From positions 2,083 through 62,939 of the forward strand of contig PLYR01000077.1 of NCBI GenBank assembly GCA_003153435.1: DNA of 60,857 nt, written 5' to 3'. This stretch comes from Bacteroidota bacterium. GTDB taxonomy: Bacteria > Bacteroidota > Bacteroidia > Palsa-965. This document shows positions 1-60,857 of the stretch, piece by piece. The translations under genes and the position numbers were made by a program. Position 1 is the first letter of the stretch, and the number at the start of each line of letters is the position of its first letter. A model generated the notes under the pieces. That model saw only the letters and a list, made by a program, of their open reading frames with translations, did not search any database and had not been told where the DNA came from.

Positions 1-638
1 GAAATTTCAATTTTATAATTAATCAGGGCGTGGCAAATAGTGATAGTGTCGATAAACCTTAAACTCTGGGTCGTGTCGATTTGCTTCCAGACATTGGTTG
101 GATATTCCCTGTAGATATGGTACCATTTCAGTGAAGTAGAAAGGAGCGGTGTGGAGAGTGGGTTCCAATTCAACTGTGCTGTTCCATTTCCAGGGTTCGT
201 AACCGTCAGAAATATCGTGTGCAGGGTATCAATAGGGGGGGAATAAACAAGTCCACCGCCTACGTAGCGTGTCTGAATGTAGTAATACTTGGAAGCCCCA
301 TTTGCATTTGCTCCTACATTCGTATAGGAAGAAGTAGAATAATTAAAGATACTGTCAATCCTTGTGAACGGACCGGATGGGCTATTCGAGGAGTAAATGG
401 AGTAACAATTGAAATTCCGGGAAATAGAAATAGTGTCTGGGAGCACCCAGGAAAGCACTACGTCTCCGTTGGGTTGAACTGCCAAACATCTTAAGCTGGG
501 AGAAAGCACCGCACCAGTGGGGGTAGTACTCCCAACTGGCATCGGTCCAGGAATGGCATGAGCGATTGATCCATGCGAAACGCCCGGAAAGAAGGCCAGA
601 AATATTATAAGAAGAATGCTATGAAAAAATCTGTACAT
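1..638 (-). CDS. Secreted FN3-domain protein, N-terminal part (runs off left edge)
   Basis: An open frame on the minus strand begins at ATG 638-636 and stays open to the window edge, about 212 codons. It starts with a clear signal peptide (residues 1-23, MYRFFHSILLIIFLAFFPGV then SHG). A linker rich in Pro/Thr/Ser follows, then a fibronectin-III-like module (about residues 50-125, with VVLSWVLPD near the start and YYYIQTRY near the end), and a second begins near residue 140 (TAQLNW, WYHIYRE). This layout is common in Bacteroidota surface or gliding-motility-associated proteins exported by the type IX system. The C-terminal sorting domain that would prove this lies outside the window. The frame has a good promoter just upstream. 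The exact function is not recognised; secretion and FN3 folding are inferred from the sequence. Confidence 0.8.
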   Translation of the reverse strand, partial: MYRFFHSILLIIFLAFFPGVSHGSIAHAIPGPMPVGSTTPTGAVLSPSLRCLAVQPNGDVVLSWVLPDTISISRNFNCYSIYSSNSPSGPFTRIDSIFNYSTSSYTNVGANANGASKYYYIQTRYVGGGLVYSPPIDTLHTIFLTVTNPGNGTAQLNWNPLSTPLLSTSLKWYHIYREYPTNVWKQIDTTQSLRFIDTITICHALINYKIEI

Positions 639-659
639 GTGGAATGGGTACTCAATTAA

Positions 660-691
660 CAAATATATGTTATTCGGTCTAAAATTCCAAA
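660..691 (-). promoter_or_regulatory. Bacteroidota-type promoter for the FN3 secreted protein
   Basis: On the minus strand TTTG (691-688) is followed after 20 bases by TATATTTG (667-660), an exact match to the Bacteroidota sigma-ABfr consensus TTTG-N19-21-TAnnTTTG. The -7 box ends 21 bases before the ATG at 638, so the leader would be short. No gene is seen in 692-830. Confidence 0.75.
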
Positions 692-830
692 TGTTTGATT
701 CTAATACCGATAGAGTGATAATAACCGGAATATCAGATAGCTATAATTATCCTGATTCGGACTTCAAATGAGCCAAGATCAACCAATCTGAAACGCAGGT
801 TCGGGGTCAGAAACGAATGAATCAGGGGAT

Positions 831-2153
831 TTATTGCATTTTACCGACCACTAACTCGATCAAATCTTCTTCTTTCAGGTAAAGATTTGCCAGTTTCTGG
901 AGTTCAATGGGTGTAATATTTAGGATGGTCTGAACATAGTTTTGGTAATATGCATAACTCAGACCGTAGTCAAATATCCCTTTGAACTTATCGGCAAGAG
1001 AAAAGGGCCCGTCGGCACTTCGGAGAAAGCTTCCCAGAAGATGGTTCCTGACTAGCGTCAGTTCTTCCTGGGAAACAGGCTCTTCCCGGAGACGTTTTAT
1101 TTCAAGGTAAATTTCTTTCAGGGCCGCTTTACAAACTTCGACCCCTACTTCGGTGGAAATGAAAAAATATCCGGCTTGTTTAAGACTTACAATCCCGGAG
1201 CCTATTCCATAGGTATATCCTTTTTCCTCCCGTATATTAGACATCAGTCGCGATCCAAAATACCCCCCAAGAATTGCATTCAATACCTGCATCGCTGCAA
1301 AGTCAGGATGAGTTTTATTGAAGAGTATCCTCCCTATCCGAATGGCGCTCTGTACAGCTTCCTTTTTCTCAACAAAATACTTTTGGGAGGATCGATCCGG
1401 ATTCAGTGCTTGCGCTTTAATTGTGATTTTGTCTTTTTTCGGAGCCTCAACTGTTTGGAAACTCCGGGCTAATAAATCTTCCATCCGGGGATCAATTTTT
1501 CCGGAAACAACGACATAACTATCTTTCAGCGCGTACGCAGATGAATGGAATTCAGAAAGCAAATTCCGGTTAACCGATTTAAAATTGTCTTCAATAATAT
1601 AGTTCCCATAAGGATGTTTATCTCCAAACAGAATCTGTGTAAATCTTTTACGGGCAACCGTTGAAACTTTTGCCTCATCGACCCGGAATTTTTGCTTCTT
1701 ATTTTGGATGTAAGTATCGAATTCGTGTTCCGGAAAATTTGCATTCTTAATCATTTCTTCCAGAAGAGGAATCGTATTTGCAAGGTGTTTATTCAGGGAG
1801 AATAAACAAACAGAAGCAAAATCAAGTGTGGCCTCTGTCTGAAGGAATGCCCCGTAAAAATCTACCTGTTCAGCAAGTGCCCCGGCGGAGTAATTTACAG
1901 TGCCTTCATCCAGCATATCGTTCGTTCCAACAGAAACCAAAGGATAGGGTTGAGAGGTGGCACCTGCACCAGGAAAGATTATTTCTATTTTTACCAGTTC
2001 CTGACTGCCCGCATCAATTTTAAACACAGGGATTCCTCCTGGAAGTACTGACTTCACGGCTTCTGCAATCTCTACTTTATCAAGGGTTCCAAAGGCAGGT
2101 GCCATTGTGCGGTTGGGTTGCTGACTCACCCCTATTGTTGCTTTCTCTTCCAT
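831..2153 (-). CDS. M16 family peptidase-like protein, non-catalytic partner
   Basis: 440 residues with the two-lobed M16 (pitrilysin/processing-peptidase) layout. The N-terminal lobe lacks the zinc motif HxxEH: the equivalent stretch reads NDMLDEGT near residue 79. The C-terminal half keeps the family's Arg/Tyr substrate-binding segment (SNIREEKGYTYGIGSG, about residues 304-319). In M16 pairs such as mitochondrial MPP alpha/beta, one subunit carries the metal site and the other the Arg/Tyr segment, and both are needed for activity. The neighbour transcribed first (2176-3414) carries HxxEH, with 22 bases between them, so the two probably form one heterodimeric peptidase. No signal peptide is obvious, so it is probably cytoplasmic. 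The family and pairing are confident; the substrate is unknown. Confidence 0.9.
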   Translation of the reverse strand: MEEKATIGVSQQPNRTMAPAFGTLDKVEIAEAVKSVLPGGIPVFKIDAGSQELVKIEIIFPGAGATSQPYPLVSVGTNDMLDEGTVNYSAGALAEQVDFYGAFLQTEATLDFASVCLFSLNKHLANTIPLLEEMIKNANFPEHEFDTYIQNKKQKFRVDEAKVSTVARKRFTQILFGDKHPYGNYIIEDNFKSVNRNLLSEFHSSAYALKDSYVVVSGKIDPRMEDLLARSFQTVEAPKKDKITIKAQALNPDRSSQKYFVEKKEAVQSAIRIGRILFNKTHPDFAAMQVLNAILGGYFGSRLMSNIREEKGYTYGIGSGIVSLKQAGYFFISTEVGVEVCKAALKEIYLEIKRLREEPVSQEELTLVRNHLLGSFLRSADGPFSLADKFKGIFDYGLSYAYYQNYVQTILNITPIELQKLANLYLKEEDLIELVVGKMQ

Positions 2154-2175
2154 CGGTGTATTCTAAATTAAAGTT

Positions 2176-3414
2176 TCAGTTAAGTGCCTCATAAAACAAA
2201 GAGGAACAATTTTTTCTAACCAGGACCTCTCTGGCCGATTGCTGTATTTTTTCCGGAGTAACGGCCATATACTTACCTACCTCATTATTGATTGATTCGG
2301 CATTATCAAGCAACTCATAAAATGCCAGATTCATCGATATGTCCAGAACACTTGTTTCTCCGAAAAGAATGGTTGATTCCATCTTATTTTTTACTTTATT
2401 CATTTCCTTTTCAGAGATCAGCTCCTGTTTCAATTTCTCCAATTCAATAAACACAGCACTTTCAGCCTGCTCAAAGGATACACCTGAAAGCAGCTTTCCG
2501 GAGATCAGGAACAATCCTTTATCCAAATCTCCCATCAAATAGGCACTAATTTCAGAGAAAAGCTGTTGTTCCTTAACCAGGGAAATATATAATCGGGCAG
2601 AGTTTCCACGGGAAAGAAGATCTGATATCAGGTCCAGCGTATGATAAGCTGAATCCCGACGGGAACACATATGGAAAGACATATAAAGTGCATTGCTGGG
2701 AACCTCCCTTTTTACATGCAGATTCCTGTATTCTGTCTGTTCCGGCTCTGTAGGAAGTGAACGCACGGGTTTAGGCACCGATTGAATTCCTGCAAACCAT
2801 TTTTGTGCGAGTCGTTTTACTTCTTCAGTCTCAATATTTCCGCTAACCACCATGATTGCATTGGAAGGGGTATAATGCTTCTTAAAAAAAGCTTTTACAT
2901 CTTCCATCCCAGCTTCTTCAATATGTCTGATTTCTTTCCCGATTGTACACCACAAATACGGATGAACCTTGTATGCAAGTGGCCGGAGAAGCAACCATAC
3001 ATCACCATAAGGTTGATTTAAGTAACGTTGTTTGAATTCCTCAATCACCACATTTCGTTGAACTTTCAAGCTTTTTTCAGAAAATGCCAGACTAAGCATT
3101 CGGTCACTTTCCAACCAGAACCCGGTTTCAAGATTGGCAACCGGCAAGGTGAGGTAGTAATTAGTTATATCATTGGACGTAAATGCATTGTTCTCACCTC
3201 CTGCACGTTGAAGTGGTTCATCATAGCTTGGAATATTGACGGATCCTCCGAACATCAGGTGTTCAAACAGATGAGCAAAGCCGGTACGATCCGGGTCTTC
3301 ATCCCGTGCTCCAACATCATAAAGAATATTAATGCAGGCCAGAGGCGTATATTCATCCTTATGGACAATTACACGAAGCCCATTCTCAAGTGTAAACCGA
3401 TCAAATTTTATCAT
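2176..3414 (-). CDS. M16 family zinc metallopeptidase, catalytic subunit
   Basis: 412 residues, M16 family. The inverted zinc motif HxxEH is present as H48-L-F-E51-H52 inside GFAHLFEHLMFGGS. The third zinc ligand expected about 75 residues later is supplied by the EE pair at 125-126 (NVVIEEFKQR). The C-terminal half lacks the strong Arg/Tyr segment that its downstream partner has, which fits a split-function heterodimer. It is co-directional with the nitronate-monooxygenase-like gene upstream (24 bases) and the inactive partner downstream (22 bases), so one transcript is likely. Start at ATG 3414 gives the usual MIKFDRFTLENGLRVI opening of these proteins. Such pairs degrade peptides, but the substrate cannot be told from sequence. 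Confidence 0.93.
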   Translation of the reverse strand: MIKFDRFTLENGLRVIVHKDEYTPLACINILYDVGARDEDPDRTGFAHLFEHLMFGGSVNIPSYDEPLQRAGGENNAFTSNDITNYYLTLPVANLETGFWLESDRMLSLAFSEKSLKVQRNVVIEEFKQRYLNQPYGDVWLLLRPLAYKVHPYLWCTIGKEIRHIEEAGMEDVKAFFKKHYTPSNAIMVVSGNIETEEVKRLAQKWFAGIQSVPKPVRSLPTEPEQTEYRNLHVKREVPSNALYMSFHMCSRRDSAYHTLDLISDLLSRGNSARLYISLVKEQQLFSEISAYLMGDLDKGLFLISGKLLSGVSFEQAESAVFIELEKLKQELISEKEMNKVKNKMESTILFGETSVLDISMNLAFYELLDNAESINNEVGKYMAVTPEKIQQSAREVLVRKNCSSLFYEALN

Positions 3415-3438
3415 ACCTACTTATGGATATTAAAAAAA

Positions 3439-4383
3439 TTAAGACATTCTTCCAATTTCTAATCTCGTCCTCTCATACTCTTCGCTGATTTCGCGGATAA
3501 TCTCAGCAGCTGGTTTTATGTCATGCAGCATGGCACTTACCTGACCAATCTCAAGCTCCCCTTCCGCCAGATCGCCTTCGAACATACCTTTCTTTGCTCT
3601 GCCTCTACCGAGCATCAAAGAAAGTTCTTCTGTGGATGCACCGCGGAGCTCCGCCGCCTGAACTGCTTCTGAAAATTCATTCTTAAGAAGGCGCACGGGT
3701 GTGAGTTGCTTTAAAGCTATGCGGGTATCGCCGTCTTTTGCATTTAATATAGAATTTTTAAAATTGAGGTGTGCAGAAGATTCTTCGGAGGCTACAAAAC
3801 GGGAACCAATCTGGACACCCTCGGCGCCTAAAGCCATCGCTGCAAGCATGGCCCTACCGGTACTGATACCGCCGGCCGCAATAACCGGTATTTTCACCGC
3901 TTGCTTCACCAGTGGAATCAAACAGATAGTGGTCGTTTCTTCTCTTCCGTTATGCCCGCCAGCCTCGAACCCTTCGGCAACAATGGCGTCTACTCCGGAT
4001 TCTTCCGATTTACGTGCAAATTTCACGTTAGAGACGACATGAACAACGGTAACGCCTTCCTTTTTCAAGGTTGAAGTCCATGTTTGAGGGTTCCCTGCAG
4101 AAGTGAATACAATCTTAACTCCTTCCTCTAAAATCACGGATATATGCTTGTCAATGTCGGGATACAGTAGCGGAATGTTGACACCAAATGGCTTGGTAGT
4201 TGCAGCCTTGCATTTGCGTACATGTTCCCTCAATACATCCGGATACATGGATCCAGCCCCCAAAAGCCCCAAGCCTCCTGCATTGCTTACGGCTGATGCA
4301 AGTCTCCATCCACTACACCAAATCATGCCAGCCTGTACAATTGGTAAACGGGTATTGAACAACTGAATAACCCTATTTTGCAT
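3439..4383 (-). CDS. Nitronate monooxygenase family flavoprotein (NMO/FabK-like)
   Basis: 314 residues forming an FMN-binding TIM barrel. Hallmarks are the N-terminal PIVQAGMIW and SNAGGLGLLGAG, the EGFEAGGHNG loop (about residue 138-147), and VIAAGGISTGRAM with GAEGVQIGSRF, which hold the FMN phosphate. Nitronate monooxygenases oxidise alkyl nitronates such as propionate-3-nitronate. The FabK enoyl-ACP reductases share the fold, so the substrate is uncertain. The gene is first in a minus-strand run with the two M16 genes. On the minus strand a near-consensus -7 box, TACTTTTA, lies about 18 bases before the ATG, with no convincing -33. Confidence 0.88.
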   Translation of the reverse strand: MQNRVIQLFNTRLPIVQAGMIWCSGWRLASAVSNAGGLGLLGAGSMYPDVLREHVRKCKAATTKPFGVNIPLLYPDIDKHISVILEEGVKIVFTSAGNPQTWTSTLKKEGVTVVHVVSNVKFARKSEESGVDAIVAEGFEAGGHNGREETTTICLIPLVKQAVKIPVIAAGGISTGRAMLAAMALGAEGVQIGSRFVASEESSAHLNFKNSILNAKDGDTRIALKQLTPVRLLKNEFSEAVQAAELRGASTEELSLMLGRGRAKKGMFEGDLAEGELEIGQVSAMLHDIKPAAEIIREISEEYERTRLEIGRMS

Positions 4384-4555
4384 AAAATTAATTGAATGCT
4401 AAAAGTAACCTTTTTTTCACTCCCTATGGCCGGACCATGAATTGTCAGATTTTCAGTAAGTATTCAATCCAACACTCTGATACATAAAGACTTTGGGTAC
4501 TCTTCCAGAAGGGCATTTTTTTTAGATAATTTAGTGTCCTGGAAGAAATTAATTG

Positions 4556-4563
4556 TATATTTG
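4556..4563 (+). promoter_or_regulatory. -7 box (TATATTTG) directly before the DUF6089-like gene
   Basis: TATATTTG matches TAnnTTTG exactly and ends only 4 bases before the ATG at 4568. A -33 element is weak (TTAG near 4531). If used, transcription would begin at about the start codon, giving a leaderless mRNA. A TTG at 4553 in the same frame would place this box inside the coding region, which argues for the ATG. Confidence 0.5.
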
Positions 4564-4567
4564 TCAC

Positions 4568-5515
4568 ATGAGGAAGATTTTACTCCTGATTCCCTTCTTT
4601 TTTATCTCACATTACACGCAAGCTCAATACAAATGGGATGTGGGCGGAAGTCTTGGTGCTGCCAATTATCTCGGAGATATAGGTGGTGGAATCCATACCC
4701 GTAGGGATTTTGTACTCGACATGAAAATGGGAGAAACCAGAACTGCTGCCGGAGCTTTCGCACGGCGAAAGCTCGGTCCAAAGATTTCCCTTCAGATAGG
4801 ATTCGACTATGCACATATTCAAGGAGATGATAAGCTTTCTGCAAATCCGGAGCGTCAACACCGGAATCTTAATTTTCAGAACAATATCTACGAGTTAAAT
4901 GTAATGGGTCAGTACTTTTTTTATGAAATTAATGACCTTGGTGGATCTTACCGCTATCGGAATGATTTCCGTGCTTACGCCGGAATCGGAGTAGCCGGTT
5001 TCCATCATAATCCTAAAACCCTTGATTCCAACATTCCCCTGGCGCCAATGATGAATGAAGGCCATGCTTATAGTCTTTATCAGTTTGCTATTCCTGCACA
5101 GCTTGGGTTTTACATCACGATTGATAAGCGATACAGGATTGGCTGGGATCTTACCTGGAGAACGACCTTCACAGATTACCTGGATGATGTGAGTACGAAC
5201 TACATCAATCCTGCTACAAAAAGCAAGAGTGATCCTCAATACGCAAACTTTCTATACTATAACAACCGGACTCCTGAGCTTAATAACGTATCAGCAGCTG
5301 ACGCCGCGGCTTATGGATATCATACCTACGTGGATAGTAAAGGAGGCACCCATGTTAACAAACGTGGAGATCCATCCCATAACGATTCTTACATGACCAG
5401 TACGATCAATTTCAGCTATACGCTTAGAGGTAAGAGTACTTTCTATAAATCTAACTACGGAAGTATCTTCAAAAGCAAAAAACATAAGAAACGGAAATTC
5501 AGAGCCAAATTCTAG
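4568..5515 (+). CDS. Outer-membrane beta-barrel protein, DUF6089-like
   Basis: 315 residues from ATG 4568. Signal peptide MRKILLLIPFFFISHYTQAQ with cleavage after AQA/Q, then YKWDVGGSLGAANYLGDIGG, a sequence typical of DUF6089-like Bacteroidota outer-membrane proteins. Alternating hydrophobic/polar strands continue to the end (for example YRIGWDLTWRTTFTDYLDD), consistent with an 8-12 strand barrel. The C-terminus is unusually basic (KSKKHKKRKFRAKF) and contains no obvious terminal aromatic strand, so the last residues may form a periplasmic tail. It stands alone, has a -7 box immediately upstream and a strong terminator downstream. The barrel is confident; no function is known to me. Confidence 0.85.
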   Translation: MRKILLLIPFFFISHYTQAQYKWDVGGSLGAANYLGDIGGGIHTRRDFVLDMKMGETRTAAGAFARRKLGPKISLQIGFDYAHIQGDDKLSANPERQHRNLNFQNNIYELNVMGQYFFYEINDLGGSYRYRNDFRAYAGIGVAGFHHNPKTLDSNIPLAPMMNEGHAYSLYQFAIPAQLGFYITIDKRYRIGWDLTWRTTFTDYLDDVSTNYINPATKSKSDPQYANFLYYNNRTPELNNVSAADAAAYGYHTYVDSKGGTHVNKRGDPSHNDSYMTSTINFSYTLRGKSTFYKSNYGSIFKSKKHKKRKFRAKF

Positions 5516-5521
5516 GCGAAT

Positions 5522-5552
5522 AAAAAAACCCTCCATACTGGAGGGTTTTTTT
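5522..5552. terminator. Bidirectional rho-independent terminator
   Basis: A perfect 14-bp stem (seven A, CCCTCCA / TGGAGGG, seven T) with a 3-base loop TAC. It lies between the convergent DUF6089-like and GT2 genes, and A- and T-runs on both sides let it work in both directions. Confidence 0.93.
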
Positions 5553-5574
5553 ATGAGTATACTATCGGGCAGGA

Positions 5575-6330
5575 TTAAAAAATGCGAGGAAAAAACTGCC
5601 TCAGCTTTGAAAGCGGTTTAAGAGTCAAGGTAAAAAGTCCAGGCTTAATGTTGTTTACTTTCCAGGCAAGTCTATCCTCCTGGTTCGCCTGTAAACGATT
5701 AGTCACAGAAACATTGCTCTTCCCTCCTACCCTCATTAAAACCAAAATTTGGGGTATATATCCAATCTTAATGTGGTTCTTATGTACTAAACGAAGCATC
5801 AATTCATAATCTGCTGCAGAATGAAACAGGGTGTTAAAGACCCCATACTTTTCATAACAGCTTTTTAGTACAAAAAAGGTTGGGTGTGGTGGCATCCATC
5901 CACGGAGGAAGGAACCCGTCTTATAAGGGCCTGCAATCCAGATGCGGCGAATATTTTTTGAATCCTCTTTTGCAACGTATTGCAAGTCCCCATATACTGC
6001 CTCTACGCCATTATCCTCAAATGTTTTATTAACAGTTGCAAGTATATTCCTGGATGCATAAATATCATCCGAGTGGAGTATTCCAATTACAGCTCCTGAA
6101 GCAAGTGCAATTCCTTTATTCAGGGCAAAATATATTCCTTCATCAGGCTCCGAAATGATCCGGTTAATCCGGCTGGAATACTTGCCAACAATATTAAGGG
6201 TTTTGTCTTTGGAGCCTCCATCAATCACTATGTATTCCAGATCATCATAATCCTGTTCCAGAACTGAAAGGATGGTATCCTCAATGGTAAGTTCACTATT
6301 GAAACAAACAGTAATGATTGTAATTTTCAT
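5575..6330 (-). CDS. Glycosyltransferase family 2 (WcaE/WcaA-like)
   Basis: 251 residues. GT-A fold signatures are ITIITVCFNSELTIEDTILSV at the N-terminus, DGGSKDKT for nucleotide binding, EPDEGIYFALNKGI and the metal-binding LHSDD (DxD position, about residue 85-89). These enzymes transfer a sugar from a nucleotide-sugar onto a lipid-linked acceptor at the cytoplasmic membrane face. The sequence resembles colanic-acid WcaE-type transferases. It overlaps the WcaF-type acetyltransferase upstream by 4 bases, so the two are translationally coupled. It is the last gene of the large minus-strand polysaccharide operon before the terminator at 5522-5552. Sugar and linkage specificity cannot be read. 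Confidence 0.9.
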   Translation of the reverse strand: MKITIITVCFNSELTIEDTILSVLEQDYDDLEYIVIDGGSKDKTLNIVGKYSSRINRIISEPDEGIYFALNKGIALASGAVIGILHSDDIYASRNILATVNKTFEDNGVEAVYGDLQYVAKEDSKNIRRIWIAGPYKTGSFLRGWMPPHPTFFVLKSCYEKYGVFNTLFHSAADYELMLRLVHKNHIKIGYIPQILVLMRVGGKSNVSVTNRLQANQEDRLAWKVNNIKPGLFTLTLKPLSKLRQFFPRIF

Positions 6331-6875
6331 TCTTCCATCCTTTCCTTAATACGAATTGCAGGATTGCCCTGGTAGATCGCGTACGCCTCAAGATTTTTAT
6401 TTGCAACTGATCCTACGGTCAGAACTGCGTGAGAAAAGCAAATTACACCAGGACAAATAACGGCTTTGGCTCCAATCCAAACCCCTTCGTGAAGGAAGAC
6501 CGGAGCAGTCATTAAATCGAAGCTTGTTTTCTTGTAATTATGGTTTCCACAAAGGATAAATGAGCCCTGGCTCAAACACACATGATCTCCAAGCGTTACC
6601 TGTGCCAGGTTATCAATCCAAACCTTTTCTCCAATCCAAACATGATTTCCAACTTCCAATTTCCAGGGGTATTTTATATTAACTGCAGGTTTCACGATAA
6701 CACCCTTACCGATCTTTGCTCCAAATAACCGCAATAAAACTATCTTCACTCTATTGATGGGAAAATAGGAAGTGAAAAAGCAAGCATTCACGAAGTACCA
6801 GCATACCCTTTTCAAAAAGCCGGCGCCCGGATTGTACCAGCCATTATCATAAGATGAAAGGTTTGTGCGGAGCAT
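6327..6875 (-). CDS. wcaF: WcaF-like polysaccharide O-acetyltransferase
   Basis: 182 residues with hexapeptide (left-handed beta-helix) repeats, for example KIGKGVIVKPAVNIKYPWKL, VGNHVWIGEKVWIDN and VTLGDHVCLSQGS. The CGNHNYKK loop carries the catalytic His typical of the LbH_WxcM/WcaF branch. Members O-acetylate a sugar of a nascent exopolysaccharide repeat using acetyl-CoA. The N-terminal NLSSYDNGWYNPGAGFLKR is the usual WcaF opening. It ends with a 4-base overlap into the GT2 gene and starts 37 bases after the GT4 gene, so it is in the same operon. The acceptor sugar is unknown. The symbol reflects family resemblance, not proof of colanic acid. Confidence 0.87.
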   Translation of the reverse strand: MLRTNLSSYDNGWYNPGAGFLKRVCWYFVNACFFTSYFPINRVKIVLLRLFGAKIGKGVIVKPAVNIKYPWKLEVGNHVWIGEKVWIDNLAQVTLGDHVCLSQGSFILCGNHNYKKTSFDLMTAPVFLHEGVWIGAKAVICPGVICFSHAVLTVGSVANKNLEAYAIYQGNPAIRIKERMEE

Positions 6876-6912
6876 TTACCAAAGTTAGGGGTTTTAGTCT
6901 TCGAATGCTTCT

Positions 6913-8073
6913 CTATCGAAAGAGATTTCTGTTCTCCAGTTCTGCTGCCGGGTTTTGCAAGAAGTCGGATGCATACCGAAAAACATGCTCCGATAATTTA
7001 TTAAATTCCTCCTGGCTTAACGAACAGGCTTTTCTTAATGCCTCCACAAATTCATCAGGACTTGAAAGCGAGATATCCCACCCGTATTTTTGTTTCTCCA
7101 GATCCTTCCATGGAGTTTGATCACTAATAATCACCGGACAACCCGAACTAAATGCCTGGAGTATTATATGCCCGAAGTTTTCACCTTGGGTGGGCATAAA
7201 GAGGAAGTGACTTTTAGACAATACTTCAGGAACCGTTTCATGAGGAATACTTCCATGATATTTGACGATCACTCCTTTCGGAAGAGTTTTTATCATCATT
7301 AAACAACTTTCCCAATATTCCTTATTATAGACCGGTCCATATATATCAAATGTAATTGAAAGATCATGAACGCTTGCCAACTGTTGTAAAGCGTAATGCA
7401 GATTTTTTTCAGGAGCAATTCTAGCAATGCTAATGAGTCTGAGATCACCCCTTTCTTTCCTTCTGAATGGATTATTGCTGAAGTGTCTCATTGCTCCGAG
7501 GTTACCCGCAATCCTTATTTTTACTCCGGCTCCGAACTCTTTTTCAATATCATTCTTCTCTGAGGCAGTACTGGCATGAAAGATCACCGATTTGAATAAT
7601 CCGAGTCCCCTTGATAAGGCCAGAAAGGCTTTTTTCTTTTTCCTTTTGACCTCGATCGCACTTTGCGCCAACATCCCTCTTGAAGCGATTATGACATTTT
7701 CAAATGATTTTCCTCTTGCATAAAGGAGAGGGTAAATTGTAAAATAACGGGAGTAAATTCCATTCAGATAAATCTTATCATGCTTTGTTTCCTGTATGAG
7801 GCTTTTGATTCTCCCATAACTTAACTCCTTTTCAGAAAAGTAATAAACGTGCGTTCCGTTGGGAAGCGTATTCCATTGGTTGCTGATAATTCCCGGATAG
7901 GGCTTCGTTTCTGTATAATCCGTATCTCGGGTAATCACACGAAAATCAAACTCATCTTTCAGATGCGCGATCAGATTTGCACAGGATGTGATGGGTCCTC
8001 CCGCTTTGTAACCGGGGAGATACCAATCGATAAACAACAGAATGACTGGTTTAGATTTCAACTTGATGCTCAT
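6913..8073 (-). CDS. Glycosyltransferase family 4
   Basis: 386 residues with GT-B architecture. The N-terminal domain has DWYLPGYKAGGPITSC, the glycine-rich acceptor loop typical of family GT4. The C-terminal domain has LRLISIARIAPEKNLHYAL and the nucleotide-sugar site PTQGENFGHIILQAFSSGCPVI. The 23-base overlap with the end of asnB implies tight coupling. No membrane segment is visible, so it probably acts at the inner face of the cytoplasmic membrane. The sugar donor is unknown. Confidence 0.88.
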   Translation of the reverse strand: MSIKLKSKPVILLFIDWYLPGYKAGGPITSCANLIAHLKDEFDFRVITRDTDYTETKPYPGIISNQWNTLPNGTHVYYFSEKELSYGRIKSLIQETKHDKIYLNGIYSRYFTIYPLLYARGKSFENVIIASRGMLAQSAIEVKRKKKKAFLALSRGLGLFKSVIFHASTASEKNDIEKEFGAGVKIRIAGNLGAMRHFSNNPFRRKERGDLRLISIARIAPEKNLHYALQQLASVHDLSITFDIYGPVYNKEYWESCLMMIKTLPKGVIVKYHGSIPHETVPEVLSKSHFLFMPTQGENFGHIILQAFSSGCPVIISDQTPWKDLEKQKYGWDISLSSPDEFVEALRKACSLSQEEFNKLSEHVFRYASDFLQNPAAELENRNLFR

Positions 8074-9946
8074 TTAGCCAACACTCCAATACTATCAGGT
8101 ACCAAATCCGAGACCAGGGAACGCGTGGTGAATCATTAAGAAAAGCTTCCCACAAATTCATAATTTCTTTCTTGTTAAAAACACTGCGATTTGACAAAGC
8201 CACCATTTTTTCGGAACAAAAAGATCTTAGCTCGTTTTTTAACCAATGATTCCAGGGAAATGTAAAACCCATTTTTGGCCTGTTTACAATTTCGGGAGGC
8301 AACATCCCTGAAACGGAATCGACCAGCAGCTTTTTAGGAGAAGTAGGGTATTTAAATGAATCAGATAAAGATAAGACATATTCTACGAGGGTATGATCCA
8401 GAAAAGGCACACGTACCTCCAAAGCTACCGACATACTCATCTGATCAGCATCCCGCAAAAGAGTATTTTGCATATAGGTTCCAATTTCAGCAAGGGAGAC
8501 GGCGGAGATGAGTTTATCTTTTGGCAAAACCGGCAAGTCGTAAAGATATTCGCGGACTCTGTTGGATGGCAAGTTATCCCTGTTTAAAAGTCTTTTTATT
8601 GCTTCATCTGACATCATCTGTCTCGATATCGGGTAAGTTGATGGCAGATCAAGTTTATCAAGTCTGAGGATCTCCAATAACTTTTCAGATGATATACCCG
8701 GTTTAGACCGTTGCGCAATCTTACCAGCTGCAACTCGTATTGATTTGGGTAATGCGGATATAAAATTTCTCCTTTTCAATAACAATGTCCGATTGAATAC
8801 GGGATATCCGGCAAATAATTCATCTCCACCAAGACCAGAAAGAGCCATTGTTATTCCCGCCTTTTTGGTTGCTTTAGATACTACATACGTGTTTGCTCCA
8901 TCACCACTGGGATGATCTAATGCATGGAGTGCTTCAGGTAGTTGCTGTAAAAAATCTGAAACCTTTAATTTAATCTCATGATGTTCTGTCTTAAATTTTT
9001 CGGCAATGATTTTTGCATACCGGGCTTCACTGAACTCGCTTTCGTCAAAAGAAACTGAAAAGGTTTTTACTTTGACTGGGGCGATACGGCTCATCAGTCC
9101 AACCACGATGCTTGAATCAATTCCCCCTGATAAAAAGGCACCAAAAGGCACATCAGCTACAAGGCGTCTTTCGACAGACCTGAGTAGTAGTTCCTGAACC
9201 CGGGCACATGCATTTTCATAAGAAATATCAGGAGATTTTGTTTGAGCATAAGAGCTTGCTTCCCAATATTGTTCTACTTCTATTCCTTTATCTGAAACGA
9301 TCGCGAGTTGACCCGGCATTAACATGCCTACTCCCTGGATAATTGTTTTGGGGGCATGTACGGTCTGATATCTCAAATAATCAACCAGGCTTTCATGATC
9401 TACCTTTCTGGGGACTAGTTCTGATTTCAAGAGTGCCCGGATTTCAGAGGAGAAGAGGAATAGATTTTGTTTTGAATAATAATAGATCGGTTTTATCCCC
9501 AACCTATCTCTTGCGATGAACAGTCGCTTTTCAAGACTATCCCAGATAGCAAATGCAAACATCCCATTAAAATGTTTAAGGCAATCCTTGCCCCAACGGA
9601 TGTAAGCGGCCAGGATTACCTCTGTATCCGTTTGAGTTACAAACGGATAAGCTGAATGCGTTGATCCAACGGCAATTCGCTGAAGTTCAAAGCGAAGTTC
9701 CCGGAAATTGTAAAGCTCCCCATTATAAACGATGCAGTATCTTTTGTCGTGAGATAGAAAAGGTTGATGGCCTGCCGAACTCAGGTCAATGATTGATAAT
9801 CTGCGGTGGCCTAAAGAGATCAGTTCATCTTCATAAATACCTTCATCATCTGGCCCTCTATGGACCAATGCATCATTCATAAGCCTGATTACGGATCCAT
9901 TCGGCTTAATTCCATTTAATACAAGAACACCATTAATTCCACACAT
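8051..9946 (-). CDS. asnB: AsnB-type glutamine amidotransferase of a polysaccharide locus
   Basis: 631 residues, the normal length for glutamine-hydrolysing asparagine synthetase. Cys2 is the glutaminase nucleophile (MCGINGVL), with the NGE motif at 75-77. The ATP-pyrophosphatase loop SGGIDSS is at 273-279, followed by the synthetase domain to the end. In glycan and exosortase-linked loci, AsnB homologues (for example WbpS-like enzymes) amidate a carboxyl group on a sugar such as a uronic acid rather than making free asparagine. The location among glycosyltransferases favours that role here, by inference. An 88-base gap separates it from the Wzy-like gene upstream; no exact TAnnTTTG box was found there. 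Confidence 0.92.
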   Translation of the reverse strand: MCGINGVLVLNGIKPNGSVIRLMNDALVHRGPDDEGIYEDELISLGHRRLSIIDLSSAGHQPFLSHDKRYCIVYNGELYNFRELRFELQRIAVGSTHSAYPFVTQTDTEVILAAYIRWGKDCLKHFNGMFAFAIWDSLEKRLFIARDRLGIKPIYYYSKQNLFLFSSEIRALLKSELVPRKVDHESLVDYLRYQTVHAPKTIIQGVGMLMPGQLAIVSDKGIEVEQYWEASSYAQTKSPDISYENACARVQELLLRSVERRLVADVPFGAFLSGGIDSSIVVGLMSRIAPVKVKTFSVSFDESEFSEARYAKIIAEKFKTEHHEIKLKVSDFLQQLPEALHALDHPSGDGANTYVVSKATKKAGITMALSGLGGDELFAGYPVFNRTLLLKRRNFISALPKSIRVAAGKIAQRSKPGISSEKLLEILRLDKLDLPSTYPISRQMMSDEAIKRLLNRDNLPSNRVREYLYDLPVLPKDKLISAVSLAEIGTYMQNTLLRDADQMSMSVALEVRVPFLDHTLVEYVLSLSDSFKYPTSPKKLLVDSVSGMLPPEIVNRPKMGFTFPWNHWLKNELRSFCSEKMVALSNRSVFNKKEIMNLWEAFLNDSPRVPWSRIWYLIVLECWLNEHQVEI

Positions 9947-10034
9947 CAGCTAGTTCTTCTAATTAATGTTCCATTTATCATCTGCGTAAAATTGTTAATC
10001 CAGGTATCAGGTGTATTTGAATATAAAAAAAACA

Positions 10035-11312
10035 CTATGCGGGTTCAAGAAGTTCAGGAGTCAGTGGATCAGCTACAATCCTTTCTTTATACTTCACATA
10101 ATTATAATAATACAACCAGAAGAAGAATGGCAGGCCACTCAGAAAATAATTTCCTTGGCGGACTAAGCAAAGGATTAGCATAACCAGAACGCTATTGGAG
10201 ATCAACCAGGCATAATCATCTGGATTTTCTGGATTTCTTCTTATAAAACACCTGAAGAGTAGACCAAAGATAAAGACAATGCCTATAAGGCCGGTTTCAG
10301 AAATTAATCTCAAAAATAAGGAGTTGGCATCACTTTTATTAAATTGGACATTCAGGATGAATTTATTCCGGGTTAATGTATATTTATCAAAAGACACTTT
10401 ATGTGATCCAAGACCGTTACCAGTTAAAAAACTTGATTTAAATACTTCAGAAGAAATGTGAAAATTATTGTATAGCACGAAACTTGAGGTATTTACGTTT
10501 TTAACGGAAAGATCTTCATCAACCCACAGCCCCAGCGAGGAGTCCACTCGTGAACGAAATTCAGGCACCGTTGAATACATGACGTTTCCAATTACAAGAA
10601 GAACAACTATTCCAACCACCAGATTAATAGCCTTCCCGTAGTTAAGTATGTACAAAAGACCAATCACAAAAATTCCAATATAGCCGGTTGAGGAACTTGT
10701 ATTCACTAGAATGAATAAAATAAGCACGCTTTCTACTTTCGTAAGAAATTTGTCTTTTTTCGAAAACAAACTATTGATGGCAATAAATACCGCAGGGATA
10801 ATCAAAATGGAGAGCTGAGCCGGTTCCGTGACAAATGAATTGACTCTAAGACTGCCAGTATCTGAGCCAACAAGAGCCCACTTATTAAGCAACCAGTTAT
10901 AGTCGTAGCCGGGAGCGAAACCAATTTTGAACGTAATTAATTGAATAAAACCAACCCAACACGTAAACACACAACCCTTCAGATATAATTTAAAGATCAT
11001 CTCTACATCCATTTCATAAAACAAGAAAATATAATAAAAGAAGGAAGTTGACAATAGCATTCCAAGAAATATTTTGAGGAACAAATCGGTCGTATTGTTT
11101 CCGAGAATTAGGTTGAAAACTCCAACTATAAGCGGTAAAGCCAGAATCTGAAGCGGAAGCTTTGGAAACCCATACTTTGAAATAAAGAAGGGAAAGTAGA
11201 GAATGAAAATTAGGTAATGAAAATATCCTTCAAATGGATATGTAAAAAAAGTAATCGAATTGATAAAAATGGTTGAAAAAATAAGTAACGAATCTATAGG
11301 TGATTGCTTCAT
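10035..11312 (-). CDS. O-antigen polymerase/ligase-like integral membrane protein (Wzy/WaaL)
   Basis: 425 residues with about 11-12 hydrophobic segments. The periplasmic loop and following segment have the Wzy_C/O-antigen-ligase pattern: LTGNGLGSHKVSFDKY, then NKSDANSLFLRLISETGLIG (about residues 298-345). Such proteins either polymerise undecaprenyl-linked repeat units or ligate the chain to lipid A-core or another acceptor; sequence alone does not separate the two. It overlaps the upstream GT4 gene by 4 bases (11309-11312). The gene looks more AT-rich than its neighbours, as often seen for wzy genes, which are exchanged between strains. Confidence 0.82.
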   Translation of the reverse strand: MKQSPIDSLLIFSTIFINSITFFTYPFEGYFHYLIFILYFPFFISKYGFPKLPLQILALPLIVGVFNLILGNNTTDLFLKIFLGMLLSTSFFYYIFLFYEMDVEMIFKLYLKGCVFTCWVGFIQLITFKIGFAPGYDYNWLLNKWALVGSDTGSLRVNSFVTEPAQLSILIIPAVFIAINSLFSKKDKFLTKVESVLILFILVNTSSSTGYIGIFVIGLLYILNYGKAINLVVGIVVLLVIGNVMYSTVPEFRSRVDSSLGLWVDEDLSVKNVNTSSFVLYNNFHISSEVFKSSFLTGNGLGSHKVSFDKYTLTRNKFILNVQFNKSDANSLFLRLISETGLIGIVFIFGLLFRCFIRRNPENPDDYAWLISNSVLVMLILCLVRQGNYFLSGLPFFFWLYYYNYVKYKERIVADPLTPELLEPA

Positions 11313-12454
11313 TTATCAACGATTAGTCTTTCCGTAATCTTATCAATTGTTTTCAGAATCAACTTATCCCAAAAAAAACGCTCTTTCACCCGAATAAGTG
11401 AACTCCGTTTTTTTTCATCGAGTTCCTGTTCCGAAATATGGACAGCACTTTTAAAAGCCGCTTGAAGCTCCTTTTCAGAGCCTGGATTGATAAGCCATCC
11501 ATTTTTACCATCAACCATTGACGAAACCGCCCCGACATCCGTCGCTATAATCGCCAAACCACTTGCCAATCCTTCCAGGATAATATTCGGCATTCCTTCT
11601 GAATGACTAGGGCAAACCAGAATATCCGAATCTCGAAGAAGAGTTTTCATATCCTTCTGGTTATCTATACTTCCTGTATATTTTATTCCAGCTTTTTTGA
11701 TCTGCTTAGACACCGGAATAGGTCCTGCAATTATAAATTCGAATTCTGGCCCTTCCCATGCAAGCAACATCTTATGAAGTTCCTCTATTCCCTTTCGGCG
11801 TTCATATCTGCCTGCAAAGATAAACCTTCTGATCTTTCGTATAGGGGCGCTTTGATCTATAAGCCACTCGGATTCAATTCCTGCCGGTAATTCAATGATT
11901 TTTCCCTTGGGGATGCCCAGGGAAGTCAAGAGACTCGTAATTTTCCCACCGTATGAAAATACCTGATCTGCATACTTCAGATTAAATAAAACAGGAGACC
12001 TAAGCAGATATTGCTCCATCCTCGTCCTAAATGATGCCGGAGGTTGAAACATCTCATAACCATGGAAATTCACTCCAACTGGAGGAAATTTGACCCCTTT
12101 GCGTTTCTGATCCAGAAGGCTCCAAGCGGTGAACCCTTTGGCATAAATATAATCGACGGGATCCCTTTTCAGCATTGCTTCATATACCCGTCTGGAATAT
12201 TCGTAAGATTCACGGAGATAGTGGCCTGGAAGCTTTCCCTGTACAGGAAACGGAATTAGAATGGGATGTATAAATCGTCTTTCCTCTTCAGAGAAAAGTT
12301 CCAGAGTTCGAGCATCTCTTTCACTTCGGTTAAAGTGATATAGGTCTATCTCTACCCCCTGACGGGCCAGGTATTTGGTCAGACAGTATGAATGCTTTTG
12401 CATACCTCCGATTACATAAGGAAAAATTCCATCGGTGAGCAACGCTATCCTCAT
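11309..12454 (-). CDS. Glycosyltransferase family 4
   Basis: 381 residues, GT-B fold. The N-terminus LLTDGIFPYVIGGMQKHSY contains the GG-Q-H acceptor loop. The C-terminal domain has RRFIFAGRYERRKGIEEL and the EX7E donor-sugar motif HSEGMPNIILEGLASGLAIIATDVGA. It is coupled at both ends by 4-base overlaps, to the GT gene upstream and the Wzy-like gene downstream. Family assignment is secure; specificity is not readable. Confidence 0.9.
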   Translation of the reverse strand: MRIALLTDGIFPYVIGGMQKHSYCLTKYLARQGVEIDLYHFNRSERDARTLELFSEEERRFIHPILIPFPVQGKLPGHYLRESYEYSRRVYEAMLKRDPVDYIYAKGFTAWSLLDQKRKGVKFPPVGVNFHGYEMFQPPASFRTRMEQYLLRSPVLFNLKYADQVFSYGGKITSLLTSLGIPKGKIIELPAGIESEWLIDQSAPIRKIRRFIFAGRYERRKGIEELHKMLLAWEGPEFEFIIAGPIPVSKQIKKAGIKYTGSIDNQKDMKTLLRDSDILVCPSHSEGMPNIILEGLASGLAIIATDVGAVSSMVDGKNGWLINPGSEKELQAAFKSAVHISEQELDEKKRSSLIRVKERFFWDKLILKTIDKITERLIVDK

Positions 12455-13584
12455 GCAACCAGTTTTTGGTAAGATAGCTTACAACTTGACTTAGCAAAGT
12501 ATTGAAGAGCCAGTCCATTCAATCTTTCTTTTTCACCCGGGGAAACCGGCTTAAGTACAATCGGGGCCATGACATCTCCAATCACTTGTCCGCAATTATT
12601 ATTTCTGACAAATTCAGTGAAATCGCCAATATGATTTGAAATCAGTATTCGGAGACCGCAACTCAGGTATTCGGCAAACTTAACAGGAGAAGCAACCTCA
12701 TTAGTAACCGAATCTTCACGAATGACCAGTCCATAATCACATGCGCAAAGAAGTTCTCTTACAAGAGCGGGGCTTACCCACTTTTGAACAATACGTCCGG
12801 GAAAATCTCTGAACACATCCATCCCCGAAGGCAGCTCTTTTGCAAGAAACAAAACTTTCAAATGAGCATTCATCCCAAGTGCATTGTTTAAAAAATCATT
12901 GACCAGACGAAATGACTGCCACCCAGCGGAAGACCCTGAATAGACCATCAGCACATCATCAGGCCTGAATCCAAGCTCAGACTTAGCTAAAAATCTCTTC
13001 TCTGAATCAGGCATTTCTTTATTGAACCCTGAACCCAGGGTGCAGGGTATCACTGCGTGTGCGTCTGAAGAATAACCATATTCTCTCTCCCAGTAGTTTA
13101 CAAGTTTCTTAGACACAGCCAACCTGAAATCAGCTTTAATAAGCAGACTGGATTCCAGATTTCGGATACCCGATTTTACACTTTGCTCCTCAATTACATT
13201 GTATTCATTCAATTCAGCATAATAGGCTCCCCGGGCATCAAAGATTACATATTTGAAGAGGCGCAGACGTTTCATTGAGAGTGCCAGCCATGTTGCATAA
13301 GGTCCACGGGCGATAACCCGGTTTTGGCGAAGAATCAATGCCAGGAAAAACAGAGAGCACCAGTTGGCTTTCCAGAATTTCATTTTTGGAACCAGGGGGA
13401 TAACAATGGCTTTAGGAAACGCAGCTTTAATCTGAGCCCTATTTGAAGAAAATGACCGGATGGAGATAAAGGCAATTAAATTTATATTCGGAATATGAAG
13501 CTCATCACGAAGGTATTTACAAACATCAGTTACCTGACTGAAATAAATGCCAGAAGGGGCATCATTAAAGGTAATATAAAGCAT
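12451..13584 (-). CDS. Glycosyltransferase-like protein (GT-B fold)
   Basis: 378 residues from ATG 13584. A TTG five codons earlier (13599) is the longest start, but ATG with MLYITFNDAPSGIYFSQV is more natural. GT-B features are weak but visible: IVIPLVPKMKFW, an N-terminal domain with ARGPYATWLAL, and a C-terminal donor domain with LMVYSGSSAGWQSFRLV, LAKELP and EVASPVKFAEYLSCGLRILIS, the last resembling the GT4 EX7E region. It ends in a 4-base overlap with the next GT4 gene. It lies 66 bases downstream of the nucleotidyltransferase gene (51 bases if the TTG is used). It is probably a sugar transferase of the same polysaccharide. Confidence 0.75.
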   Translation of the reverse strand: MLYITFNDAPSGIYFSQVTDVCKYLRDELHIPNINLIAFISIRSFSSNRAQIKAAFPKAIVIPLVPKMKFWKANWCSLFFLALILRQNRVIARGPYATWLALSMKRLRLFKYVIFDARGAYYAELNEYNVIEEQSVKSGIRNLESSLLIKADFRLAVSKKLVNYWEREYGYSSDAHAVIPCTLGSGFNKEMPDSEKRFLAKSELGFRPDDVLMVYSGSSAGWQSFRLVNDFLNNALGMNAHLKVLFLAKELPSGMDVFRDFPGRIVQKWVSPALVRELLCACDYGLVIREDSVTNEVASPVKFAEYLSCGLRILISNHIGDFTEFVRNNNCGQVIGDVMAPIVLKPVSPGEKERLNGLALQYFAKSSCKLSYQKLVA

Positions 13585-13650
13585 GGTGCTAAGATACAAA
13601 ATCGTTTGACGTCTTTATTATTGCATCCCAAGTATGAGGCGTCAAAGGAC

Positions 13651-14055
13651 TCAGACTGATCTAATTTTTTTAAGGTATGCGCTTGTAGAAAGGCCATGAC
13701 TGCGATCGGTATAATAAAGCTCTATCGGGAGGTCTGCTCCGGTAATCAATCGCCCCCGATAATCTTCACCCAGAAAGCGAATGTTCACTTTCCTGTTGAT
13801 CAGGAGTTGATATAGTTCCTTTTCCGAAGAATAGGAGATTACTTCATCTACATATCTGCACGAGGAGATGATCAACATTCTTTCCTCTAGGGTAAAGATA
13901 GGCTTGTTCTTGTTCGGATTTATTTTGGGATCAATCGAATCTGCTGTATTCAACGCAACAATGAGGAAATCACAATGGGCTTTACATTCCTTAAGCATAA
14001 GTACGTGACCTGCATGAAACAGGTCAAAAATACCACATGTGAAGCCGATTTTCAT
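13651..14055 (-). CDS. HldE-C-like sugar-phosphate nucleotidyltransferase
   Basis: 134 residues forming a complete small cytidylyltransferase-like domain. It opens GFTCGIFDLFHAGHVLMLKECK, with the nucleotide-binding HxGH motif (HAGH, residues 15-18), and contains the GEDYRG and DRSHGLSTSAYLKKI segment that matches the ISSTxI-like C-terminal signature. The family includes the adenylyltransferase half of HldE (heptose-1-phosphate to ADP-heptose) and glycerol-3-phosphate cytidylyltransferase. Because it follows a GmhA-like isomerase and a PfkB-type sugar kinase on the same strand, activation of a heptose-phosphate is the likeliest role. Whether the nucleotide is ATP, CTP or GTP is not decided. 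Confidence 0.85.
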   Translation of the reverse strand: MKIGFTCGIFDLFHAGHVLMLKECKAHCDFLIVALNTADSIDPKINPNKNKPIFTLEERMLIISSCRYVDEVISYSSEKELYQLLINRKVNIRFLGEDYRGRLITGADLPIELYYTDRSHGLSTSAYLKKIRSV

Positions 14056-14065
14056 ACTTCCAGAA

Positions 14066-14590
14066 TCATTTTGTGCCTACAAGAATGTCGAGCATCAAAT
14101 GCAGAATAACCTGATGAAAACACTCCACAATGCCATAGTTGCTCACGGGCAGATAAAAGTTAAGAGAGCCTGCCTTACTGAGCTTGTTTCCATCCTTGAA
14201 CCCTGAAAGGGTGATCACATTCTTATTTATAGAATTAGCATATGCAACTGCATTCAGGATATTTTTCGACTCTCCAGAGCTACTGATCGCGACAAGAAGA
14301 TCACCTTCCGTAAAATGTATTTTCAACCACTCTTCCATAGCCTTTTCATACCCATAATCATTGGCATAACAGGTAATGAGGGCGGAATCAGAGAATGAAA
14401 ATGTAGGAAATCTTCCCATTTTAGCGAAATCTTCCATCATGTGGGAGCAAATAGAATTCGAGCCTCCATTCCCAATAAAAAAGACACGCTTGCTTTTCCT
14501 GATGATTTCCACACCTGACTCGATCTGCTCTCTAAGGAGCGCTGAACCAAACCAACTGGAGAAATGTTTACTATATGAATCTATCTGCAT
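14066..14590 (-). CDS. gmhA: Sedoheptulose-7-phosphate isomerase-like SIS protein (GmhA)
   Basis: 174 residues from ATG 14590; an earlier ATG at 14626 would add 12 residues but overlap the kinase gene by 56 rather than 20 bases. SIS-domain signatures are VFFIGNGGSNSICSHMMEDF and LLVAISSSGESKNILNAV, the phosphate-binding Ser-rich loops of GmhA. The C-terminal VECFHQVILHLMLDIL supplies the conserved E...H pair of the GmhA active site. GmhA converts sedoheptulose 7-phosphate to D-glycero-D-manno-heptose 7-phosphate. The gene sits between the kinase and nucleotidyltransferase of the same pathway, which supports the call. Confidence 0.87.
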   Translation of the reverse strand: MQIDSYSKHFSSWFGSALLREQIESGVEIIRKSKRVFFIGNGGSNSICSHMMEDFAKMGRFPTFSFSDSALITCYANDYGYEKAMEEWLKIHFTEGDLLVAISSSGESKNILNAVAYANSINKNVITLSGFKDGNKLSKAGSLNFYLPVSNYGIVECFHQVILHLMLDILVGTK

Positions 14591-15446
14591 ACTCAAAAAG
14601 GTTATCCCGTGTAACTGATCGTTCATTGCATAGCCATGTTGTGCTCAGGCTCGCTGCAAGGGATGGTATACTCAGGCTGTTAATATCAGGTTCTATAGCT
14701 GCAAGAAGGCATGCGAAAGAAAAATAAGTATCTCCGGCTCCGATGGTATCAACGATTGTACTCGGATAAGCAGAATGCCGTATAAGTCTTACTCCATCTG
14801 TACAAACCGATCCTTTCCCTCCCAGTGTCAGAAAAAGCACATTCGAATTTATCTCATAATTATACAATTCCAGGATATCAGAATCTTTTTCCGTGAGCGT
14901 ACGGTTCATCTGAAGGCTTCCTTCCCTAAGGTCCAGGCTGACACTATTTTTTCTGTATTTTTTCCATTTCGAAATTCGATTAAAACCAAAATTATTCGAG
15001 TTTGTCTGACAATTGAGATGAAAACCACCATTGATCTTCAGCCGATCGCAAAAACCATGTCCAAAATCAGCTACAATACAAACATCATAATCCCTGGTAT
15101 CAATAACAATTTCTTCAAATCCTTTAGTTTCAAATTTATTGATTTCTACATGCTTCTTCTGATCAAATGTGTCCACATACCTGGTTTTCACAATTTCTCC
15201 TTTGGTATTCGTAATGAGATCTACCGTCTTCACAAAATCCTTTACGTGGCCAGCTATCGCAGCGGTTCCACCTTGCTGAACAGTTTTTTGTCCGCCGGAA
15301 AGTTTGTAGACAGGGCAAGCCGCTTTCATAGAGTGCCCTTCGTAAATAACTGGGACAAATTCGTCAATAATAGTTTCTCCAATCACCGCAACCCTGAGGT
15401 TTTTGCATTTGGAGATGAATTTTTCGACTTCCTGCTTCAGTGCCAC
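14571..15446 (-). CDS. PfkB-family sugar kinase (HldE-N-like heptose kinase)
   Basis: 291 residues from a GTG at 15446; the first in-frame ATG lies about 40 codons in and would remove the first beta strand. Ribokinase-fold motifs are VAVIGETIIDEF at the start, the GGQKTVQQGGTAAIAGHV loop and the C-terminal DTIGAGDTYFSFACLL, where the Asp in GAGD is the catalytic base. It resembles the kinase half of HldE, which phosphorylates heptose 7-phosphate at C1. Here kinase and nucleotidyltransferase are separate genes rather than one fused protein. It overlaps gmhA. A TACCTTTG box at 15473-15480 suggests that a transcript starts here. Confidence 0.83.
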   Translation of the reverse strand: MALKQEVEKFISKCKNLRVAVIGETIIDEFVPVIYEGHSMKAACPVYKLSGGQKTVQQGGTAAIAGHVKDFVKTVDLITNTKGEIVKTRYVDTFDQKKHVEINKFETKGFEEIVIDTRDYDVCIVADFGHGFCDRLKINGGFHLNCQTNSNNFGFNRISKWKKYRKNSVSLDLREGSLQMNRTLTEKDSDILELYNYEINSNVLFLTLGGKGSVCTDGVRLIRHSAYPSTIVDTIGAGDTYFSFACLLAAIEPDINSLSIPSLAASLSTTWLCNERSVTRDNLFEYADRFI

Positions 15447-15472
15447 AACTAATTATTTAATTAAAAGGATCA

Positions 15473-15480
15473 CAAAGGTA
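15473..15480 (-). promoter_or_regulatory. -7 box (TACCTTTG) upstream of the heptose module
   Basis: On the minus strand TACCTTTG matches TAnnTTTG and lies 26 bases before the GTG start of the sugar kinase. No TTTG is seen at the -33 distance, so the site may be weak or need an activator. It would allow the heptose genes to be transcribed separately from the wecB part of the locus. Confidence 0.4.
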
Positions 15481-15541
15481 ACCAAATTACATGAATTTCT
15501 GGGCCGTGTACAGTGGTTTACAGCATATGCAGATCCTCTGA

Positions 15542-16654
15542 TCACTTCTTGCTCTCTTCTGTTAAAATTGTTTCAGCTATAATTTTAACGATTCTTTCTG
15601 TTGCAAGGCCATCCCACATGGGTGGAGTTGTACCTTTCTTGAAGCTCCCATTTTCAATAGCTTCAATTCTGGAGGCAATCACCGGTAAGTCAAAAGGGAC
15701 CAGTTCATTCGAACCCAGTTCCAAAGTAACAGGGCGCTCTGTGTTCGGCCTGAAAGTTAGACAAGGAACGTGCAGAAATGTCGATTCCTCCTGAATCCCC
15801 CCGCTATCCGTTAGTATGTAACGGCAGTCCGATATAAGTTTTTGAAAAGAAAAATAATCAAGTGGTTCAATCAGAAGCAAATTCTTGTTCTTTTCAAATG
15901 CCTCCCCAAAACCCAACAGTTTGAGATTTTTCATCGTACGGGGATGAATCGGGAAAACAAGTTTATGCCTTTCCGTAACCAGATTGATCAGGCCAAGAAG
16001 CTTTTCCAGTCCTTTCACGGAATCAACGGTAGCCGGACGATGCATTGTCATGAGCACATAGGAATTCGGGGATAGTCCAAGTTTTTGCAGCACATCAGAC
16101 GTTTCAATCTGCCGCCCAAAGGCCACGAGTGTATCTATCATGGTGTTTCCGACAAAAAAAAGTCTGTTCTTATCTACCCCTTGTGAAGTCAAGGCATCAA
16201 TCCCGCTCTGTTCGGTTACAAAAAAATAATCGCTCAGGTAATCCGTTAATACCCGGTTAAATTCTTCAGGCATTGTCCGGTCATAGCTTCGAAGTCCGCT
16301 TTCAAGATGAGCTAAGGGTATCCCCATTTTATTGGCTGCAAGAGCAGATGCAAATGTAGAATTCACATCACCCACAACCATAACAAGATCCGGCCCGAAC
16401 TCAAGAATCGTTTGTTCCAGTCTGATCATTATCGTCCCCATCTGAAATGTTGCCGTACCGGGAGGCACATTCAGAAAATAATCCGGCACCAGTCCAAACT
16501 GTTCAAAGAAAACATCAGCCATCTTATTGTCATAATGCTGACCCGTATGAACGATCCCAATCTGGAGCCATGGAAAATGTTTTGCTGCTTTCCGGAATTG
16601 AGTGATCTTAATGAAATTAGGGCGTGTTCCAACTACAATTAACAGTTTCTTCAT
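15542..16654 (-). CDS. wecB: UDP-N-acetylglucosamine 2-epimerase, non-hydrolysing (WecB), copy 1
   Basis: 370 residues from ATG 16654, which shares its A with the TGA of the preceding gene (TGATG); a TTG at 16663 is less likely. Family motifs are VVGTRPNFIK at the N-terminus, VHTGQHYDNKM, VVGDVNSTFA, AHLESGLRSYDRTMPEE and the C-terminal TDSGGIQEE that grips UDP. The enzyme interconverts UDP-GlcNAc and UDP-ManNAc, providing ManNAc or ManNAcA for surface glycans. It is coupled to the deacetylase-like gene upstream. A second, clearly different copy lies at 47924-49072, again next to a deacetylase and a FemAB-like gene. Confidence 0.95.
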   Translation of the reverse strand: MKKLLIVVGTRPNFIKITQFRKAAKHFPWLQIGIVHTGQHYDNKMADVFFEQFGLVPDYFLNVPPGTATFQMGTIMIRLEQTILEFGPDLVMVVGDVNSTFASALAANKMGIPLAHLESGLRSYDRTMPEEFNRVLTDYLSDYFFVTEQSGIDALTSQGVDKNRLFFVGNTMIDTLVAFGRQIETSDVLQKLGLSPNSYVLMTMHRPATVDSVKGLEKLLGLINLVTERHKLVFPIHPRTMKNLKLLGFGEAFEKNKNLLLIEPLDYFSFQKLISDCRYILTDSGGIQEESTFLHVPCLTFRPNTERPVTLELGSNELVPFDLPVIASRIEAIENGSFKKGTTPPMWDGLATERIVKIIAETILTEESKK

Positions 16655-17688
16655 CAGGGACAAATCTTTTTGAAATCCGTTTCTACGCTAAATCTCGAAA
16701 CCACTTTGGTAAGAAACCGCTTCAACGTCTCCAGATTATGCGGAGATACCATTTTAGGATGACTTATGAAATGCATAAATTCGTTCTTAGAAAAATAATC
16801 CAGGTATCTGTTCAGACTAATAGAGGTGAGCAACTCGATTGAAACCATCTCTCTCACTGGGCCAATCTGATCCTCTTTCAACTCCGTTTCGAACTGGGAC
16901 CCTTTGTACTCGGCACTTAATCCATCTCCAATGCTACGCTTAAAATTTTCGGGAAGTAGTTTCATAAACACTCTACTGCTGAAGTCACCTATAAAATCAG
17001 TCCCATCCAACATAGAAATACATACTTCACTTATTTCCCCGTTCAGATCCTGCTCTGTAATGCTCGAAGAGAATCGATAAATATCTGGGAATGAAGAGGT
17101 TTGAGAGAAATCAAAATAACGAAGTGTTGATTCACATTTATCTCCTTTCAAAACGGAGAGGTCATATTTTATTCCATACTTCTTAAAAAATGGAGCAAAA
17201 TCATCGAACGGTTGAATACACCATCCCCCAGCCCTATAGGCTCTGAACTCATAGGGCACCCCAGAAGGTTTCAGGATTTCGGAAAGAATCCGATTGGATT
17301 CTGAGAACAACATCTCTCTCTCAGGTATCGAAACCAGATGAAAACGGTAACGGGCGATGGAGCTTAGATTCCATTGATTTTCTTGCTCCAGGTATTTGGC
17401 ATCAAGCCAGTGAGGATGAATATGGGGATACAAGAAGTGGCCTTCCCTCTGAAGCTGCTGAAGCTGATGGGTAATCAACTCAAAATCCCTGGCCGCTTTT
17501 TCATGCTTCTTAGACTGCTTTTCCAACAGGAGTAAATAGGTTGTATCTACAAAAAAAACTGCAGTCATTCCAAATGAACGAAGGATTTGCTGCAACTTCA
17601 TAGTAGGCTCCAGAAGACATTTCTTCACAGAACCGCTTCTCTTGCCTAAGAACAACTCATAATCAAAAGTTAATAGGAGACTTTTCAT
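16654..17688 (-). CDS. Polysaccharide-deacetylase-like protein (CE4/NodB fold)
   Basis: 344 residues. The start MKSLLLTFDYELFLG fits the first NodB-fold motif TFDxE, with the Asp being the usual catalytic base. HPHWLD-type histidines follow (YPHIHPHWLDAKY, about residue 105-117). EFRAYRAGGWCIQPF matches the Arg-containing motif 3. The C-terminal FMHFISHPKM carries another His. Members remove N-acetyl groups from GlcNAc-type residues or act on lipid-linked repeats. The protein is much shorter than the deacetylase at 46621-47922 and lacks its N-terminal domain. It is coupled to wecB by TGATG. A candidate promoter lies 59 bases upstream. Confidence 0.75.
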   Translation of the reverse strand: MKSLLLTFDYELFLGKRSGSVKKCLLEPTMKLQQILRSFGMTAVFFVDTTYLLLLEKQSKKHEKAARDFELITHQLQQLQREGHFLYPHIHPHWLDAKYLEQENQWNLSSIARYRFHLVSIPEREMLFSESNRILSEILKPSGVPYEFRAYRAGGWCIQPFDDFAPFFKKYGIKYDLSVLKGDKCESTLRYFDFSQTSSFPDIYRFSSSITEQDLNGEISEVCISMLDGTDFIGDFSSRVFMKLLPENFKRSIGDGLSAEYKGSQFETELKEDQIGPVREMVSIELLTSISLNRYLDYFSKNEFMHFISHPKMVSPHNLETLKRFLTKVVSRFSVETDFKKICP

Positions 17689-17747
17689 TTTATTTTAATC
17701 CAACTCAATATGCTTTGTTAAATTTTTGATTTCTAAGTATAAACTAA

Positions 17748-17775
17748 CAAAACTATATAAAATGCACTTTAGAAA
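17748..17775 (-). promoter_or_regulatory. Candidate promoter before the deacetylase-wecB pair
   Basis: On the minus strand TAGTTTTG (17755-17748) matches TAnnTTTG and TTT (17775-17773) lies 17 bases upstream, slightly shorter than the usual spacing. The 98-base gap here is the largest inside this half of the operon and is very AT-rich. Confidence 0.4.
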
Positions 17776-17786
17776 TATATTAGAAC

Positions 17787-18839
17787 TCAACTATCCTTTT
17801 TCCTAATTTCCTGATCAATAATATCTCCTTTCAGGCTCATACCCTTAATTAAGAAACTAAGTGCAATCAAACGATCATAAATTTTACATTTCCAGATCCG
17901 GATATCTTTCTTCCAGAGAACACCCTTTTCCAGCCTAGCTCCAAACCTTTCTTTAAATTGCTGAATTCCTCCCAGTTTGGTCCCGGCGACGTTACTGAGT
18001 CTTGCTCCAACAAAATCATAGCGTTTCACACCTTGCTTTTTCATATAAAGGATTACCCTCCAATGCAAGAAATTCATTGCCCCGTTCACCTGTATCTTTT
18101 CCGAAGAAGCCCCATAAACATAGTAGGCTCCAAATTCACTGAATGGCATGAGCAGAGCCCCCTGAGGCTCATTGTCAAAATATGCCACTCCGCACAGCAG
18201 TTTTTTTTCTGTAAGGCAATCCTGAAGCTTTTCGAAATAACTCAAGGGTTCACAGAACATTCCGGCTTTTTTCATGGTGTTCTGATAAAGCTTATAGAAA
18301 TTACTTAGCTCCCCTTTCCCGAATTTTACTTCAACTCCTTTTTTTTCCGCATTTCGAATCACGTTCCTGTGCTTCCCGTGCATTTCTGCAAAGAGATCAG
18401 ACTCTGATTTTTCATCCAGTGGCAGGTAATAGCTTCCGAAGCCGGAAGAAATAGTCTGTTCTGGTGCTGCCTTGAATACAACATGCGTCGGAGGCTGAAC
18501 AACCCTATCCACAATACCCTCCATGACTAAATATCGAACCCATTGGTCCAGGAATTCTTTTTCATGTTCCTTTGTTAACCTGACACCCTGCTCAATAGGG
18601 GCATGAAGAATCTGCACCATTTTCATAAACCGACTTTTGAAAATCCGAACCGGCATGAGTACACGGCCGTCGTCGGTTGCAATTAGCCTCCACTCCCCAC
18701 TCCCTACCTGGTCCAGAAAAGAAGCATACCCTTGCAGAAAAACGAAAGGTAATGATTCTCTTATCTGCAAAAATCCGGGGACTTTTCCGGAATCCGCCGA
18801 CTGGACATTCAACATTTTCAAATTAATTAATGGATTCAC
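17787..18839 (-). CDS. FemAB/GNAT-fold acyl- or aminoacyl-transferase-like protein
   Basis: 350 residues with a tandem GNAT-like fold of the FemAB type. MHGKHRNVIRNAEKKGVEVKFG (about residues 129-150) is the characteristic stretch with Arg/Lys before the second domain, followed by LYQNTMKKAGMF, FDNEPQGALLMPF and MNFLHWRVILYMKKQGVKRYDFVGAR. Family members transfer amino acids to peptidoglycan precursors or acyl groups to glycan precursors, and related proteins occur in exosortase-linked polysaccharide loci. It overlaps the upstream GT4 gene by 17 bases. The substrate is not known. A paralogous but distant gene is at 45696-46610 in a similar setting. Confidence 0.78.
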   Translation of the reverse strand: MNPLINLKMLNVQSADSGKVPGFLQIRESLPFVFLQGYASFLDQVGSGEWRLIATDDGRVLMPVRIFKSRFMKMVQILHAPIEQGVRLTKEHEKEFLDQWVRYLVMEGIVDRVVQPPTHVVFKAAPEQTISSGFGSYYLPLDEKSESDLFAEMHGKHRNVIRNAEKKGVEVKFGKGELSNFYKLYQNTMKKAGMFCEPLSYFEKLQDCLTEKKLLCGVAYFDNEPQGALLMPFSEFGAYYVYGASSEKIQVNGAMNFLHWRVILYMKKQGVKRYDFVGARLSNVAGTKLGGIQQFKERFGARLEKGVLWKKDIRIWKCKIYDRLIALSFLIKGMSLKGDIIDQEIRKKDS

Positions 18840-19998
18840 GAGAGACGGGAAGAGCCTGAAGGGAGAGCGCTTCTTCGTAATAGTTTATTAGTTTATGTAT
18901 ATGAACTTCATTAGAATATATTTCACATATTTTTCTCCGGTTGGCAGGCAGAAGATCCCAGTTAATAATATCATTCATTCTTGCTGCATAAGCCTCAATA
19001 TCCTTTTCTTTGACCAGGTATCCATTTACGCCATCTTCTACCAACTCAGGGATCCCACTGTGCCATGTCGACAAAACCGGCAATTCCATCGCCATAGCTT
19101 CCATGATCGAAGTAGGAATACCCTCCCGGTCACCATTAGGTGCCACAATACTATGATGAACGAATATATTCGCATGCTCCAGGAGAACATAAGCTTCGGT
19201 GTGATTTACCGGACCCACAAACTCAACAAAATCTTTCAATCCAAGCTCTTCGCTTATCTTCTTCGTATTTTCCAACAGATACAATCCTCCGGCCAGCACA
19301 AGTTTGAAGCGATGCGGATCCTTTCTGGAATCCAGAAATTTCCTGAAAGCTTTAAGAGTAAATGCCTGGCCTTTTTTTTCGGCAAAGGATGCAATCTGAA
19401 GAAATGTGATCTTCTCTTTTTCAACAGCCTTTCTCCTGGGCTCAAACCATTTTGTATCAATTCCGCACTGATTAATCTTTGCTCTGGATACATTTACACC
19501 GGCAAGCTTTAAATCAAGTATCATATTTTGGGAAACACAAAGAGGGGTGATATTGAACCTCTGAAAGTTCATATTCAGATTCCGAACATAACACCCCTTT
19601 TGAAGCATAGAAGATGCATCATATCCATGAAATGTAATGAAAATCGGAATCTTGGTCGGAAACAGGTTATCAAGAAGAATGATCGATTCATACCCAAAGT
19701 GCCCATGAATTATATCTGGTTTGAACTCTTTAATCTGATCATTTAGTTTGGCTGCAAAGCCTGGATCAGACCTATCGAGTCTTACATCACGCTTCTCCAG
19801 CTCCCATCTGATTTTTTTTCTGATTGCCTTTATTTCATAAGGTATTACGACAACATCCGGGAATGGAAACTCATCCTCCGACACTCTTCGGGTGGCGAGA
19901 ACCCTTACCGTATGCTCTTTGCTAAGTGCAATTAATTCGTTGTAAACAAAGGTAAGCGTGGGCGACATAAACGTTTCAACAAACACAAGAACTCTCAT
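18823..19998 (-). CDS. Glycosyltransferase family 4
   Basis: 391 residues. The N-terminal domain MRVLVFVETFMSPTLTFVYNEL is typical of colanic-acid WcaL-like transferases, followed by IIHGHFGYESI and ITFHGYDAS. The C-terminal domain shows ITFLQIASFAEKKGQAF and the EX7E motif DREGIPTSIMEAMAMELPVLST. It starts 15 bases after mazG and overlaps the FemAB gene. It is the first dedicated sugar transferase of the locus in transcription order. The donor sugar is unknown. Confidence 0.92.
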   Translation of the reverse strand: MRVLVFVETFMSPTLTFVYNELIALSKEHTVRVLATRRVSEDEFPFPDVVVIPYEIKAIRKKIRWELEKRDVRLDRSDPGFAAKLNDQIKEFKPDIIHGHFGYESIILLDNLFPTKIPIFITFHGYDASSMLQKGCYVRNLNMNFQRFNITPLCVSQNMILDLKLAGVNVSRAKINQCGIDTKWFEPRRKAVEKEKITFLQIASFAEKKGQAFTLKAFRKFLDSRKDPHRFKLVLAGGLYLLENTKKISEELGLKDFVEFVGPVNHTEAYVLLEHANIFVHHSIVAPNGDREGIPTSIMEAMAMELPVLSTWHSGIPELVEDGVNGYLVKEKDIEAYAARMNDIINWDLLPANRRKICEIYSNEVHIHKLINYYEEALSLQALPVSRESIN

Positions 19999-20013
19999 AG
20001 TTTACGCATACGG

Positions 20014-20793
20014 TTAAGGCTTTAAATCTATTTTTTTTGCTTCATTCCAGTAAACATCCATTTCTGTCAAGGTCATGTCTTGTAGTTTCTTCCCACTTGC
20101 AGAAGCCTTTCCTTCCAGATATTGAAAACGTTTGATGAATTTTTTATTGGTTCTTTCCAATGCGTCTTCCGGATTGACGCCTATAAACCTGGCGTAGTTA
20201 ATAAGCGCAAATAGTACATCTCCAAATTCGTCTTCCACCTTTTCAACAGGACCCTTGTTTTCAACTTCATGGGTAAGTTCCTGAAGTTCTTCCCTGACCT
20301 TATCCCATACCTGCCCTGGTTCATCCCAATCAAATCCAACAGCTCGGGCTTTTTCCTGAATTCTCCATGCTTTTACAATCGCTGGGAGGGAAACGGGCAC
20401 CCCACCAAGTACCGACTTGTTCCCTTCTTTCAGTTTTAATTTTTCCCAGTTCTCAGAAACCTCCTTTGCATCCTGAACTTTGACATCCGAATAAATATGT
20501 GGATGCCTGTGAATGAGTTTATCACAGAGAGAATCCATTACATCCGCTATATCAAATGCACCTGTTTCCGAGGCAATCTTTGCATAAAATACTATATGCA
20601 ATAAGACATCCCCGAGTTCCTTTTTGATATTCTGCATATCCTTGTCGAGAATTGCATCAGCCAATTCATAGGTTTCCTCAATGGTGAGATGTCTTAAGCT
20701 TTCAAGTGTTTGTTTCTTGTCCCAGGGACATTGTTCCCTAAGCTCGTCCATAATTTTCAACAGACGAGCGAAGGCTTGCAGCTTTCTTTCCAT
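20014..20793 (-). CDS. mazG: Nucleoside triphosphate pyrophosphohydrolase MazG
   Basis: 259 residues, the usual length of two-domain MazG. The N-terminal half has LRHLTIEETYELADAI and KKELGDVLLHIVFYAKIASE, the EExxE and ExxD metal-binding helices, then RHPHIYSD. The second half repeats the module with VEDEFGDVLFALINYARFI. MazG hydrolyses NTPs and dNTPs to the monophosphate plus pyrophosphate and acts in house-cleaning or stress control. It opens the minus-strand run; linkage to polysaccharide genes is probably only positional. Its 5' region contains the inverted repeat GCATTC/GAATGC (20822-20842) and a near -7 box (TATCTTTA). Confidence 0.95.
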   Translation of the reverse strand: MERKLQAFARLLKIMDELREQCPWDKKQTLESLRHLTIEETYELADAILDKDMQNIKKELGDVLLHIVFYAKIASETGAFDIADVMDSLCDKLIHRHPHIYSDVKVQDAKEVSENWEKLKLKEGNKSVLGGVPVSLPAIVKAWRIQEKARAVGFDWDEPGQVWDKVREELQELTHEVENKGPVEKVEDEFGDVLFALINYARFIGVNPEDALERTNKKFIKRFQYLEGKASASGKKLQDMTLTEMDVYWNEAKKIDLKP

Positions 20794-20952
20794 TATTCCA
20801 TTTAATATGGGTTAAAGATAAGCATTCTCAAGACTGGAATGCTTTAGTTTTGAAAACTGCAGACCCAGGCAAAAGGGCTTAAATTGACCCGAATTCCGTA
20901 AAAAAAAGACAATTCTGCTCACAATGTCTTTAAAAAGGATGCATTTTTTAAA

Positions 20953-20960
20953 TATATTTG
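20953..20960 (+). promoter_or_regulatory. -7 box (TATATTTG) for the lipid A deacylase-like gene
   Basis: TATATTTG matches TAnnTTTG and lies 11 bases before the ATG at 20972; TTTA at 20929-20932 sits at the right distance for a weak -33. An ATG at 20924 in the same frame is upstream of the box and would destroy the signal peptide, so it is not the start. Confidence 0.55.
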
Positions 20961-20971
20961 CGATCTTAAAG

Positions 20972-22147
20972 ATGGCTCCTTCAGTCTTACGCACTTTCTT
21001 TTTTCTTTGTGGATGCTTTGTGGCATTCTTCGGCAAGCATGGCCTGGCGCAGACGGATTCAACTCGTAAGCCTCAAACGGCAGCGTATGGAGAAATCTGT
21101 GTACCTGGCAAAAGTCCCCTTTTGATTACCCCTTATTTTCATTATGGGTTTATTATTGCACACCATCCGGAAATGCAATACCTGACTCAAGGACATATTC
21201 AAATAGGTGAGCTCGCAATCTCCCGTCCCACCTATGGAGAGCATTACTGGAATCAACTTTTTAATTTTCCGGAGCCGGGTCTTGCATTCTTTTTCTTTGA
21301 TCTTGGAAACCCTCAAAATCTAGGTAATCTTTATGCTATTTGCCCTTATATCGACTTCCCTTTCAACCGGGGAACACGGACTAAAATTTGCCTTCGAGCT
21401 GGAGGAGGGATGAGCTATCTGGAAAAGCCTTTCGATCCTATAACAAACTACAAGGATGTTGCAATAGGTTCGCATTTTAATGGTTTTGTGAACATCCGGC
21501 TTACTTTAAAACAGCAAATAACAAAGCAACTAAGAATGGATCTGGGGATCAGTTTTTCCCATACTTCCAACGGAGCTTTTAAAATGCCTAATCTAGGCCT
21601 TAATATGCCAACTGTTTGTGCCGGCTTGGGCTATAGTATTAATCCCTGCCCTACTCCCAGAAAACTGGATTCTCTTCCCAAATGCGATCGCAACATCTTT
21701 TATGGGATCACTGTAGCCGGAGCTATCAGTCAAATTAATCCTGCCGGCGGGCACTATTTCGGAGCCGGGATTTTATCTGCGAACATTTACAGAAGATGGA
21801 ATATGAAAAATCTCTGGAATGTTGGCTTTGAGGTTTTCTACAATGAAGCGAATTATCAGGAAAGGCACAGAACTACAGCTTCTGTGACCCGTCCAGAGTA
21901 CATTCAGCCTGCTCTTAAGATTGGATATGCACTCTGTGTTGGGAAAGTCTCCGTTCCAATCGAAATGGGTTTCTATTTTTATGATCAGGTTTTGGGGGAG
22001 TCTGCGCATATGTACCAGCATATTGGGCTTCGTTACCAACTTACAGATCACTGGCTCATCGGAACCGAGCTTAAGACCTACTTTGCCAGAGCTGAATTCT
22101 TTGAATGGGGTCTTACTTATCGAATCTATAGAAAAAATTGTTCATGA
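20972..22147 (+). CDS. PagL-like lipid A 3-O-deacylase / acyloxyacyl hydrolase family protein
   Basis: 391 residues from ATG 20972, with signal peptide MAPSVLRTFFFLCGCFVAFF then GKHGLAQ. The outer-membrane barrel contains the family core LGISFSHTSNGAFKMPNLGL: His197-x-Ser199 followed by Asn, the catalytic pair of PagL. In characterised PagL a Glu 12 residues after the Ser completes the triad; here that position reads Asn211, which is odd. The protein is about 200 residues longer than Pseudomonas PagL, with an extra N-terminal half and further strands at the C-terminus. PagL removes the 3-O acyl chain from lipid A. It is followed directly (ATGA overlap) by a DUF2807 lipoprotein. Confidence 0.8.
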   Translation: MAPSVLRTFFFLCGCFVAFFGKHGLAQTDSTRKPQTAAYGEICVPGKSPLLITPYFHYGFIIAHHPEMQYLTQGHIQIGELAISRPTYGEHYWNQLFNFPEPGLAFFFFDLGNPQNLGNLYAICPYIDFPFNRGTRTKICLRAGGGMSYLEKPFDPITNYKDVAIGSHFNGFVNIRLTLKQQITKQLRMDLGISFSHTSNGAFKMPNLGLNMPTVCAGLGYSINPCPTPRKLDSLPKCDRNIFYGITVAGAISQINPAGGHYFGAGILSANIYRRWNMKNLWNVGFEVFYNEANYQERHRTTASVTRPEYIQPALKIGYALCVGKVSVPIEMGFYFYDQVLGESAHMYQHIGLRYQLTDHWLIGTELKTYFARAEFFEWGLTYRIYRKNCS

Positions 22148-22917
22148 TCAGAAACAAGGTTTTAACGATTCTTTTTTTTATTCCATTTCTGCTCCTTGTT
22201 GATAGTTGCAAAAAAGAGAACATGTGCGACTGTGTGAAAAGTACTGGCTCTGACGTAAGGTCTGATCGGCCTGCATGCCCTTTCAAGTGGATATCTTTGG
22301 AAGGGAAAATAGATCTGGTTATAACCCAGGATACAACCGAACGGCTTTATGTGGTTGCAGGAAGACATCTCATTGACAATATTGAAACCAGTGTTTCAGC
22401 GGAGACCCTTTATATCAAGAACCACAACATCTGTAATTTTGTAAGGAGCTATGGAAGGCACATCACAGTTTATGCTTCTGTGAAATATCTCCGGGAGCTG
22501 CTTTATTATGGTGCAGGGGATGTAACTTGTACCAATGCACTTACCTCTGCCGGTGGTGCTGATACACTGATCGGTGTTGAATCGTTCGAAGGCTCTGGAA
22601 ATATTTATATGAATGTTTCTGCTCCCTATTCGAACTTTCTGATTCATACCGGCCCCGCTAATATTTATGTTCAGGGGTCTGTTCAAAATCTTTACCTTTA
22701 CAATATTGGCGATGGGCAGATTAATACAACAGCCCTGGCTGTGAATTATATTCATGTTGAAAACGGAGGTTCAGGAGATACCTATATCCGATCAACAGGT
22801 TCAGCCTCCTCCTACCTCAGGGCCAATATATATGGGATCGGAAACGTATATTGCAAAGGAAACCCAGCAAACTTCCTGCCTACCTATTCCGGAACCGGTA
22901 GAGTTATCCTGGAATAA
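22144..22917 (+). CDS. Head-GIN domain (DUF2807) lipoprotein
   Basis: 257 residues from ATG 22144, which overlaps the upstream TGA. The N-terminus is a lipoprotein signal (FFIPFLLLVDSC, lipobox Cys about residue 22 followed by KKEN). The rest is a right-handed beta-helix-like DUF2807 domain, with repeated runs such as LYYGAGDVTCTNAL, FEGSGNIYMNV and GSGDTYIRSTG, rich in Gly, Asn and short strands. DUF2807 proteins are common in Bacteroidota and often called putative auto-transporter adhesins, but no activity is established. Translational coupling to the lipid A deacylase-like gene suggests a shared outer-membrane role. Confidence 0.85.
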   Translation: MIRNKVLTILFFIPFLLLVDSCKKENMCDCVKSTGSDVRSDRPACPFKWISLEGKIDLVITQDTTERLYVVAGRHLIDNIETSVSAETLYIKNHNICNFVRSYGRHITVYASVKYLRELLYYGAGDVTCTNALTSAGGADTLIGVESFEGSGNIYMNVSAPYSNFLIHTGPANIYVQGSVQNLYLYNIGDGQINTTALAVNYIHVENGGSGDTYIRSTGSASSYLRANIYGIGNVYCKGNPANFLPTYSGTGRVILE

Positions 22918-22937
22918 TCTTTACTTATTCAATAAAA

Positions 22938-23639
22938 ATGAAATCTTTTCCTGCCTTTATTTTCCCTTTCCTCTTCCTAAGCTTTTATTCTTGTCAAACC
23001 AATAAATTAAACAAAGGTCAATTGCCTGTTCAGGATAAGTTCGAATTCACAAATATCGGGAGCCAAATATTTGAAATCAGAGTAGATAATTACGATACCG
23101 TTTCCTATTATGATAGCCCTTATCAACGATTTATGCTTGATAACAGCAATAAACCGGACGGGAAATTCGTTGTTAAAGATGAGCATGGAAGAGTTCGCAG
23201 AACCTTGTTTTATAAAAATCACAAAAGGGAAGGACGTGATACCTGGTATTATGAAGATGGGCAGCCCATGCAGGAAAAGGAATTTGTAAACGACCGATAT
23301 ATTTCCTACAAAACCTTTTACCCAAAGAGATTAATGATCGATACCGAGCTAAGTGATACGACCGGATTCCTGAGGCACTATGACGAGGAAGGGAATCTTA
23401 TTTTTGAAAAAAACTACCTGACAGGAGCCTATAAGGAATGGTATCCCGATGGAAGCATCCGGATTACCGGACTTGAATGTCCCGGCGAATGTTTCAAGCT
23501 TACGGGTCCTTGGTCTTATTATCAGAAAAAAGGGATACTCGACCGGATCGTCTTTTATACCGAAACCCTGGATGTAAATAACTGGGATAGCATCTACCAT
23601 TACCAGGGGAACAATATCGTTTCCATTGAAAAAAAGTGA
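22938..23639 (+). CDS. Lipoprotein with MORN/YwqK-like repeats
   Basis: 233 residues. Signal MKSFPAFIFPFLFLSFYSC with lipobox Cys19. Degenerate MORN-like repeats follow: KREGRDTWYYEDGQPMQEKEF, LRHYDEEGNLIFEKNY, YKEWYPDGSIRITG and GPWSYYQKKGILDRIVFY, spaced about 20-25 residues. Such repeats occur in many Bacteroidota exported proteins and in the YwqK family, where their role is unclear. The gene lies 20 bases after the DUF2807 gene and its TGA overlaps the GTG of the Plug gene, so it belongs to the same envelope operon. Anchoring in the outer membrane is inferred. Confidence 0.75.
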   Translation: MKSFPAFIFPFLFLSFYSCQTNKLNKGQLPVQDKFEFTNIGSQIFEIRVDNYDTVSYYDSPYQRFMLDNSNKPDGKFVVKDEHGRVRRTLFYKNHKREGRDTWYYEDGQPMQEKEFVNDRYISYKTFYPKRLMIDTELSDTTGFLRHYDEEGNLIFEKNYLTGAYKEWYPDGSIRITGLECPGECFKLTGPWSYYQKKGILDRIVFYTETLDVNNWDSIYHYQGNNIVSIEKK

Positions 23640-25012
23640 TAAAATCTCTTTCATTCTTTCATCTTATTAAGCCCGTTTCTATTCATTCGGGAGTAGTATT
23701 CTTGCTCCTAGCTTTTTTTCTGATTCCAGTCACATACCACTCTCAAAACAAGCAGGAAGCTATTCAGCACAAAGACAGTGTAGAGGATTATTATGGAAGT
23801 GAATTTCTCAGATATGAAAACCATACGTACAAGAAGAACATCAAGACGGTTCAGTTGAATAATAAAGCCGCCGAAATGTCTTCTCCCATGATCCGATTCA
23901 ATACAGATGATCAACTGAAGTTTGGATTTGATGACCTGAACGGAGGATATCAGACGTATAATTACACAATCGTGCATTGTAATGCCGACTGGAATCCTTC
24001 CGATCTTTCTTACAATGAATATGTCAATGGTTTCACAGACAACCCTTTAAATGAATATAGCTATTCCGGTGGGCTCACGACGCAGAAATACACCCATTAC
24101 ACCTTATATTTTCCGAACGAAAATCTCATCATCCTAAAACCTGGTAATTATCTTTTAAAGGTCTACGTGAATACAAACCAGGATGATTTGATTCTCACCC
24201 GCAGGTTTATGGTTTACGAAAACGATCTCACTCCTGAAACTTCTTTTAAGATGGGTTCTTCACTTACCGATGCTTTACAGAAACAGGGTATCAATATAGA
24301 CTTGAGGTACGCTGGATATGATATCCGAAATCCGGATGATATTAAAGTAGTGGTCACGCAAAATGAAAGAACAGACAATGTGTTGGCAACACTCACTCCA
24401 ACCTTTTACCGTGATAGGGAGCTTGTCTATGAATCAAGTGACGAAAAAACAGAGTTTAATGGAGGCAGCGAATTCCGGAATTTTGACATCAAATCAATAA
24501 GATTCAGAAGTGAATATTTGTCCAAAATATCGGAAGAAAATGGTCATATGCATGTCTATCTGAATAGTGATGAGGTCAGGGGAACCCAACGATATTCACA
24601 GGTTCCCGATATCAATGGAAATTTTCTTATTAAAATCCAGGAAGGAACTATCAGTGATGTGGAAGCAGACTACTGTTACGTGCATTTCTTCCTTTCTTTT
24701 CCCGCCCCTGAGATTAATGGAAATATGTATATTCTGGGAGGTTTAACAGACTGGCAGTGCAACTCTAACAGTAAAATGAAATACAATTATGAACGGAAAG
24801 GATATGAATGTGAGATGTACCTGAAACAAGGTTATTACAACTATGAATATGTCATCCTGTCAGACAATTCCAACATAGCTGACGAAGCGCCTGTAGAGGG
24901 TTCTCATCATGAAACTGAGAATGATTATACCGTTTTTATCTATTACAGGCCTCCTGCCCAGACTTATGACAAACTAATCGGGGTAAAAAGAATTAATTCC
25001 GCCAGGAATTAA
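23636..25012 (+). CDS. Type IX secretion system Plug protein (DUF5103)
   Basis: 458 residues from GTG 23636, overlapping the previous TGA (GTGA); the next in-frame ATG is about 80 codons later, so the GTG is required. Signal peptide about residues 18-35 (SGVVFLLLAFFLIPVTYHSQ). The domain matches DUF5103: LRYENHTYKKNIKTVQL, PMIRFNTDDQLKFGFDDLNGG, YNYTIVHCNADWNPSDLSYNEY, and the C-terminal MYILGGLTDWQ plus CEMYLKQGYYNYEYVI. In the T9SS, Plug closes the SprA translocon pore on the periplasmic side. Its presence implies that the organism secretes proteins through T9SS; the other components are not in the window. Confidence 0.9.
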   Translation: MIKSLSFFHLIKPVSIHSGVVFLLLAFFLIPVTYHSQNKQEAIQHKDSVEDYYGSEFLRYENHTYKKNIKTVQLNNKAAEMSSPMIRFNTDDQLKFGFDDLNGGYQTYNYTIVHCNADWNPSDLSYNEYVNGFTDNPLNEYSYSGGLTTQKYTHYTLYFPNENLIILKPGNYLLKVYVNTNQDDLILTRRFMVYENDLTPETSFKMGSSLTDALQKQGINIDLRYAGYDIRNPDDIKVVVTQNERTDNVLATLTPTFYRDRELVYESSDEKTEFNGGSEFRNFDIKSIRFRSEYLSKISEENGHMHVYLNSDEVRGTQRYSQVPDINGNFLIKIQEGTISDVEADYCYVHFFLSFPAPEINGNMYILGGLTDWQCNSNSKMKYNYERKGYECEMYLKQGYYNYEYVILSDNSNIADEAPVEGSHHETENDYTVFIYYRPPAQTYDKLIGVKRINSARN

Positions 25013-25166
25013 AAGGATTCATGGGCTTCCTGCAAGCATCGGTCGAAAACCAGGCAGGTATCCTCTATTAAGCACCAATTCGACTTATTAACATTCTCAC
25101 TGTTTTATTAAATAACACGGCACGGAACTTGCTTATTTAAAAAACAATTCCAAATATTGCATCAAC

Positions 25167-25553
25167 ATGGTTACACAAGTCACACAAGGTATACAGATAA
25201 CTGTAGAAACTCTTTTCAGGGAGGATCAGAGCAGACCTGAACTGGGTGATTTCTTGTTCACCTACCGGATCTCTGTCGAAAACAAGAGCGACCAGACGGT
25301 CCAGCTTCTACGCAGACATTGGTTTATCTTTGACTCCAATGGAGAACACAGCGAAGTAGAAGGTGAAGGTGTAGTAGGACAACAACCGGTGCTGCTCCCC
25401 GGCGATGTCTACGAATACGAGTCCGCTTGTAACCTGGAAACAGATATGGGCTCCATGTTGGGCACTTATACTATGCAGCGTCAGGTGGACGGACTTCAAT
25501 TCAAAGTTCAGATCCCACGCTTTGAACTCATTACCCCCCAGAGGCTGAATTAA
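25167..25553 (+). CDS. apaG: ApaG family protein
   Basis: 128 residues, the normal ApaG length. The FN3-like domain starts ITVETLFREDQSRPELGDFLFTYRI and has the signature VQLLRRHWFIFDSNGE, EGEGVVGQQPVLLPGD and YEYESACNLETDMGSMLGTY. ApaG is linked to cobalt/magnesium homeostasis in enterobacteria, and its domain occurs in F-box proteins; the biochemical role is not settled. The gene stands alone, 154 bases after the Plug gene, with no exact promoter box recognised upstream and no hairpin downstream. Confidence 0.95.
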   Translation: MVTQVTQGIQITVETLFREDQSRPELGDFLFTYRISVENKSDQTVQLLRRHWFIFDSNGEHSEVEGEGVVGQQPVLLPGDVYEYESACNLETDMGSMLGTYTMQRQVDGLQFKVQIPRFELITPQRLN

Positions 25554-25594
25554 AACGGCATTCCTTTCTCTTCTTATCCTTTTACATTATTTAT

Positions 25595-25602
25595 TACATT
25601 TG
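25595..25602 (+). promoter_or_regulatory. -7 box (TACATTTG) for the transaldolase-CBS/Kdo operon
   Basis: TACATTTG matches TAnnTTTG and lies 88 bases before the ATG at 25691; a weak -33 (TTC at 25571-25573) is 21 bases upstream. It is the only promoter-like site before the three-gene operon. Confidence 0.5.
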
Positions 25603-25690
25603 CAACACTCCTGCGAAACCGCTGTAGTATGTCACAGAAGTGGCAGCCCCTGCTTCAAAATATTATTAATCTAAAACTCACCCTGCAATT

Positions 25691-26704
25691 ATGGAACTCT
25701 ATTTGGATTCTGCGAACTTAAAAGAAATTGAAGAAGGTTTTAAGCTTGGTTTTCTTAATGGATTAACCACCACACCTACCTTCATGCAAAAAGAGGGGAT
25801 TACAGATATTGACGGTACAATCGTTAAACTTTCTAAAATGGTCCCGGTACTTCAGATTGAAGCACTGGGAGATACTGCCGAAGAAATTCTTAAAGAAGCT
25901 CAACGTCAATTAAACCTTGGATTGAGCAAAGAGAAAACGGTCTTCAAGATTCCTGTATCTCTCGAAGGGGTGAGGGCCTGTAAAATGCTCCGGAATGAAG
26001 GTCTTCTCGTCAATGTACACCTGGTATATACTCTTCAACAAGCGTATATGGCTATGCAGGCTGGGGCTACTTATGTATGCCCCCTTGTAGGAAGGCTTCA
26101 GGACCAGGGGCATGATGCACTTGCATTGGTCGAACAATGTGTAGACGCAGTTGAATATTACGGATACGATACCAAAATTATGTTCTCCTCTGTTAGAAAC
26201 AATGAGCATGTGAGAAATGCAATCAATATTGGGGTCCATACAATCACTGTTCCTCTTAAGATACTGAAATCTCTCACTGAAAACAACTTTACCACCATGG
26301 GTACGGAGCAATTCATCCGCGATACCCGCCTCATGACCGTAAAGGTTAAAGATGCCATTAACAAAATAAACCCGGTCGTATCTGCGTCGAGCAAACTGGG
26401 GGATGCGATTGTGAAAATGACTGAATTTGGCTTTGGCGCAATAACCGTTACTAACGCTGATGGATCTGTGAAAGGCGTGTTCACTGACGGAGATCTGAGA
26501 AGACTCCTTGGCAAGGATGGAAGAGATATCCTAGGCAAAAAAATGGAAGAATTCAGTTATAATACACCTATTGCAGTAGATGGCAATGTCCTCCTGAATG
26601 ATGCTGCTCTTCTTTTTAAGAAGACTAATGTTGATACCTTACTCGTTACCGAAGCTGGCAAACCTGTTGGAATGCTGGATATACAGGACCTGAAAAACGA
26701 CTAA
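25691..26704 (+). CDS. Transaldolase/FSA-like aldolase fused to a KdsD-type CBS pair
   Basis: 337 residues. Residues 1-220 align along their length with the short transaldolases and fructose-6-phosphate aldolase: MELYLD (Asp6), the Schiff-base lysine Lys86 in VFKIPVSLEG, and CPLVGRLQDQG. The almost universal TTNP motif near residue 28 reads TTTP, losing the Asn that contacts substrate. Residues about 235-337 are two CBS motifs with GVFTDGDLRRLL and VGMLDIQDL, the C-terminal signature of arabinose-5-phosphate isomerase KdsD, where the partner domain would be SIS. The next two genes (22 and 9 base gaps) are KdsC-like and KdsB. It probably supplies or controls a sugar phosphate for Kdo or a Kdo analogue. 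Domain calls are strong; the reaction is inferred. Confidence 0.85.
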   Translation: MELYLDSANLKEIEEGFKLGFLNGLTTTPTFMQKEGITDIDGTIVKLSKMVPVLQIEALGDTAEEILKEAQRQLNLGLSKEKTVFKIPVSLEGVRACKMLRNEGLLVNVHLVYTLQQAYMAMQAGATYVCPLVGRLQDQGHDALALVEQCVDAVEYYGYDTKIMFSSVRNNEHVRNAINIGVHTITVPLKILKSLTENNFTTMGTEQFIRDTRLMTVKVKDAINKINPVVSASSKLGDAIVKMTEFGFGAITVTNADGSVKGVFTDGDLRRLLGKDGRDILGKKMEEFSYNTPIAVDGNVLLNDAALLFKKTNVDTLLVTEAGKPVGMLDIQDLKND

Positions 26705-26725
26705 AATTCAATCCGTGAGAGCCTG

Positions 26726-27442
26726 ATGGACCCTATTGTTAAAACGATTTCCGAACTTTTTTCAGAACAAGGCGGAGTATTTCTCTCCTCCCCAGAAGAG
26801 GTAAGTAAAAAGTTAGACCGGATTAAAGCTTATGTTTTTGATTGGGATGGGGTCTTCAACAAAGGATCAAAAAACGAACAGGGAAGCAGCGATTATAATG
26901 AGATTGACAGCATGGGAATTAACATGCTCCGGTTTTCACATTGGATAAGAACCAAGAATTCTCCCTGGACCGCCATTATTTCCGGAGAAAAAAACACAGC
27001 CTCTTTTCAGCTCTGTTCAAGAGAACATTTTACCAGTTGTTATTATAAGGTGGCACACAAAACAGATGCTCTAGAACATCTCTGCTCGACCCTAAAAATA
27101 AAGCCCGAGGAAGTAGCCTTTGTATTCGACGATATCCTGGATCTTTCAATTGCTCCTAAATGCGGACTTCGAATCCTGATCAACCGCCCGGGGGTATCTA
27201 TGGTCAGGAATTATGTTATCGAACACAAACTTGCAGATTATATTACTTCCGGGAGAGGAGAAAATTATGCATTGAGAGAAGCCTGCGAAATGATGATCGG
27301 AATAAAAGGTTTTTGGAATAGAGTAATAGATGAAAGAGTTGGTTATTCTCCGGCTTACCAGGAATATCTCAGGGAAAGGAATGCTACAGACACTACCTAT
27401 TATTCCCGCATAAACCAGCAGATTGAAGAAGCTAATCCCTGA
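26726..27442 (+). CDS. KdsC-like HAD phosphatase with extended ends
   Basis: 238 residues, about 50 more than typical KdsC. HAD motif I is VFDWDGVFNKG (nucleophile Asp39, acid Asp41). Motif II is IISGEKN, the Lys is in YYKVAHKTDAL, and motif IV is FVFDDILDLSIAPKCGL, matching the KdsC pattern DDxxDxxxxxxxGL. KdsC removes phosphate from Kdo 8-phosphate. The extra parts are about 33 residues at the N-terminus and a 40-residue tail (FWNRVIDERVGYSPAYQEYL and beyond). It lies between the transaldolase-CBS gene and kdsB, so a 3-deoxy-sugar phosphate is the likely substrate, by inference from context. Confidence 0.82.
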   Translation: MDPIVKTISELFSEQGGVFLSSPEEVSKKLDRIKAYVFDWDGVFNKGSKNEQGSSDYNEIDSMGINMLRFSHWIRTKNSPWTAIISGEKNTASFQLCSREHFTSCYYKVAHKTDALEHLCSTLKIKPEEVAFVFDDILDLSIAPKCGLRILINRPGVSMVRNYVIEHKLADYITSGRGENYALREACEMMIGIKGFWNRVIDERVGYSPAYQEYLRERNATDTTYYSRINQQIEEANP

Positions 27443-27451
27443 ACTAGCCAT

Positions 27452-28189
27452 ATGATCCTAGGAATTATCCCGGCCCGTTATGCTTCTACCCGTTATCCAG
27501 GGAAACCATTGATCGATATCAAAGGAAAAAGTATGATTCAGCGGGTCTACGAACAAAGCCTTGGTGCAAAGAAACTGGATAAAGTATTGGTTGCAACAGA
27601 TGATCAACGAATCTTTGATCATGTGCTTGGATTTGGAGGAAACGCAGTAATGACCGGTTCCAATCACCCCAGCGGGACGGATAGATGCCAGGAAGCCCTG
27701 GAACTTTCAAAGGGGCCGTTCAAGTATGTCATTAACATCCAGGGCGATGAACCTTTTATTGACCCTTCACAGATCGATCTTTTGGCAGACCTTCTTGACG
27801 GACAAGTTGAACTAGCCACCCTGATGATACCAGTTGATTCTGAGGAAGTACTCTTCGACAAGGGAGAAGTTAAAGTGGTGTTTAACTCTGCAATGGAAGC
27901 CCTTTATTTCAGCCGAACACCAATCCCGGCTATAAAAGGAGTTCCAGAGGGTAAGTGGCATTTGCATCATCCCTTCTTCAGACATGTAGGCTTGTATGCC
28001 TATCGGGCTGATATACTTAAACAAATCACTTTACTGCCCCCATCCCTTCTTGAAAACGCAGAATCACTGGAACAGTTGAGATGGCTTGAGAATGGATTTA
28101 AAATTAAATTGGCTGTGACCCTTTTCGACAGCCATTGCATTGACACACCTGAAGATGTTGAAAAGGCACTCAGGTTGATGAATAAATAA
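27452..28189 (+). CDS. kdsB: 3-deoxy-manno-octulosonate cytidylyltransferase (KdsB)
   Basis: 245 residues, standard length. Signatures are ILGIIPARYASTRYPGKPL at the N-terminus (CTP-binding loop with Arg and Lys), VATDDQRI, MTGSNHPSGTDRCQEAL, NIQGDEPFI and a C-terminal half with FFRHVGLYAYR and ENAESLEQLRWLENG. The enzyme activates Kdo to CMP-Kdo for lipid A/core assembly in the cytoplasm. It is the last gene of the operon and converges with the response-regulator gene 1 base away, with no terminator hairpin seen. Confidence 0.96.
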   Translation: MILGIIPARYASTRYPGKPLIDIKGKSMIQRVYEQSLGAKKLDKVLVATDDQRIFDHVLGFGGNAVMTGSNHPSGTDRCQEALELSKGPFKYVINIQGDEPFIDPSQIDLLADLLDGQVELATLMIPVDSEEVLFDKGEVKVVFNSAMEALYFSRTPIPAIKGVPEGKWHLHHPFFRHVGLYAYRADILKQITLLPPSLLENAESLEQLRWLENGFKIKLAVTLFDSHCIDTPEDVEKALRLMNK

Positions 28190-28190
28190 A

Positions 28191-28868
28191 TCAGAGAATA
28201 TCCAGATCTAAGGCAAATTTCACTAATCCTGCAGTATTTTTAACACCTAGCTTCCTCATCAGATTCTGCCTGTGCGTATCTACTGTACGTTTACTTACAA
28301 AAAGCCTGTTTCCGATTTCTTCATTGGTGTGTTCAGTGGCAATTAATTTCAGGACTTCCAGCTCTCGCGATGATAGAATCTCTGTCAGCTCACGCTTCAG
28401 TTTTACAAGTCTGGTCATTGTGACTTTCCCTTCCTCAAAGCTGATTAATTTCACTGCAATGTCATTGGAATAATAATTCTTCCCCGAAATAATCGCTTCC
28501 ACAGCTCCCATAATTTCTTCGGGGCCAATATTCTTCAAAATAAACCCTTTCGCTCCGCTCCGCATCATGTTATCAATATACATAAACTCATCAGAGCTGG
28601 ATATAGCCAGAATTCTGGAATAGGGTTTAGCAGACAGAATAGCAGAAGTTGCTTCCATCCCATTCAGAATGGGGAGTTGGTAATCCATAAAAATGACATC
28701 AAAATCAGTCCTCTTAGCACTTTCAACCCCCTCCTGTCCGTCTGAAGCCTCTTCAATCTGAAATTTATATTTCCTCTCATTGGATTCGAGCATATAACGA
28801 ATCCCCTGCCTTACCATATTATGGTCATCCACGATTAGGATTTTGACTCTTCGATCAACTGGTGTCAT
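28191..28868 (-). CDS. NarL/FixJ-type response regulator
   Basis: 225 residues. The receiver domain has DD at 14-15 (ILIVDDHNMVRQG), phospho-acceptor Asp62 in VIFMDYQLP and a Lys in GAKGFILKN. The C-terminal LuxR helix-turn-helix covers about residues 165-222 (SSRELEVLKLIATEHTNEEI, then VSKRTVDTHRQNLMRKLGV). Unlike many Bacteroidota members there is no adjacent histidine kinase. The partner 198 bases away on the other strand is a membrane-anchored receiver protein, so the kinase must be elsewhere. Targets are unknown. Confidence 0.95.
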   Translation of the reverse strand: MTPVDRRVKILIVDDHNMVRQGIRYMLESNERKYKFQIEEASDGQEGVESAKRTDFDVIFMDYQLPILNGMEATSAILSAKPYSRILAISSSDEFMYIDNMMRSGAKGFILKNIGPEEIMGAVEAIISGKNYYSNDIAVKLISFEEGKVTMTRLVKLKRELTEILSSRELEVLKLIATEHTNEEIGNRLFVSKRTVDTHRQNLMRKLGVKNTAGLVKFALDLDIL

Positions 28869-29066
28869 GGTGTTTTCTTTAATATGATCCAGGCTTTGTT
28901 AGAGCGACGGGCCTGACTCCGTATTAATACCTAGTTAATTATTCAGCCTGGCTTCCCTTTAATTAGGTGTTTTAACGGAAGAATCTTTGAAGCAGGACAG
29001 ATATCTTTACTTCTATAAGAAACACATATATTAAATATTATTTAAAATTCAAATTTATAATTTTTA

Positions 29067-29639
29067 ATGAACCCTTTGACAAATTTTCCAAGACTTAATC
29101 TCCTTCCCCGATTACTGAGCCAATTAGATCAAGATCAAAGACATCTGGTATATGTGGTCGATGACGATGTGCTTTATAATCACTCCCTTGAATTTGCAAT
29201 TCTGGGTTATCAGGGAAATAGAAAACTGGATATAAAGACCTATTACACCGGAGAAGATTGCCTGAATGACCTGAAAAGTACGAGGCCCGAAATAGTAATT
29301 TTAGATTATTATCTCAACAGTGAAGTCAGAAATGCTCAGGATGGAATCAGGGTTCTGAAGCAAATAAAAGAACAGAAACCGGAGGTATATGTGATTATGC
29401 TCTCAAACCAAGAGAGGCTAGACATTGCGGTAAGCTGCCTCAAATGCGGTGCTTATGATTATGTTCTGAAGAATGAGAGTGCTCCGGTAAGGCTCAATCT
29501 TCTCATCAACCTCATTCTTTACTCCCAGGAGATGAAAAAAAAGATGAATAATTATCTTAAGTGGAACCTGATTCTGGCCTCACTCTTTGTGTTATTTTTA
29601 TTTGGAATGATATTTATGGCCTGGAGGTATAATCAATAA
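29067..29639 (+). CDS. Receiver-domain protein with a C-terminal membrane helix
   Basis: 190 residues. Residues 27-150 form a CheY-like receiver: acidic VVDDD (31-34), phospho-acceptor Asp80 in VILDYYL, Ser113 in MLSNQ and Lys135 in YDYVLKN. After a short basic segment (MKKKMNNYLKW) a single transmembrane helix runs from about 166 to 186 (WNLILASLFVLFLFGMIFMAW) and ends at RYNQ. Receivers are normally soluble; a C-terminal anchor without any output domain is unusual. The Lys-rich side before the helix predicts a cytoplasmic receiver. It stands alone and has an AT-rich upstream region. It could be a phosphate sink or a membrane docking partner. Confidence 0.85.
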   Translation: MNPLTNFPRLNLLPRLLSQLDQDQRHLVYVVDDDVLYNHSLEFAILGYQGNRKLDIKTYYTGEDCLNDLKSTRPEIVILDYYLNSEVRNAQDGIRVLKQIKEQKPEVYVIMLSNQERLDIAVSCLKCGAYDYVLKNESAPVRLNLLINLILYSQEMKKKMNNYLKWNLILASLFVLFLFGMIFMAWRYNQ

Positions 29640-29649
29640 AATGCCCTGA

Positions 29650-30264
29650 TTACTTTTGAGTAGGTGCGCGTAATACATCTTTTACAGATGGAAATGTATT
29701 CAGGAGGGCCATGGATTGATCAGCTTCACTCATCCATTTAGCCTGGGTTATTCCTTCCTCTTGCTGAGGAACAGGAATGTTCCCCGAATCGGTCTGCATT
29801 TCATACCAGAAAGTCTTCTTGAGGAGTCGCTCAGATCCAATCATATACGTATGATACGTGGATGGAAGGGCTTTCAGAATCTTCAAACCGTCAATTCCGC
29901 ATTCCTCCATTACTTCTCTAACAGCTGCTGTTTCAATGGGCTCTCCTTTTTCAATCTTACCCTTGGGCAAATCCCACTTGCTGTTTCTGAAGATCATCAA
30001 TTTTTCTCCTTCCTTGTTAAATACAAGTCCGCCAGCCGCTTCAATAACACGAAACTGAGAACAGAATTCAGAAAATGCCGCCTCCGGGTCTGTATGTCTG
30101 ATCAGGAGCGTTTTCACTTCCGGGTTTTGTTCGAGCATCTCAACAAACAATTTCATCGTTTCTGCCGAAGAGTGAGAGCTATACATAACACCCTGCTTAT
30201 GCGGTATTGGGGCCAACCCATCCACAAAACAAACCGGTGATTCTCCGATGTAAACTGTAAGCAT
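29650..30264 (-). CDS. NUDIX hydrolase
   Basis: 204 residues. The NUDIX box GX5EX7REX2EEXGX is present: GKIEKGEPIETAAVREV then MEECGI (about residues 100-123), following NSKWDLPKGK. The N-terminal 70 residues (VYIGESPVCFVDGL, LLIRHTDPEAAFSEF) are a conserved extra region typical of the Bacteroidota proteins next to pyrE. NUDIX enzymes cleave nucleoside diphosphates linked to another group; the substrate here is unknown. It diverges from pyrE across a 152-base region. Confidence 0.92.
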   Translation of the reverse strand: MLTVYIGESPVCFVDGLAPIPHKQGVMYSSHSSAETMKLFVEMLEQNPEVKTLLIRHTDPEAAFSEFCSQFRVIEAAGGLVFNKEGEKLMIFRNSKWDLPKGKIEKGEPIETAAVREVMEECGIDGLKILKALPSTYHTYMIGSERLLKKTFWYEMQTDSGNIPVPQQEEGITQAKWMSEADQSMALLNTFPSVKDVLRAPTQK

Positions 30265-30295
30265 GATAATTTATTCTTTCAGTAGGAGAAATGAA

Positions 30296-30303
30296 TATCT
30301 TTG
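30296..30303 (+). promoter_or_regulatory. -7 box (TATCTTTG) for pyrE
   Basis: TATCTTTG matches TAnnTTTG; it would give a leader of a little over 100 bases before the ATG at 30417. No good TTG lies at the -33 distance. I see no obvious attenuator hairpin in the leader. Confidence 0.45.
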
Positions 30304-30416
30304 CGCCTGACTATTTGATAAAAGTACAAAAAAAGGAAGTCCCCTGATAATGAGGGTATAATACGCTTCGCTCTTTTGCGACTTGAGACTTATGATCATA
30401 ACACAGAATTGTGCCG

Positions 30417-31061
30417 ATGAAATCATTCAATAATGAGCCTGCTTTAAAAGTTGCTGAATTTCTGCTTCAGATTAAGGCCGTCAAACTTCAACCAAACGCT
30501 CCTTTTACCTGGGCATCTGGCTGGAAATCACCTATCTATTGCGATAATCGCAAAACGCTTTCTTATCCAAAGGTTCGGACGTTTATCCGGCAACAATTTG
30601 TTCAAAGCATACTCGAAAAATTTGGGAAACCAGATGTTATTGCCGGAGTTGCAACCGGGGGTATTGCACACGGTGTGCTTGTTGCGGAAGAAATGGGATT
30701 GCCTTTTGTGTATATAAGATCAGAAGCTAAAAAACACGGACTCACGAATATGATCGAGGGTGTGATTGAAAGCGGCCAGAGTGTCGTGGTGATTGAAGAC
30801 CTTATATCTACCGGAGGGAGCAGCCTTAAAGCAGTAGAAGCCCTGCGTGCTGCGGGTTGTGAAGTAAAAGGCATGGCGGCTATATTTACCTACGGATTTC
30901 AGGCAGCTTTGGATGAATTCAAAAAATCCAAATGTGAAGTGATTACTCTTTGTGATTATCAGACTCTGATTAAACAGGCTCTTTTATCAAGCTTTATAAG
31001 TGAAAAAGAACTCAAATCTCTTGAAATATGGAGAGAAGATCCATCCAACTGGCCAAAGTAG
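30417..31061 (+). CDS. pyrE: Orotate phosphoribosyltransferase
   Basis: 214 residues from ATG 30417 (a GTG two codons earlier is possible). The PRPP-binding motif is VVVIEDLISTGGSS (about residues 122-135), with the substrate loop region YIRSEAKKHGLTNMIEG and the N-terminal WASGWKSPIYCDNR typical of PyrE. It converts orotate plus PRPP to OMP, the penultimate step of UMP synthesis. Downstream is an SRPBCC gene after 56 bases; this pyrE-SRPBCC-birA neighbourhood is common in Bacteroidota. The pyrimidine salvage enzyme Upp lies separately at 45046-45693. Confidence 0.96.
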   Translation: MKSFNNEPALKVAEFLLQIKAVKLQPNAPFTWASGWKSPIYCDNRKTLSYPKVRTFIRQQFVQSILEKFGKPDVIAGVATGGIAHGVLVAEEMGLPFVYIRSEAKKHGLTNMIEGVIESGQSVVVIEDLISTGGSSLKAVEALRAAGCEVKGMAAIFTYGFQAALDEFKKSKCEVITLCDYQTLIKQALLSSFISEKELKSLEIWREDPSNWPK

Positions 31062-31117
31062 AATTCTAAATACATCGCATAAATTTCCGACACTAAACTA
31101 AATCTTAACAATCAGTA

Positions 31118-31522
31118 ATGGTAACCATTGAAAGCGACACATCCGACATCAAAGCAAACGCCACTTTTGCCTTCACCTATTTATCAGATTTGAACAACTG
31201 GAAAGGATTGATGCCGAAAGAGGTAACCAAATTGGAATCGCAAAATGATTCGTGTTCCTTTGTGCTTGGGGGAATGACCAGTATCGGGATGCGGATAAAG
31301 GAAACCCAGCCGAACTCCAAAATCGTATTGAAATCAGAAGGCAAATCTCCTTTTCCTTTCGATCTTGAAGTCTGTCTGACTGAAACGGGAAATGATGCCT
31401 GTACTGTTAAATTGACTTTTAACGGAGATATGAATATGATGATCAGGATGATGGCGGAAAAGCCTCTTACCAATTTTTTCAATTATCTCTCTCATAAAAT
31501 GAGAGGGATTACCGCCGGTTGA
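31118..31522 (+). CDS. SRPBCC (START-like) family protein
   Basis: 134 residues with a helix-grip fold: MVTIESDTSDIKANATFAFTYL opens with a strand and helix, followed by LNNWKGLMPKEV, MRIKETQPNSKIVLKSEG, and the long C-terminal helix IRMMAEKPLTNFFNYLSHKM. SRPBCC proteins bind hydrophobic ligands in a deep pocket; no ligand can be assigned. It is probably co-transcribed with pyrE and converges with birA, 10 bases away. Confidence 0.85.
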   Translation: MVTIESDTSDIKANATFAFTYLSDLNNWKGLMPKEVTKLESQNDSCSFVLGGMTSIGMRIKETQPNSKIVLKSEGKSPFPFDLEVCLTETGNDACTVKLTFNGDMNMMIRMMAEKPLTNFFNYLSHKMRGITAG

Positions 31523-31532
31523 TTTGACGGGT

Positions 31533-32297
31533 CTACAACTCCTGCTCAAACTTTAACTCTTTCAGATCAAATTCCTTTTGCTCTCCGGACCCAAGGATGA
31601 TCTGTATTTTTCCTTCTGCAGTCACACCCTGAATAATACCGGTGAAATTATTCTGCCCGGAAGAGAAGCGATGTTCTTCATTTAATTTGTAAAGAAGTCT
31701 CCTGTAATCTGAATCTATCTTTACTTTCTGCCCTGCCAGAAACTGAAGATAACGTGATTCCAGGTGCTCACATAATTTCTCCTCGCACAGCCTTAAATTA
31801 AACTCTATACCCGCACATTCCTTCATGGATACGGCAGAAACAGCCGAATGAAATACCTCCTGATTTATATTCAAACCGATACCAACCACAGATCCTGCAA
31901 TTTGATTGTCCCGAACCACATTCTCAATCAGAATCCCCGCAATCTTCCGGCTGTCTAAATAAATATCATTCGGCCATTTAATGCGAATCTTATCCTTTTC
32001 TTTCTCCATGAATTCACTTAGAAAACCAACAACTGCCAAAGAGCTGATTTTCGTGAGTTCAAACTGCTGGTCAACGTTCATGAATGAAGGCAGGAGTACA
32101 ATACTCATAGTGAGGTTTTTTCCCGGCTCTGCTTCCCATGTATTTCCCCTTTGCCCTCTTCCCGCTGTTTGATTCTTTGTGATCACAACGGCCCCTTCCC
32201 TGGCAAGCCCATTCCTGAGCAGGTTTAATGCATAAGCATTCGTGCTAAGAAGTTGTTCTTCCTCAAACCTTTGTCGCCCAATAAATAAAGTTTCCAT
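31533..32297 (-). CDS. birA: Biotin-[acetyl-CoA carboxylase] ligase (mono-domain BirA)
   Basis: 254 residues, no N-terminal DNA-binding helix-turn-helix, so it is a ligase without repressor function. The biotin/ATP loop is GRGQRG at 46-51 (TAGRGQRGNTWEAEPGKNL), followed by IRIKWPNDIYL and KIAGILIENV, with the C-terminal domain LGSGEQKEFDLKEL. It activates biotin as biotinyl-AMP and attaches it to the carboxylase carrier protein. It diverges from rsfS. Confidence 0.95.
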   Translation of the reverse strand: METLFIGRQRFEEEQLLSTNAYALNLLRNGLAREGAVVITKNQTAGRGQRGNTWEAEPGKNLTMSIVLLPSFMNVDQQFELTKISSLAVVGFLSEFMEKEKDKIRIKWPNDIYLDSRKIAGILIENVVRDNQIAGSVVGIGLNINQEVFHSAVSAVSMKECAGIEFNLRLCEEKLCEHLESRYLQFLAGQKVKIDSDYRRLLYKLNEEHRFSSGQNNFTGIIQGVTAEGKIQIILGSGEQKEFDLKELKFEQEL

Positions 32298-32322
32298 GGG
32301 TGGTGTTTGCCAATTAAATGCT

Positions 32323-32330
32323 TAATTTTG
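32323..32330 (+). promoter_or_regulatory. -7 box (TAATTTTG) upstream of rsfS
   Basis: TAATTTTG matches TAnnTTTG and lies 63 bases before the rsfS ATG. The nearest TTTG upstream (32306-32309) is too close for a standard -33, so promoter strength is uncertain. Confidence 0.4.
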
Positions 32331-32393
32331 CGTAAACTTAAGAAGATTAAACAATTTAGAATCAGTGCCCCGGAAAGGCATGAGCACGTTTGA

Positions 32394-32978
32394 ATGGCAA
32401 AAGCAAAAAAAGTTACAGCAGCAAAGAAAAAAAGTCCGGCAAAACCGGTTGCAGCAAAAAAGGCAGCAGTAAAGGCTAAGTCAAAAAATGTTCCTAAGGC
32501 CAAAGCCGCCGTTCCTGCCAAAAAAGCCAAGACACCAGCCAAGGCAGTGAAAACCAAAGCAGCCAAGCCCAAAGCAACTAAAACGGAGGCTAAAATCAAA
32601 AAAGTCCGTGTAGAGAAGAGCCAGGCAGAAATCCTTGCCGAAGCTGCTATTCATGGAATTCTCGAGAAAAAAGGAAAGAACGTTCTTTGCATGGACCTTC
32701 AGAATGTACCTAATGCAGTTTGTGACTTCTTCATCATCTGCGAGGCTGAATCGACCAGGCAGGTGAGTGCAATTGCAGACTCTGTTGATTTCGAAGTAAA
32801 GAAAGCAACCGGTGAAAACCCCTTTCATACCGAAGGCTGGGAAAACTCCCTTTGGGTACTTCTGGATTATGTAAATGTGGTTGTACATGTATTCGAAAGC
32901 GAAACCAGGCATTTTTACCGTTTGGAGTCGCTCTGGGCAGATGCAGTAGTAAAAGAATACGGAGTCGAATATGCTTAA
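32394..32978 (+). CDS. rsfS: Ribosome silencing factor RsfS with a long Lys/Ala-rich N-terminal tail
   Basis: 194 residues. The C-terminal part (about 77-194) is the complete RsfS/Iojap domain: AEAAIHGILEKKGKNVLCMDL, CDFFIICEAESTRQVSAIADSV, HTEGWENSLWVLLDYVNVVVHVF and YRLESLWADA. RsfS binds L14 on the 50S subunit and blocks joining of the 30S in starvation. The first 75 residues are almost only Lys, Ala, Pro, Val and Thr (AKKKSPAKPVAAKKAAVKAK-type repeats), like the tail of histone H1. Ordinary RsfS is about 105-120 residues without this tail. A nucleic-acid or rRNA-binding role for the tail is inferred. ftsH follows. Confidence 0.93.
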   Translation: MAKAKKVTAAKKKSPAKPVAAKKAAVKAKSKNVPKAKAAVPAKKAKTPAKAVKTKAAKPKATKTEAKIKKVRVEKSQAEILAEAAIHGILEKKGKNVLCMDLQNVPNAVCDFFIICEAESTRQVSAIADSVDFEVKKATGENPFHTEGWENSLWVLLDYVNVVVHVFESETRHFYRLESLWADAVVKEYGVEYA

Positions 32979-33119
32979 CTTACGGATTGGCTAAAATAAA
33001 GCTGGTCCGCATTCGTCTTACACCATAAACAATGCACTTCAAGCCCATTCTGCTCAAACAGTTTCAGGATGAAGGTAGTAGACGAACAGAATCATATTAA
33101 TACCCTCATTTACAGATTA

Positions 33120-35273
33120 ATGTCAGAAAATCAGCCAAGTAGAACACCGGAAGAGAAAAAACAGTTTGATAAAATGAAAGATCGTCTTTCTAAAAAACCG
33201 ACCCCTAAAAGTCCGTTTAATTATTACTGGATATACATCATTGTAATCATCACACTGATTGCTATGTTCTTCCCTTCCTTTGGAGGCCGTCTGAAAGAAG
33301 TCACCTGGCATGAATTCAACCAACAAATGCTGCAGAAGCATCATGTGGATCAAATCGTTATACTGAATGAAAAAACAATTCAGGTATATATCAAGAAAGA
33401 CAGCCTTAAACTCCCATATTATACCCAGTACGAATTCGGTACCAAGCTTCAGAATACTTCTAAAATTCAAGGCCCTCAGTTTTCTCTTGGGGATATTCAG
33501 AAAGAGAACTTTAATAAACTGCTTGATGATGCCCAGAAAGATTTTCCGGATAATCAGAAAATCCTGCTTCGCTCGGAGACTCAGACCAACTGGATAGATT
33601 TTTCATGGCTTCTGCCGATTGCCCTGATGATTGTACTCTGGATCTTCCTGATGCGACGTATGGGTGGAGGTGCCGGTGGACAAATCTTTAACATCGGTAA
33701 GTCCCGTGCCCAGCTATTTGATAAAGACACCCATGTAAATATCACTTTCAATGATGTAGCCGGACTTGAAGGAGCCAAGATTGAAATAAAAGAAATTGTT
33801 GACTTTCTGAAAAGCCCCAAAAAATACACTGACCTCGGGGCTAAAATCCCCAAAGGAGCGCTGCTGGTGGGTCCTCCAGGTACCGGGAAAACCCTCCTTG
33901 CCAAGGCTGTTGCTGGTGAAGCAAAAGTTCCCTTCTTCTCTTTATCAGGTTCAGACTTTGTAGAAATGTTTGTAGGGGTTGGAGCATCCCGTGTGCGAGA
34001 CCTCTTCCGTCAGGCCAAAGAAAAAGCACCCTGTATTATTTTTATTGATGAGATCGATGCGATCGGAAGAGCCCGTGGAAGAAGTGTTTCCCAAGGCTCT
34101 AATGATGAGCGCGAAAATACCCTGAACCAGCTTCTCACCGAAATGGATGGATTCGGCACCAACAGCGGTGTCATTATTCTTGCTGCCACCAACAGGGCGG
34201 ATATTCTGGACCGTGCCCTGCTTCGTGCCGGACGATTTGACCGTCAGATCTATGTGGATCTGCCTGATCTGAATGAACGAAAAGATATTTTCAAAGTACA
34301 CCTCCGCCCTTTAAAGCTGGATGCAACAGTTGATATTGATTTCCTTGCCAAACAAACACCTGGATTCTCCGGAGCAGATATCGCGAATATCTGTAATGAA
34401 GCGGCCTTGATTGCGGCACGTAAGGACAATAAGGTGGTAGGAAGACAAGACTTCCTCGATGCGGTAGATCGCATCATCGGGGGACTGGAAAAGAAAAATA
34501 AGATTGTATCCACGGAAGAAAAAAGGGTCATTGCTTTCCATGAAGCAGGTCACGCAACGGTGAGCTGGCTCCTGGAACATGCTTCCCCTCTGGTAAAGGT
34601 GACGATTGTTCCCCGCGGACGTTCTCTGGGTGCAGCCTGGTATCTGCCTGAAGAAAGGCAGATTACGACCACCGAACAATTGATGGATGAGATTTGTGCC
34701 GCCCTCGGAGGACGTGCAGCAGAAGAAATCATCTTCGGAAAAATTTCTACAGGAGCACTTTCAGACCTTGAAAAAATAACGAAGCAGGCTTATGCCATGA
34801 TCGTTTATTATGGACTGAACGATAAGATCGGAAACGTGAGTTTCTACGATTCTACCGGTCAGAGCGAATATGCATTTAACCGCCCTTATAGCGAAAAGAC
34901 AGCTGAGCTGATCGATACAGAAGTTAAAAAACTGATTGAGAATGCCTATATCAAGACCAAAGAACTCCTGATGAATAATAAGGACAAACTCACCAAACTG
35001 GCTGAAAAACTCCTTGTTAAAGAAGTAATCTTTAAAGAAGACTTACTCGATATCTTCGGTATACGTCCCTTTCCTGAAAAAGGACTGGATATGAACCCAT
35101 CCATTCAAAGTCCGGAAACAGATAAGAAAGAGGGTGCGTCAGAAACAGAGAAAAAAGAAGATGCTCCGTCAAACACCAACGGTGAAAGTCAGGTTGCTGA
35201 TACCAAGGTGGAGACCCCTGTAAAAGACAATCTGGATTCCAAGAAAGACGGTAGCGAACTTAAATTGTTCTGA
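33120..35273 (+). CDS. ftsH: ATP-dependent zinc metalloprotease FtsH
   Basis: 717 residues from ATG 33120; an upstream ATG at 33069 would add 17 residues with no family support. Two membrane helices ([17 protein letters not shown] and [20 protein letters not shown]) flank a periplasmic domain. The AAA+ core has Walker A GPPGTGKT (251-258), Walker B IIFIDEID and the second region of homology LLRAGRFDR. The zinc site is H474-E-A-G-H478 with the downstream Asp in GALSDLEK. A charged, low-complexity C-terminal tail of about 55 residues ([19 protein letters not shown]) follows. FtsH degrades membrane and short-lived cytosolic proteins. It is 3 bases from the LUD gene. Confidence 0.97.
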
Positions 35274-35276
35274 AGC

Positions 35277-35930
35277 ATGGAAGACAGTACTACCTCAAGG
35301 GAAAAAATCCTGAAGAAAGTTCGTAAAGCACTAATCGCAACGGTAAAGGATGAAATGCCGGGAAACATAGATTTCGACAGTCCGATTTATGAAACCCCGA
35401 ATGAACCACTTGAAATAATGTTCGCCCAGCAGTTTACCAAATTGAACGGTAAATTCATATTCTGCGAAAATGAGGCTGATTTTATCACCAATCTCAAAGC
35501 ACTTATTGCGGAACAAAAATTCACAAACATTCAGAGCATTGACCCTGCCATCATTCCTCTGCTTCAGAAAGGCAATATTTCATTTAGTTCAAAGCCCGAA
35601 GATCTCTCGAAGACTAATGTGGGACTGACTACCTGCGAATATCTCGTAGCCCGTCTAGGAACTGTAATGATCAGTTCCAAACAACCTTCCGGCCGAAGAA
35701 TGGTTGTTCTTCCCAATTATCATATTGTGGTTGCCTACACCTCCCAGCTTGTATTAAACCTTAAAGATGCCCTGAAGGCTATCCGGGAAAAATATGGAAA
35801 TCAGCCCCCATCCCTCATTTCAGCTATATCGGGCCCCAGCCGGACTGCCGATATTGAAAAAACACTGGTACAGGGAGCTCACGGACCCAAAGAAATTTAT
35901 GTCATGCTTATTGACAACCATGCCCACTGA
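35277..35930 (+). CDS. LUD domain (LutC/YkgG-like) protein
   Basis: 217 residues of the LutC/YkgG (LUD) family: SREKILKKVRKAL at the N-terminus, then GLTTCEYLVARLGTVMISSKQPSGRR, VLPNYHIVVAYTSQLV and the C-terminal ISGPSRTADIEKTLVQGAHGPKEIYVMLID, where SGPSxTADIE is the family hallmark. LutC works with LutA and LutB in lactate oxidation, but neither is present here. Its fixed position between ftsH and cdsA in Bacteroidota suggests another, unknown function. It was probably co-transcribed with ftsH. Confidence 0.92.
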   Translation: MEDSTTSREKILKKVRKALIATVKDEMPGNIDFDSPIYETPNEPLEIMFAQQFTKLNGKFIFCENEADFITNLKALIAEQKFTNIQSIDPAIIPLLQKGNISFSSKPEDLSKTNVGLTTCEYLVARLGTVMISSKQPSGRRMVVLPNYHIVVAYTSQLVLNLKDALKAIREKYGNQPPSLISAISGPSRTADIEKTLVQGAHGPKEIYVMLIDNHAH

Positions 35931-35938
35931 TTTTTACA

Positions 35939-35946
35939 TACATTTG
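35939..35946 (+). promoter_or_regulatory. -7 box (TACATTTG) 5 bases before cdsA
   Basis: TACATTTG matches TAnnTTTG, ends 5 bases before the ATG of cdsA and would start transcription at about the start codon. The nearest TTG (35911-35913) is 25 bases upstream, longer than usual. It could give cdsA a leaderless transcript besides read-through from ftsH. Confidence 0.4.
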
Positions 35947-35951
35947 CCCTG

Positions 35952-36776
35952 ATGCTAACCAGGACAATTACAGGTTCCATTTTTCTTCTCGTAATGATCA
36001 GTGCCATTGTCTTTCATCAAATGACATTTGCACTTTTGTTCCTCTTCATCATTATTGTTGGACTGATTGAATTCTATACCCTGCTCGAAAAAAACGGGCA
36101 TGCTCCTCAGAAATGGATCGGCATCATTATCGGTTCACTGACCTTCATTACCCTCTTCTTCAACAATTCAACTGACTATAGCATCACCAGTTTGATCCTG
36201 CCCATTTATCTGCCTGCATTCTTTACCATATTCCTGGCTGAACTTTTCCGGAATAAAGAACAAGCCTTTTCCAATATTGCACTCACCTTTCTTGGCATTT
36301 TTTATATCTCCGTTCCATTGAGTTTATGGAACCTGGTTTCTATTCATTATGGACATCAGGACCCTTCCCTGAACTATAACTGGCATTATCTCCTCGGTTA
36401 TTTTTTCCTGATGTGGACAGCCGATACCGGTGCTTACTTAAGCGGAAGATTTTTCGGAAAGCATAAACTCTTTGAACGTCTTTCACCCAAAAAAACCTGG
36501 GAAGGATTTGCAGGAGGAATGGTTTGCAGCCTTGGTATCGCCTGGGTCGTTTCCTGCTATTACCATGAACTCAGATTGGATCAGTGGATCATTGTTGCCG
36601 TGCTTACCTGCGGACTTGGAACACTCGGAGACCTGGTAGAATCTATGTTTAAGCGTAGTATCGATATTAAGGATTCCGGACATATTCTTCCCGGCCATGG
36701 AGGAATCCTCGATCGTTTCGATGGTATCTTCATCTCTTCCCCATTCGTCGTAGCTTATATGCTGCTGATTCGTTGA
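35952..36776 (+). CDS. cdsA: Phosphatidate cytidylyltransferase
   Basis: 274 residues with about eight membrane helices. The C-terminal signature is intact: TWEGFAGGMVCSLG, LGTLGDLVESMFKRSIDIKDSGHILPGHGGILDRFDG, including the metal-binding Asp residues. CdsA makes CDP-diacylglycerol from phosphatidate and CTP at the cytoplasmic membrane. Psd at 38205-38870 acts later in the same pathway, with phosphatidylserine synthase not seen in the window. The glutamate dehydrogenase gene between them has its own promoter. Confidence 0.95.
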   Translation: MLTRTITGSIFLLVMISAIVFHQMTFALLFLFIIIVGLIEFYTLLEKNGHAPQKWIGIIIGSLTFITLFFNNSTDYSITSLILPIYLPAFFTIFLAELFRNKEQAFSNIALTFLGIFYISVPLSLWNLVSIHYGHQDPSLNYNWHYLLGYFFLMWTADTGAYLSGRFFGKHKLFERLSPKKTWEGFAGGMVCSLGIAWVVSCYYHELRLDQWIIVAVLTCGLGTLGDLVESMFKRSIDIKDSGHILPGHGGILDRFDGIFISSPFVVAYMLLIR

Positions 36777-36854
36777 TTTGGGGTATTTCGTCTTATTTTA
36801 CGTTCATCCTTCACTTGAAATCAGGCATTTCTCTATTTTAACGAGGGCAAATGA

Positions 36855-36884
36855 TTGATAAACACCATTAATTTCATAATTTTG
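36855..36884 (+). promoter_or_regulatory. Bacteroidota-type promoter for the glutamate dehydrogenase-psd operon
   Basis: TTG (36855-36857), 19 bases, then TAATTTTG (36877-36884) fits the TTG-N19-TAnnTTTG consensus exactly. It would leave a leader of about 25 bases before ATG 36916. Confidence 0.75.
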
Positions 36885-36915
36885 CCGAGTCTTTTTTAAC
36901 TTAATCATAACATCT

Positions 36916-38205
36916 ATGACCTCTGACACGAAACCTGCTTCCAAAAACGAGACTGCTACTGCCCACAAAAGTATGTTTGATGCCGTGCTGGCAAGGCTTG
37001 ATGTAGCTGCCAAATTGCTCGGTCTTTCTGAAGATATTGCAGAAATCCTGCGCCATCCACAGAAAGAAGTGAAGGTAAGCTTGCCAATCGTTATGGACAA
37101 CGGGAAGATTCAGGTTTTTGAAGGTTACAGAACTGTACATTCTACGGCAATAGGGCCCTCCAAAGGAGGTATCCGGTATGCAATGGATGTGAATGATGAT
37201 GAAGTAAGGGCTCTTTCTGCCTGGATGACATTTAAATGTGCCATTGCTGCCCTTCCTTACGGTGGAGCGAAAGGTGGAATTAAATGTGATCCCCGCAAAA
37301 TGAGTGTCGGAGAACTGGAAAGACTCACCAAAGCCTATACTACGGCCCTCGTTGATATTTTTGGAGTAAACAAAGACATCCCTGCCCCGGATATGGGTAC
37401 AGGAAAGAGAGAGATGGCCTGGTTATTAACTACATACAGCAATATCGTAGGGGAACATACACCCGGTGTTGTAACCGGAAAACCAATTACCCTTGGAGGT
37501 TCCCGTGGACGGGAAGCTGCTACCGGAAGAGGCGTAATGATTGCCACCTTGGAGGCGATGAAGAAAACAGGGATGGATCGTAAAACGGCTACTGCTGCCG
37601 TTCAGGGTTTCGGGAATGTAGGCTCTCATGCAGTCCGCCTGCTCCATTCTAAAGGCATTAAAATACTTGCAATCTCCGATCATACTGCGGCCTTCTGGAA
37701 TGAGAAAGGTATAGATGTACTTGCTGCCACTAAATATGCAGAAAGCAACAAAGGCGTTCTCAAAGGATTCACAGGCGGAACTGAAATTTCCAACGATCAG
37801 CTCATCACTTCAAAGGTTGACGTACTGGTGCCTGCCGCTATCCAGGATGTTATTACAGAAGCCAATGCACCACGCATCCAGGCCAAAATTATTGTAGAAG
37901 GAGCTAATGGACCAACCAGTGCCGAAGCAGACAAAATACTCAACGAAAAAGGAATCCTGGTTGTGCCTGATGTTCTGGCTAACGGAGGAGGAGTAACAGT
38001 TTCCTACCTCGAGTGGGTTCAAAACAAGAGCGGACTCTACTGGTCAGAAGAAGAAGTAAATACCCGTGCCGATCAATCTATGGGAACAGCATTTGAAAGT
38101 GTTTGGTACAACGCACAACAGTACAAGACCAGCATGCGTATCGGATCCTATATCACCGCACTTAAAAAACTGGAGAAAGCAATTAAATACAAGGGTGTTT
38201 ACTAA
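36916..38205 (+). CDS. gdhA: Glutamate dehydrogenase (Glu/Leu/Phe/Val family)
   Basis: 429 residues. The substrate domain has VFEGYRTVHSTAIGPSKGGIRY with the catalytic-site GGAKGGIKCDP motif; the Lys in PYGGAKGG is the conserved family catalytic Lys. The Rossmann domain follows with AAVQGFGNVGSHAVRLL. VPDVLANGGGVTVSYLEWVQ closes the active site. It converts glutamate to 2-oxoglutarate and ammonia or the reverse; cofactor preference is not certain from sequence. The TAA shares its last A with the ATG of psd. The gene has its own strong promoter. Confidence 0.95.
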   Translation: MTSDTKPASKNETATAHKSMFDAVLARLDVAAKLLGLSEDIAEILRHPQKEVKVSLPIVMDNGKIQVFEGYRTVHSTAIGPSKGGIRYAMDVNDDEVRALSAWMTFKCAIAALPYGGAKGGIKCDPRKMSVGELERLTKAYTTALVDIFGVNKDIPAPDMGTGKREMAWLLTTYSNIVGEHTPGVVTGKPITLGGSRGREAATGRGVMIATLEAMKKTGMDRKTATAAVQGFGNVGSHAVRLLHSKGIKILAISDHTAAFWNEKGIDVLAATKYAESNKGVLKGFTGGTEISNDQLITSKVDVLVPAAIQDVITEANAPRIQAKIIVEGANGPTSAEADKILNEKGILVVPDVLANGGGVTVSYLEWVQNKSGLYWSEEEVNTRADQSMGTAFESVWYNAQQYKTSMRIGSYITALKKLEKAIKYKGVY

Positions 38206-38870
38206 TGAAGTTTCATAAAGAAGGCATCCCCTCTTTACTGCTTGTTCTTCTGTTCTCAGCAGTCATACTCTTTCTTGCTTATACTTTTGGTCCGGCAGGC
38301 AATCTGGGAACACTCCTTCATATCCTTGCCATCGCAGCCTCTGTATTCTTTACGGTGGTTATTCTTCAGTTTTTCAGAGACCCTCAACGGACCTGGACAA
38401 AGGATGAAAATGCAGTCATCGCTCCAGCCGATGGTCGCGTAGTGGTGATTGAAGAAGTGGAAGAACCAGAATACTTCAAGGACAAACGCATCCAGGTTTC
38501 TATTTTCATGTCACCCCTCAATGTACACATCAACCGATATCCCATCAGTGGTGTTGTTAAATACGTGAAGTACCATAAAGGCCTGTACCTGGTAGCGTAT
38601 CATCCAAAGTCATCTACAGAGAACGAGCGTTCAACAGTAGTCGTGGAACGAAAAGACGGGAAGTCCGTTTTATTTCGCCAGATAGCCGGAGCGCTGGCCC
38701 GCAGAATTGTTTATTATGCAAAAGAAAATGATCAAGCCGAACAAAGTACCCAATTCGGATTTATCAAATTCGGCTCCCGGGTAGACTTATACTTTCCATT
38801 AGGCACCACCATCGATGTAAAGCTGGAAGACAAAGTAAAAGGGGGAATCACCAGGATCGCCCGGCTTTAA
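38205..38870 (+). CDS. psd: Phosphatidylserine decarboxylase proenzyme
   Basis: 221 residues, the short form (archaetidylserine/phosphatidylserine decarboxylase-like). Two N-terminal membrane helices precede QFFRDPQR and VIAPADGRVV. MSPLNVHINRYPISG and the self-cleavage site FGS (G190/S191 within IKFGSRVDLYFP) follow; the Ser becomes the pyruvoyl prosthetic group. It produces phosphatidylethanolamine, the major membrane lipid. It is translationally coupled to glutamate dehydrogenase by a 1-base overlap (TAATG). Confidence 0.95.
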   Translation: MKFHKEGIPSLLLVLLFSAVILFLAYTFGPAGNLGTLLHILAIAASVFFTVVILQFFRDPQRTWTKDENAVIAPADGRVVVIEEVEEPEYFKDKRIQVSIFMSPLNVHINRYPISGVVKYVKYHKGLYLVAYHPKSSTENERSTVVVERKDGKSVLFRQIAGALARRIVYYAKENDQAEQSTQFGFIKFGSRVDLYFPLGTTIDVKLEDKVKGGITRIARL

Positions 38871-38912
38871 CATCAATTAACACCTCCGATTTTAAGTTTG
38901 AGAGCTTTTCGG

Positions 38913-38920
38913 TATATTTG
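38913..38920 (+). promoter_or_regulatory. -7 box (TATATTTG) for the small Cys/Lys-rich protein
   Basis: TATATTTG matches TAnnTTTG and lies 46 bases before ATG 38967. TTTA at 38891-38894 gives a spacing of 18, a weak -33. The adjacent GTTGTAAGAATAATTACAAC (38920-38939) is a 7-bp inverted repeat (GTTGTAA...TTACAAC) just past the box and could be an operator or leader hairpin. Confidence 0.55.
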
Positions 38921-38966
38921 TTGTAAGAATAATTACAACAAACCATAACCCCCTAAACCTAAACCC

Positions 38967-39182
38967 ATGAAAAAGGCATTTTTATTTCTTGCTGTTGCAG
39001 GCATGATGACTGCAGTGAGTGCACCCGCTTTTGCAGCTATTTCCAAATCAAACACTTGTGTTTGCACTCCTGGTGATGACAAAGACAAAAAGTGTAAAGA
39101 CGGAAAAAAATGTGATGGCAAATGTTGCAAAGGAAAAGGTGAGTCTAAGTCTACAGACACAAAGTCTGACAAGCCTAAGTAA
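38967..39182 (+). CDS. Small secreted Cys/Lys-rich protein
   Basis: 71 residues. Signal peptide MKKAFLFLAVAGMMTAVSAP then AFA, with cleavage expected before AISKSN. The mature 47 residues contain six Cys in CVC, KKC, KKC and KCC contexts, with Lys, Asp and Gly making up most of the rest (DDKDKKCKDGKKCDGKCC). This resembles small metal-binding or metallothionein-like exported peptides, but no named family is recognised. It is monocistronic, with its own -7 box, an inverted repeat in the leader and a long terminator 20 bases after the stop, so it may be highly expressed. Confidence 0.8.
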   Translation: MKKAFLFLAVAGMMTAVSAPAFAAISKSNTCVCTPGDDKDKKCKDGKKCDGKCCKGKGESKSTDTKSDKPK

Positions 39183-39201
39183 TAACATCCCCGATTAATC
39201 G

Positions 39202-39244
39202 AGCCCCCTTAAAAGCATTCCAACGGAGTGTTTTTAAGGGGGCT
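39202..39244 (+). terminator. Long terminator hairpin after the small secreted protein
   Basis: AGCCCCCTTAAAA (39202-39214) pairs perfectly with TTTTAAGGGGGCT (39232-39244), 13 bp. The interior GCATTCC/GGAGTGT extends the stem through G-T pairs. Downstream bases (TGACTTTT) give only a short T-run, so part of the effect may be transcript stabilisation. Confidence 0.85.
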
Positions 39245-39512
39245 TGACTTTTATGAAGATTGAAAGCTTGTGGAAATACTTTGATTTAAGAAAACGGAGG
39301 ATATCAACCTTCGTTTTCGCATGTATTTTGGTTCGATAAAATCTTGCCGGGACACAAGAATTTTCAGTCCACAGATAGCCCCTCAAAGCCCCTGAAATCA
39401 AGACAAATGGGTGCAAAATTGAACAAAAAAATGGCAAATACCCCATATCAATTCCCCATATCAAATTAACCCCGTTTCTGTAAGCGCTGCCTACAGCTTG
39501 AGACCATTCCAA

Positions 39513-39905
39513 TTAGTTAGATTTAAAAAATGGTGCTATTGTAAAAAATGAGAGTGCAGGAAAAAAGTGCATGGGGATTGCGAGACCTGGAAACATCTCA
39601 GGACTTTCAATTGTAACAGGTAGTCGCATACCTAAAATACTTATAATACTTGCAAAACTTAAAACAGATACAAGAATATTAATCCACCCTTTTGATTTTT
39701 CTCCTTTCCACTTAAAACCAAAATAATATGTTAAGCCTATAATTAAACATCCAAATAAGGTTGCTCCTATTATACTGCCAGTATTTAATACTGAACTAAA
39801 GTTAAGTTCAAATGCTGTGCTGTAAATGATATTGTAAATTACAGACGCTGCGATTGCTAATAAAGCGCTTATAAGCGCATGTATTAAAGTTCGTTTTATT
39901 GTCAC
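39513..39905 (-). CDS. Four-helix integral membrane protein of unknown function
   Basis: 130 residues with four hydrophobic segments (about 8-28, 42-65, 73-92 and 108-125) and short loops; a basic loop WKGEKSKG sits between helices 2 and 3. No family is recognised. It follows a YceI-like gene with a 4-base gap, and both are AT-rich compared with the flanks. The preceding 39245-39512 holds no credible gene. It has an imperfect hairpin (CTGTA...TACAG, 39478-39496) and a tandem CCCCATATCAA pair at about 39440-39466. Confidence 0.75.
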   Translation of the reverse strand: MTIKRTLIHALISALLAIAASVIYNIIYSTAFELNFSSVLNTGSIIGATLFGCLIIGLTYYFGFKWKGEKSKGWINILVSVLSFASIISILGMRLPVTIESPEMFPGLAIPMHFFPALSFFTIAPFFKSN

Positions 39906-39909
39906 TGTT

Positions 39910-40440
39910 TTATTTTGTTACTGGCGTAGTGATTTCTATTTCTAACGTTTCCGGCGTCCCACCTTTTGTAATATTGTAATCCTTAGGAATAATAGTGAAC
40001 TTCCCTTTGAATTCTGATTCCGTTCCTTTATTTTCAAAAGCAAATGGAAGGCTAATTTCTTTTGTTACTCCTTTAATTGTAAGCTTACCAATTGCAGTAT
40101 AGGCACCACTTTTTCCGGAAACAGAAACCGACTCAAAATTAATAGTCGGGAATTGTTTTGCATCCAAAGCGTCTTCTGATTTTGCATGTTTGTTTTTCAT
40201 ACCATTGCCAGTGTTAATGGTATTAACATCTAAAGAAGCGGATATTTTCGAATTTTCAGGTTTTGCCTCGTCAAACTCTATGTTTGTCTTCAAGCCTTTA
40301 ATTACACCGTCTACATTTTTCCCTTTAAATGTAACGGAATACGTATTTTCATTTAGTTTCCAATTGGTCGATTGAATTGCAGTAAATGCAGATGCAACTA
40401 ATACCGTAAGAGCGCCAAGCGCTAATTTTATACTTTTCAT
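39910..40440 (-). CDS. YceI-like periplasmic lipid-binding protein
   Basis: 176 residues. Signal peptide MKSIKLALGALTVLVASAFT then AIQ. The mature domain is a lipocalin-like YceI barrel: WKLNENTYSVTFKGKNVDGVIKGL, then ISASLDVNTINTGNGMKNKHAKSED, FPTINFESVSVSG, and GKLTIKGVTKEISLPF. YceI proteins bind isoprenoid-like ligands in the periplasm; in some bacteria they respond to acid, copper or stress. It lies between the membrane protein and a divergent-history regulator on the same strand, 70 bases downstream of the latter. Confidence 0.93.
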   Translation of the reverse strand: MKSIKLALGALTVLVASAFTAIQSTNWKLNENTYSVTFKGKNVDGVIKGLKTNIEFDEAKPENSKISASLDVNTINTGNGMKNKHAKSEDALDAKQFPTINFESVSVSGKSGAYTAIGKLTIKGVTKEISLPFAFENKGTESEFKGKFTIIPKDYNITKGGTPETLEIEITTPVTK

Positions 40441-40510
40441 TTTATCTTGTTTTAATGGTTTTTATTAAGACAAAGGTGGGAAGTTAAAAAGACCAGTGAA
40501 TTGATGTGAG

Positions 40511-41410
40511 TTAAGAAATGATTTTATTTTTTCTGACTAATTCTTTCCTTACACGACTTAACCCTTCAGGAGTTATTCCAAGATAGGAGGCAATCATTTT
40601 TTGAGGGACTCTCTGCACAAGGTTAGGGTATATTTTAATAAATTCGGTATAACGTTCTTGCGCACTTGAACTCAATAATTGAATAATACGTTTTTGATGT
40701 GCGTAATTTCTTTTTAATAATTTATTGTTCATATCTAATAATGATTCCTTATCTAAATAATTTATTTTATCCATTGAATTTATCTGTAGAATTTTCACTT
40801 CAGAGTCTTCAATTGCATCTATATTTAGAATTGCAATACCATTATTAAGCTGTGATTCTCGTGCACCAATGATCCAGTCTTCAGGAGCAAACTGAAAAAC
40901 ATGCTCTTTCCCCTTGCTGCTGATAATATAACTTCTTAAACATCCTTTTACAACATAGAAAAGATTATCAGAGGGGTCTCCATTCCGCATAAGTATTTCA
41001 CCTTTTTTTACGACTCTTATTTTGGATCTTTCTATTCCGGAAACGTAACCTGCTTTTGCTTTTATTGGAACGATCTCAATATTTTCTTTGTTATTGGAAT
41101 AAACCGTTGTGGCTAACACCCTAATTTTTGTACCCATTACATACTCGTCATTTCCCGATTCCAAATTTCTAATTTGCAGTTCCGTTAAACGCTTTAAATT
41201 CACCCAAAGCAAAGAATCAACACTTATTTTATAATGCTCTGAGAATTTTCCTAAGTCTACAACGGTAGGATTAGAATTAACACCGTTTTCAAATGCATTA
41301 ATTTTTGCACGAGTTACATTTAATGTTTCAGCCGTATCAGATTGAGTTTTTTTTCTCCTCTCTCTCAGGTGCTTAAGGTTGCTCCCTAAAAAACTTTTTG
41401 GTTTTTTCAT
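40511..41410 (-). CDS. Chimeric regulator: XRE-type HTH plus Crp/Fnr-type regulator
   Basis: 299 residues in three parts. Residues 8-66 are an XRE helix-turn-helix (NLKHLRERRKKTQSDTAETL, INAFENG). Residues 67-122 look like the linker of XRE-S24 (LexA/CI-like) repressors of Bacteroidota, ending IVPIKAKAGY, where Ala120-Gly121 is the self-cleavage site position. Instead of the S24 peptidase, residues 126-299 are a complete Bacteroidota Crp/Fnr regulator: VVKKGEILMRNGDPSDNLFYV, FQFAPEDWI, and the winged HTH RVPQKMIASYLGITPEGLSR. The protein would have two DNA-binding domains and a cyclic-nucleotide-type pocket, though the canonical cAMP-binding residues are not evident. It probably controls the YceI/membrane-protein genes downstream. 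Very AT-rich. Confidence 0.88.
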   Translation of the reverse strand: MKKPKSFLGSNLKHLRERRKKTQSDTAETLNVTRAKINAFENGVNSNPTVVDLGKFSEHYKISVDSLLWVNLKRLTELQIRNLESGNDEYVMGTKIRVLATTVYSNNKENIEIVPIKAKAGYVSGIERSKIRVVKKGEILMRNGDPSDNLFYVVKGCLRSYIISSKGKEHVFQFAPEDWIIGARESQLNNGIAILNIDAIEDSEVKILQINSMDKINYLDKESLLDMNNKLLKRNYAHQKRIIQLLSSSAQERYTEFIKIYPNLVQRVPQKMIASYLGITPEGLSRVRKELVRKNKIIS

Positions 41411-41455
41411 TATTAAATGTTATTATAGTTAAGACATAATTGTTATTTTCCGTAA

Positions 41456-41486
41456 CAAATGTATGAATAATGTATCCTGATCGAAA
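41456..41486 (-). promoter_or_regulatory. Promoter for the XRE/Crp regulator gene
   Basis: On the minus strand TACATTTG (41463-41456) matches TAnnTTTG, with TTTC (41486-41483) 19 bases upstream as a near -33. The box lies 45 bases before ATG 41410. The leader contains no clear operator, though an AT-rich stretch with TTAACTATAATAACATTTAA could bind the XRE domain. Confidence 0.6.
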
Positions 41487-41890
41487 GTTTGTTCGGTTGA
41501 AATTGACTTCCTCTCTGTGTAAGGCCCTACAGGAATCTCATCAATACCGTTTGCTTTCTTCCAGAGATCACCTCCCTTCTTACCAAGAAGCTGTTGCAAC
41601 ATCTCACACTTTACCCCACTTTACCGCAGTTCACACCACGGGTCTTATTACTGGCTTAATTGTCTGGCTTTGTCCTGCTTCTCCTGAAAATCAGATTTCG
41701 TATATTTACCTACAATGTGCTACTGCCGAACTGCTGAAAAACCAAGTCATTTTTCTCCCTTGGCCCGGATGTAATGCGCTTCCATGTATGAGTGCTACCC
41801 TCACAAGGATTTTCAGTCCTTTGCTCTGTCTTATTCACCTTCCCGGCTTTTCTAAAACCGAACCTACCGTACAAGGTAGGTTAGTCCATC
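41487..41890. other. Gene-poor stretch with a tRNA-Phe-like anticodon arm and a hairpin
   Basis: About 400 bases with no credible gene. An open frame crosses it on the plus strand but runs into the terminator at 41891-41935 and has no family features. On the minus strand 41827-41802 matches the centre of a bacterial tRNA-Phe: the D-stem 3' side GAGC, a perfect 5-bp anticodon stem and the loop CTGAAAA (anticodon GAA). The D-arm 5' half and T-arm are missing. A perfect 8-bp hairpin AACCTACC/GGTAGGTT lies at 41861-41882. The stretch may be debris from integration next to the AT-rich cassette. Confidence 0.5.
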
Positions 41891-41935
41891 GTTTTAAAAA
41901 AAAGAATAAGCCCGGAGAAAAAATTCTCCAGGCCT
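41891..41935 (-). terminator. Terminator for the helical/FN3 protein gene
   Basis: On the minus strand AGGCCTGGAGAA (41935-41924) pairs with TTCTCCGGGCTT (41919-41908) over 12 positions, including two G-T pairs, with a short T loop. It is followed by ATTC and a run of eight T. It begins 35 bases after the stop at 41970. Confidence 0.88.
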
Positions 41936-41969
41936 ACTCATACACAGATTACATTCCTGTTTAATCAGA

Positions 41970-42602
41970 CTAAGGAATGATTACACTCAGCACAGAGCTC
42001 CAAGGCCCTTCCACCGATTTGGTGATCACCGCTACCCGGAAGTAGTATTTGGTACCGGAGGTAAGACCGGTCTTGATATACTTCACCACCTGACTAGTTG
42101 AGATTGTTACCCAACTTGTAGCCGTGCTCGGATCGGTCGTCATCTGATAGATATAAACCGATCGGGGTTGAGACTTTGTATTCAACAATACCGATCCCGG
42201 AGCAGTTCCGTTCACAGCCGTGAATACTTTAGGCTTGTGTGTCGTGGTCTTACGCACACTCATTCCCGCACTTTCGATGATGGCGATAGCATTTGCTTCA
42301 TCTGCATTGGCTGTCGTTTCTACGTAACTCTGCAGCTGTTTCATCTGAATCATCAGTGCTTTCACTGCGGCATGCATCGGACTGGCGGTTCCCTTAGCCC
42401 TGGACTGTGCAGTTGCCAGTGCATTAGACGCCAGCGTAATCGCAGCCGTTACAGAAGCCAGAGTTGGCACAGGGGTAGGGAAATAAGCGTTCCCGGTCAT
42501 CTTGTCTACTATCGCGGTGGCTTTGAGAAGAAGCTGAGGAACAGTCAGCTTCGACATCGCAAGCACGGCAATGTGTTTTGGCACTTTTTTAGTTGTAGTC
42601 AT
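41970..42602 (-). CDS. Two-part protein: helical N-terminus plus fibronectin-III domain
   Basis: 210 residues, no signal peptide. Residues about 14-115 are Ala/Thr-rich and helical (VPQLLLKATAIVDKMTGNAY, LASVTAAITLASNALATAQS, MQLKQLQSYV-type segments). Residues about 120-210 form an FN3 sandwich (PGSVLLNTKSQPRSVYIYQM, then LTSGTKYYFRVAVITK and GPWSSVLSVIIP). Similar helical-FN3 proteins occur as unexplained genes in Bacteroidota; function is unknown. The TTTKKVPKH start is basic. The gene has an unusually structured 5' leader and its own terminator, so it is a stand-alone unit. Confidence 0.75.
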   Translation of the reverse strand: MTTTKKVPKHIAVLAMSKLTVPQLLLKATAIVDKMTGNAYFPTPVPTLASVTAAITLASNALATAQSRAKGTASPMHAAVKALMIQMKQLQSYVETTANADEANAIAIIESAGMSVRKTTTHKPKVFTAVNGTAPGSVLLNTKSQPRSVYIYQMTTDPSTATSWVTISTSQVVKYIKTGLTSGTKYYFRVAVITKSVEGPWSSVLSVIIP

Positions 42603-42629
42603 ATTATTTGTTTTGTGTCCCGCTTCATT

Positions 42630-42785
42630 CCTGTTAAACAGGAGGTTTTGTAAAGCAGAACGTGTTTAATCCGGTTCAGGTCTATCCTGAACCCTAAGGT
42701 TCTCACTCTTCCGGAGGTGATCACTTCCACCTGCTGTTGTTCAGGCCTCTAACTTCAGCAGGCAGGCTCCATCATTTAGAGAACC
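42630..42785 (-). ncRNA. Highly structured 5' leader / candidate cis-RNA of the helical-FN3 gene
   Basis: Four inverted repeats are packed upstream of the ATG at 42602. CCTGTT/AACAGG (42630-42642) lies nearest the gene. GGTTCAGG/CCTGAACC is a perfect 8-bp stem (42673-42693). GGTTCTC (42698-42704) pairs with GAGAACC (42779-42785). That long stem encloses two further hairpins: GGAGGTGA/TCACTTCC (about 42713-42728) and CCTGCTG/CAGCAGG (42730-42762). The last three together form a three-way junction. No open frame is credible here. This density is far above other intergenic regions in the window. It matches no RNA family that I recognise, so the call is structural only. Confidence 0.5.
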
Positions 42786-43080
42786 TTTACGGTTAAACAA
42801 ACGAGATGGCATTCCCGGGACAAGCGTTCGTCGAAATTGAATGAAATATGGTTTAGGAGACTGTGAATCAAGTAGAAAAAATCATAAAAAAGAATCAATT
42901 TATTTAGGTGTGAAGCCTGTTTATATATCGTCTTTTAAAAAAGCCTTGATTTTAAAGGGGTCGTTTAAAAAAATTCATTGAATTAAAGGGTTGCATAGCC
43001 TAAGGAGCAAGAAACATTCTATAGGCAGGGCCTTTCAGAGGGAGGTGATTTTTATTTTTTCAGAGAAGCTTTCGGTGAAC

Positions 43081-43509
43081 ATGGGAAATTTAAAGGTGGG
43101 CGATCTTATTTTCGAATCGGAACCGGTAATTTGCACAGTTAGATCGGGAATTTTCACTATTCCTCCAGGAATTTGTAAAATGGGTGCAGGAACTTTTACT
43201 TCTCCTTCAGGAATTTGTAAAACCACTACAGGAATTTTCACTTTTCTTGCAGGGATTTGTAAAACGTGTGCAGGAATTTTTACTTTTCCTGCAGAAACTT
43301 GCAGAACGGGCGCAGGAATTTTTGCTTTTCCCACAGGAATTTGTAGAACCGGTGGAGGAATTTATACTTTCCCCGCAGGAATTTGTAAAATGGGTGGAGG
43401 AATTTTTACTTTTCTTGCAGGAATTTGTAGAACCGGTGGAGGAATTTATTTTTTTCCCGCAGGAATTTGTAAAACCGGTGGAGGAGTTTATATTATTGTC
43501 GGGGTCTAG
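43081..43509 (+). CDS. Possible repeat protein (14-residue GIC..GG.FTF repeats), doubtful
   Basis: An ATG frame of 142 codons (MGNLKVGDLIFESEPVICTV) runs through the 42-base tandem repeats and stops just after them. It yields repeats of the type AGICKTGGGIYTFP, with seven-residue sub-periodicity that could form a stacked beta structure. A second plus-strand frame (GTG 43184 to 43579) is also open and reads as heptads, QEFVKPVEEFILFP, resembling a coiled coil. Since repeat length is a multiple of three, open frames are expected by chance once a unit lacks stops. Neither frame has a recognised promoter or family. I favour the first because it has an ATG and pre-repeat sequence, weakly. Confidence 0.3.
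   Translation: MGNLKVGDLIFESEPVICTVRSGIFTIPPGICKMGAGTFTSPSGICKTTTGIFTFLAGICKTCAGIFTFPAETCRTGAGIFAFPTGICRTGGGIYTFPAGICKMGGGIFTFLAGICRTGGGIYFFPAGICKTGGGVYIIVGV
43166..43501. repeat. Eight tandem 42-bp repeats with 21-bp half-units
   Basis: Eight head-to-tail units of exactly 42 bases, each starting CAGGAATTTG (variants CAGGGATTTG and CAGAAACTTG). Each unit is itself two similar 21-base halves, CAGGAATTTGTAAAACCGGT-G and GAGGAATTTTTACTTTTCTT-G. The first half-units upstream (from about 43120) are degenerate. Units differ at several positions, which suggests an old array rather than a recent expansion. There are no spacers, so it is not a CRISPR. Confidence 0.95.
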
Positions 43510-43643
43510 GCGAAACGAAGTCCAGGAATTAAAATCTTTCTACAAAAAGTCCCCGGTTCAAATGGTAATCTTTGAATAAAAGTTAGAATTTTGGCTCAAA
43601 ATCCCCGATAGAACGGATATGCAGTGCTGGTTATGCGTTCGTG

Positions 43644-43785
43644 TATCCGTGCCATCTGTCTGGCTTCGACTCCGCTCAACCACCCGGACACTGAGCGGAG
43701 TCGAAGTGTCCTATCACATAACACGAATAGAAACGGTGGCAGCGGTCCCCGAGCGGAGTCGAGGGGCGCTTTTCTGGCACGGATA
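43644..43785. mobile_element. Small non-coding element with 10-bp inverted ends and GC-rich palindromes (MITE/REP-like)
   Basis: TATCCGTGCC (43644-43653) and GGCACGGATA (43776-43785) are perfect 10-bp inverted ends of a 142-base segment. Inside, CTTCGACTCCGCTCA (43664-43678) and TGAGCGGAGTCGAAG (43692-43706) form a perfect 15-bp palindrome. A third copy of the core, GAGCGGAGTCGA, lies at 43751-43762 between CCCC and GGGG. Imperfect direct repeats of about 38 bases (CGGATATG...TGGTTATGC...) flank it, near 43614 and 43780. The GAGCGGAGTCGA core resembles dispersed REP-like palindromes found in many Bacteroidota genomes. It encodes no protein. Confidence 0.65.
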
Positions 43786-43824
43786 TGTTGTACTGGTTAT
43801 GCCCTTGTGTACCCCTGTACTATT

Positions 43825-44523
43825 TCAACACAAAATCCCAATAATTTCCGAAAGATGCCTCACCTCAAAGGTGATATCTTCTTGATGTGGTCGGGAAAGT
43901 GGGTTATAATATACCTGATCCATTCCGAAGCCCTTAGCTCCCATGATATCAGCTTCCAGGTGATCACCGATCATGATGCTGTTTTCTTTGGTTGCTCCAA
44001 CCAGGTCTAAAGAATATTCAAAGATTCGGGGGTCCGGTTTGTTGTATCCTGCCATTTCAGAGTTAATGACATGCTTAAAGAAATGTTCGATTCCGGAGGT
44101 GCGGATTTTTACTTCCTGCGCTTCTTTAAACCCGTTGGTGATGATATGGAGTTCGTAAGAGGATGAAAGATGCTCCAGCACTTCCCTGGCACCAGGAATG
44201 AGGTGAGGTTTAAGGGGGGATTCTTTAACAAAGGCCTCTCCGAACTCATGTGCCAGTTGATGGTCCTCAACACCGAAGTATGCAAACACTTTACGGAACC
44301 GCTCAAAGCGGAGTGTTTTACGGTCTATCTCCCCTTTCCGGTATTGATCCCACAGAGCATCGTTGATCTTGTTGTATTCCTCAATAAATCCAGGAGGGGA
44401 AGATTTAATCTTATCGCCCAGGTCATAATTATGGAGCAATTCGGTTATTGTTTCTGAAGAATTGCGTTCCAGATCCCAGAGTGTATGGTCGAGGTCAAAG
44501 AAAATGTGGTTGTAGTTCTTCAC
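43825..44523 (-). CDS. YjjG-like HAD pyrimidine nucleotidase
   Basis: 232 residues from GTG 44523 (MKNYNHIFFDLDHTLWD). An ATG at 44565 would add 14 residues but overlap the preceding gene. HAD motif I is FFDLDHTLWD (two catalytic Asp), motif II is HIITNGFKE, the Lys is in AGYNKPDPRIF and motif IV is IMIGDHLEADIMGAKGFG. The GDHxEADIxGA pattern and cap domain match YjjG, a 5'-nucleotidase that clears non-canonical pyrimidine nucleotides. It is the last gene of the minus-strand run with upp, which fits a pyrimidine-salvage theme. No terminator hairpin was found after it. Confidence 0.88.
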   Translation of the reverse strand: MKNYNHIFFDLDHTLWDLERNSSETITELLHNYDLGDKIKSSPPGFIEEYNKINDALWDQYRKGEIDRKTLRFERFRKVFAYFGVEDHQLAHEFGEAFVKESPLKPHLIPGAREVLEHLSSSYELHIITNGFKEAQEVKIRTSGIEHFFKHVINSEMAGYNKPDPRIFEYSLDLVGATKENSIMIGDHLEADIMGAKGFGMDQVYYNPLSRPHQEDITFEVRHLSEIIGILC

Positions 44524-44533
44524 GGGTTTGAGA

Positions 44534-45040
44534 TTAAGAGAACAAACTTGAAAGTTTGAAAACATGAGCCACCGTATTCAATGCAAGGGCCCAAAAAGCC
44601 AGGGAAACAAAAAGATAGATAAAAGCTGCCTTACGTTTATGACAGAAAAAAGACATGATGGCGATGGCACCAATTGGAATGGAGATCAGACAAGGTGTTA
44701 CGAGTGCCAGGCCAAACAGGCCCAATCTTTTTTTTACCTTCACAATAAAGCGGTTGGAAGGTTTAAATTTTCGCCCTGCGAAACGTTTTGCTTCCGCTGC
44801 GGTACGGGATGTAAAGGTGCGGAGGTAGAATTCTATGATTTTGGTCCAATAAGCAGAAATGAGCTCACCGATTAATCCAAAGACGGTAATTCCTGCAGCG
44901 CCCCCGACATAGGTTGTTGCAAGGGCTTCTTTAAAGCTAAGATGCAGGCTTTCTGCAAAAAAAGGAGCAAAGAGAAATTTAACACTGGAAAGGAGTGCCA
45001 CTGCCAGATATTTACCGATTTCACCTTCATGGCCTCCCAT
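44534..45040 (-). CDS. Small integral membrane protein
   Basis: 168 residues with four or five hydrophobic segments: YLAVALLSSVKFLFAPFFAE, ATTYVGGAAGITVFGLIGEL, LGLFGLALVTPCLISIPIGAIAIMSFF and AFIYLFVSLAFWALALNTVA. A basic cytoplasmic loop (KRFAGRKFKPSNRFIVKVKKR) separates halves. The LVTPCLISIPIGAI stretch recalls the small multidrug-export/SNARE-associated membrane families, but the match is too weak to name. It lies between upp (5 bases) and the YjjG-like gene. Confidence 0.75.
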   Translation of the reverse strand: MGGHEGEIGKYLAVALLSSVKFLFAPFFAESLHLSFKEALATTYVGGAAGITVFGLIGELISAYWTKIIEFYLRTFTSRTAAEAKRFAGRKFKPSNRFIVKVKKRLGLFGLALVTPCLISIPIGAIAIMSFFCHKRKAAFIYLFVSLAFWALALNTVAHVFKLSSLFS

Positions 45041-45045
45041 AGATA

Positions 45046-45693
45046 TCAGAGTTTGACTCCGTAAGCCAGATCGCCGGCATCGCCAAGGCCCGGAACGATG
45101 TAGGCTTTCTCATTCAGCTTTTCATCAATGGATCCGAGCCAGAGGGTCACATTTTCAGGTAGATTTTTACGTGCATAATCAACGCCTTCCCGGCTTCCGA
45201 TCACGGCGGCTATATGAATATGTGAAGGAGCCCCATCCTTAATCAAGGAATGGTACGAGGCAAGCATGGAATGACCGGTGGCAAGCATCGGATCAGACAG
45301 GATCACCACTTTACCTTTCAGATCAGGACTGGCCATGTATTCAAGCTTTATTTCAAAAGATCCATCCGCAGTATGTTTGCGGTAAGCGGAGATGAATGCA
45401 TTTTCTGCTTCATCAAAATAATTCAGAAAACCCTGATGCAAAGGTAAACCCGCACGCATGATGGTTGCAAGTACAGGTTGTTGAGCCAGAGTATATGTTT
45501 TTTTAATTCCCAATGGAGTCTTCGTGTCAATGGCCTTCCATTCCAGCTTCTTGCTGATTTCGTAGGCAAATATTTCGCCGATACGTTCCAGGTTCCGGCG
45601 GAAGCGAAGGCGATCGTTTTGAATGTTTACATCTCTTAATTCTGCGATGTACCTGCTGAATAGGGAATTTTCTTTGGAAAGTTCAATAACCAT
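45046..45693 (-). CDS. upp: Uracil phosphoribosyltransferase
   Basis: 215 residues, normal length. PRPP-binding region VVILSDPMLATGHSMLASY (about residues 130-148), N-terminal DRLRFRRNLERIGEIFAYEISKKL and the C-terminal uracil-binding YIVPGLGDAGDLAYGVKL, an exact family signature. The enzyme converts uracil and PRPP to UMP. It starts 2 bases after the FemAB-like gene and is co-directional with the YjjG-like nucleotidase downstream. Confidence 0.95.
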   Translation of the reverse strand: MVIELSKENSLFSRYIAELRDVNIQNDRLRFRRNLERIGEIFAYEISKKLEWKAIDTKTPLGIKKTYTLAQQPVLATIMRAGLPLHQGFLNYFDEAENAFISAYRKHTADGSFEIKLEYMASPDLKGKVVILSDPMLATGHSMLASYHSLIKDGAPSHIHIAAVIGSREGVDYARKNLPENVTLWLGSIDEKLNEKAYIVPGLGDAGDLAYGVKL

Positions 45694-45695
45694 AA

Positions 45696-46610
45696 TTATT
45701 CTTTAAATATGCGTGCGTACCAAGGGAGGCGGTTAACTTTTACCTGTAAATATACGCATTCTTTTGCTCCGAAGCTCTTGTAAAACCGCGCCAGGTTGGG
45801 GTCATTAGAGCCTTCGAAATCCAGTACCAGATTGCGGTGTGCGTTTTCCTCAATAAAACGATCGATTAGAAATGGCATGGCACTGTTGGTCCTTGCAACC
45901 TGGTTGGAGCCGGAAAACAAAAAGATAACCTTGCCATTACTCTCCACAAAAAATGCCCCTGCACACAAGCGTTTGTCTTTGGTCATCACCCCCCAGATCT
46001 GAGCTCTCCCCTTTTCCATAGCGGCACCAATCAGGGTTTCCAGCGTTTCATAATCAGACGAACGGATGTTTTTATACTTTGCTCCGTTATTATGACGAAA
46101 CATATTAATAACGAGAGAAGCAGGGATCTGTTTAGAGATCACCAGTTCGGCACCAACGGCCTTTTTAAGATTCCGTCGGGTGTTATCGGAATAAGCTTCC
46201 CGGATGTTTTCGTACGATTCAATCAGGTCCAGCTCATGGGTAAGATTAGGATGAATGATCATATCCATTGAACTGAATTTATTCAATGTATTCAGATTTA
46301 TCTCGTAAAAAGAATATTTGCGTGGAATAGCGACGATGAACTCCCGGATTTTTTCTTCGGTAAACTTATTCAAGGAAAAGACACCCAGTTGCTGAGTAAA
46401 GAGCGGAGGATAGAGATACAGTATCCCGAATTTTTTCCGACAGGTTAATGGCATTACACTGATATAGTCATCCTCCACCAATCCTTCCCATCCAGGGGCA
46501 ACGATATCCAGATACCAGGAATAAGCATAAATGATACCGTTTACAGAACGCTGGATACAGCTGTCCCATTTCTGCTTATCGATATTGTTATGACTGAGCG
46601 AACTAATCAT
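45696..46610 (-). CDS. FemAB/GNAT-like transferase, second copy
   Basis: 304 residues from ATG 46610 (MISSLSHNNIDKQKWDSCIQ), which avoids overlapping the previous stop; an upstream ATG-like start at 46634 is less likely. FemAB-type features are NIREAYSDNTRRNLKKAVGAEL (the Arg/Lys element), FRHNNGAKYKNI, MTKDKRLCAGAFFVESNGKVIFLFSG and RTNSAMPFLIDRFIEENAHRNLVLDFEGS. It is only distantly related to the FemAB gene at 17787. It probably transfers an amino acid or acyl group to a glycan or wall precursor. It follows the deacetylase by about 10 bases in the second WecB triad. Confidence 0.78.
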   Translation of the reverse strand: MISSLSHNNIDKQKWDSCIQRSVNGIIYAYSWYLDIVAPGWEGLVEDDYISVMPLTCRKKFGILYLYPPLFTQQLGVFSLNKFTEEKIREFIVAIPRKYSFYEINLNTLNKFSSMDMIIHPNLTHELDLIESYENIREAYSDNTRRNLKKAVGAELVISKQIPASLVINMFRHNNGAKYKNIRSSDYETLETLIGAAMEKGRAQIWGVMTKDKRLCAGAFFVESNGKVIFLFSGSNQVARTNSAMPFLIDRFIEENAHRNLVLDFEGSNDPNLARFYKSFGAKECVYLQVKVNRLPWYARIFKE

Positions 46611-46620
46611 TCCAGCTTCA

Positions 46621-47922
46621 TCAGTTTGCAGCAAGTTTAGTCATTTCCTCATATACCTTTAACCAACCCTCCCATTGTTTTTCATTGCACAGGCTTTCGT
46701 TATGCCAGAGGCTCACAAATGTGCCATTGACTTTCCGAACCTCCTCAATCAAGGGGCCAATAACTTCTATAGCCCGCTCCGGAGGAACCTTCATATAATA
46801 TTTCAGGGTAGCATCCATAATAGCAAAAGGATGGATACGGAGTTTGGTTTCCACTTCCTGATCGAGATCATAAAAATTAAATGCTGAACAAATCCCGGCC
46901 CTGAAACCAATTTCATTTGCAAAACCCATGGTATGATCATCTGTAATATCAAGATCGATCAGGTTCCGGTAGGTATCCGGAAATGAAAGTTTAAGAAAAT
47001 GCTGACGGCTATTGGTTACTTCCCGGTGAAGTACATTCCCCAGTCGGCTCACCTCCCGTTTTAGCCGCTCCGGATATTCATTGGATCCATAAGATGGATG
47101 AACCCCCACCTCGGCATAATCTCCTACTGTTTTAATAAGTGATTGGAATTTTCGGCTTTCTATAGGAAGGTTTTTATCATTCAATCCATAATCTCCAACC
47201 AGGAAAAAATAAAGAGTTTTGAGTTTGTATTTTTTCTGGATAGCAAACTGAAAATCATAAGTATCATAAGGATCTTTTTTTAGCCCTAGCAGAACCTTCG
47301 TACGGTCATTAATATTTGTAAAATCAAATTTAAGGAGATCTTTCAGGTACCCTCCCAGGGTCCGCATCATTCCTTTTTCGCGGTATGCATATGCATTGTC
47401 AATGTCGATGGTAGATACATAAGCATATTTCTGTCCGGGGAACACTAATCCCGGGAAATGTTTCTGAAGCACCTCCGCAACCATTAATGCCCATTGGTTC
47501 ACTACTGGTATGGTCAGGAATCCGTTTTTCCAGGCCAGGCTTTCTTTCGCATCAAAACGGTCGTGCGAATCGCGGATATGGGGCAGATATTCTTCATACC
47601 GGCTTACCAGGTAAAACGATGCGGCAAAAGGGTCGAATGGCAGTGCCGATTTTTTTCCGGTAGGGAAAAATATTTTGCCTCCCTTCCAATCACTTACCGT
47701 CACATGCTGTTCCTTGATGCCGGATTCAAAGAGCAGAGGAACAGATTCAAAATGTAGCTCCTCCCCAAGAGCAGAGGGTGAGTATGAAAATTTTGGGCCT
47801 TCATATTCATCAAATTCAGCTTTGCTTTCAGTCAAACTGCAATTTGTTCCAAGCAGTTCCTGAAAGAAAAGTCTAAACATATACCGGTTACGGGGCGAAA
47901 TTTTATGGGTGTAAGCGAGCAT
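46621..47922 (-). CDS. Polysaccharide deacetylase with N-terminal extra domain
   Basis: 433 residues from ATG 47922 (MLAYTHKISPRNRYMFRLFF), 1 base after the wecB TGA; an earlier start at 47982 would overlap wecB. The first 180 residues are an all-purpose N-terminal region of the DUF7033 type found before Bacteroidota deacetylases (LPFDPFAASFYLVSRYEEYLP). The NodB-like domain follows: VSTIDIDNAYAYREKG (catalytic Asp pair), VGVHPSYGSNE (His), TMGFANEIGFRAGIC (Arg) and SLWHNESL (C-terminal His). It removes acetyl groups from a glycan; the substrate is inferred to be ManNAc/GlcNAc-containing from the adjacent WecB. Confidence 0.87.
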   Translation of the reverse strand: MLAYTHKISPRNRYMFRLFFQELLGTNCSLTESKAEFDEYEGPKFSYSPSALGEELHFESVPLLFESGIKEQHVTVSDWKGGKIFFPTGKKSALPFDPFAASFYLVSRYEEYLPHIRDSHDRFDAKESLAWKNGFLTIPVVNQWALMVAEVLQKHFPGLVFPGQKYAYVSTIDIDNAYAYREKGMMRTLGGYLKDLLKFDFTNINDRTKVLLGLKKDPYDTYDFQFAIQKKYKLKTLYFFLVGDYGLNDKNLPIESRKFQSLIKTVGDYAEVGVHPSYGSNEYPERLKREVSRLGNVLHREVTNSRQHFLKLSFPDTYRNLIDLDITDDHTMGFANEIGFRAGICSAFNFYDLDQEVETKLRIHPFAIMDATLKYYMKVPPERAIEVIGPLIEEVRKVNGTFVSLWHNESLCNEKQWEGWLKVYEEMTKLAAN

Positions 47923-47923
47923 C

Positions 47924-49072
47924 TCAGGCAAATGTTTTAAGCAGTTCGGAACAGATATATTCGGAAGCATGCCCGTCTCCAAAAATCGGAGGGAATTTTA
48001 GTGTCTTGCTTATTGCAAAGGAATGGTAAGCTTCCAGAATGCGGTTTTCGTCGGCATCAGTAATAATCGCGGCGCCCGATTGAACCAGCTCCACCCATTC
48101 TGTTTCAGGACGGAGGATAATACAGGGTTTATGAAAATAAAATGCTTCTTTCTGCACACCTCCCGAATCTGTCATTACTAGCCGTGCATGTTTTTCGAGT
48201 GTGATCATCTCCAAAAAAGAAACCGGTTCAAGTATCCGGAAAGTAGTATTGGCTTTTACAGCTGCCAGCAACTCCTTAGGGAGGTTTTTTTCCAGCAGTT
48301 TGGCCGTACGGGGATGCAGGGGAAGTATAATTTTTATTTTTTCTTTCAGGGAGATGCGGTTCAAGGCACTGAACAAGGCAGATAAGCGCTCAGGCTCATC
48401 GGTATTATTGTTCCGGTGAATGGTAGCGAGGATAAATTCTCCCTTGGAAAGCTTTTCATCTTTCAGGATATTGGTTTTTGAATCGGCGATCTCTGAAAAA
48501 TAAAGGCTGTTATCGTACATCACATCCCCACAATGAATAATATGTGGATTATCGGCATTATAGGGTCCTGGATTGTTTTCCTTAAATCCTTCTTTCACCA
48601 GGTTTTTATAACCTGCGCTTGTGGGTGAAAAAAGTAAGGTAGAAATATGATCAGCCATGATACGGTTAATCTCCTCAGGCATGGCTTTGTTGAAAGAACG
48701 AAGTCCTGCTTCTATGTGTACTACCGGAACATGGAGCTTGGATGCAGCAATGGCTCCCGCAAGCGTAGAGTTCGTATCTCCATAAATGACCAATGCATTC
48801 GGCGCCTCTTTAAGGAGGATTTCTTCCAGTGCAATAATCATGGCAGCGGTTTGTTTGCCATGACTTCCTGATCCTACCTGCAGGTTATAATCCGGCAATG
48901 GAATACCAAGCTCGGAGAAAAAAACAGCTGACATATTCTCATCGTAATGCTGCCCTGTATGAATGATTATTTCCCTGATCTGATCGGAGTAGTGGTTCCG
49001 GATGGCCCTGCTCAGAGCAGCAGCCTTGATAATCTGGGGTCTGGCACCGACAATGGTGAGTATTTTGAGCAT
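47924..49072 (-). CDS. wecB: UDP-N-acetylglucosamine 2-epimerase (WecB), copy 2
   Basis: 382 residues. Motifs are TIVGARPQIIKAAALSRA, IHTGQHYDENMSAVFF, IYGDTNSTLAGAIAAS, VHIEAGLRSFNKAMPEEINR and the C-terminal MTDSGGVQKEAFYF. VGARPQ instead of VGTRPN, and VQKEA instead of IQEES, place it in a different subgroup from copy 1. It supplies UDP-ManNAc or a related 2-epimer for surface glycans. It starts 33 bases after radC and is coupled to the deacetylase downstream. Confidence 0.94.
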   Translation of the reverse strand: MLKILTIVGARPQIIKAAALSRAIRNHYSDQIREIIIHTGQHYDENMSAVFFSELGIPLPDYNLQVGSGSHGKQTAAMIIALEEILLKEAPNALVIYGDTNSTLAGAIAASKLHVPVVHIEAGLRSFNKAMPEEINRIMADHISTLLFSPTSAGYKNLVKEGFKENNPGPYNADNPHIIHCGDVMYDNSLYFSEIADSKTNILKDEKLSKGEFILATIHRNNNTDEPERLSALFSALNRISLKEKIKIILPLHPRTAKLLEKNLPKELLAAVKANTTFRILEPVSFLEMITLEKHARLVMTDSGGVQKEAFYFHKPCIILRPETEWVELVQSGAAIITDADENRILEAYHSFAISKTLKFPPIFGDGHASEYICSELLKTFA

Positions 49073-49105
49073 AGAATCCTTTTCAGGGATAAAAATAGGG
49101 ATAAT

Positions 49106-49807
49106 TCAGCTCTTAACCTCCCCCAACATCCCTTGATCGGTGAAGCTGTAATAGGAATCTCCCGCTAGAATAAGATGGTCTAATACAGGGATATCCAACA
49201 TTTTTCCAGCATCTTTCAGTTGGCGTGTGATTTTAAGATCGGCTTCACTGGGATAAAGGGAACCCGAAGGATGATTGTGACAGAGAATGATGGAGCAGGC
49301 AAGGAACTGAAGAGCGGGCCGGAAGATCATTTTCGGATCTACCACGGTGCCACTCATCCCCCCTCTGCTTATAAATTCTCTACGAATGATCTGATTGGCT
49401 CTGTTGAGAAGAACGATCCAAAATTCCTCATGGGGCAAGTCGGCAAATACGGAACGCATATATTCAAAAGCATCCGCACTAGAGCTGACTTTGCTTTGCT
49501 GCCCCTCCCCGCTTGATTTTCTTCTTCTTCCAAGTTCCAGGGCAGCAATGATAGTGACTGCCTTGGCTTCTCCCATGCCTTTAAATTTAACCAGGTCATG
49601 CACACTGAGTTTTCCGAGTGCCGCGAGATCATTCCCTGTGCTTTTGAGTATTTGCTTGCTAAGTTCAACCGCAGTCATTTCTTTGTTTCCGGATCCAATC
49701 AGGATGGCAATAAGTTCGGTATCAGAAAGAGCCTGGCGGCCTTTTTCCAGCATTTTTTCCCTGGGCCGATCGGCTTCTGCCCAGGATTTTATAGTCAGTT
49801 TTTCCAT
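49106..49807 (-). CDS. radC: RadC family JAB/MPN-domain protein
   Basis: 233 residues. The N-terminal helix-hairpin-helix region (LSDTELIAILIGSGNKEMTAVELS, then KFKGMGEAKAVTI) precedes the JAMM metal motif: Glu in EEFWIVLLNRAN, HNHPSGSLYPSEAD and the final LIL-HLILAGDSYYSF. The family was once tied to DNA repair, but its activity is unproven. The sequence after the JAMM site is complete. Upstream is a TATCTTTA near-box. It appears to lead the minus-strand run. Confidence 0.95.
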   Translation of the reverse strand: MEKLTIKSWAEADRPREKMLEKGRQALSDTELIAILIGSGNKEMTAVELSKQILKSTGNDLAALGKLSVHDLVKFKGMGEAKAVTIIAALELGRRRKSSGEGQQSKVSSSADAFEYMRSVFADLPHEEFWIVLLNRANQIIRREFISRGGMSGTVVDPKMIFRPALQFLACSIILCHNHPSGSLYPSEADLKITRQLKDAGKMLDIPVLDHLILAGDSYYSFTDQGMLGEVKS

Positions 49808-49857
49808 TTACTGGCCTTTTTTCAGGACGACTAAAGATAGGAATTCAACCATAAAAA

Positions 49858-49883
49858 AACCCGTTCCTGGTTCGGGAACGGGT
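49858..49883 (-). terminator. rho-independent terminator after rpsT
   Basis: AACCCGTTCC pairs with GGGAACGGGTT around a short loop, and on the minus strand it is followed by seven T. It lies 27 bases after the rpsT stop. Confidence 0.92.
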
Positions 49884-49909
49884 TAATTAAAAAAGGAATA
49901 AGCTTAGGC

Positions 49910-50164
49910 TTATTTAATAGTCTTCACATGCTTGGTAAGCTTGGACTTAAGATTTGAGGCTTTATTCTTGTGAATAACGCTCTTCTTAGCCAGCTTATCA
50001 ATCAGGGAAATCACTTTAGGAAGGTCTTTTTCAGCAGCTTTCTTGTCGGTAGCCGTACGGATACCTTTGATAGCAGTACGCACTGTTTTGTGCTGGTAAC
50101 GGTTCTTCAGCTTCTTAGCGTCGTTCGAACGGATTCTTTTAATGGATGACTTATGATTTGCCAT
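49910..50164 (-). CDS. rpsT: 30S ribosomal protein S20
   Basis: 84 residues, typical S20: MANHKSSIKRIRSNDAKKLKNRYQHKTVRTAIKGI, Lys/Arg-rich helices that bind 16S rRNA, ending KASNLKSKLTKHVKTIK. It is a single gene with its own promoter and terminator, the common arrangement. Confidence 0.97.
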   Translation of the reverse strand: MANHKSSIKRIRSNDAKKLKNRYQHKTVRTAIKGIRTATDKKAAEKDLPKVISLIDKLAKKSVIHKNKASNLKSKLTKHVKTIK

Positions 50165-50188
50165 TGTTTATGTCGTTTTTAAGGAGGG

Positions 50189-50222
50189 CAAAGATAGGAT
50201 AAATATTGGAACAGCAAGCAAA
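50189..50222 (-). promoter_or_regulatory. Promoter for rpsT
   Basis: On the minus strand TATCTTTG (50196-50189) matches TAnnTTTG; TTTG (50222-50219) lies 22 bases upstream, and a TTG (50217-50215) 17 bases upstream. It would leave a leader of about 20 bases before ATG 50164. Confidence 0.65.
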
Positions 50223-50255
50223 TATTGAAAAAATCCCTTTTCTCTGTTCAATTTC

Positions 50256-51344
50256 TCAAAACAAGCTCAATTGACCTTCCCCACCGGCAGGATCAAAAGC
50301 TTCCAGGTTAAAACGGAAGGTTTTTTCATCATTCATATACCTTTTCCGGGCCGATCTAAAAAGTGCCCAGATGGCTTCTGCGATCTTACCTTCTCCTCTC
50401 ATCCGGGCTCCGAAACGGCTATCGTTTACCGTACCTCCATGACATTCAACGATTTGATTCCAAACTTTATCGGCTCTGTCGGGGTATGTTTTCAAGAGCC
50501 AGTCTTTGAATATCCCCCCTATGGCTCCGTTCAACCTCACGATCTGCATCCCGGCCCGTCGGGCTCCGTTCCGTGCCGATTCTTCGACGATCTCTGAAAC
50601 TTCATGACTATTTATTCCCGGAATAATCGGAGCCGCCATAATACCTACGGGTATTCCTGCTTTACTCAGTTCAGACAATGCATTAAAACGCCTCGTATAA
50701 CTTGCGGTCCTTGGTTCCAGGAGGAGGCGGGTTTCTTCATTCAATCCGGTTATGGAAAGCATAACGTGCACCAGGTTATGTGTAGCGAGTTCCTGAAGAA
50801 GATCCAGGTCTCTCAGAATGAGTACATTTTTAGTGATGATGCCTACCGGATGTTTATGTTGAAGACATACCTCCAGAATCCCCCGGGTGAGCCGGAGTTT
50901 ACGTTCTATAGGCTGATAACAATCGGTATTTCCGGAGAGCATAATAGGAAAAGGTTCCCAGCCTTTTTTCCGGAATGCCTTCTTGAGTAACTCAGGGGCA
51001 TGTTCCTTATAAATGATCTTGCTCTCAAAATCCACCCCTGCACTGTATCCCCAGTATTCATGTGTGTTCCGCGCATAGCAATAAACACATCCATGTTCAC
51101 AGCCTTGATAAGGATTCATGGAATAACTCATGCCTATATCCGGACTTGTTACTTTATTAACCAGTGTTTTCGCCTGAGTAGGAATGTATTCCGTTTTGAT
51201 GGGCCCTGCAGGAAACTCTGCTTCTTCCTGCTCAAAGGAAAATTTGTCAAACCGGTTATGGGGATTGAACTGAGCACCTCTGCCCTTTATGTGGTTGAGG
51301 GTGTTTTGGTTCTCTGGATTGGCAAATGGCGATTTTTCTGACAT
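50256..51344 (-). CDS. PA0069-family radical SAM protein
   Basis: 362 residues. The radical SAM cluster motif CxxxCxxC is CEHGCVYC inside MNPYQGCEHGCVYCYARNTHEYWGYS, a hallmark of the PA0069/Rv2578c group related to spore-photoproduct-lyase-like proteins. KSNVLILRD-type strands and MLSGNTDCYQPIERKLRLTRGILE follow. The substrate of this group is unknown; a role in DNA or RNA repair is only guessed. The N-terminus (about 40 residues) is a low-complexity lead. It diverges from the queD-folE pair. Confidence 0.92.
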   Translation of the reverse strand: MSEKSPFANPENQNTLNHIKGRGAQFNPHNRFDKFSFEQEEAEFPAGPIKTEYIPTQAKTLVNKVTSPDIGMSYSMNPYQGCEHGCVYCYARNTHEYWGYSAGVDFESKIIYKEHAPELLKKAFRKKGWEPFPIMLSGNTDCYQPIERKLRLTRGILEVCLQHKHPVGIITKNVLILRDLDLLQELATHNLVHVMLSITGLNEETRLLLEPRTASYTRRFNALSELSKAGIPVGIMAAPIIPGINSHEVSEIVEESARNGARRAGMQIVRLNGAIGGIFKDWLLKTYPDRADKVWNQIVECHGGTVNDSRFGARMRGEGKIAEAIWALFRSARKRYMNDEKTFRFNLEAFDPAGGEGQLSLF

Positions 51345-51408
51345 TCTGTGTTTCTCAAGATAAACAAAATCAGAAGCACAATCCCGGAGGCATGGAAAAT
51401 ATTTCTCC

Positions 51409-51416
51409 TACCTTTG
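51409..51416 (+). promoter_or_regulatory. -7 box (TACCTTTG) for queD-folE
   Basis: TACCTTTG matches TAnnTTTG and lies 19 bases before ATG 51436. No TTG is seen at the -33 distance, so it may be weak. Confidence 0.5.
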
Positions 51417-51435
51417 CTAACCTTAAAAAAAAAGA

Positions 51436-51852
51436 ATGGTTTACATCACCCGGAAAGAACATTTCAATGCTGCACATAAACTTTTCAATCCGTCGTGGAC
51501 GGAGGAGAAGAACCAGAACGTCTTTGGTAAATGTGCCAATCCTAACTGGCACGGTCATAATTATTATGTCTATGTTACTGTCAAAGGGGAATTACAAAAG
51601 GAAACAGGATATACTGTGAACCTTAAAGAATTAAGCAGTATCATCCGTGAAAAAATAACAGATAAGCTGGATCATAAAAATCTCAACCTGGATGTAGATT
51701 TCCTGGAAGGCCTTATGCCAACAACAGAGGTAGTCGCGATTGCAATCTGGGATCAACTCCTGGAGCCTGTGAGCAAATTAGGCGGAATATTGCATTGTGT
51801 AAAGCTTTGCGAGACCGATAATAATTACGTAGAATATTTCGGAGGAAAATAA
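51436..51852 (+). CDS. queD: 6-pyruvoyl-tetrahydropterin synthase / QueD-like 6-carboxytetrahydropterin synthase
   Basis: 138 residues. Zinc His residues are in KEHFNAAHKL and WHGHNYYVYV; the catalytic Cys is in FGKCANPNWHGH. The other conserved residues are DHKNLN and the Glu in CETDNNYVEYFG. The family makes 6-carboxy- or 6-pyruvoyl-tetrahydropterin from dihydroneopterin triphosphate, the product of FolE, which is the next gene 33 bases downstream. Whether the pathway leads to queuosine or a biopterin is unclear, since no QueE or QueC appears here. Confidence 0.93.
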   Translation: MVYITRKEHFNAAHKLFNPSWTEEKNQNVFGKCANPNWHGHNYYVYVTVKGELQKETGYTVNLKELSSIIREKITDKLDHKNLNLDVDFLEGLMPTTEVVAIAIWDQLLEPVSKLGGILHCVKLCETDNNYVEYFGGK

Positions 51853-51885
51853 AAAGGTTTGCCGTTTGCATTTAAAGAAACCATC

Positions 51886-52485
51886 ATGAGCAATTACAAA
51901 TACACAGAAGAGTACGATGCGGAAAACACCCGTAAAATATCCGTTAATTATCTGGAAACGTTAAGATCCCTGGGAGAAGATCCGGAGCGTGAAGGGCTGT
52001 TAAAAACACCTGAAAGAGCTGCAAAGATGATGGAGTATCTCACTTCAGGTAAGTGCGAGAATCCGGCAGAGATTTTGCGTTCTGCTATGTTCAAAGATCC
52101 TTACCAGCAAATGGTGATTGTGAAAGATATAGAGCTTTATTCTCTTTGTGAACACCACCTCCTTCCCTTCTTCGGGAAAGCACATATCGCCTATATCCCT
52201 AACGGATATATTGTGGGATTGAGTAAAATCCCCCGGGTTGTAGATGCTTTTTCACGCCGCTTGCAAGTTCAGGAACGCCTGACACAGGAAATCCTTCATT
52301 GCATCGACGAGACTCTTAAACCAATCGGTGTTGCCATTGTTATAGAAGCTTCCCACCTCTGTATGCAAATGCGGGGAATTCAAAAACAGAATTCTGTAAC
52401 TACTACCTCCGCATTTACTGGTGAGTTTTTGAAAGACACGACCAGGAAGGAGTTTATTAGTTTGATTTCCACTAAACTGCATTAA
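51886..52485 (+). CDS. folE: GTP cyclohydrolase I
   Basis: 199 residues from ATG 51886 ([18 protein letters not shown]); a TTG at 51859 is less likely. Signatures are [42 protein letters not shown] (zinc Cys and His) and the C-terminal [17 protein letters not shown] (Cys zinc ligand). It converts GTP to dihydroneopterin triphosphate, feeding folate, queuosine or biopterin synthesis. Pairing with queD suggests the last two. Confidence 0.96.
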
Positions 52486-52604
52486 GGTTTCAGCAGATCT
52501 TTGCAATTAAAACAGACTTGTTAATTATCGTTAATTCTTCGTTCGGATCGGGTGCGGTTGATATTTTTCACTATACCCGCCGGCCCCAACTGCAACTATT
52601 TCAC

Positions 52605-52612
52605 TATCTTTG
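52605..52612 (+). promoter_or_regulatory. -7 box (TATCTTTG) for the BI-1-like gene
   Basis: TATCTTTG matches TAnnTTTG and lies 23 bases before ATG 52636. No good -33 TTG is visible. A start at 52552 would place the box inside coding sequence, so it is rejected. Confidence 0.5.
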
Positions 52613-52635
52613 TACCAAACAAAATCAATATCAAA

Positions 52636-53358
52636 ATGGACAATAACACCATGAATTTTACCAACACGCAAGAGAATGAAAGCGTGCTTGTTAAATCGTT
52701 TCTGACCAAGGTTTTCACCTGGATGGTAGCCGCTCTTGCTATTTCCGGTGTCATCGCATATTTGTTTGCTACCACACCGGCACTACTCTCTTTGCTTTTT
52801 GTTGAAACAGCAGGACATGTCAATTTCAGCACTATGGGTTATGTGGTTATGTTCGCTCCACTCGCATTTATCCTGGTTATGAATTTCGGACTCGAAAAAC
52901 TATCTCTTCCTGTTATTCTAACTTTATTTATCCTCTATTCCGCAACGATGGGAATGAGCCTGAGTGTGATCTTCCTTCTTTATGCCGGAGCCGTTCTCGC
53001 CAAAACATTCCTGATCAGCGCCGGAGCATTTGGTTTTATGGCTTTTCTGGGTGCAACCACCAAAACAGATCTTACTAAGTTCGGAACTTACCTGTATATG
53101 GGATTGTTCGGTATCATCATTGCATCGGTTATCAATTACTTCACCAGTGGAAGCACATTTCTGATAGACATTCTTTGTGTTATTGTCTTTACCGGCCTTG
53201 CCTCTTATAAAACACAAATGCTGAAAAACCTCGCCCTTCAGACCACTGAAGGAACAGAACAAACTCAGAAACTGGCTTTATGGGGTGCATTGTCTCTATA
53301 TATCACCTTCATTAACCTGTTCCTCACTCTTCTCCGTCTTGCGGGAGGAAGGAAATAA
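52636..53358 (+). CDS. Bax inhibitor-1/YccA family membrane protein
   Basis: 240 residues from ATG 52636, seven hydrophobic segments. Family features are FLTKVFTWMVAALAISGVIAYL, FILYSATMGMSLSVIFLLY, AGAFGFMAFLGATTKTDLTK, GLFGIIIASVINYF, and the C-terminal YKTQMLKNLA followed by LWGALSLYITFINLFLTLLRL, with the conserved Asp-rich region near VIVFTGLASYKTQ. Bacterial members such as YccA interact with FtsH or act as pH-sensitive calcium channels. A link with the ftsH at 33 kb is possible but not shown. It ends 23 bases before a strong terminator. Confidence 0.93.
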   Translation: MDNNTMNFTNTQENESVLVKSFLTKVFTWMVAALAISGVIAYLFATTPALLSLLFVETAGHVNFSTMGYVVMFAPLAFILVMNFGLEKLSLPVILTLFILYSATMGMSLSVIFLLYAGAVLAKTFLISAGAFGFMAFLGATTKTDLTKFGTYLYMGLFGIIIASVINYFTSGSTFLIDILCVIVFTGLASYKTQMLKNLALQTTEGTEQTQKLALWGALSLYITFINLFLTLLRLAGGRK

Positions 53359-53381
53359 ACGTTAAGAGTTTTATGATCTAC

Positions 53382-53412
53382 GAAACAAGCCCGGACTTTC
53401 CGGGCTTGTTTC
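53382..53412. terminator. Bidirectional terminator
   Basis: GAAACAAGCCCGG (53382-53394) pairs perfectly over 13 bases with CCGGGCTTGTTTC (53400-53412) around a 5-base loop, between the convergent BI-1-like and OmpA-like genes. The T-runs are short. Confidence 0.88.
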
Positions 53413-53442
53413 ATTTAATCAAATCATAAAATCTTTATTACA

Positions 53443-54519
53443 TCACTCCTTCTTCATCACCTCCAACTCCACCCTCCTGTTCCTCGCTCTTCCTGCCGGG
53501 GTTGAATTGGTAGCAACGGGATACGAATCACCATACCCTTTGTAGGATATATTATTCTTAACCCCCTTACGAAGCAGGTAATTGTACACGGCAAAAGCCC
53601 TCTGATCGGAAAGGTTTTGGTTGTTTAATTTATATCCTGAATTATCGGTATAACCATTTACCCGAACTTCCAGAAAGGGGTTCTCGTTCAGGAAGGTAAC
53701 CAGATAATCAAGCTCATCGTTTGACTCTTCCAGCAGTTCAGCTCCCCCTGGCTCGAAGAAGATATTATGGAGTTTAATAATCTGTCCAACTTTCAGGTCC
53801 TTTCCAGAAACAGTTTTAAAAGTATCTACGGGCAAGCTTTGCTGAACAGCAATCAAAGAATCAATTTTACGGGTATGCGTAGTATCCGCCTTTATATCTT
53901 CAACCAGGGATATATCATCCATAAAATAATAACATTCGATGGTTTTGAATGGTCTTCCCATTCGTTTAAAATCCTTATTTATTTTCGGAGACATATTACC
54001 TATAGTCATGAAGCGTTCTCCACCGATAGCCGTATACGGCATAGAGAGCTTGGTCCATTTGAAATCACTGACTATGCCCTTTTTATTTCCGACTTCCGTT
54101 TTAAATTCAGGAGCTAACTCCTCCACCTGGGCCTGGTTAAGTGCTTTCTTGGAAAAACAAGCGCCCAGTGATTTAGAGGCATAAGTACTCCATTCTCCGA
54201 AACAGACCCAGAATTCAACCGTATAATGATGCCCGGGTTTAAGGGTTGAATCGAGCTTCACATAGAGGTATTCTCGATAGTTTTTTTGAAAACGGACTCC
54301 TGCAAAACTCTTTCCTCCATGCGCCTCTACTTTTTTATCGTCATGCAATTTGAATGGGCCATGATAATAGTCAACTGTGTAAATGTTCTTCCAGGGCCTG
54401 GCGGCCGCGATAAACAACCCCTTTCCGGAGAATTTTTCAAATCCAGGGTTCGGCACAAGATTGGTCTGCGCAGGTATTTGCACAAAAAGAAAAAGAAAGA
54501 CACAAAAGAACAAAACCAT
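53443..54519 (-). CDS. OmpA-family protein with N-terminal carbohydrate-binding-like domain
   Basis: 358 residues if begun at ATG 54519 (MVLFFCVFLFLFVQIPAQ, a signal peptide with an atypically neutral N-end); a TTG at 54585 directly after the hemE stop would add a basic 22-residue lead and cannot be excluded. Residues about 25-210 form a jelly-roll-like domain (NLVPNPGFEKFSG, HHYTVEFWVCFGEW, YYFMDDISLVED) as in Bacteroidota carbohydrate-binding OmpA proteins. The C-terminal OmpA domain has FEPGGAELLEES, RVNGYTDNSGYKLNNQNLSDQRA and RNRRVELEV, which bind peptidoglycan. It probably links the outer membrane or a surface glycan to the wall. Confidence 0.85.
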   Translation of the reverse strand: MVLFFCVFLFLFVQIPAQTNLVPNPGFEKFSGKGLFIAAARPWKNIYTVDYYHGPFKLHDDKKVEAHGGKSFAGVRFQKNYREYLYVKLDSTLKPGHHYTVEFWVCFGEWSTYASKSLGACFSKKALNQAQVEELAPEFKTEVGNKKGIVSDFKWTKLSMPYTAIGGERFMTIGNMSPKINKDFKRMGRPFKTIECYYFMDDISLVEDIKADTTHTRKIDSLIAVQQSLPVDTFKTVSGKDLKVGQIIKLHNIFFEPGGAELLEESNDELDYLVTFLNENPFLEVRVNGYTDNSGYKLNNQNLSDQRAFAVYNYLLRKGVKNNISYKGYGDSYPVATNSTPAGRARNRRVELEVMKKE

Positions 54520-54585
54520 TTTCAGGTAGTTCCTTCGATGGGCTCTGTTTTTAATCAGCGTGATATTTGGAACAAATTTCTTCAA

Positions 54586-55620
54586 CTAGAATCTGAATTC
54601 TTTTATCGTATGCACAAATAATTTCACTTTTTCTTTTTCCGTATCCGGGTAAAGTCCATGACCCAGATTGGCAATATGACGCAACGGCCCAAAGGCTTTC
54701 AGCATTTTATGAGTCTCATTTACAATCACCTCATCCGAGGCATAGAGAAGACACGGATCCATATTCCCTTGCAGCGTTTTCCCGGGGCCAATGAGCGCTC
54801 TTGATTCAGCAATGTCCATGGTCCAGTCCAGTCCAATGGTATCACAATTGATCTCTGAAATATCCTTCCTGGCGAAGAATGCATCTTTCGCAAACACCGT
54901 TACCGGCACATTGGTTTCAGCTTTCAGTCCATCACATATTCGTGTAATATAACGAAGAGAAAACTCCCGGTATTGTTCCGGGCTTAACACTCCGGCCCAG
55001 GAATCAAAGATCTGAATCATATCAGCCCCTGCCTTTACCTGGGCCAGGAGATAGTTTAAAGTGCTCTCTGTTATCTTTTCCAGTAATGTATGAGCCAGCC
55101 TAGGATTGGTATACAGAAATTTCTTAGCCTTACTAAATGTCTTAGATCCGCTTCCTTCAATCATATATGAAAAAATGGTCCATGGTGCACCCGCAAAACC
55201 TATCAGGGGAACACGCCCATTCAGTCCTTTTTTGGTAAGCCTGATCGCTTCCAGCACGTAATGCAGGTCTTCTCCTTCCGCTATATGGAGAGCATCAATA
55301 TCTGCCTTGTTTTGTATTGTTCTCTCAAACCAGGGTCCTTTTGCTTCGAGCATTTGGTAAGGGAGACCCATTGCTTCCGGAATCACGAGAATATCTGAAA
55401 AAATGATGGCCGCATCCACGCCTAGTATATCAACAGGTTGTATGGTGACTTCACATGCAAACTCAGGCGTTTCTACCAGCTCTTTAAACCCACCCATCTT
55501 CTCTCTCACTTTGCGGTATTCAGGTAATACTCTTCCGGCCTGACGCATCAGCCAAACAGGTGTACGCTCGGTCTTTTCTCCTTTTGCAGTCCTCAGAATG
55601 AGGTCGTTCTGTAGCTTCAT
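54586..55620 (-). CDS. hemE: Uroporphyrinogen decarboxylase
   Basis: 344 residues. Signatures are [32 protein letters not shown] (Asp of the active site), [18 protein letters not shown] and [13 protein letters not shown] at the C-terminus. It decarboxylates four acetate groups of uroporphyrinogen III to give coproporphyrinogen III for haem. The downstream OmpA-like gene follows on the same strand. No other haem gene is in the window. Confidence 0.96.
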
Positions 55621-55700
55621 CCGACGAAAATACGAAATTCCTCCCTGTTCCTTCTGATGACTCCATTTTGCTACATTTACTCCTTCAAAACGCTGTAAAT

Positions 55701-57905
55701 ATGATTCTCAAACGAATTCTTCCCAACCTCTTACTTCCTCTCCTTCTTTCTTCTTTTCCTCCATTAATATATGCCCAGCAGAAAATGCTTACGATGGAAG
55801 ATGCGGTGCTCAAACAGCGCAGCACACTCGCACCGGAAAAATTGAAAGGAATTACCTGGATTCCTAATTCTAAAATACTGGTCTTCCAGGGTTCGGGAGC
55901 CCATGAAAAGGATTTAATGAGGCTCACCATTGGCAAGCCGGAAATACATGAATTTCTGACCCTCTCCAATCTGAATAAGCAACTTAAAGAGCATAACCTG
56001 GAAGCGGTAAGCTCCATCCCTTCTATTTTCTGGGAAGGAGCCCGAAGCTTTAAGATGCTTTCTGGCAACCAACAGATAGAATTTAGCCTAAAACTTTATA
56101 CCAATGACTCTGCGATTATTGAGCTCGATCCAATGTTCTCTTTCTCGTTCCCAGACCGTTTCGAGAATGTGGATCCTTCTCCAATCAGCCCGTGGACTGC
56201 CTTTACCATAGACAATAATCTGCATGTAAAATGCAAAGCTGAAGAGATTGCTATTACTAAAGACGCAGATAAAAATATAGTGAACGGAAAAAGTGTTCAC
56301 CGTGAAGAATTCGGAATAATGAAAGGAACATTCTGGTCTCCTTTGGGAAACCTGCTGGCTTTTTACAGGATGGATCAGACGATGGTTACCGATTATCCGG
56401 TGATGGATCTTACTCAGAGACCCGCCGCAGTAAACATGATAAAGTATCCTATGGCAGGAGATAAAAGCCATGAAGTAACCGTTGGAGTATTCAATATTGA
56501 AAAGCATACCACCGTTTTTTTGAAAACAGGAGAGCCTAAAGAACAATACCTAACAAACCTTGCCTGGAGCCCTGATGAAAAACACATCTATCTGGCTGTG
56601 CTTAACAGAGACCAGAATCACCTCTGGTTAAACTCCTACAACAGCTCGACCGGGGAGTTCGAAAAAACTTTATTTGAAGAGCAGGATGAAAAATACGTAC
56701 AGCCTCTCCATCCTCTCCAATTCGTAAAAGGCCATTCCAATCATTTTGTCTGGCAAAGTAAACGGAACGGATACAACAATCTCTATCTGTATGATGTTAG
56801 TGGAAAACAGATTAGCCAACTGACCGGAAAAGATGAAATAGACCTCCAGGTAGAAGACTTAGCCGGATTTGATCAGAGAGGAGAGCATATTATCTACCAG
56901 TGCTCCCCGAAAAATAATCCCATAGGGCGTATCATAAGATCAGTACCATTGAAAGATGGAACTTCCACTACCTTGACTTCACTCACCGGAACACATATCG
57001 CAAACTTGAGCCCTGACGGGGAATATTTTGTGGATCAATATTCCTCCATACAAACTCCCAATATTACAAAGATCTATTCGACTGTCGGAAAGGAAATCAA
57101 GACCTTGCTCGTTGCAGAGGACCCCTTGAAGGATTACCGTCTCGGTAAAATGAAAGTCTTCACCCTAAAGGCATTGAACGGAATGGATTTGTATTGCCGG
57201 TTGATTTTGCCGGTTGATTTCGATTCGACTAAAAAATATCCTGTTATTGAATATCTCTATGGAGGTCCAGGCGTGCAATTGATCACAGACCGCTGGCTGG
57301 CGGGAAGCGATCTCTGGTTCCAATATATGTCTGAACATGGATTCATTGTCTTTACATTGGATAACAGGGGCACTACAGGGAGAGGTGATGCATTTGAAAA
57401 GGTAATCTTCCGGCACCTCGGAACTGTTCAGGTGGAAGACCAGATGAAAGGGGTTGAATATCTGAAGAGCTTAAGATATGTAGATCCAAACAGATTAGGT
57501 GTTTTCGGTTGGAGCTTCGGAGGTTTTATGAGTACTTCCCTCATGGTCCGTCAGCCCGGCACCTTCAAAGTGGGAGTTGCTGGTGGTCCTGTTATAGACT
57601 GGAGTTATTATGAAGTCATGTATACCGAAAGGTATATGGATACCCCACAGACTAATAAAGAAGGTTATGCCGAAAGCAGCCTTCTCAATTATGCAGGAAA
57701 TCTGAAAGGCAAACTACTTATGATCCATGGAACTGCTGATGATGTGGTGGTATGGCAGCATAGTCTCCTTTTCCAGAAAAAGTGTGTGGATGTTGGTTCA
57801 CAATGCGATTATTACGTATATCCGGGTCACCTTCATAATGTATTGGGTAAAGACAGGGTACATCTTTATAATAAGGTAACCGATTATTTTATGATGAATC
57901 TTTGA
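55701..57905 (+). CDS. Prolyl oligopeptidase/dipeptidyl-peptidase IV (S9) family serine peptidase
   Basis: 734 residues from ATG 55701, with signal peptide [20 protein letters not shown] then PLIYAQ; a TTG at 55668 would break it. The N-terminal beta-propeller (about 40-480) is the S9B type with [20 protein letters not shown]. The alpha/beta-hydrolase domain has the catalytic Ser605 in FGWSFGGFM, Asp680 in [10 protein letters not shown] and His712 in [13 protein letters not shown]-type enzymes cut X-Pro dipeptides in the periplasm. The signal peptide and lack of a lipobox suggest periplasmic location. The DUF493 gene follows, its promoter overlapping this gene's stop. Confidence 0.94.
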
Positions 57906-57933
57906 AGAAAAGATTCGGGAATGATTAGATTTG
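57902..57933 (+). promoter_or_regulatory. Promoter for the DUF493 gene, predicting a leaderless mRNA
   Basis: TTG (57902-57904) overlaps the stop codon of the S9 gene and is followed after 21 bases by TAGATTTG (57926-57933), a full match to TTG-N19-21-TAnnTTTG. The box ends 5 bases before ATG 57939. Confidence 0.7.
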
Positions 57934-57938
57934 CAAAG

Positions 57939-58214
57939 ATGAGCACTGAAGATCCCTTTCGTAAATTACAGGAACAACTTGAAAAAGAACCCTCCTGGCC
58001 GCTGGTTTATATGTTTAAGTTTATCATCCCTGCAGATAACCAAAAACTGGCCCTGATCGAGAGTCTATTTTCCACAGAGGCTGTCCTCACCCAGCAAGCA
58101 TCAGAAAAGGGCAATTACATCAGTATTACCGTAAAAGAAGTCATGCTGGATGCACCCTCGGTTATCAGTGTATATTCTAAAGCTTCGAAGATTCCCGGGG
58201 TCATTGCACTTTAA
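57939..58214 (+). CDS. DUF493 (YbeD-like) family protein
   Basis: 91 residues from ATG 57939; an ATG at 57921 lies inside the -7 box and is unlikely. The domain LQEQLEKEPSWPLVYMFKFIIPADNQKL, then TQQASEKGNYISITVKEVM and DAPSVISVYSKASKIPGVIAL is the ACT-like DUF493 fold. Family members such as YbeD of E. coli have a ferredoxin-like fold and unknown function, perhaps allosteric regulation. Confidence 0.88.
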   Translation: MSTEDPFRKLQEQLEKEPSWPLVYMFKFIIPADNQKLALIESLFSTEAVLTQQASEKGNYISITVKEVMLDAPSVISVYSKASKIPGVIAL

Positions 58215-58359
58215 AGTAAACCAATCTTATAAGGCTGGGCCATCCGAATAAAGATTTATTATTACCTTTAGCATCTATCCCCCCAATTGTTAAAAAATTC
58301 CTGTGTTCCCCCTTTTTAATGAAAATGCGTACTTTTACCATCCTTAACCCAGAAACTAA

Positions 58360-60705
58360 ATGCACTCCATTAGGCTTTATTTGCTTTTCCTGATTATTCT
58401 TATTTCCGCATCCGGATCTTTTGCCCAAACTGCTACTATTCGTGGGAAGGTTACTGAGTCCCTTAAAGGAGAACCGGTTCTTTATACTACCGTTTTTTTG
58501 AGTGGAACGAAATACGGGGTCCAGACCGACGTGGAAGGATTTTATTCTCTTACTCAAGTTCCTCCAGGAAGCTATTTGCTGATTGTAAAAACACTTGATT
58601 ATGATTCAGTGGGGATTTCCGTTACGGTCAAGGCCAATGAAATCCTGCATAAAAATATTATGCTGAAACCCCGTTCCAGGGAATTACATACTGTTGAGAT
58701 TGAAGCAGGACGAACAGATAAGGAACAAAAAGTACAGACTTCTGTGACCAGCATCACCCCTGTTGATATTAAAATGGTTCCTGCCATAGGTGAAGCTGAT
58801 ATTGCTCAGTACCTCCAGAATGTACCCGGAATTGTTTCTACAGGAGATGCCGGAGGTCAGTTATACATCCGTGGAGGTTCTCCGGTTCAAAACGAAGTAC
58901 TCATGGATGGGATGTTGATCTATAATGCATTCCATTCTATCGGACTATTCTCTATTTTCGATAACGACGTAATAAAGAATGCGGATATCTATACCGGTGG
59001 TTTCAATGCCCAATATGGTGGTCGAATTTCTGCAGTGATGGACATTACAACCCGTGACGGCAATAAAAATAATATCAGTGGTAAAATAAATGCCAGCACC
59101 TTCGGAGGAAAAGTCATGCTGGAAGGCCCTTTGAAAAAACTGAAGACTGACGATGAAAACAGCGGGAGTATTTCTTATGTCTTATCAGCTAAAACTTCTT
59201 ACCTCCAACAGACCTCCACCGTGTTATACCCTTATGCGAACAGCGGCCAGGGACTGCCTTTCAATTATACTGACCTGTACGGGAAAGTATCCTTCAATGC
59301 GGGCAGTGGTACGAAACTTAATATCTTCGGCTTTAACGACCAGGATGGGGTAAATGATTACCATGGACTCCATAATCTGGGTTGGAAAGCATCAGGGTTT
59401 GGAACGAATTTCGTGGTGATCCCCCAGAATTCTCAGACCATTGTAACGGGCCACTTTGCCTATTCCAATTACGCTATACACGAACAGGCAAGTATTTATG
59501 ATAGCCTCCAGAAAAGCTCTATCAGTGGCTTTAACTTCGGCCTCGGCTTTACTTATTATTACGGAAAAAATCAACTTGATTACGGCGTCGACCTGATCGG
59601 CAACACCACCAATTTTAATTTTCACAATTCTGTCGGTCACCTGATCGAACAGGATGATCATACTACAGAGTTCAGCCTCTTTATGAAATACCGAATGCTT
59701 CTTTTTGGAGACAAATTTATTCTGGAACCCGGTTTCCGTTACCAGTATTATGCGAGTCTGAGCTCCGGTTCTCCGGAACCCCGCCTTGGAATGAAATACA
59801 ACGTCACCAAAAAATTCAGATTAAAAGCTTCCGGCGGGCTCTATTCTCAAAACCTGGTCAGTGCAGTTCCGGAAAAGGATGTAGTGAATCTTTTCTATGG
59901 GTTCCTCGACTCCCCTTCCAATATCCCTACACAATATATTGACGAGAAGGGTCATGTAATTAGCGTTACCAATGGCCTGCAGAAAGCATGGCATGCTATT
60001 TTCGGCTTTGAATATGACCTGATGAAAAACCTGGATCTGAATGTGGAAGGCTATTATAAGGATTTCACACAGCTTACAGATCTGAACAGAGATAAGATAT
60101 TCGAAGATGATGCTGCACATGCAAGCTACCCCGACTCACAGAAGAAAGATTTTATCATAGAAACCGGGAAGGCTTATGGAGTTGACGTTGAACTCAAATA
60201 TAAATACAAACACCTGTATTTCTGGATGGTTTACGACCTTGGTTACGTAACGCGCTGGGATGGAACAGAAACCTACCGCCCTCACTTCGACCGCAGACAT
60301 AATATCAACCTCGTGGCTTCGTATAAGTTCGGCCGGAATGATGACCGTACCTGGGAGTTTGATTCCCGCCTGAACTTTGGTTCCGGCTTCCCTTTCACGC
60401 CCACCCAGGGCTTTTACCAGAACCAGACCCTCGCCACCGGAGTTAATGGAAGCTATACCAGTGGACAAGGTCAACTTGGGACATTATATGGAGACTATAA
60501 CTCCGCACAGCTACCCTATTATATGAGGCTGGATGTGAACCTAAAGAAAACCATTGAAATCAGCGATAAATCTATGCTGGAAGCAAGTATTGGAGCAACC
60601 AATGTGCTCAACAGGGAAAATATATTCTATGTAGACCGCATCACCGGATCTAATGTTTATCAGCTACCGATTATGTATACAGTAGCTTTAGGCTGGACTT
60701 TCTGA
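58360..60705 (+). CDS. TonB-dependent receptor with N-terminal carboxypeptidase-regulatory-like domain
   Basis: 781 residues. Signal peptide MHSIRLYLLFLIILISASGSFAQ. Residues about 25-110 are the CarboxypepD_reg domain (ATIRGKVTESLKGEPVLYTTV, GSYLLIVKTLDYDS). The plug domain follows (IAQYLQNVPGIVSTGDAGGQLYIRGGSPVQNEVLMDGMLIY). The rest is a 22-strand barrel ending VYQLPIMYTVALGWTF with the terminal aromatic. These receptors import iron chelates, vitamins or oligosaccharides using TonB energy. No SusD-like partner follows, so a polysaccharide utilisation role is not supported. A near-consensus TACTTTTA is 22 bases before the ATG. Confidence 0.94.
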   Translation: MHSIRLYLLFLIILISASGSFAQTATIRGKVTESLKGEPVLYTTVFLSGTKYGVQTDVEGFYSLTQVPPGSYLLIVKTLDYDSVGISVTVKANEILHKNIMLKPRSRELHTVEIEAGRTDKEQKVQTSVTSITPVDIKMVPAIGEADIAQYLQNVPGIVSTGDAGGQLYIRGGSPVQNEVLMDGMLIYNAFHSIGLFSIFDNDVIKNADIYTGGFNAQYGGRISAVMDITTRDGNKNNISGKINASTFGGKVMLEGPLKKLKTDDENSGSISYVLSAKTSYLQQTSTVLYPYANSGQGLPFNYTDLYGKVSFNAGSGTKLNIFGFNDQDGVNDYHGLHNLGWKASGFGTNFVVIPQNSQTIVTGHFAYSNYAIHEQASIYDSLQKSSISGFNFGLGFTYYYGKNQLDYGVDLIGNTTNFNFHNSVGHLIEQDDHTTEFSLFMKYRMLLFGDKFILEPGFRYQYYASLSSGSPEPRLGMKYNVTKKFRLKASGGLYSQNLVSAVPEKDVVNLFYGFLDSPSNIPTQYIDEKGHVISVTNGLQKAWHAIFGFEYDLMKNLDLNVEGYYKDFTQLTDLNRDKIFEDDAAHASYPDSQKKDFIIETGKAYGVDVELKYKYKHLYFWMVYDLGYVTRWDGTETYRPHFDRRHNINLVASYKFGRNDDRTWEFDSRLNFGSGFPFTPTQGFYQNQTLATGVNGSYTSGQGQLGTLYGDYNSAQLPYYMRLDVNLKKTIEISDKSMLEASIGATNVLNRENIFYVDRITGSNVYQLPIMYTVALGWTF

Positions 60706-60736
60706 TATCCGTTTTCAAACGGACGGGAATTATTCC

Positions 60737-60744
60737 TACTTTTG
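60737..60744 (+). promoter_or_regulatory. -7 box (TACTTTTG) for pyrG
   Basis: TACTTTTG matches TAnnTTTG and lies 33 bases before ATG 60778; TTTT at 60712-60715 is a weak -33 at 21 bases. Confidence 0.55.
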
Positions 60745-60777
60745 ACAGGCCTCTTGCCCTTTAATATTCTTCAAGCT

Positions 60778-60857
60778 ATGTCAGTTGGTACAAAATACAT
60801 CTTCGTTACAGGCGGAGTTACATCCTCTTTAGGAAAGGGCATCATTTCAGCTTCCCT
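60778..60857 (+). CDS. pyrG: CTP synthase, first 26 codons (cut by right edge)
   Basis: The frame MSVGTKYIFVTGGVTSSLGK then GIISAS is the universal N-terminus of CTP synthase (P-loop VTGGV-SSLGKG). The enzyme aminates UTP to CTP with glutamine. Only the first 80 bases are present; the rest lies outside the window. Confidence 0.9.
   Translation, partial: MSVGTKYIFVTGGVTSSLGKGIISAS

Follow-up and report, generated by a model that had tools for sequence, protein, structure and literature searches.

Kdo is a core sugar of the bacterial outer membrane, whose synthesis is mostly essential and a drug target, and A5P (arabinose 5-phosphate) isomerase is treated as the standard entry step of its pathway. 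Within the window analyzed here, the whole 60,857-nucleotide stretch of DNA from a Bacteroidota genome, three co-directional genes separated by gaps of 21 and 9 bases encode a transaldolase-like enzyme fused to a sensor domain of the KdsD type, a KdsC-like phosphatase and KdsB (Table 1), raising the question of whether this fusion supplies A5P in place of the SIS-type isomerase KdsD. As originally described, the window encodes neither KdsA nor a SIS-type KdsD. The one SIS protein present is GmhA-like (14066-14626; 78 bits, cut-off 265). It overlaps a weakly matching PfkB-type kinase akin to domain I of RfaE, the pair (14066-15446, minus strand) representing a possible divergent heptose-phosphate module in a glycosyltransferase-rich stretch. 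Elsewhere on the minus strand, a DUF7033 protein (46621-47982) with a sub-cut-off match to the UDP-2,3-diacetamido-glucuronate deacetylase VimE adjoins a second wecB-like UDP-GlcNAc 2-epimerase (47924-49072).

Table 1. Coordinates of the Kdo-associated features in the window, with the evidence for each assignment.
Feature	Coordinates	Strand	Evidence
Transaldolase/FSA-CBS fusion, 337 aa; candidate A5P-forming enzyme in place of SIS-type KdsD	25691..26704	+	Pfam TAL_FSA and two CBS; AlphaFold2 model; anticorrelation with KdsD
TAL/FSA domain, residues 1-214	25691..26332	+	Alignment to TALs; invariant residues in 86/86 fusions (mostly closest relatives)
Codon of Lys86, Schiff-base lysine position	25946..25948	+	Alignment to Lys of TM0295 and TaTAL; numbering as Lys86 of PDB 3s1w
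CBS pair, residues 215-337, KdsD type (GVFTDGDLRR)	26333..26701	+	Best PDB match 4o9k, by sequence and fold
Long KdsC-like HAD phosphatase, 238 aa; proposed Kdo8P phosphatase of the cluster	26726..27442	+	PRK09484 KdsC 54 bits, below cut-off; HAD residues kept
KdsB, CMP-Kdo synthetase, 245 aa	27452..28189	+	TIGR00466 204.2 bits vs cut-off 155.2

Profile searches, together with PDB sequence and fold matches, confirmed that the first gene joins a transaldolase/FSA domain to a KdsD-type CBS pair, with residues 3-201 matching Pfam TAL_FSA (125.6 bits, cut-off 27) and two CBS domains following (49.3 bits, cut-off 24). The AlphaFold2 model (mean pLDDT 88) found its nearest PDB fold in the Thermoplasma transaldolase 3s0c (TM-score 0.83 by target length), and Lys86 carries the same number in the fusion as in the Thermoplasma enzyme. 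The CBS pair is closest to those of A5P isomerases (NCBIfam kpsF and KdsD), its nearest PDB entries by both sequence and predicted fold being 4o9k, 3k2v and 3fna, and it shares 35.5% identity over 107 aa with its counterpart in the KdsD encoded in the same genome. The fusion fell below the fructose-6-phosphate aldolase equivalog cut-off of TIGR00875 (164.6 vs 245.95 bits) and failed the KdsD/KpsF model TIGR00393 (54.4 vs 203.7 bits), matching it through the CBS region alone and without a SIS domain. This architecture is not a chance product, since full-length relatives (61-92% identity) occur in many genomes. The full fusion was found in only 6 of 395 genomes of the phylum (61-100% identity), clearly separated from ordinary transaldolases (TALs) at ~35%, and a contig scan retrieved 491 places encoding a relative, fusion architecture being checked for part of them: the best 80 were all fusions, from organisms labelled mostly Bacteroidota, including several Chitinophagales or Chitinophagaceae.

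The active site combines retained and remodelled positions. Alignment to TALs indicates that Asp6, Thr26, Glu57, Lys86, Asn108, Arg135, Ser167 and Arg169 are kept, including the Lys86 and Asp6 reported originally, and that N28T, T110H, S130C, F132L and D137Q are substituted; by this alignment the Schiff-base lysine and the phosphate-binding residues are preserved while donor and catalytic-water positions are changed. Lys86 and Asp6, as well as T28, H110, C130 and L132, were present in 86/86 fusions, an invariance that partly reflects selection because most of these sequences were chosen as closest relatives (the most divergent being 61% identical), whereas 12/12 ordinary TALs carried N, T, S and F at the four latter positions; the classical transaldolase/FSA site has Asn28, Thr110, Ser/Ala130 and Phe/Tyr132. 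The TTTP motif seen in place of TTNP is real. In FSA, the residues at 28, 109 and 129 border the donor pocket, and the catalytic water is bound at 59/109/131 (PMC13259622); these positions align with T28, H110, C130, E57 and L132 of the fusion. A serine at FSA position 129 favours fructose 6-phosphate/dihydroxyacetone chemistry (PMC7767278, PMC13259622), and its loss here would fit a donor without a C1 hydroxymethyl group, such as glycolaldehyde. With the catalytic-water network altered by T110H and F132L, the activity of an ordinary transaldolase or of FSA should not be taken for granted. The fusion shares with FsaA and the small transaldolases of Thermoplasma acidophilum and Thermotoga maritima its fold and the residues Lys86, Asp6, Glu57, Arg135, Ser167 and Arg169, but differs from them by its substituted pocket, an identity of about 35%, the attached CBS pair and its clustering with Kdo genes.

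This clustering extended well beyond the window. Among 85 fusion loci, a KdsC-like gene was nearby in 62, kdsA in 38 and kdsB in 37, always on the same strand where both partners were present, with median gaps of 39 bases from the fusion to kdsC-like and 4 bases from kdsC-like to kdsB. The common gene order was kdnA-kdnB-kdsA-fusion-kdsC-like-kdsB, kdsA, kdnA and kdnB occurring together in 31/85 loci, i.e. 31 of the 38 bearing kdsA, and none of the 80 scanned loci (the best 80 of the 491) showed a SIS-type KdsD. A role specific to the 8-amino-Kdo branch was rejected, as about half of the fusion genomes with a distant kdsA have no KdnA/KdnB beside it. Likewise, the fusion is not a housekeeping transaldolase in most genomes, because an ordinary TAL is encoded separately in 32 of the 36 fusion genomes.

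As the window's order is small, its survey covering only 12 genomes, the replacement of KdsD was tested on 80 chosen genomes, 36 with and 44 without the fusion. A SIS-type KdsD exceeded its cut-off in 5/36 fusion genomes vs 35/44 fusion-free genomes (Fisher p = 5e-9), counts that are not independent draws, the fusion genomes being mostly close relatives picked knowing that the fusion was present; adding two fusion-free genomes whose KdsD-like match is a single SIS domain brought the latter to 37/44 (p = 2e-10). In the fusion genomes lacking KdsD, the listed matches to the KdsD model were all confined to CBS regions and never included a SIS domain, and one of these genomes, that of Chitinophagaceae bacterium LGM1 (G406, locus L070), is a closed chromosome. 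KdsA reached its cut-off in 72 of the 80 genomes, comprising all those with KdsD, 35/36 with the fusion (the exception, G415, being small at 2.2 Mb) and 0/7 with neither; KdsA never occurred in the absence of both KdsD and the fusion. Seven genomes, six from other genera of the window's family (G396, G397, G398, G400, G401 and G405) and G041, have no KdsA, KdsD or fusion and encode a KdsC-family phosphatase, located in several of them near a DAHP/NeuB-like synthase, a possible different ulosonate pathway. The anticorrelation that the original prediction suggested looking for thus holds outside the window's own genome, and that the fusion stands in for KdsD in most Bacteroidota carrying it is well supported by comparative genomics. 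The two enzymes have in common the type of CBS pair, the KdsA/KdsC/KdsB context and, presumably, the product, with a nearly mutually exclusive distribution; they differ in the catalytic domain, that of the fusion being a class I aldolase on a TIM barrel, with its Schiff-base lysine and without homology to the SIS domain of KdsD, KpsF or GutQ (TIGR00393).

The window's own genome departs from this pattern. A normal SIS-type KdsD (306 bits, cut-off 203.7), adjoining a TatC-like gene on contig C13, is encoded together with one KdsA (contig C89) and two canonical KdsCs, and the fusion coexists with a full KdsD in the three genomes of the window's genus (its own and two congeners) and in two others. 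The proposal that the fusion serves Kdo synthesis by supplying A5P instead of KdsD was therefore borne out by the anticorrelation and by the linkage to kdsA, kdsC-like and kdsB genes, but not by the genome and genus in which it was made; a normal KdsD does lie elsewhere in this genome, and the fusion is not scattered independently of Kdo genes. Directly upstream of the single kdsA (the trio occupying L061:7930-11080) lie kdnA and kdnB, whose products match Shewanella KdnA (5k8b, 433 bits) and KdnB (5k8c, 428 bits) over nearly their full length. The organism therefore probably makes 8-amino-Kdo, and the KdsB of the window, the only one over cut-off in the genome, could by analogy be specific for this sugar. 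Full-length KdnA and KdnB homologues also occur near kdsA at 31 of the 38 fusion loci bearing it; to our knowledge, the description of the Shewanella Kdo8N pathway includes no transaldolase-CBS gene. The fusion was the only TAL_FSA protein detected in this 98%-complete genome, although an ordinary TAL is encoded by the congener G402; the organism's pentose phosphate pathway may either do without a transaldolase or have its gene hidden in an assembly gap.

The two other genes of the cluster agreed with their initial description, KdsB being standard and the phosphatase unusually long (against about 170-185 aa for canonical KdsC). The KdsC-like protein has the HAD motifs of KdsC and its adjacency to kdsB and kdsA, but is about 50-60 residues longer and far under the TIGR01670 cut-off (39.1 vs 106.95 bits). 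Its HAD residues D39, D41, S/T86, K112, D135 and D136 were kept in 63/63 relatives, and a dead enzyme was rejected on this basis. The long form occurred in 33/36 fusion genomes vs 1/44 fusion-free ones, and canonical KdsC reached its cut-off in 22 of the 36 fusion genomes and was absent at cut-off in 14. That this long form is able to take the place of KdsC is well supported by comparative genomics.

Three other explanations were weighed against the replacement of KdsD by the fusion. That the anticorrelation would reflect shared ancestry only, with KdsD-losing lineages happening to carry the fusion, draws on the non-independence of the 36 fusion genomes, most loci having been retrieved for their close relationship to the window protein, but the contrast was repeated inside three families (f3, f9 and f11), where 4/4 fusion genomes were without KdsD and 13/13 fusion-free genomes had it, as well as in G385, which belongs to another class, and KdsA was retained, so that A5P is still needed; we regard this explanation as highly improbable. 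It is also quite improbable that the fusion is a regulated transaldolase feeding pentose phosphates to the Kdo branch, A5P coming from an unrecognized isomerase. The conserved fold, Schiff-base lysine and phosphate-binding residues, a CBS pair suggestive of regulation and the failure to find a second TAL in the window's genome would be in keeping with such a role, which nevertheless sits poorly with the ordinary TAL already available in nearly all fusion genomes and with the replacement of donor-pocket residues conserved in ordinary TALs, and which leaves the loss of KdsD unexplained.

An unlikely scenario is that the aldose phosphate formed by the fusion is not A5P, and that a divergent KdsA joins it with PEP to yield a Kdo analogue rather than Kdo. 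The remodelled donor pocket is compatible with it, as is the KdsA of the fusion genomes, which forms a clade of its own (mostly 73-86% identity to a reference member vs 41-48% for fusion-free KdsAs except that of G249) and scores 323-348 bits against the KdsA model vs 338-395 bits in fusion-free genomes. All KdsAs found in fusion genomes are still over the KDO8P synthase cut-off, however, and the neighbouring KdnA and KdnB act on Kdo itself in Shewanella. Moreover, G249 provides a natural control, in which the same KdsA clade lies within a kdnA-kdnB-kdsA-kdsC-like-kdsB cluster devoid of the fusion (locus L182, G249:C1:3620600-3629600), an ordinary SIS-type KdsD being present as well. Because this clade is paired there with KdsD and no fusion, it most likely uses A5P.

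We therefore retain, with a probability of about 0.7, the fusion as a non-homologous substitute for KdsD, one that would form A5P by lysine-enamine chemistry, with feedback by CMP-Kdo, and supply it to KdsA in the Kdo, often 8-amino-Kdo, pathway. Lys86 would form the imine, and the remodelled donor pocket would accept the two-carbon enamine of glycolaldehyde instead of dihydroxyacetone. E. coli FsaA is reported to produce A5P from glycolaldehyde and glyceraldehyde 3-phosphate, and TalB F178Y to give ribose 5-phosphate too (PMC6298115, PMC9947464), so the transaldolase fold can reach both C2 epimers. Two routes via the glycolaldehyde enamine are proposed on these grounds: a direct aldol reaction joining glycolaldehyde with glyceraldehyde 3-phosphate, as in FsaA and as suggested originally, or the C2 epimerization of ribose 5-phosphate by retro-aldol/aldol reaction, which would need no free glycolaldehyde and is slightly favoured on physiological grounds. 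A simple lysine-imine isomerization of ribulose 5-phosphate appears less probable, as it would leave the rearranged sugar bound to the lysine through an amine linkage. In analogy to its KdsD counterpart, the CBS pair of the fusion may sense CMP-Kdo or CMP-8-amino-Kdo and throttle the first committed step, CMP-Kdo as a ligand resting on PDB 4o9k, which we take to be a CMP-Kdo complex. Our literature searches on KdsD feedback by CMP-Kdo and on a transaldolase-CBS-Kdo link returned nothing relevant, nor did any paper on the fusion turn up.

Many Bacteroidota without a textbook KdsD carry a transaldolase-like enzyme on the same sensor domain, suggesting a different route to the same precursor. On balance, we lean towards this group starting Kdo synthesis with a CMP-sugar-regulated ribose-5-phosphate/arabinose-5-phosphate 2-epimerase, or with a dedicated A5P aldolase, built on a transaldolase fold and not with an A5P isomerase. 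This would also provide a natural A5P aldolase or epimerase; work on synthetic glycolaldehyde assimilation explicitly calls for an A5P aldolase that binds glycolaldehyde with high affinity (PMC9947464). If this is true, an unrelated fold has taken over the A5P step, the sensor domain being kept and the catalytic domain swapped to give a new enzyme activity, which would explain how Kdo is made in many Bacteroidota without KdsD.

Follow-up and report, generated by a model that had tools for sequence, protein, structure and literature searches.

The XRE-S24 proteins of Bacteroidetes have been described as a non-canonical LexA (Sanchez-Osuna 2021, PMC8565304). Each recognizes palindromic DNA within the promoter of its own gene; in E. 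anophelis one such bound site is TTAC-AAATT-GTAA (PMC8565304). Two further described groups bear on the locus reported here: the Crp/Fnr regulators, of which a relative has a solved structure (PDB 3dn7), and the XRE-cupin regulators (PMC7901475). We analyzed a 60,857-nt stretch of a Bacteroidota metagenome-assembled genome (MAG), hereafter the window, in which a single gene combines parts of the first two groups.

This gene is one continuous minus-strand frame of 299 uninterrupted codons (Table 1). In a Pfam scan, HTH_3 matched residues 12-66 with 39.4 bits (cut-off 23) and cNMP_binding (PF00027) matched residues 132-210 with 37.7 bits (cut-off 27.5). HTH_Crp_2 (PF13545) scored 24.1 bits at residues 263-295, just below the curated cut-off of 27. 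Despite this score the C-terminal HTH is present: its conserved columns are retained, and the Crp-type regulator PDB 3dn7 aligns with residues 130-292 including this HTH (E = 1.9e-20). Together with the single frame, these matches bear out the original prediction of an XRE HTH, an S24-type linker and a Crp/Fnr part in one protein. Neither PF00717 (Peptidase_S24) nor any cupin family matched the chimera, so the peptidase domain is gone, as had been proposed; an S24 domain with its Ser-Lys dyad is missing from the gene and from the window. A sequencing frameshift joining two normal genes had been named as a possible objection, but the frame is continuous and contains no ATG, GTG or TTG between codons 98 and 141. 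Because of this lack of start codons the Crp half cannot start separately, and its expression by itself was ruled out. Structure prediction with a five-sequence input returned a mean pLDDT of 41.6. On these comparisons the protein carries a DNA reader at each end, its self-cutting domain gone, and positions 40511-41410 encode a true chimera of two traceable parents.

Table 1. Features of the locus, by position in the window (L numbers are loci of relatives).
Feature	Position	Strand	Basis
130-aa membrane protein, third cassette gene	39513..39905	(-)	after yceI in L022, L024, L031, L051
yceI, predicted target of the Crp half	39910..40440	(-)	Pfam YceI 107.5 bits; crp-yceI-TM order in L024, L031, L051
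yceI promoter -7 element CACCTTTG, 29 nt from Crp-site center	40471..40478	(-)	spacing conserved
Candidate FNR-like Crp site TTAACTCACATCAA, overlaps the chimera's stop codon	40501..40514	(-)	recurs 3' of 15/38 Crp genes, spacing fixed
Chimeric regulator gene, 299 aa	40511..41410	(-)	one ORF; searches gave no further full-length match
Crp/Fnr half: cNMP-type sensor 132-210, C-helix, HTH_Crp 263-295	40514..41017	(-)	Pfam, 3dn7, 66% identity to L051, conserved columns
Join zone, residues 123-131, origin ambiguous	41018..41044	(-)	codon comparison with S24 and Crp relatives; tblastn to L005 stops at 41021
Linker with what is left of the cleavage loop, residues 67-122, last residues ...VPIKAKAGY, Ala120-Gly121	41045..41212	(-)	alignment with ~30 intact XRE-S24 proteins
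XRE/CI-type HTH, non-canonical LexA type, residues 12-66	41213..41377	(-)	Pfam HTH_3; sister to intact XRE-S24 proteins L050, L023, L025
Candidate operator O2 TCTTAACTATAATAACA, 23 bp from O1	41418..41434	(-)	same paired arrangement
Candidate operator O1 TGTTACGGAAAATAACA	41441..41457	(-)	same place in L050, L023, L025, L113
Promoter -7 element TACATTTG (TAnnTTTG), overlaps O1	41456..41463	(-)	conserved in L050, L023, L025
dinB (Pol IV) fragment, about 47 codons, same direction as chimera	41465..41605	(-)	tblastn E 1e-15, 54% identity

By its architecture, dinB linkage and operators we assign the first parent to the Bacteroidota non-canonical LexA. Genome G003, of the same genus, encodes a 273-aa protein (locus L005, identical to L050) that is 71% identical over chimera residues 2-131 and then continues into Peptidase_S24 (PF00717). 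Intact S24-bearing relatives were also found in G041 (72% identity) and G171 (63%), giving a range of 63-72% over residues 1-131 for the three; in G041 and G171 the XRE-S24 gene and an intact dinB run in divergent directions from a short gap between them. In a tree built from residues 1-122 the chimera grouped with these three intact relatives (bootstrap 98-100%). Residues 67-122 aligned with ~30 intact XRE-S24 proteins, confirming the resemblance to S24 repressors claimed for them, and the Ala-Gly cleavage motif (KAKAGY, residues 117-122) aligned with that of all relatives. The predicted XRE-S24 origin stood as regards the S24 family, but the parent would be a non-canonical LexA, dinB-linked in several relatives, and not a generic S24 repressor. 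Elsewhere in the genome the donor S24 C-half has no counterpart but a 36% paralogue. RecA-stimulated self-cleavage and damage induction are expected to have been lost with the catalytic domain. In G003 the intact relative adjoins an AAA protein of the McrB-like kind together with two DNA methyltransferases of the D12 class (L012:836-6660), which match PADLOC models for type II restriction and methyltransferases; these neighbors suggest that the LexA-type branch in G003 may control a restriction cassette too.

The second parent is a Crp gene from a conserved cassette in which Crp is followed by YceI and a membrane protein. A plain Crp gene lies directly 5' of yceI and the membrane gene in L024, L031 and L051, in agreement with the suggested YceI linkage of homologues; L022 has a more distant Crp with one gene intervening. 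The nearest plain Crp relative, that of L051, is 66% identical to the Crp half of the chimera. It starts MQDVNFSKELFKTKTKEIKKGEI, whereas the chimera has ...GYVSGIERSKIRVVKKGEI, and from this difference we conclude that the Crp leader was replaced: the N-terminal ~16-20 residues of the L051 and L024 proteins give way to the LexA-derived linker. A full Crp/Fnr regulator had been predicted at residues 126-299; the sensor and HTH are there, but the leader is not. Nor does the join fall exactly after AGY as proposed, since S24 similarity runs on (AGYVSGIERSK vs. AGYATGFGNSK) and the join lies within residues 123-131. The Crp half retains 33 of 36 conserved Crp columns, and its end branch (0.37) compares with a median of 0.36. 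Lost in the chimera are the S24 half, the promoter of the Crp gene and about 16-20 codons from the start of that gene. Each half has stand-alone homologues with regulatory DNA of their own, and at the chimera both kinds of regulatory DNA occur together, which supports the predicted domain replacement. L051 itself, where the match began at residue 111, was considered as a second chimera and rejected, since the gene there is plain crp, with MQDVNFSKELFK at its start and a frameshift inside the sensor (L051:5019-5551, in its MAG). The cAMP-binding residues of E. coli CRP (G-E ... R-S/T) have no evident counterpart in the chimera's FAPEDWIIGARESQLNN, which makes cAMP an unlikely ligand.

The DNA on both sides of the gene is conserved. 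Upstream stand twin palindromes 23 bp apart, TGTTA-N7-TAACA (O1) and a copy with a mismatch in one half-site (O2), and a -7 element of the form TAnnTTTG, which we take to be the Bacteroidota promoter type. The same pair with the same spacing occurs at five loci, namely the chimera and the intact genes at L050, L023, L025 and L113, and when every upstream region was Markov-shuffled 20,000 times, a palindrome pair 23 bp apart never appeared. The inner part of the chimera's palindromes fits the dyad-N5-dyad form bound in E. anophelis (TTAC-AAATT-GTAA; PMC8565304). The chimera inherited the promoter of its LexA parent together with the twin operators. Other perfect matches in the genome were discarded as LexA-type operators because they lie inside coding frames, except one at C78, over which no long frame runs; the clearest predicted target is consequently the chimera gene itself.

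Downstream, between crp and yceI, the sequence TTAAC-N4-ATCAA is intact and centered 29 nt before the -7 element, a spacing suggestive of a class-II-type site. A script located such sites, at 28-30 nt, downstream of 15 of the 38 Crp genes, where the control averaged 0.03; it missed the chimera's own site, present at 29 nt, owing to the overlap with the stop codon. The Crp recognition helix of the chimera, TPEGLSR, carries what we take to be the E-x-x-S-R pattern of FNR, matching ATCAA half-sites. Across the 4.0-Mb genome the full site pattern gave two perfect matches, one behind the chimera and one behind a paralogous Crp at C82, and one single-mismatch match before a pirin gene (C133), with zero in the control. 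On this pattern, yceI, the gene next to the C82 paralogue and the pirin gene may form an undescribed regulon. The FNR-like site at a fixed 29 nt was seen at 40471-40514, L024, L026-L028, L035, L038, L046, L048, L051 and other loci, often before yceI. The locus thereby also exposes a conserved unit, Bacteroidota Crp regulators with a fixed FNR-like site before yceI, of which we found no description.

Starting from the observed anatomy, the two ancestries, the conserved DNA sites on both sides and the loss of the S24 half, we infer with moderate confidence a regulator that would dimerize, repress itself, activate yceI and be insensitive to damage. A rearrangement would have fused the LexA 5' half (promoter, two operators, XRE HTH and linker up to the Ala-Gly loop) in frame to crp, the fusion point lying just inside the start of the Crp gene of the crp-yceI-membrane-protein cassette. 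The product would be a homodimer held by the Crp C-helix. Its XRE heads would occupy O1 and O2 over its own promoter, and its FNR-like heads would sit on TTAAC-N4-ATCAA, some 41 bp ahead of where yceI transcription starts, activating yceI when the Crp sensor is active. Because the Ser-Lys (S24) domain is gone, RecA-driven self-cutting could not switch the chimera off and its output would no longer respond to damage. Counted against this reading are its occurrence in one MAG only, the absence of a second chimera and the mismatch in one O2 half-site.

Alternatively, the LexA half may contribute only a promoter and a start codon, the HTH being a passenger in an otherwise ordinary Crp regulator of yceI. 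Since the join zone offers the Crp half no start codon, the donor's promoter and start would be needed, the Crp site and yceI are intact, and XRE domains usually require a dimerization partner for good binding. We nevertheless consider this explanation unlikely: the chimera has kept 31 of the 32 columns conserved over residues 1-122 in ~30 intact XRE-S24 proteins, its end branch in the tree of the same residues is of normal length and not accelerated (0.16 vs. 0.22 for its sister), and both operators of the HTH are retained.

The dinB fragment directly upstream of the chimera (41465..41605) is oriented opposite to the dinB of relatives, which is intact and divergent. The rest of this dinB was not found elsewhere in the 98% complete genome, and a separate dinB, 64% identical to that of G041, lies at the end of contig C54. 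We read the fragment as a probable remnant of a dinB/LexA module, inverted relative to that of relatives; the broken, inverted copy and the separate dinB at C54 together indicate that the ancestral module was rearranged here. The fragment ends in ATACATT, a sequence recurring at the LexA-type promoter and perhaps the microhomology of the rearrangement. At the C54 end (L076) the contig stops inside the genome's main dinB, and an integrase-core (rve) transposase occupies the place of the XRE-S24 gene kept in relatives. A tandem array of eight copies of a 42-bp unit (80% matches), with open frames on both strands, lies at 43147-43492.

Another reading is a recent accidental fusion that selection has yet to act on, a chimera without a useful role in a decaying locus. 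The inverted 47-codon remnant and the single occurrence would fit such an accident, and the conserved residues of the linker, which persist despite the loss of their S24 partner, may be due to the recency of the event and not to selection on the fusion. Yet no stop interrupts the 299 codons, the two halves are intact, as are the two sets of DNA sites, and the nearest intact relatives are 25-35% diverged, so that a long-standing loss of constraint would show. We judge this explanation to be quite improbable.

The chimera is known from one MAG of 149 contigs (98% complete). No second chimera was found in about 790 sampled genomes (395 from the class and 395 from the phylum; the samples overlap) or in the contigs of 84,980 species, and no further ones in viral contigs, phages or plasmids. 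A search covering part of the literature found no such architecture in publications, which counts for little. The 801-bp stretch across the junction matches only itself in the genome, except that its dinB part has a match of 71% identity and that 22 bp match elsewhere at chance level; the junction is unique in the genome. An assembly artifact of the metagenome bin, which would suit the 149 contigs, the three unrelated pieces (dinB piece, lexA half and crp) within 1.1 kb and the lack of another known copy, is very improbable given that no genomic repeat spans the junction, that the missing S24 half and the rest of dinB are absent elsewhere in this nearly complete genome, and that the reading frame and both regulatory regions are coherent. 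As far as sequence can tell, this is a genuine, well-documented gene fusion of unusual domain order, with its control DNA intact on both sides.

A transcription factor is seen here amid domain replacement, and since the two parents, their promoters and their respective binding sites are still recognizable, the chimera offers a small experiment of nature on whether a LexA-type HTH remains able to work with an allosteric sensor instead of a dimerization/cleavage domain, and of how rewiring can lose damage control. A bolder, rather unlikely idea is that of an evolved regulator whose LexA self-cutting domain was swapped for a ligand-sensing second DNA-binding module; LexA-type operators would then be under a Crp signal, and one dimer might bridge its own and the yceI promoters, about 940 bp apart.

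Compared with the non-canonical LexA of Bacteroidetes (PMC8565304), the chimera shares the N-terminal HTH, the linker and the Ala-Gly motif, as well as twin palindromic operators in its own promoter and adjoining dinB sequence; it differs in that the S24 Ser-Lys peptidase/dimerization domain is exchanged for a Crp/Fnr module and in that its dinB is an inverted fragment only. With the yceI-linked Bacteroidota Crp/Fnr proteins (L024, L051; structure of a relative, PDB 3dn7) it has in common the sensor, the C-helix, the FNR-like HTH, the crp-yceI-TM gene order and the conserved site that precedes the yceI -7 element by 29 nt, but it lacks their N-terminal leader and own promoter and carries an extra XRE HTH in front. 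The XRE-cupin regulators (e.g. of Pseudomonas, PMC7901475) resemble it in placing an XRE HTH before a beta-barrel sensor; theirs is a small cupin with a single DNA-binding domain, whereas the chimera has a cNMP-type sensor and a second HTH.
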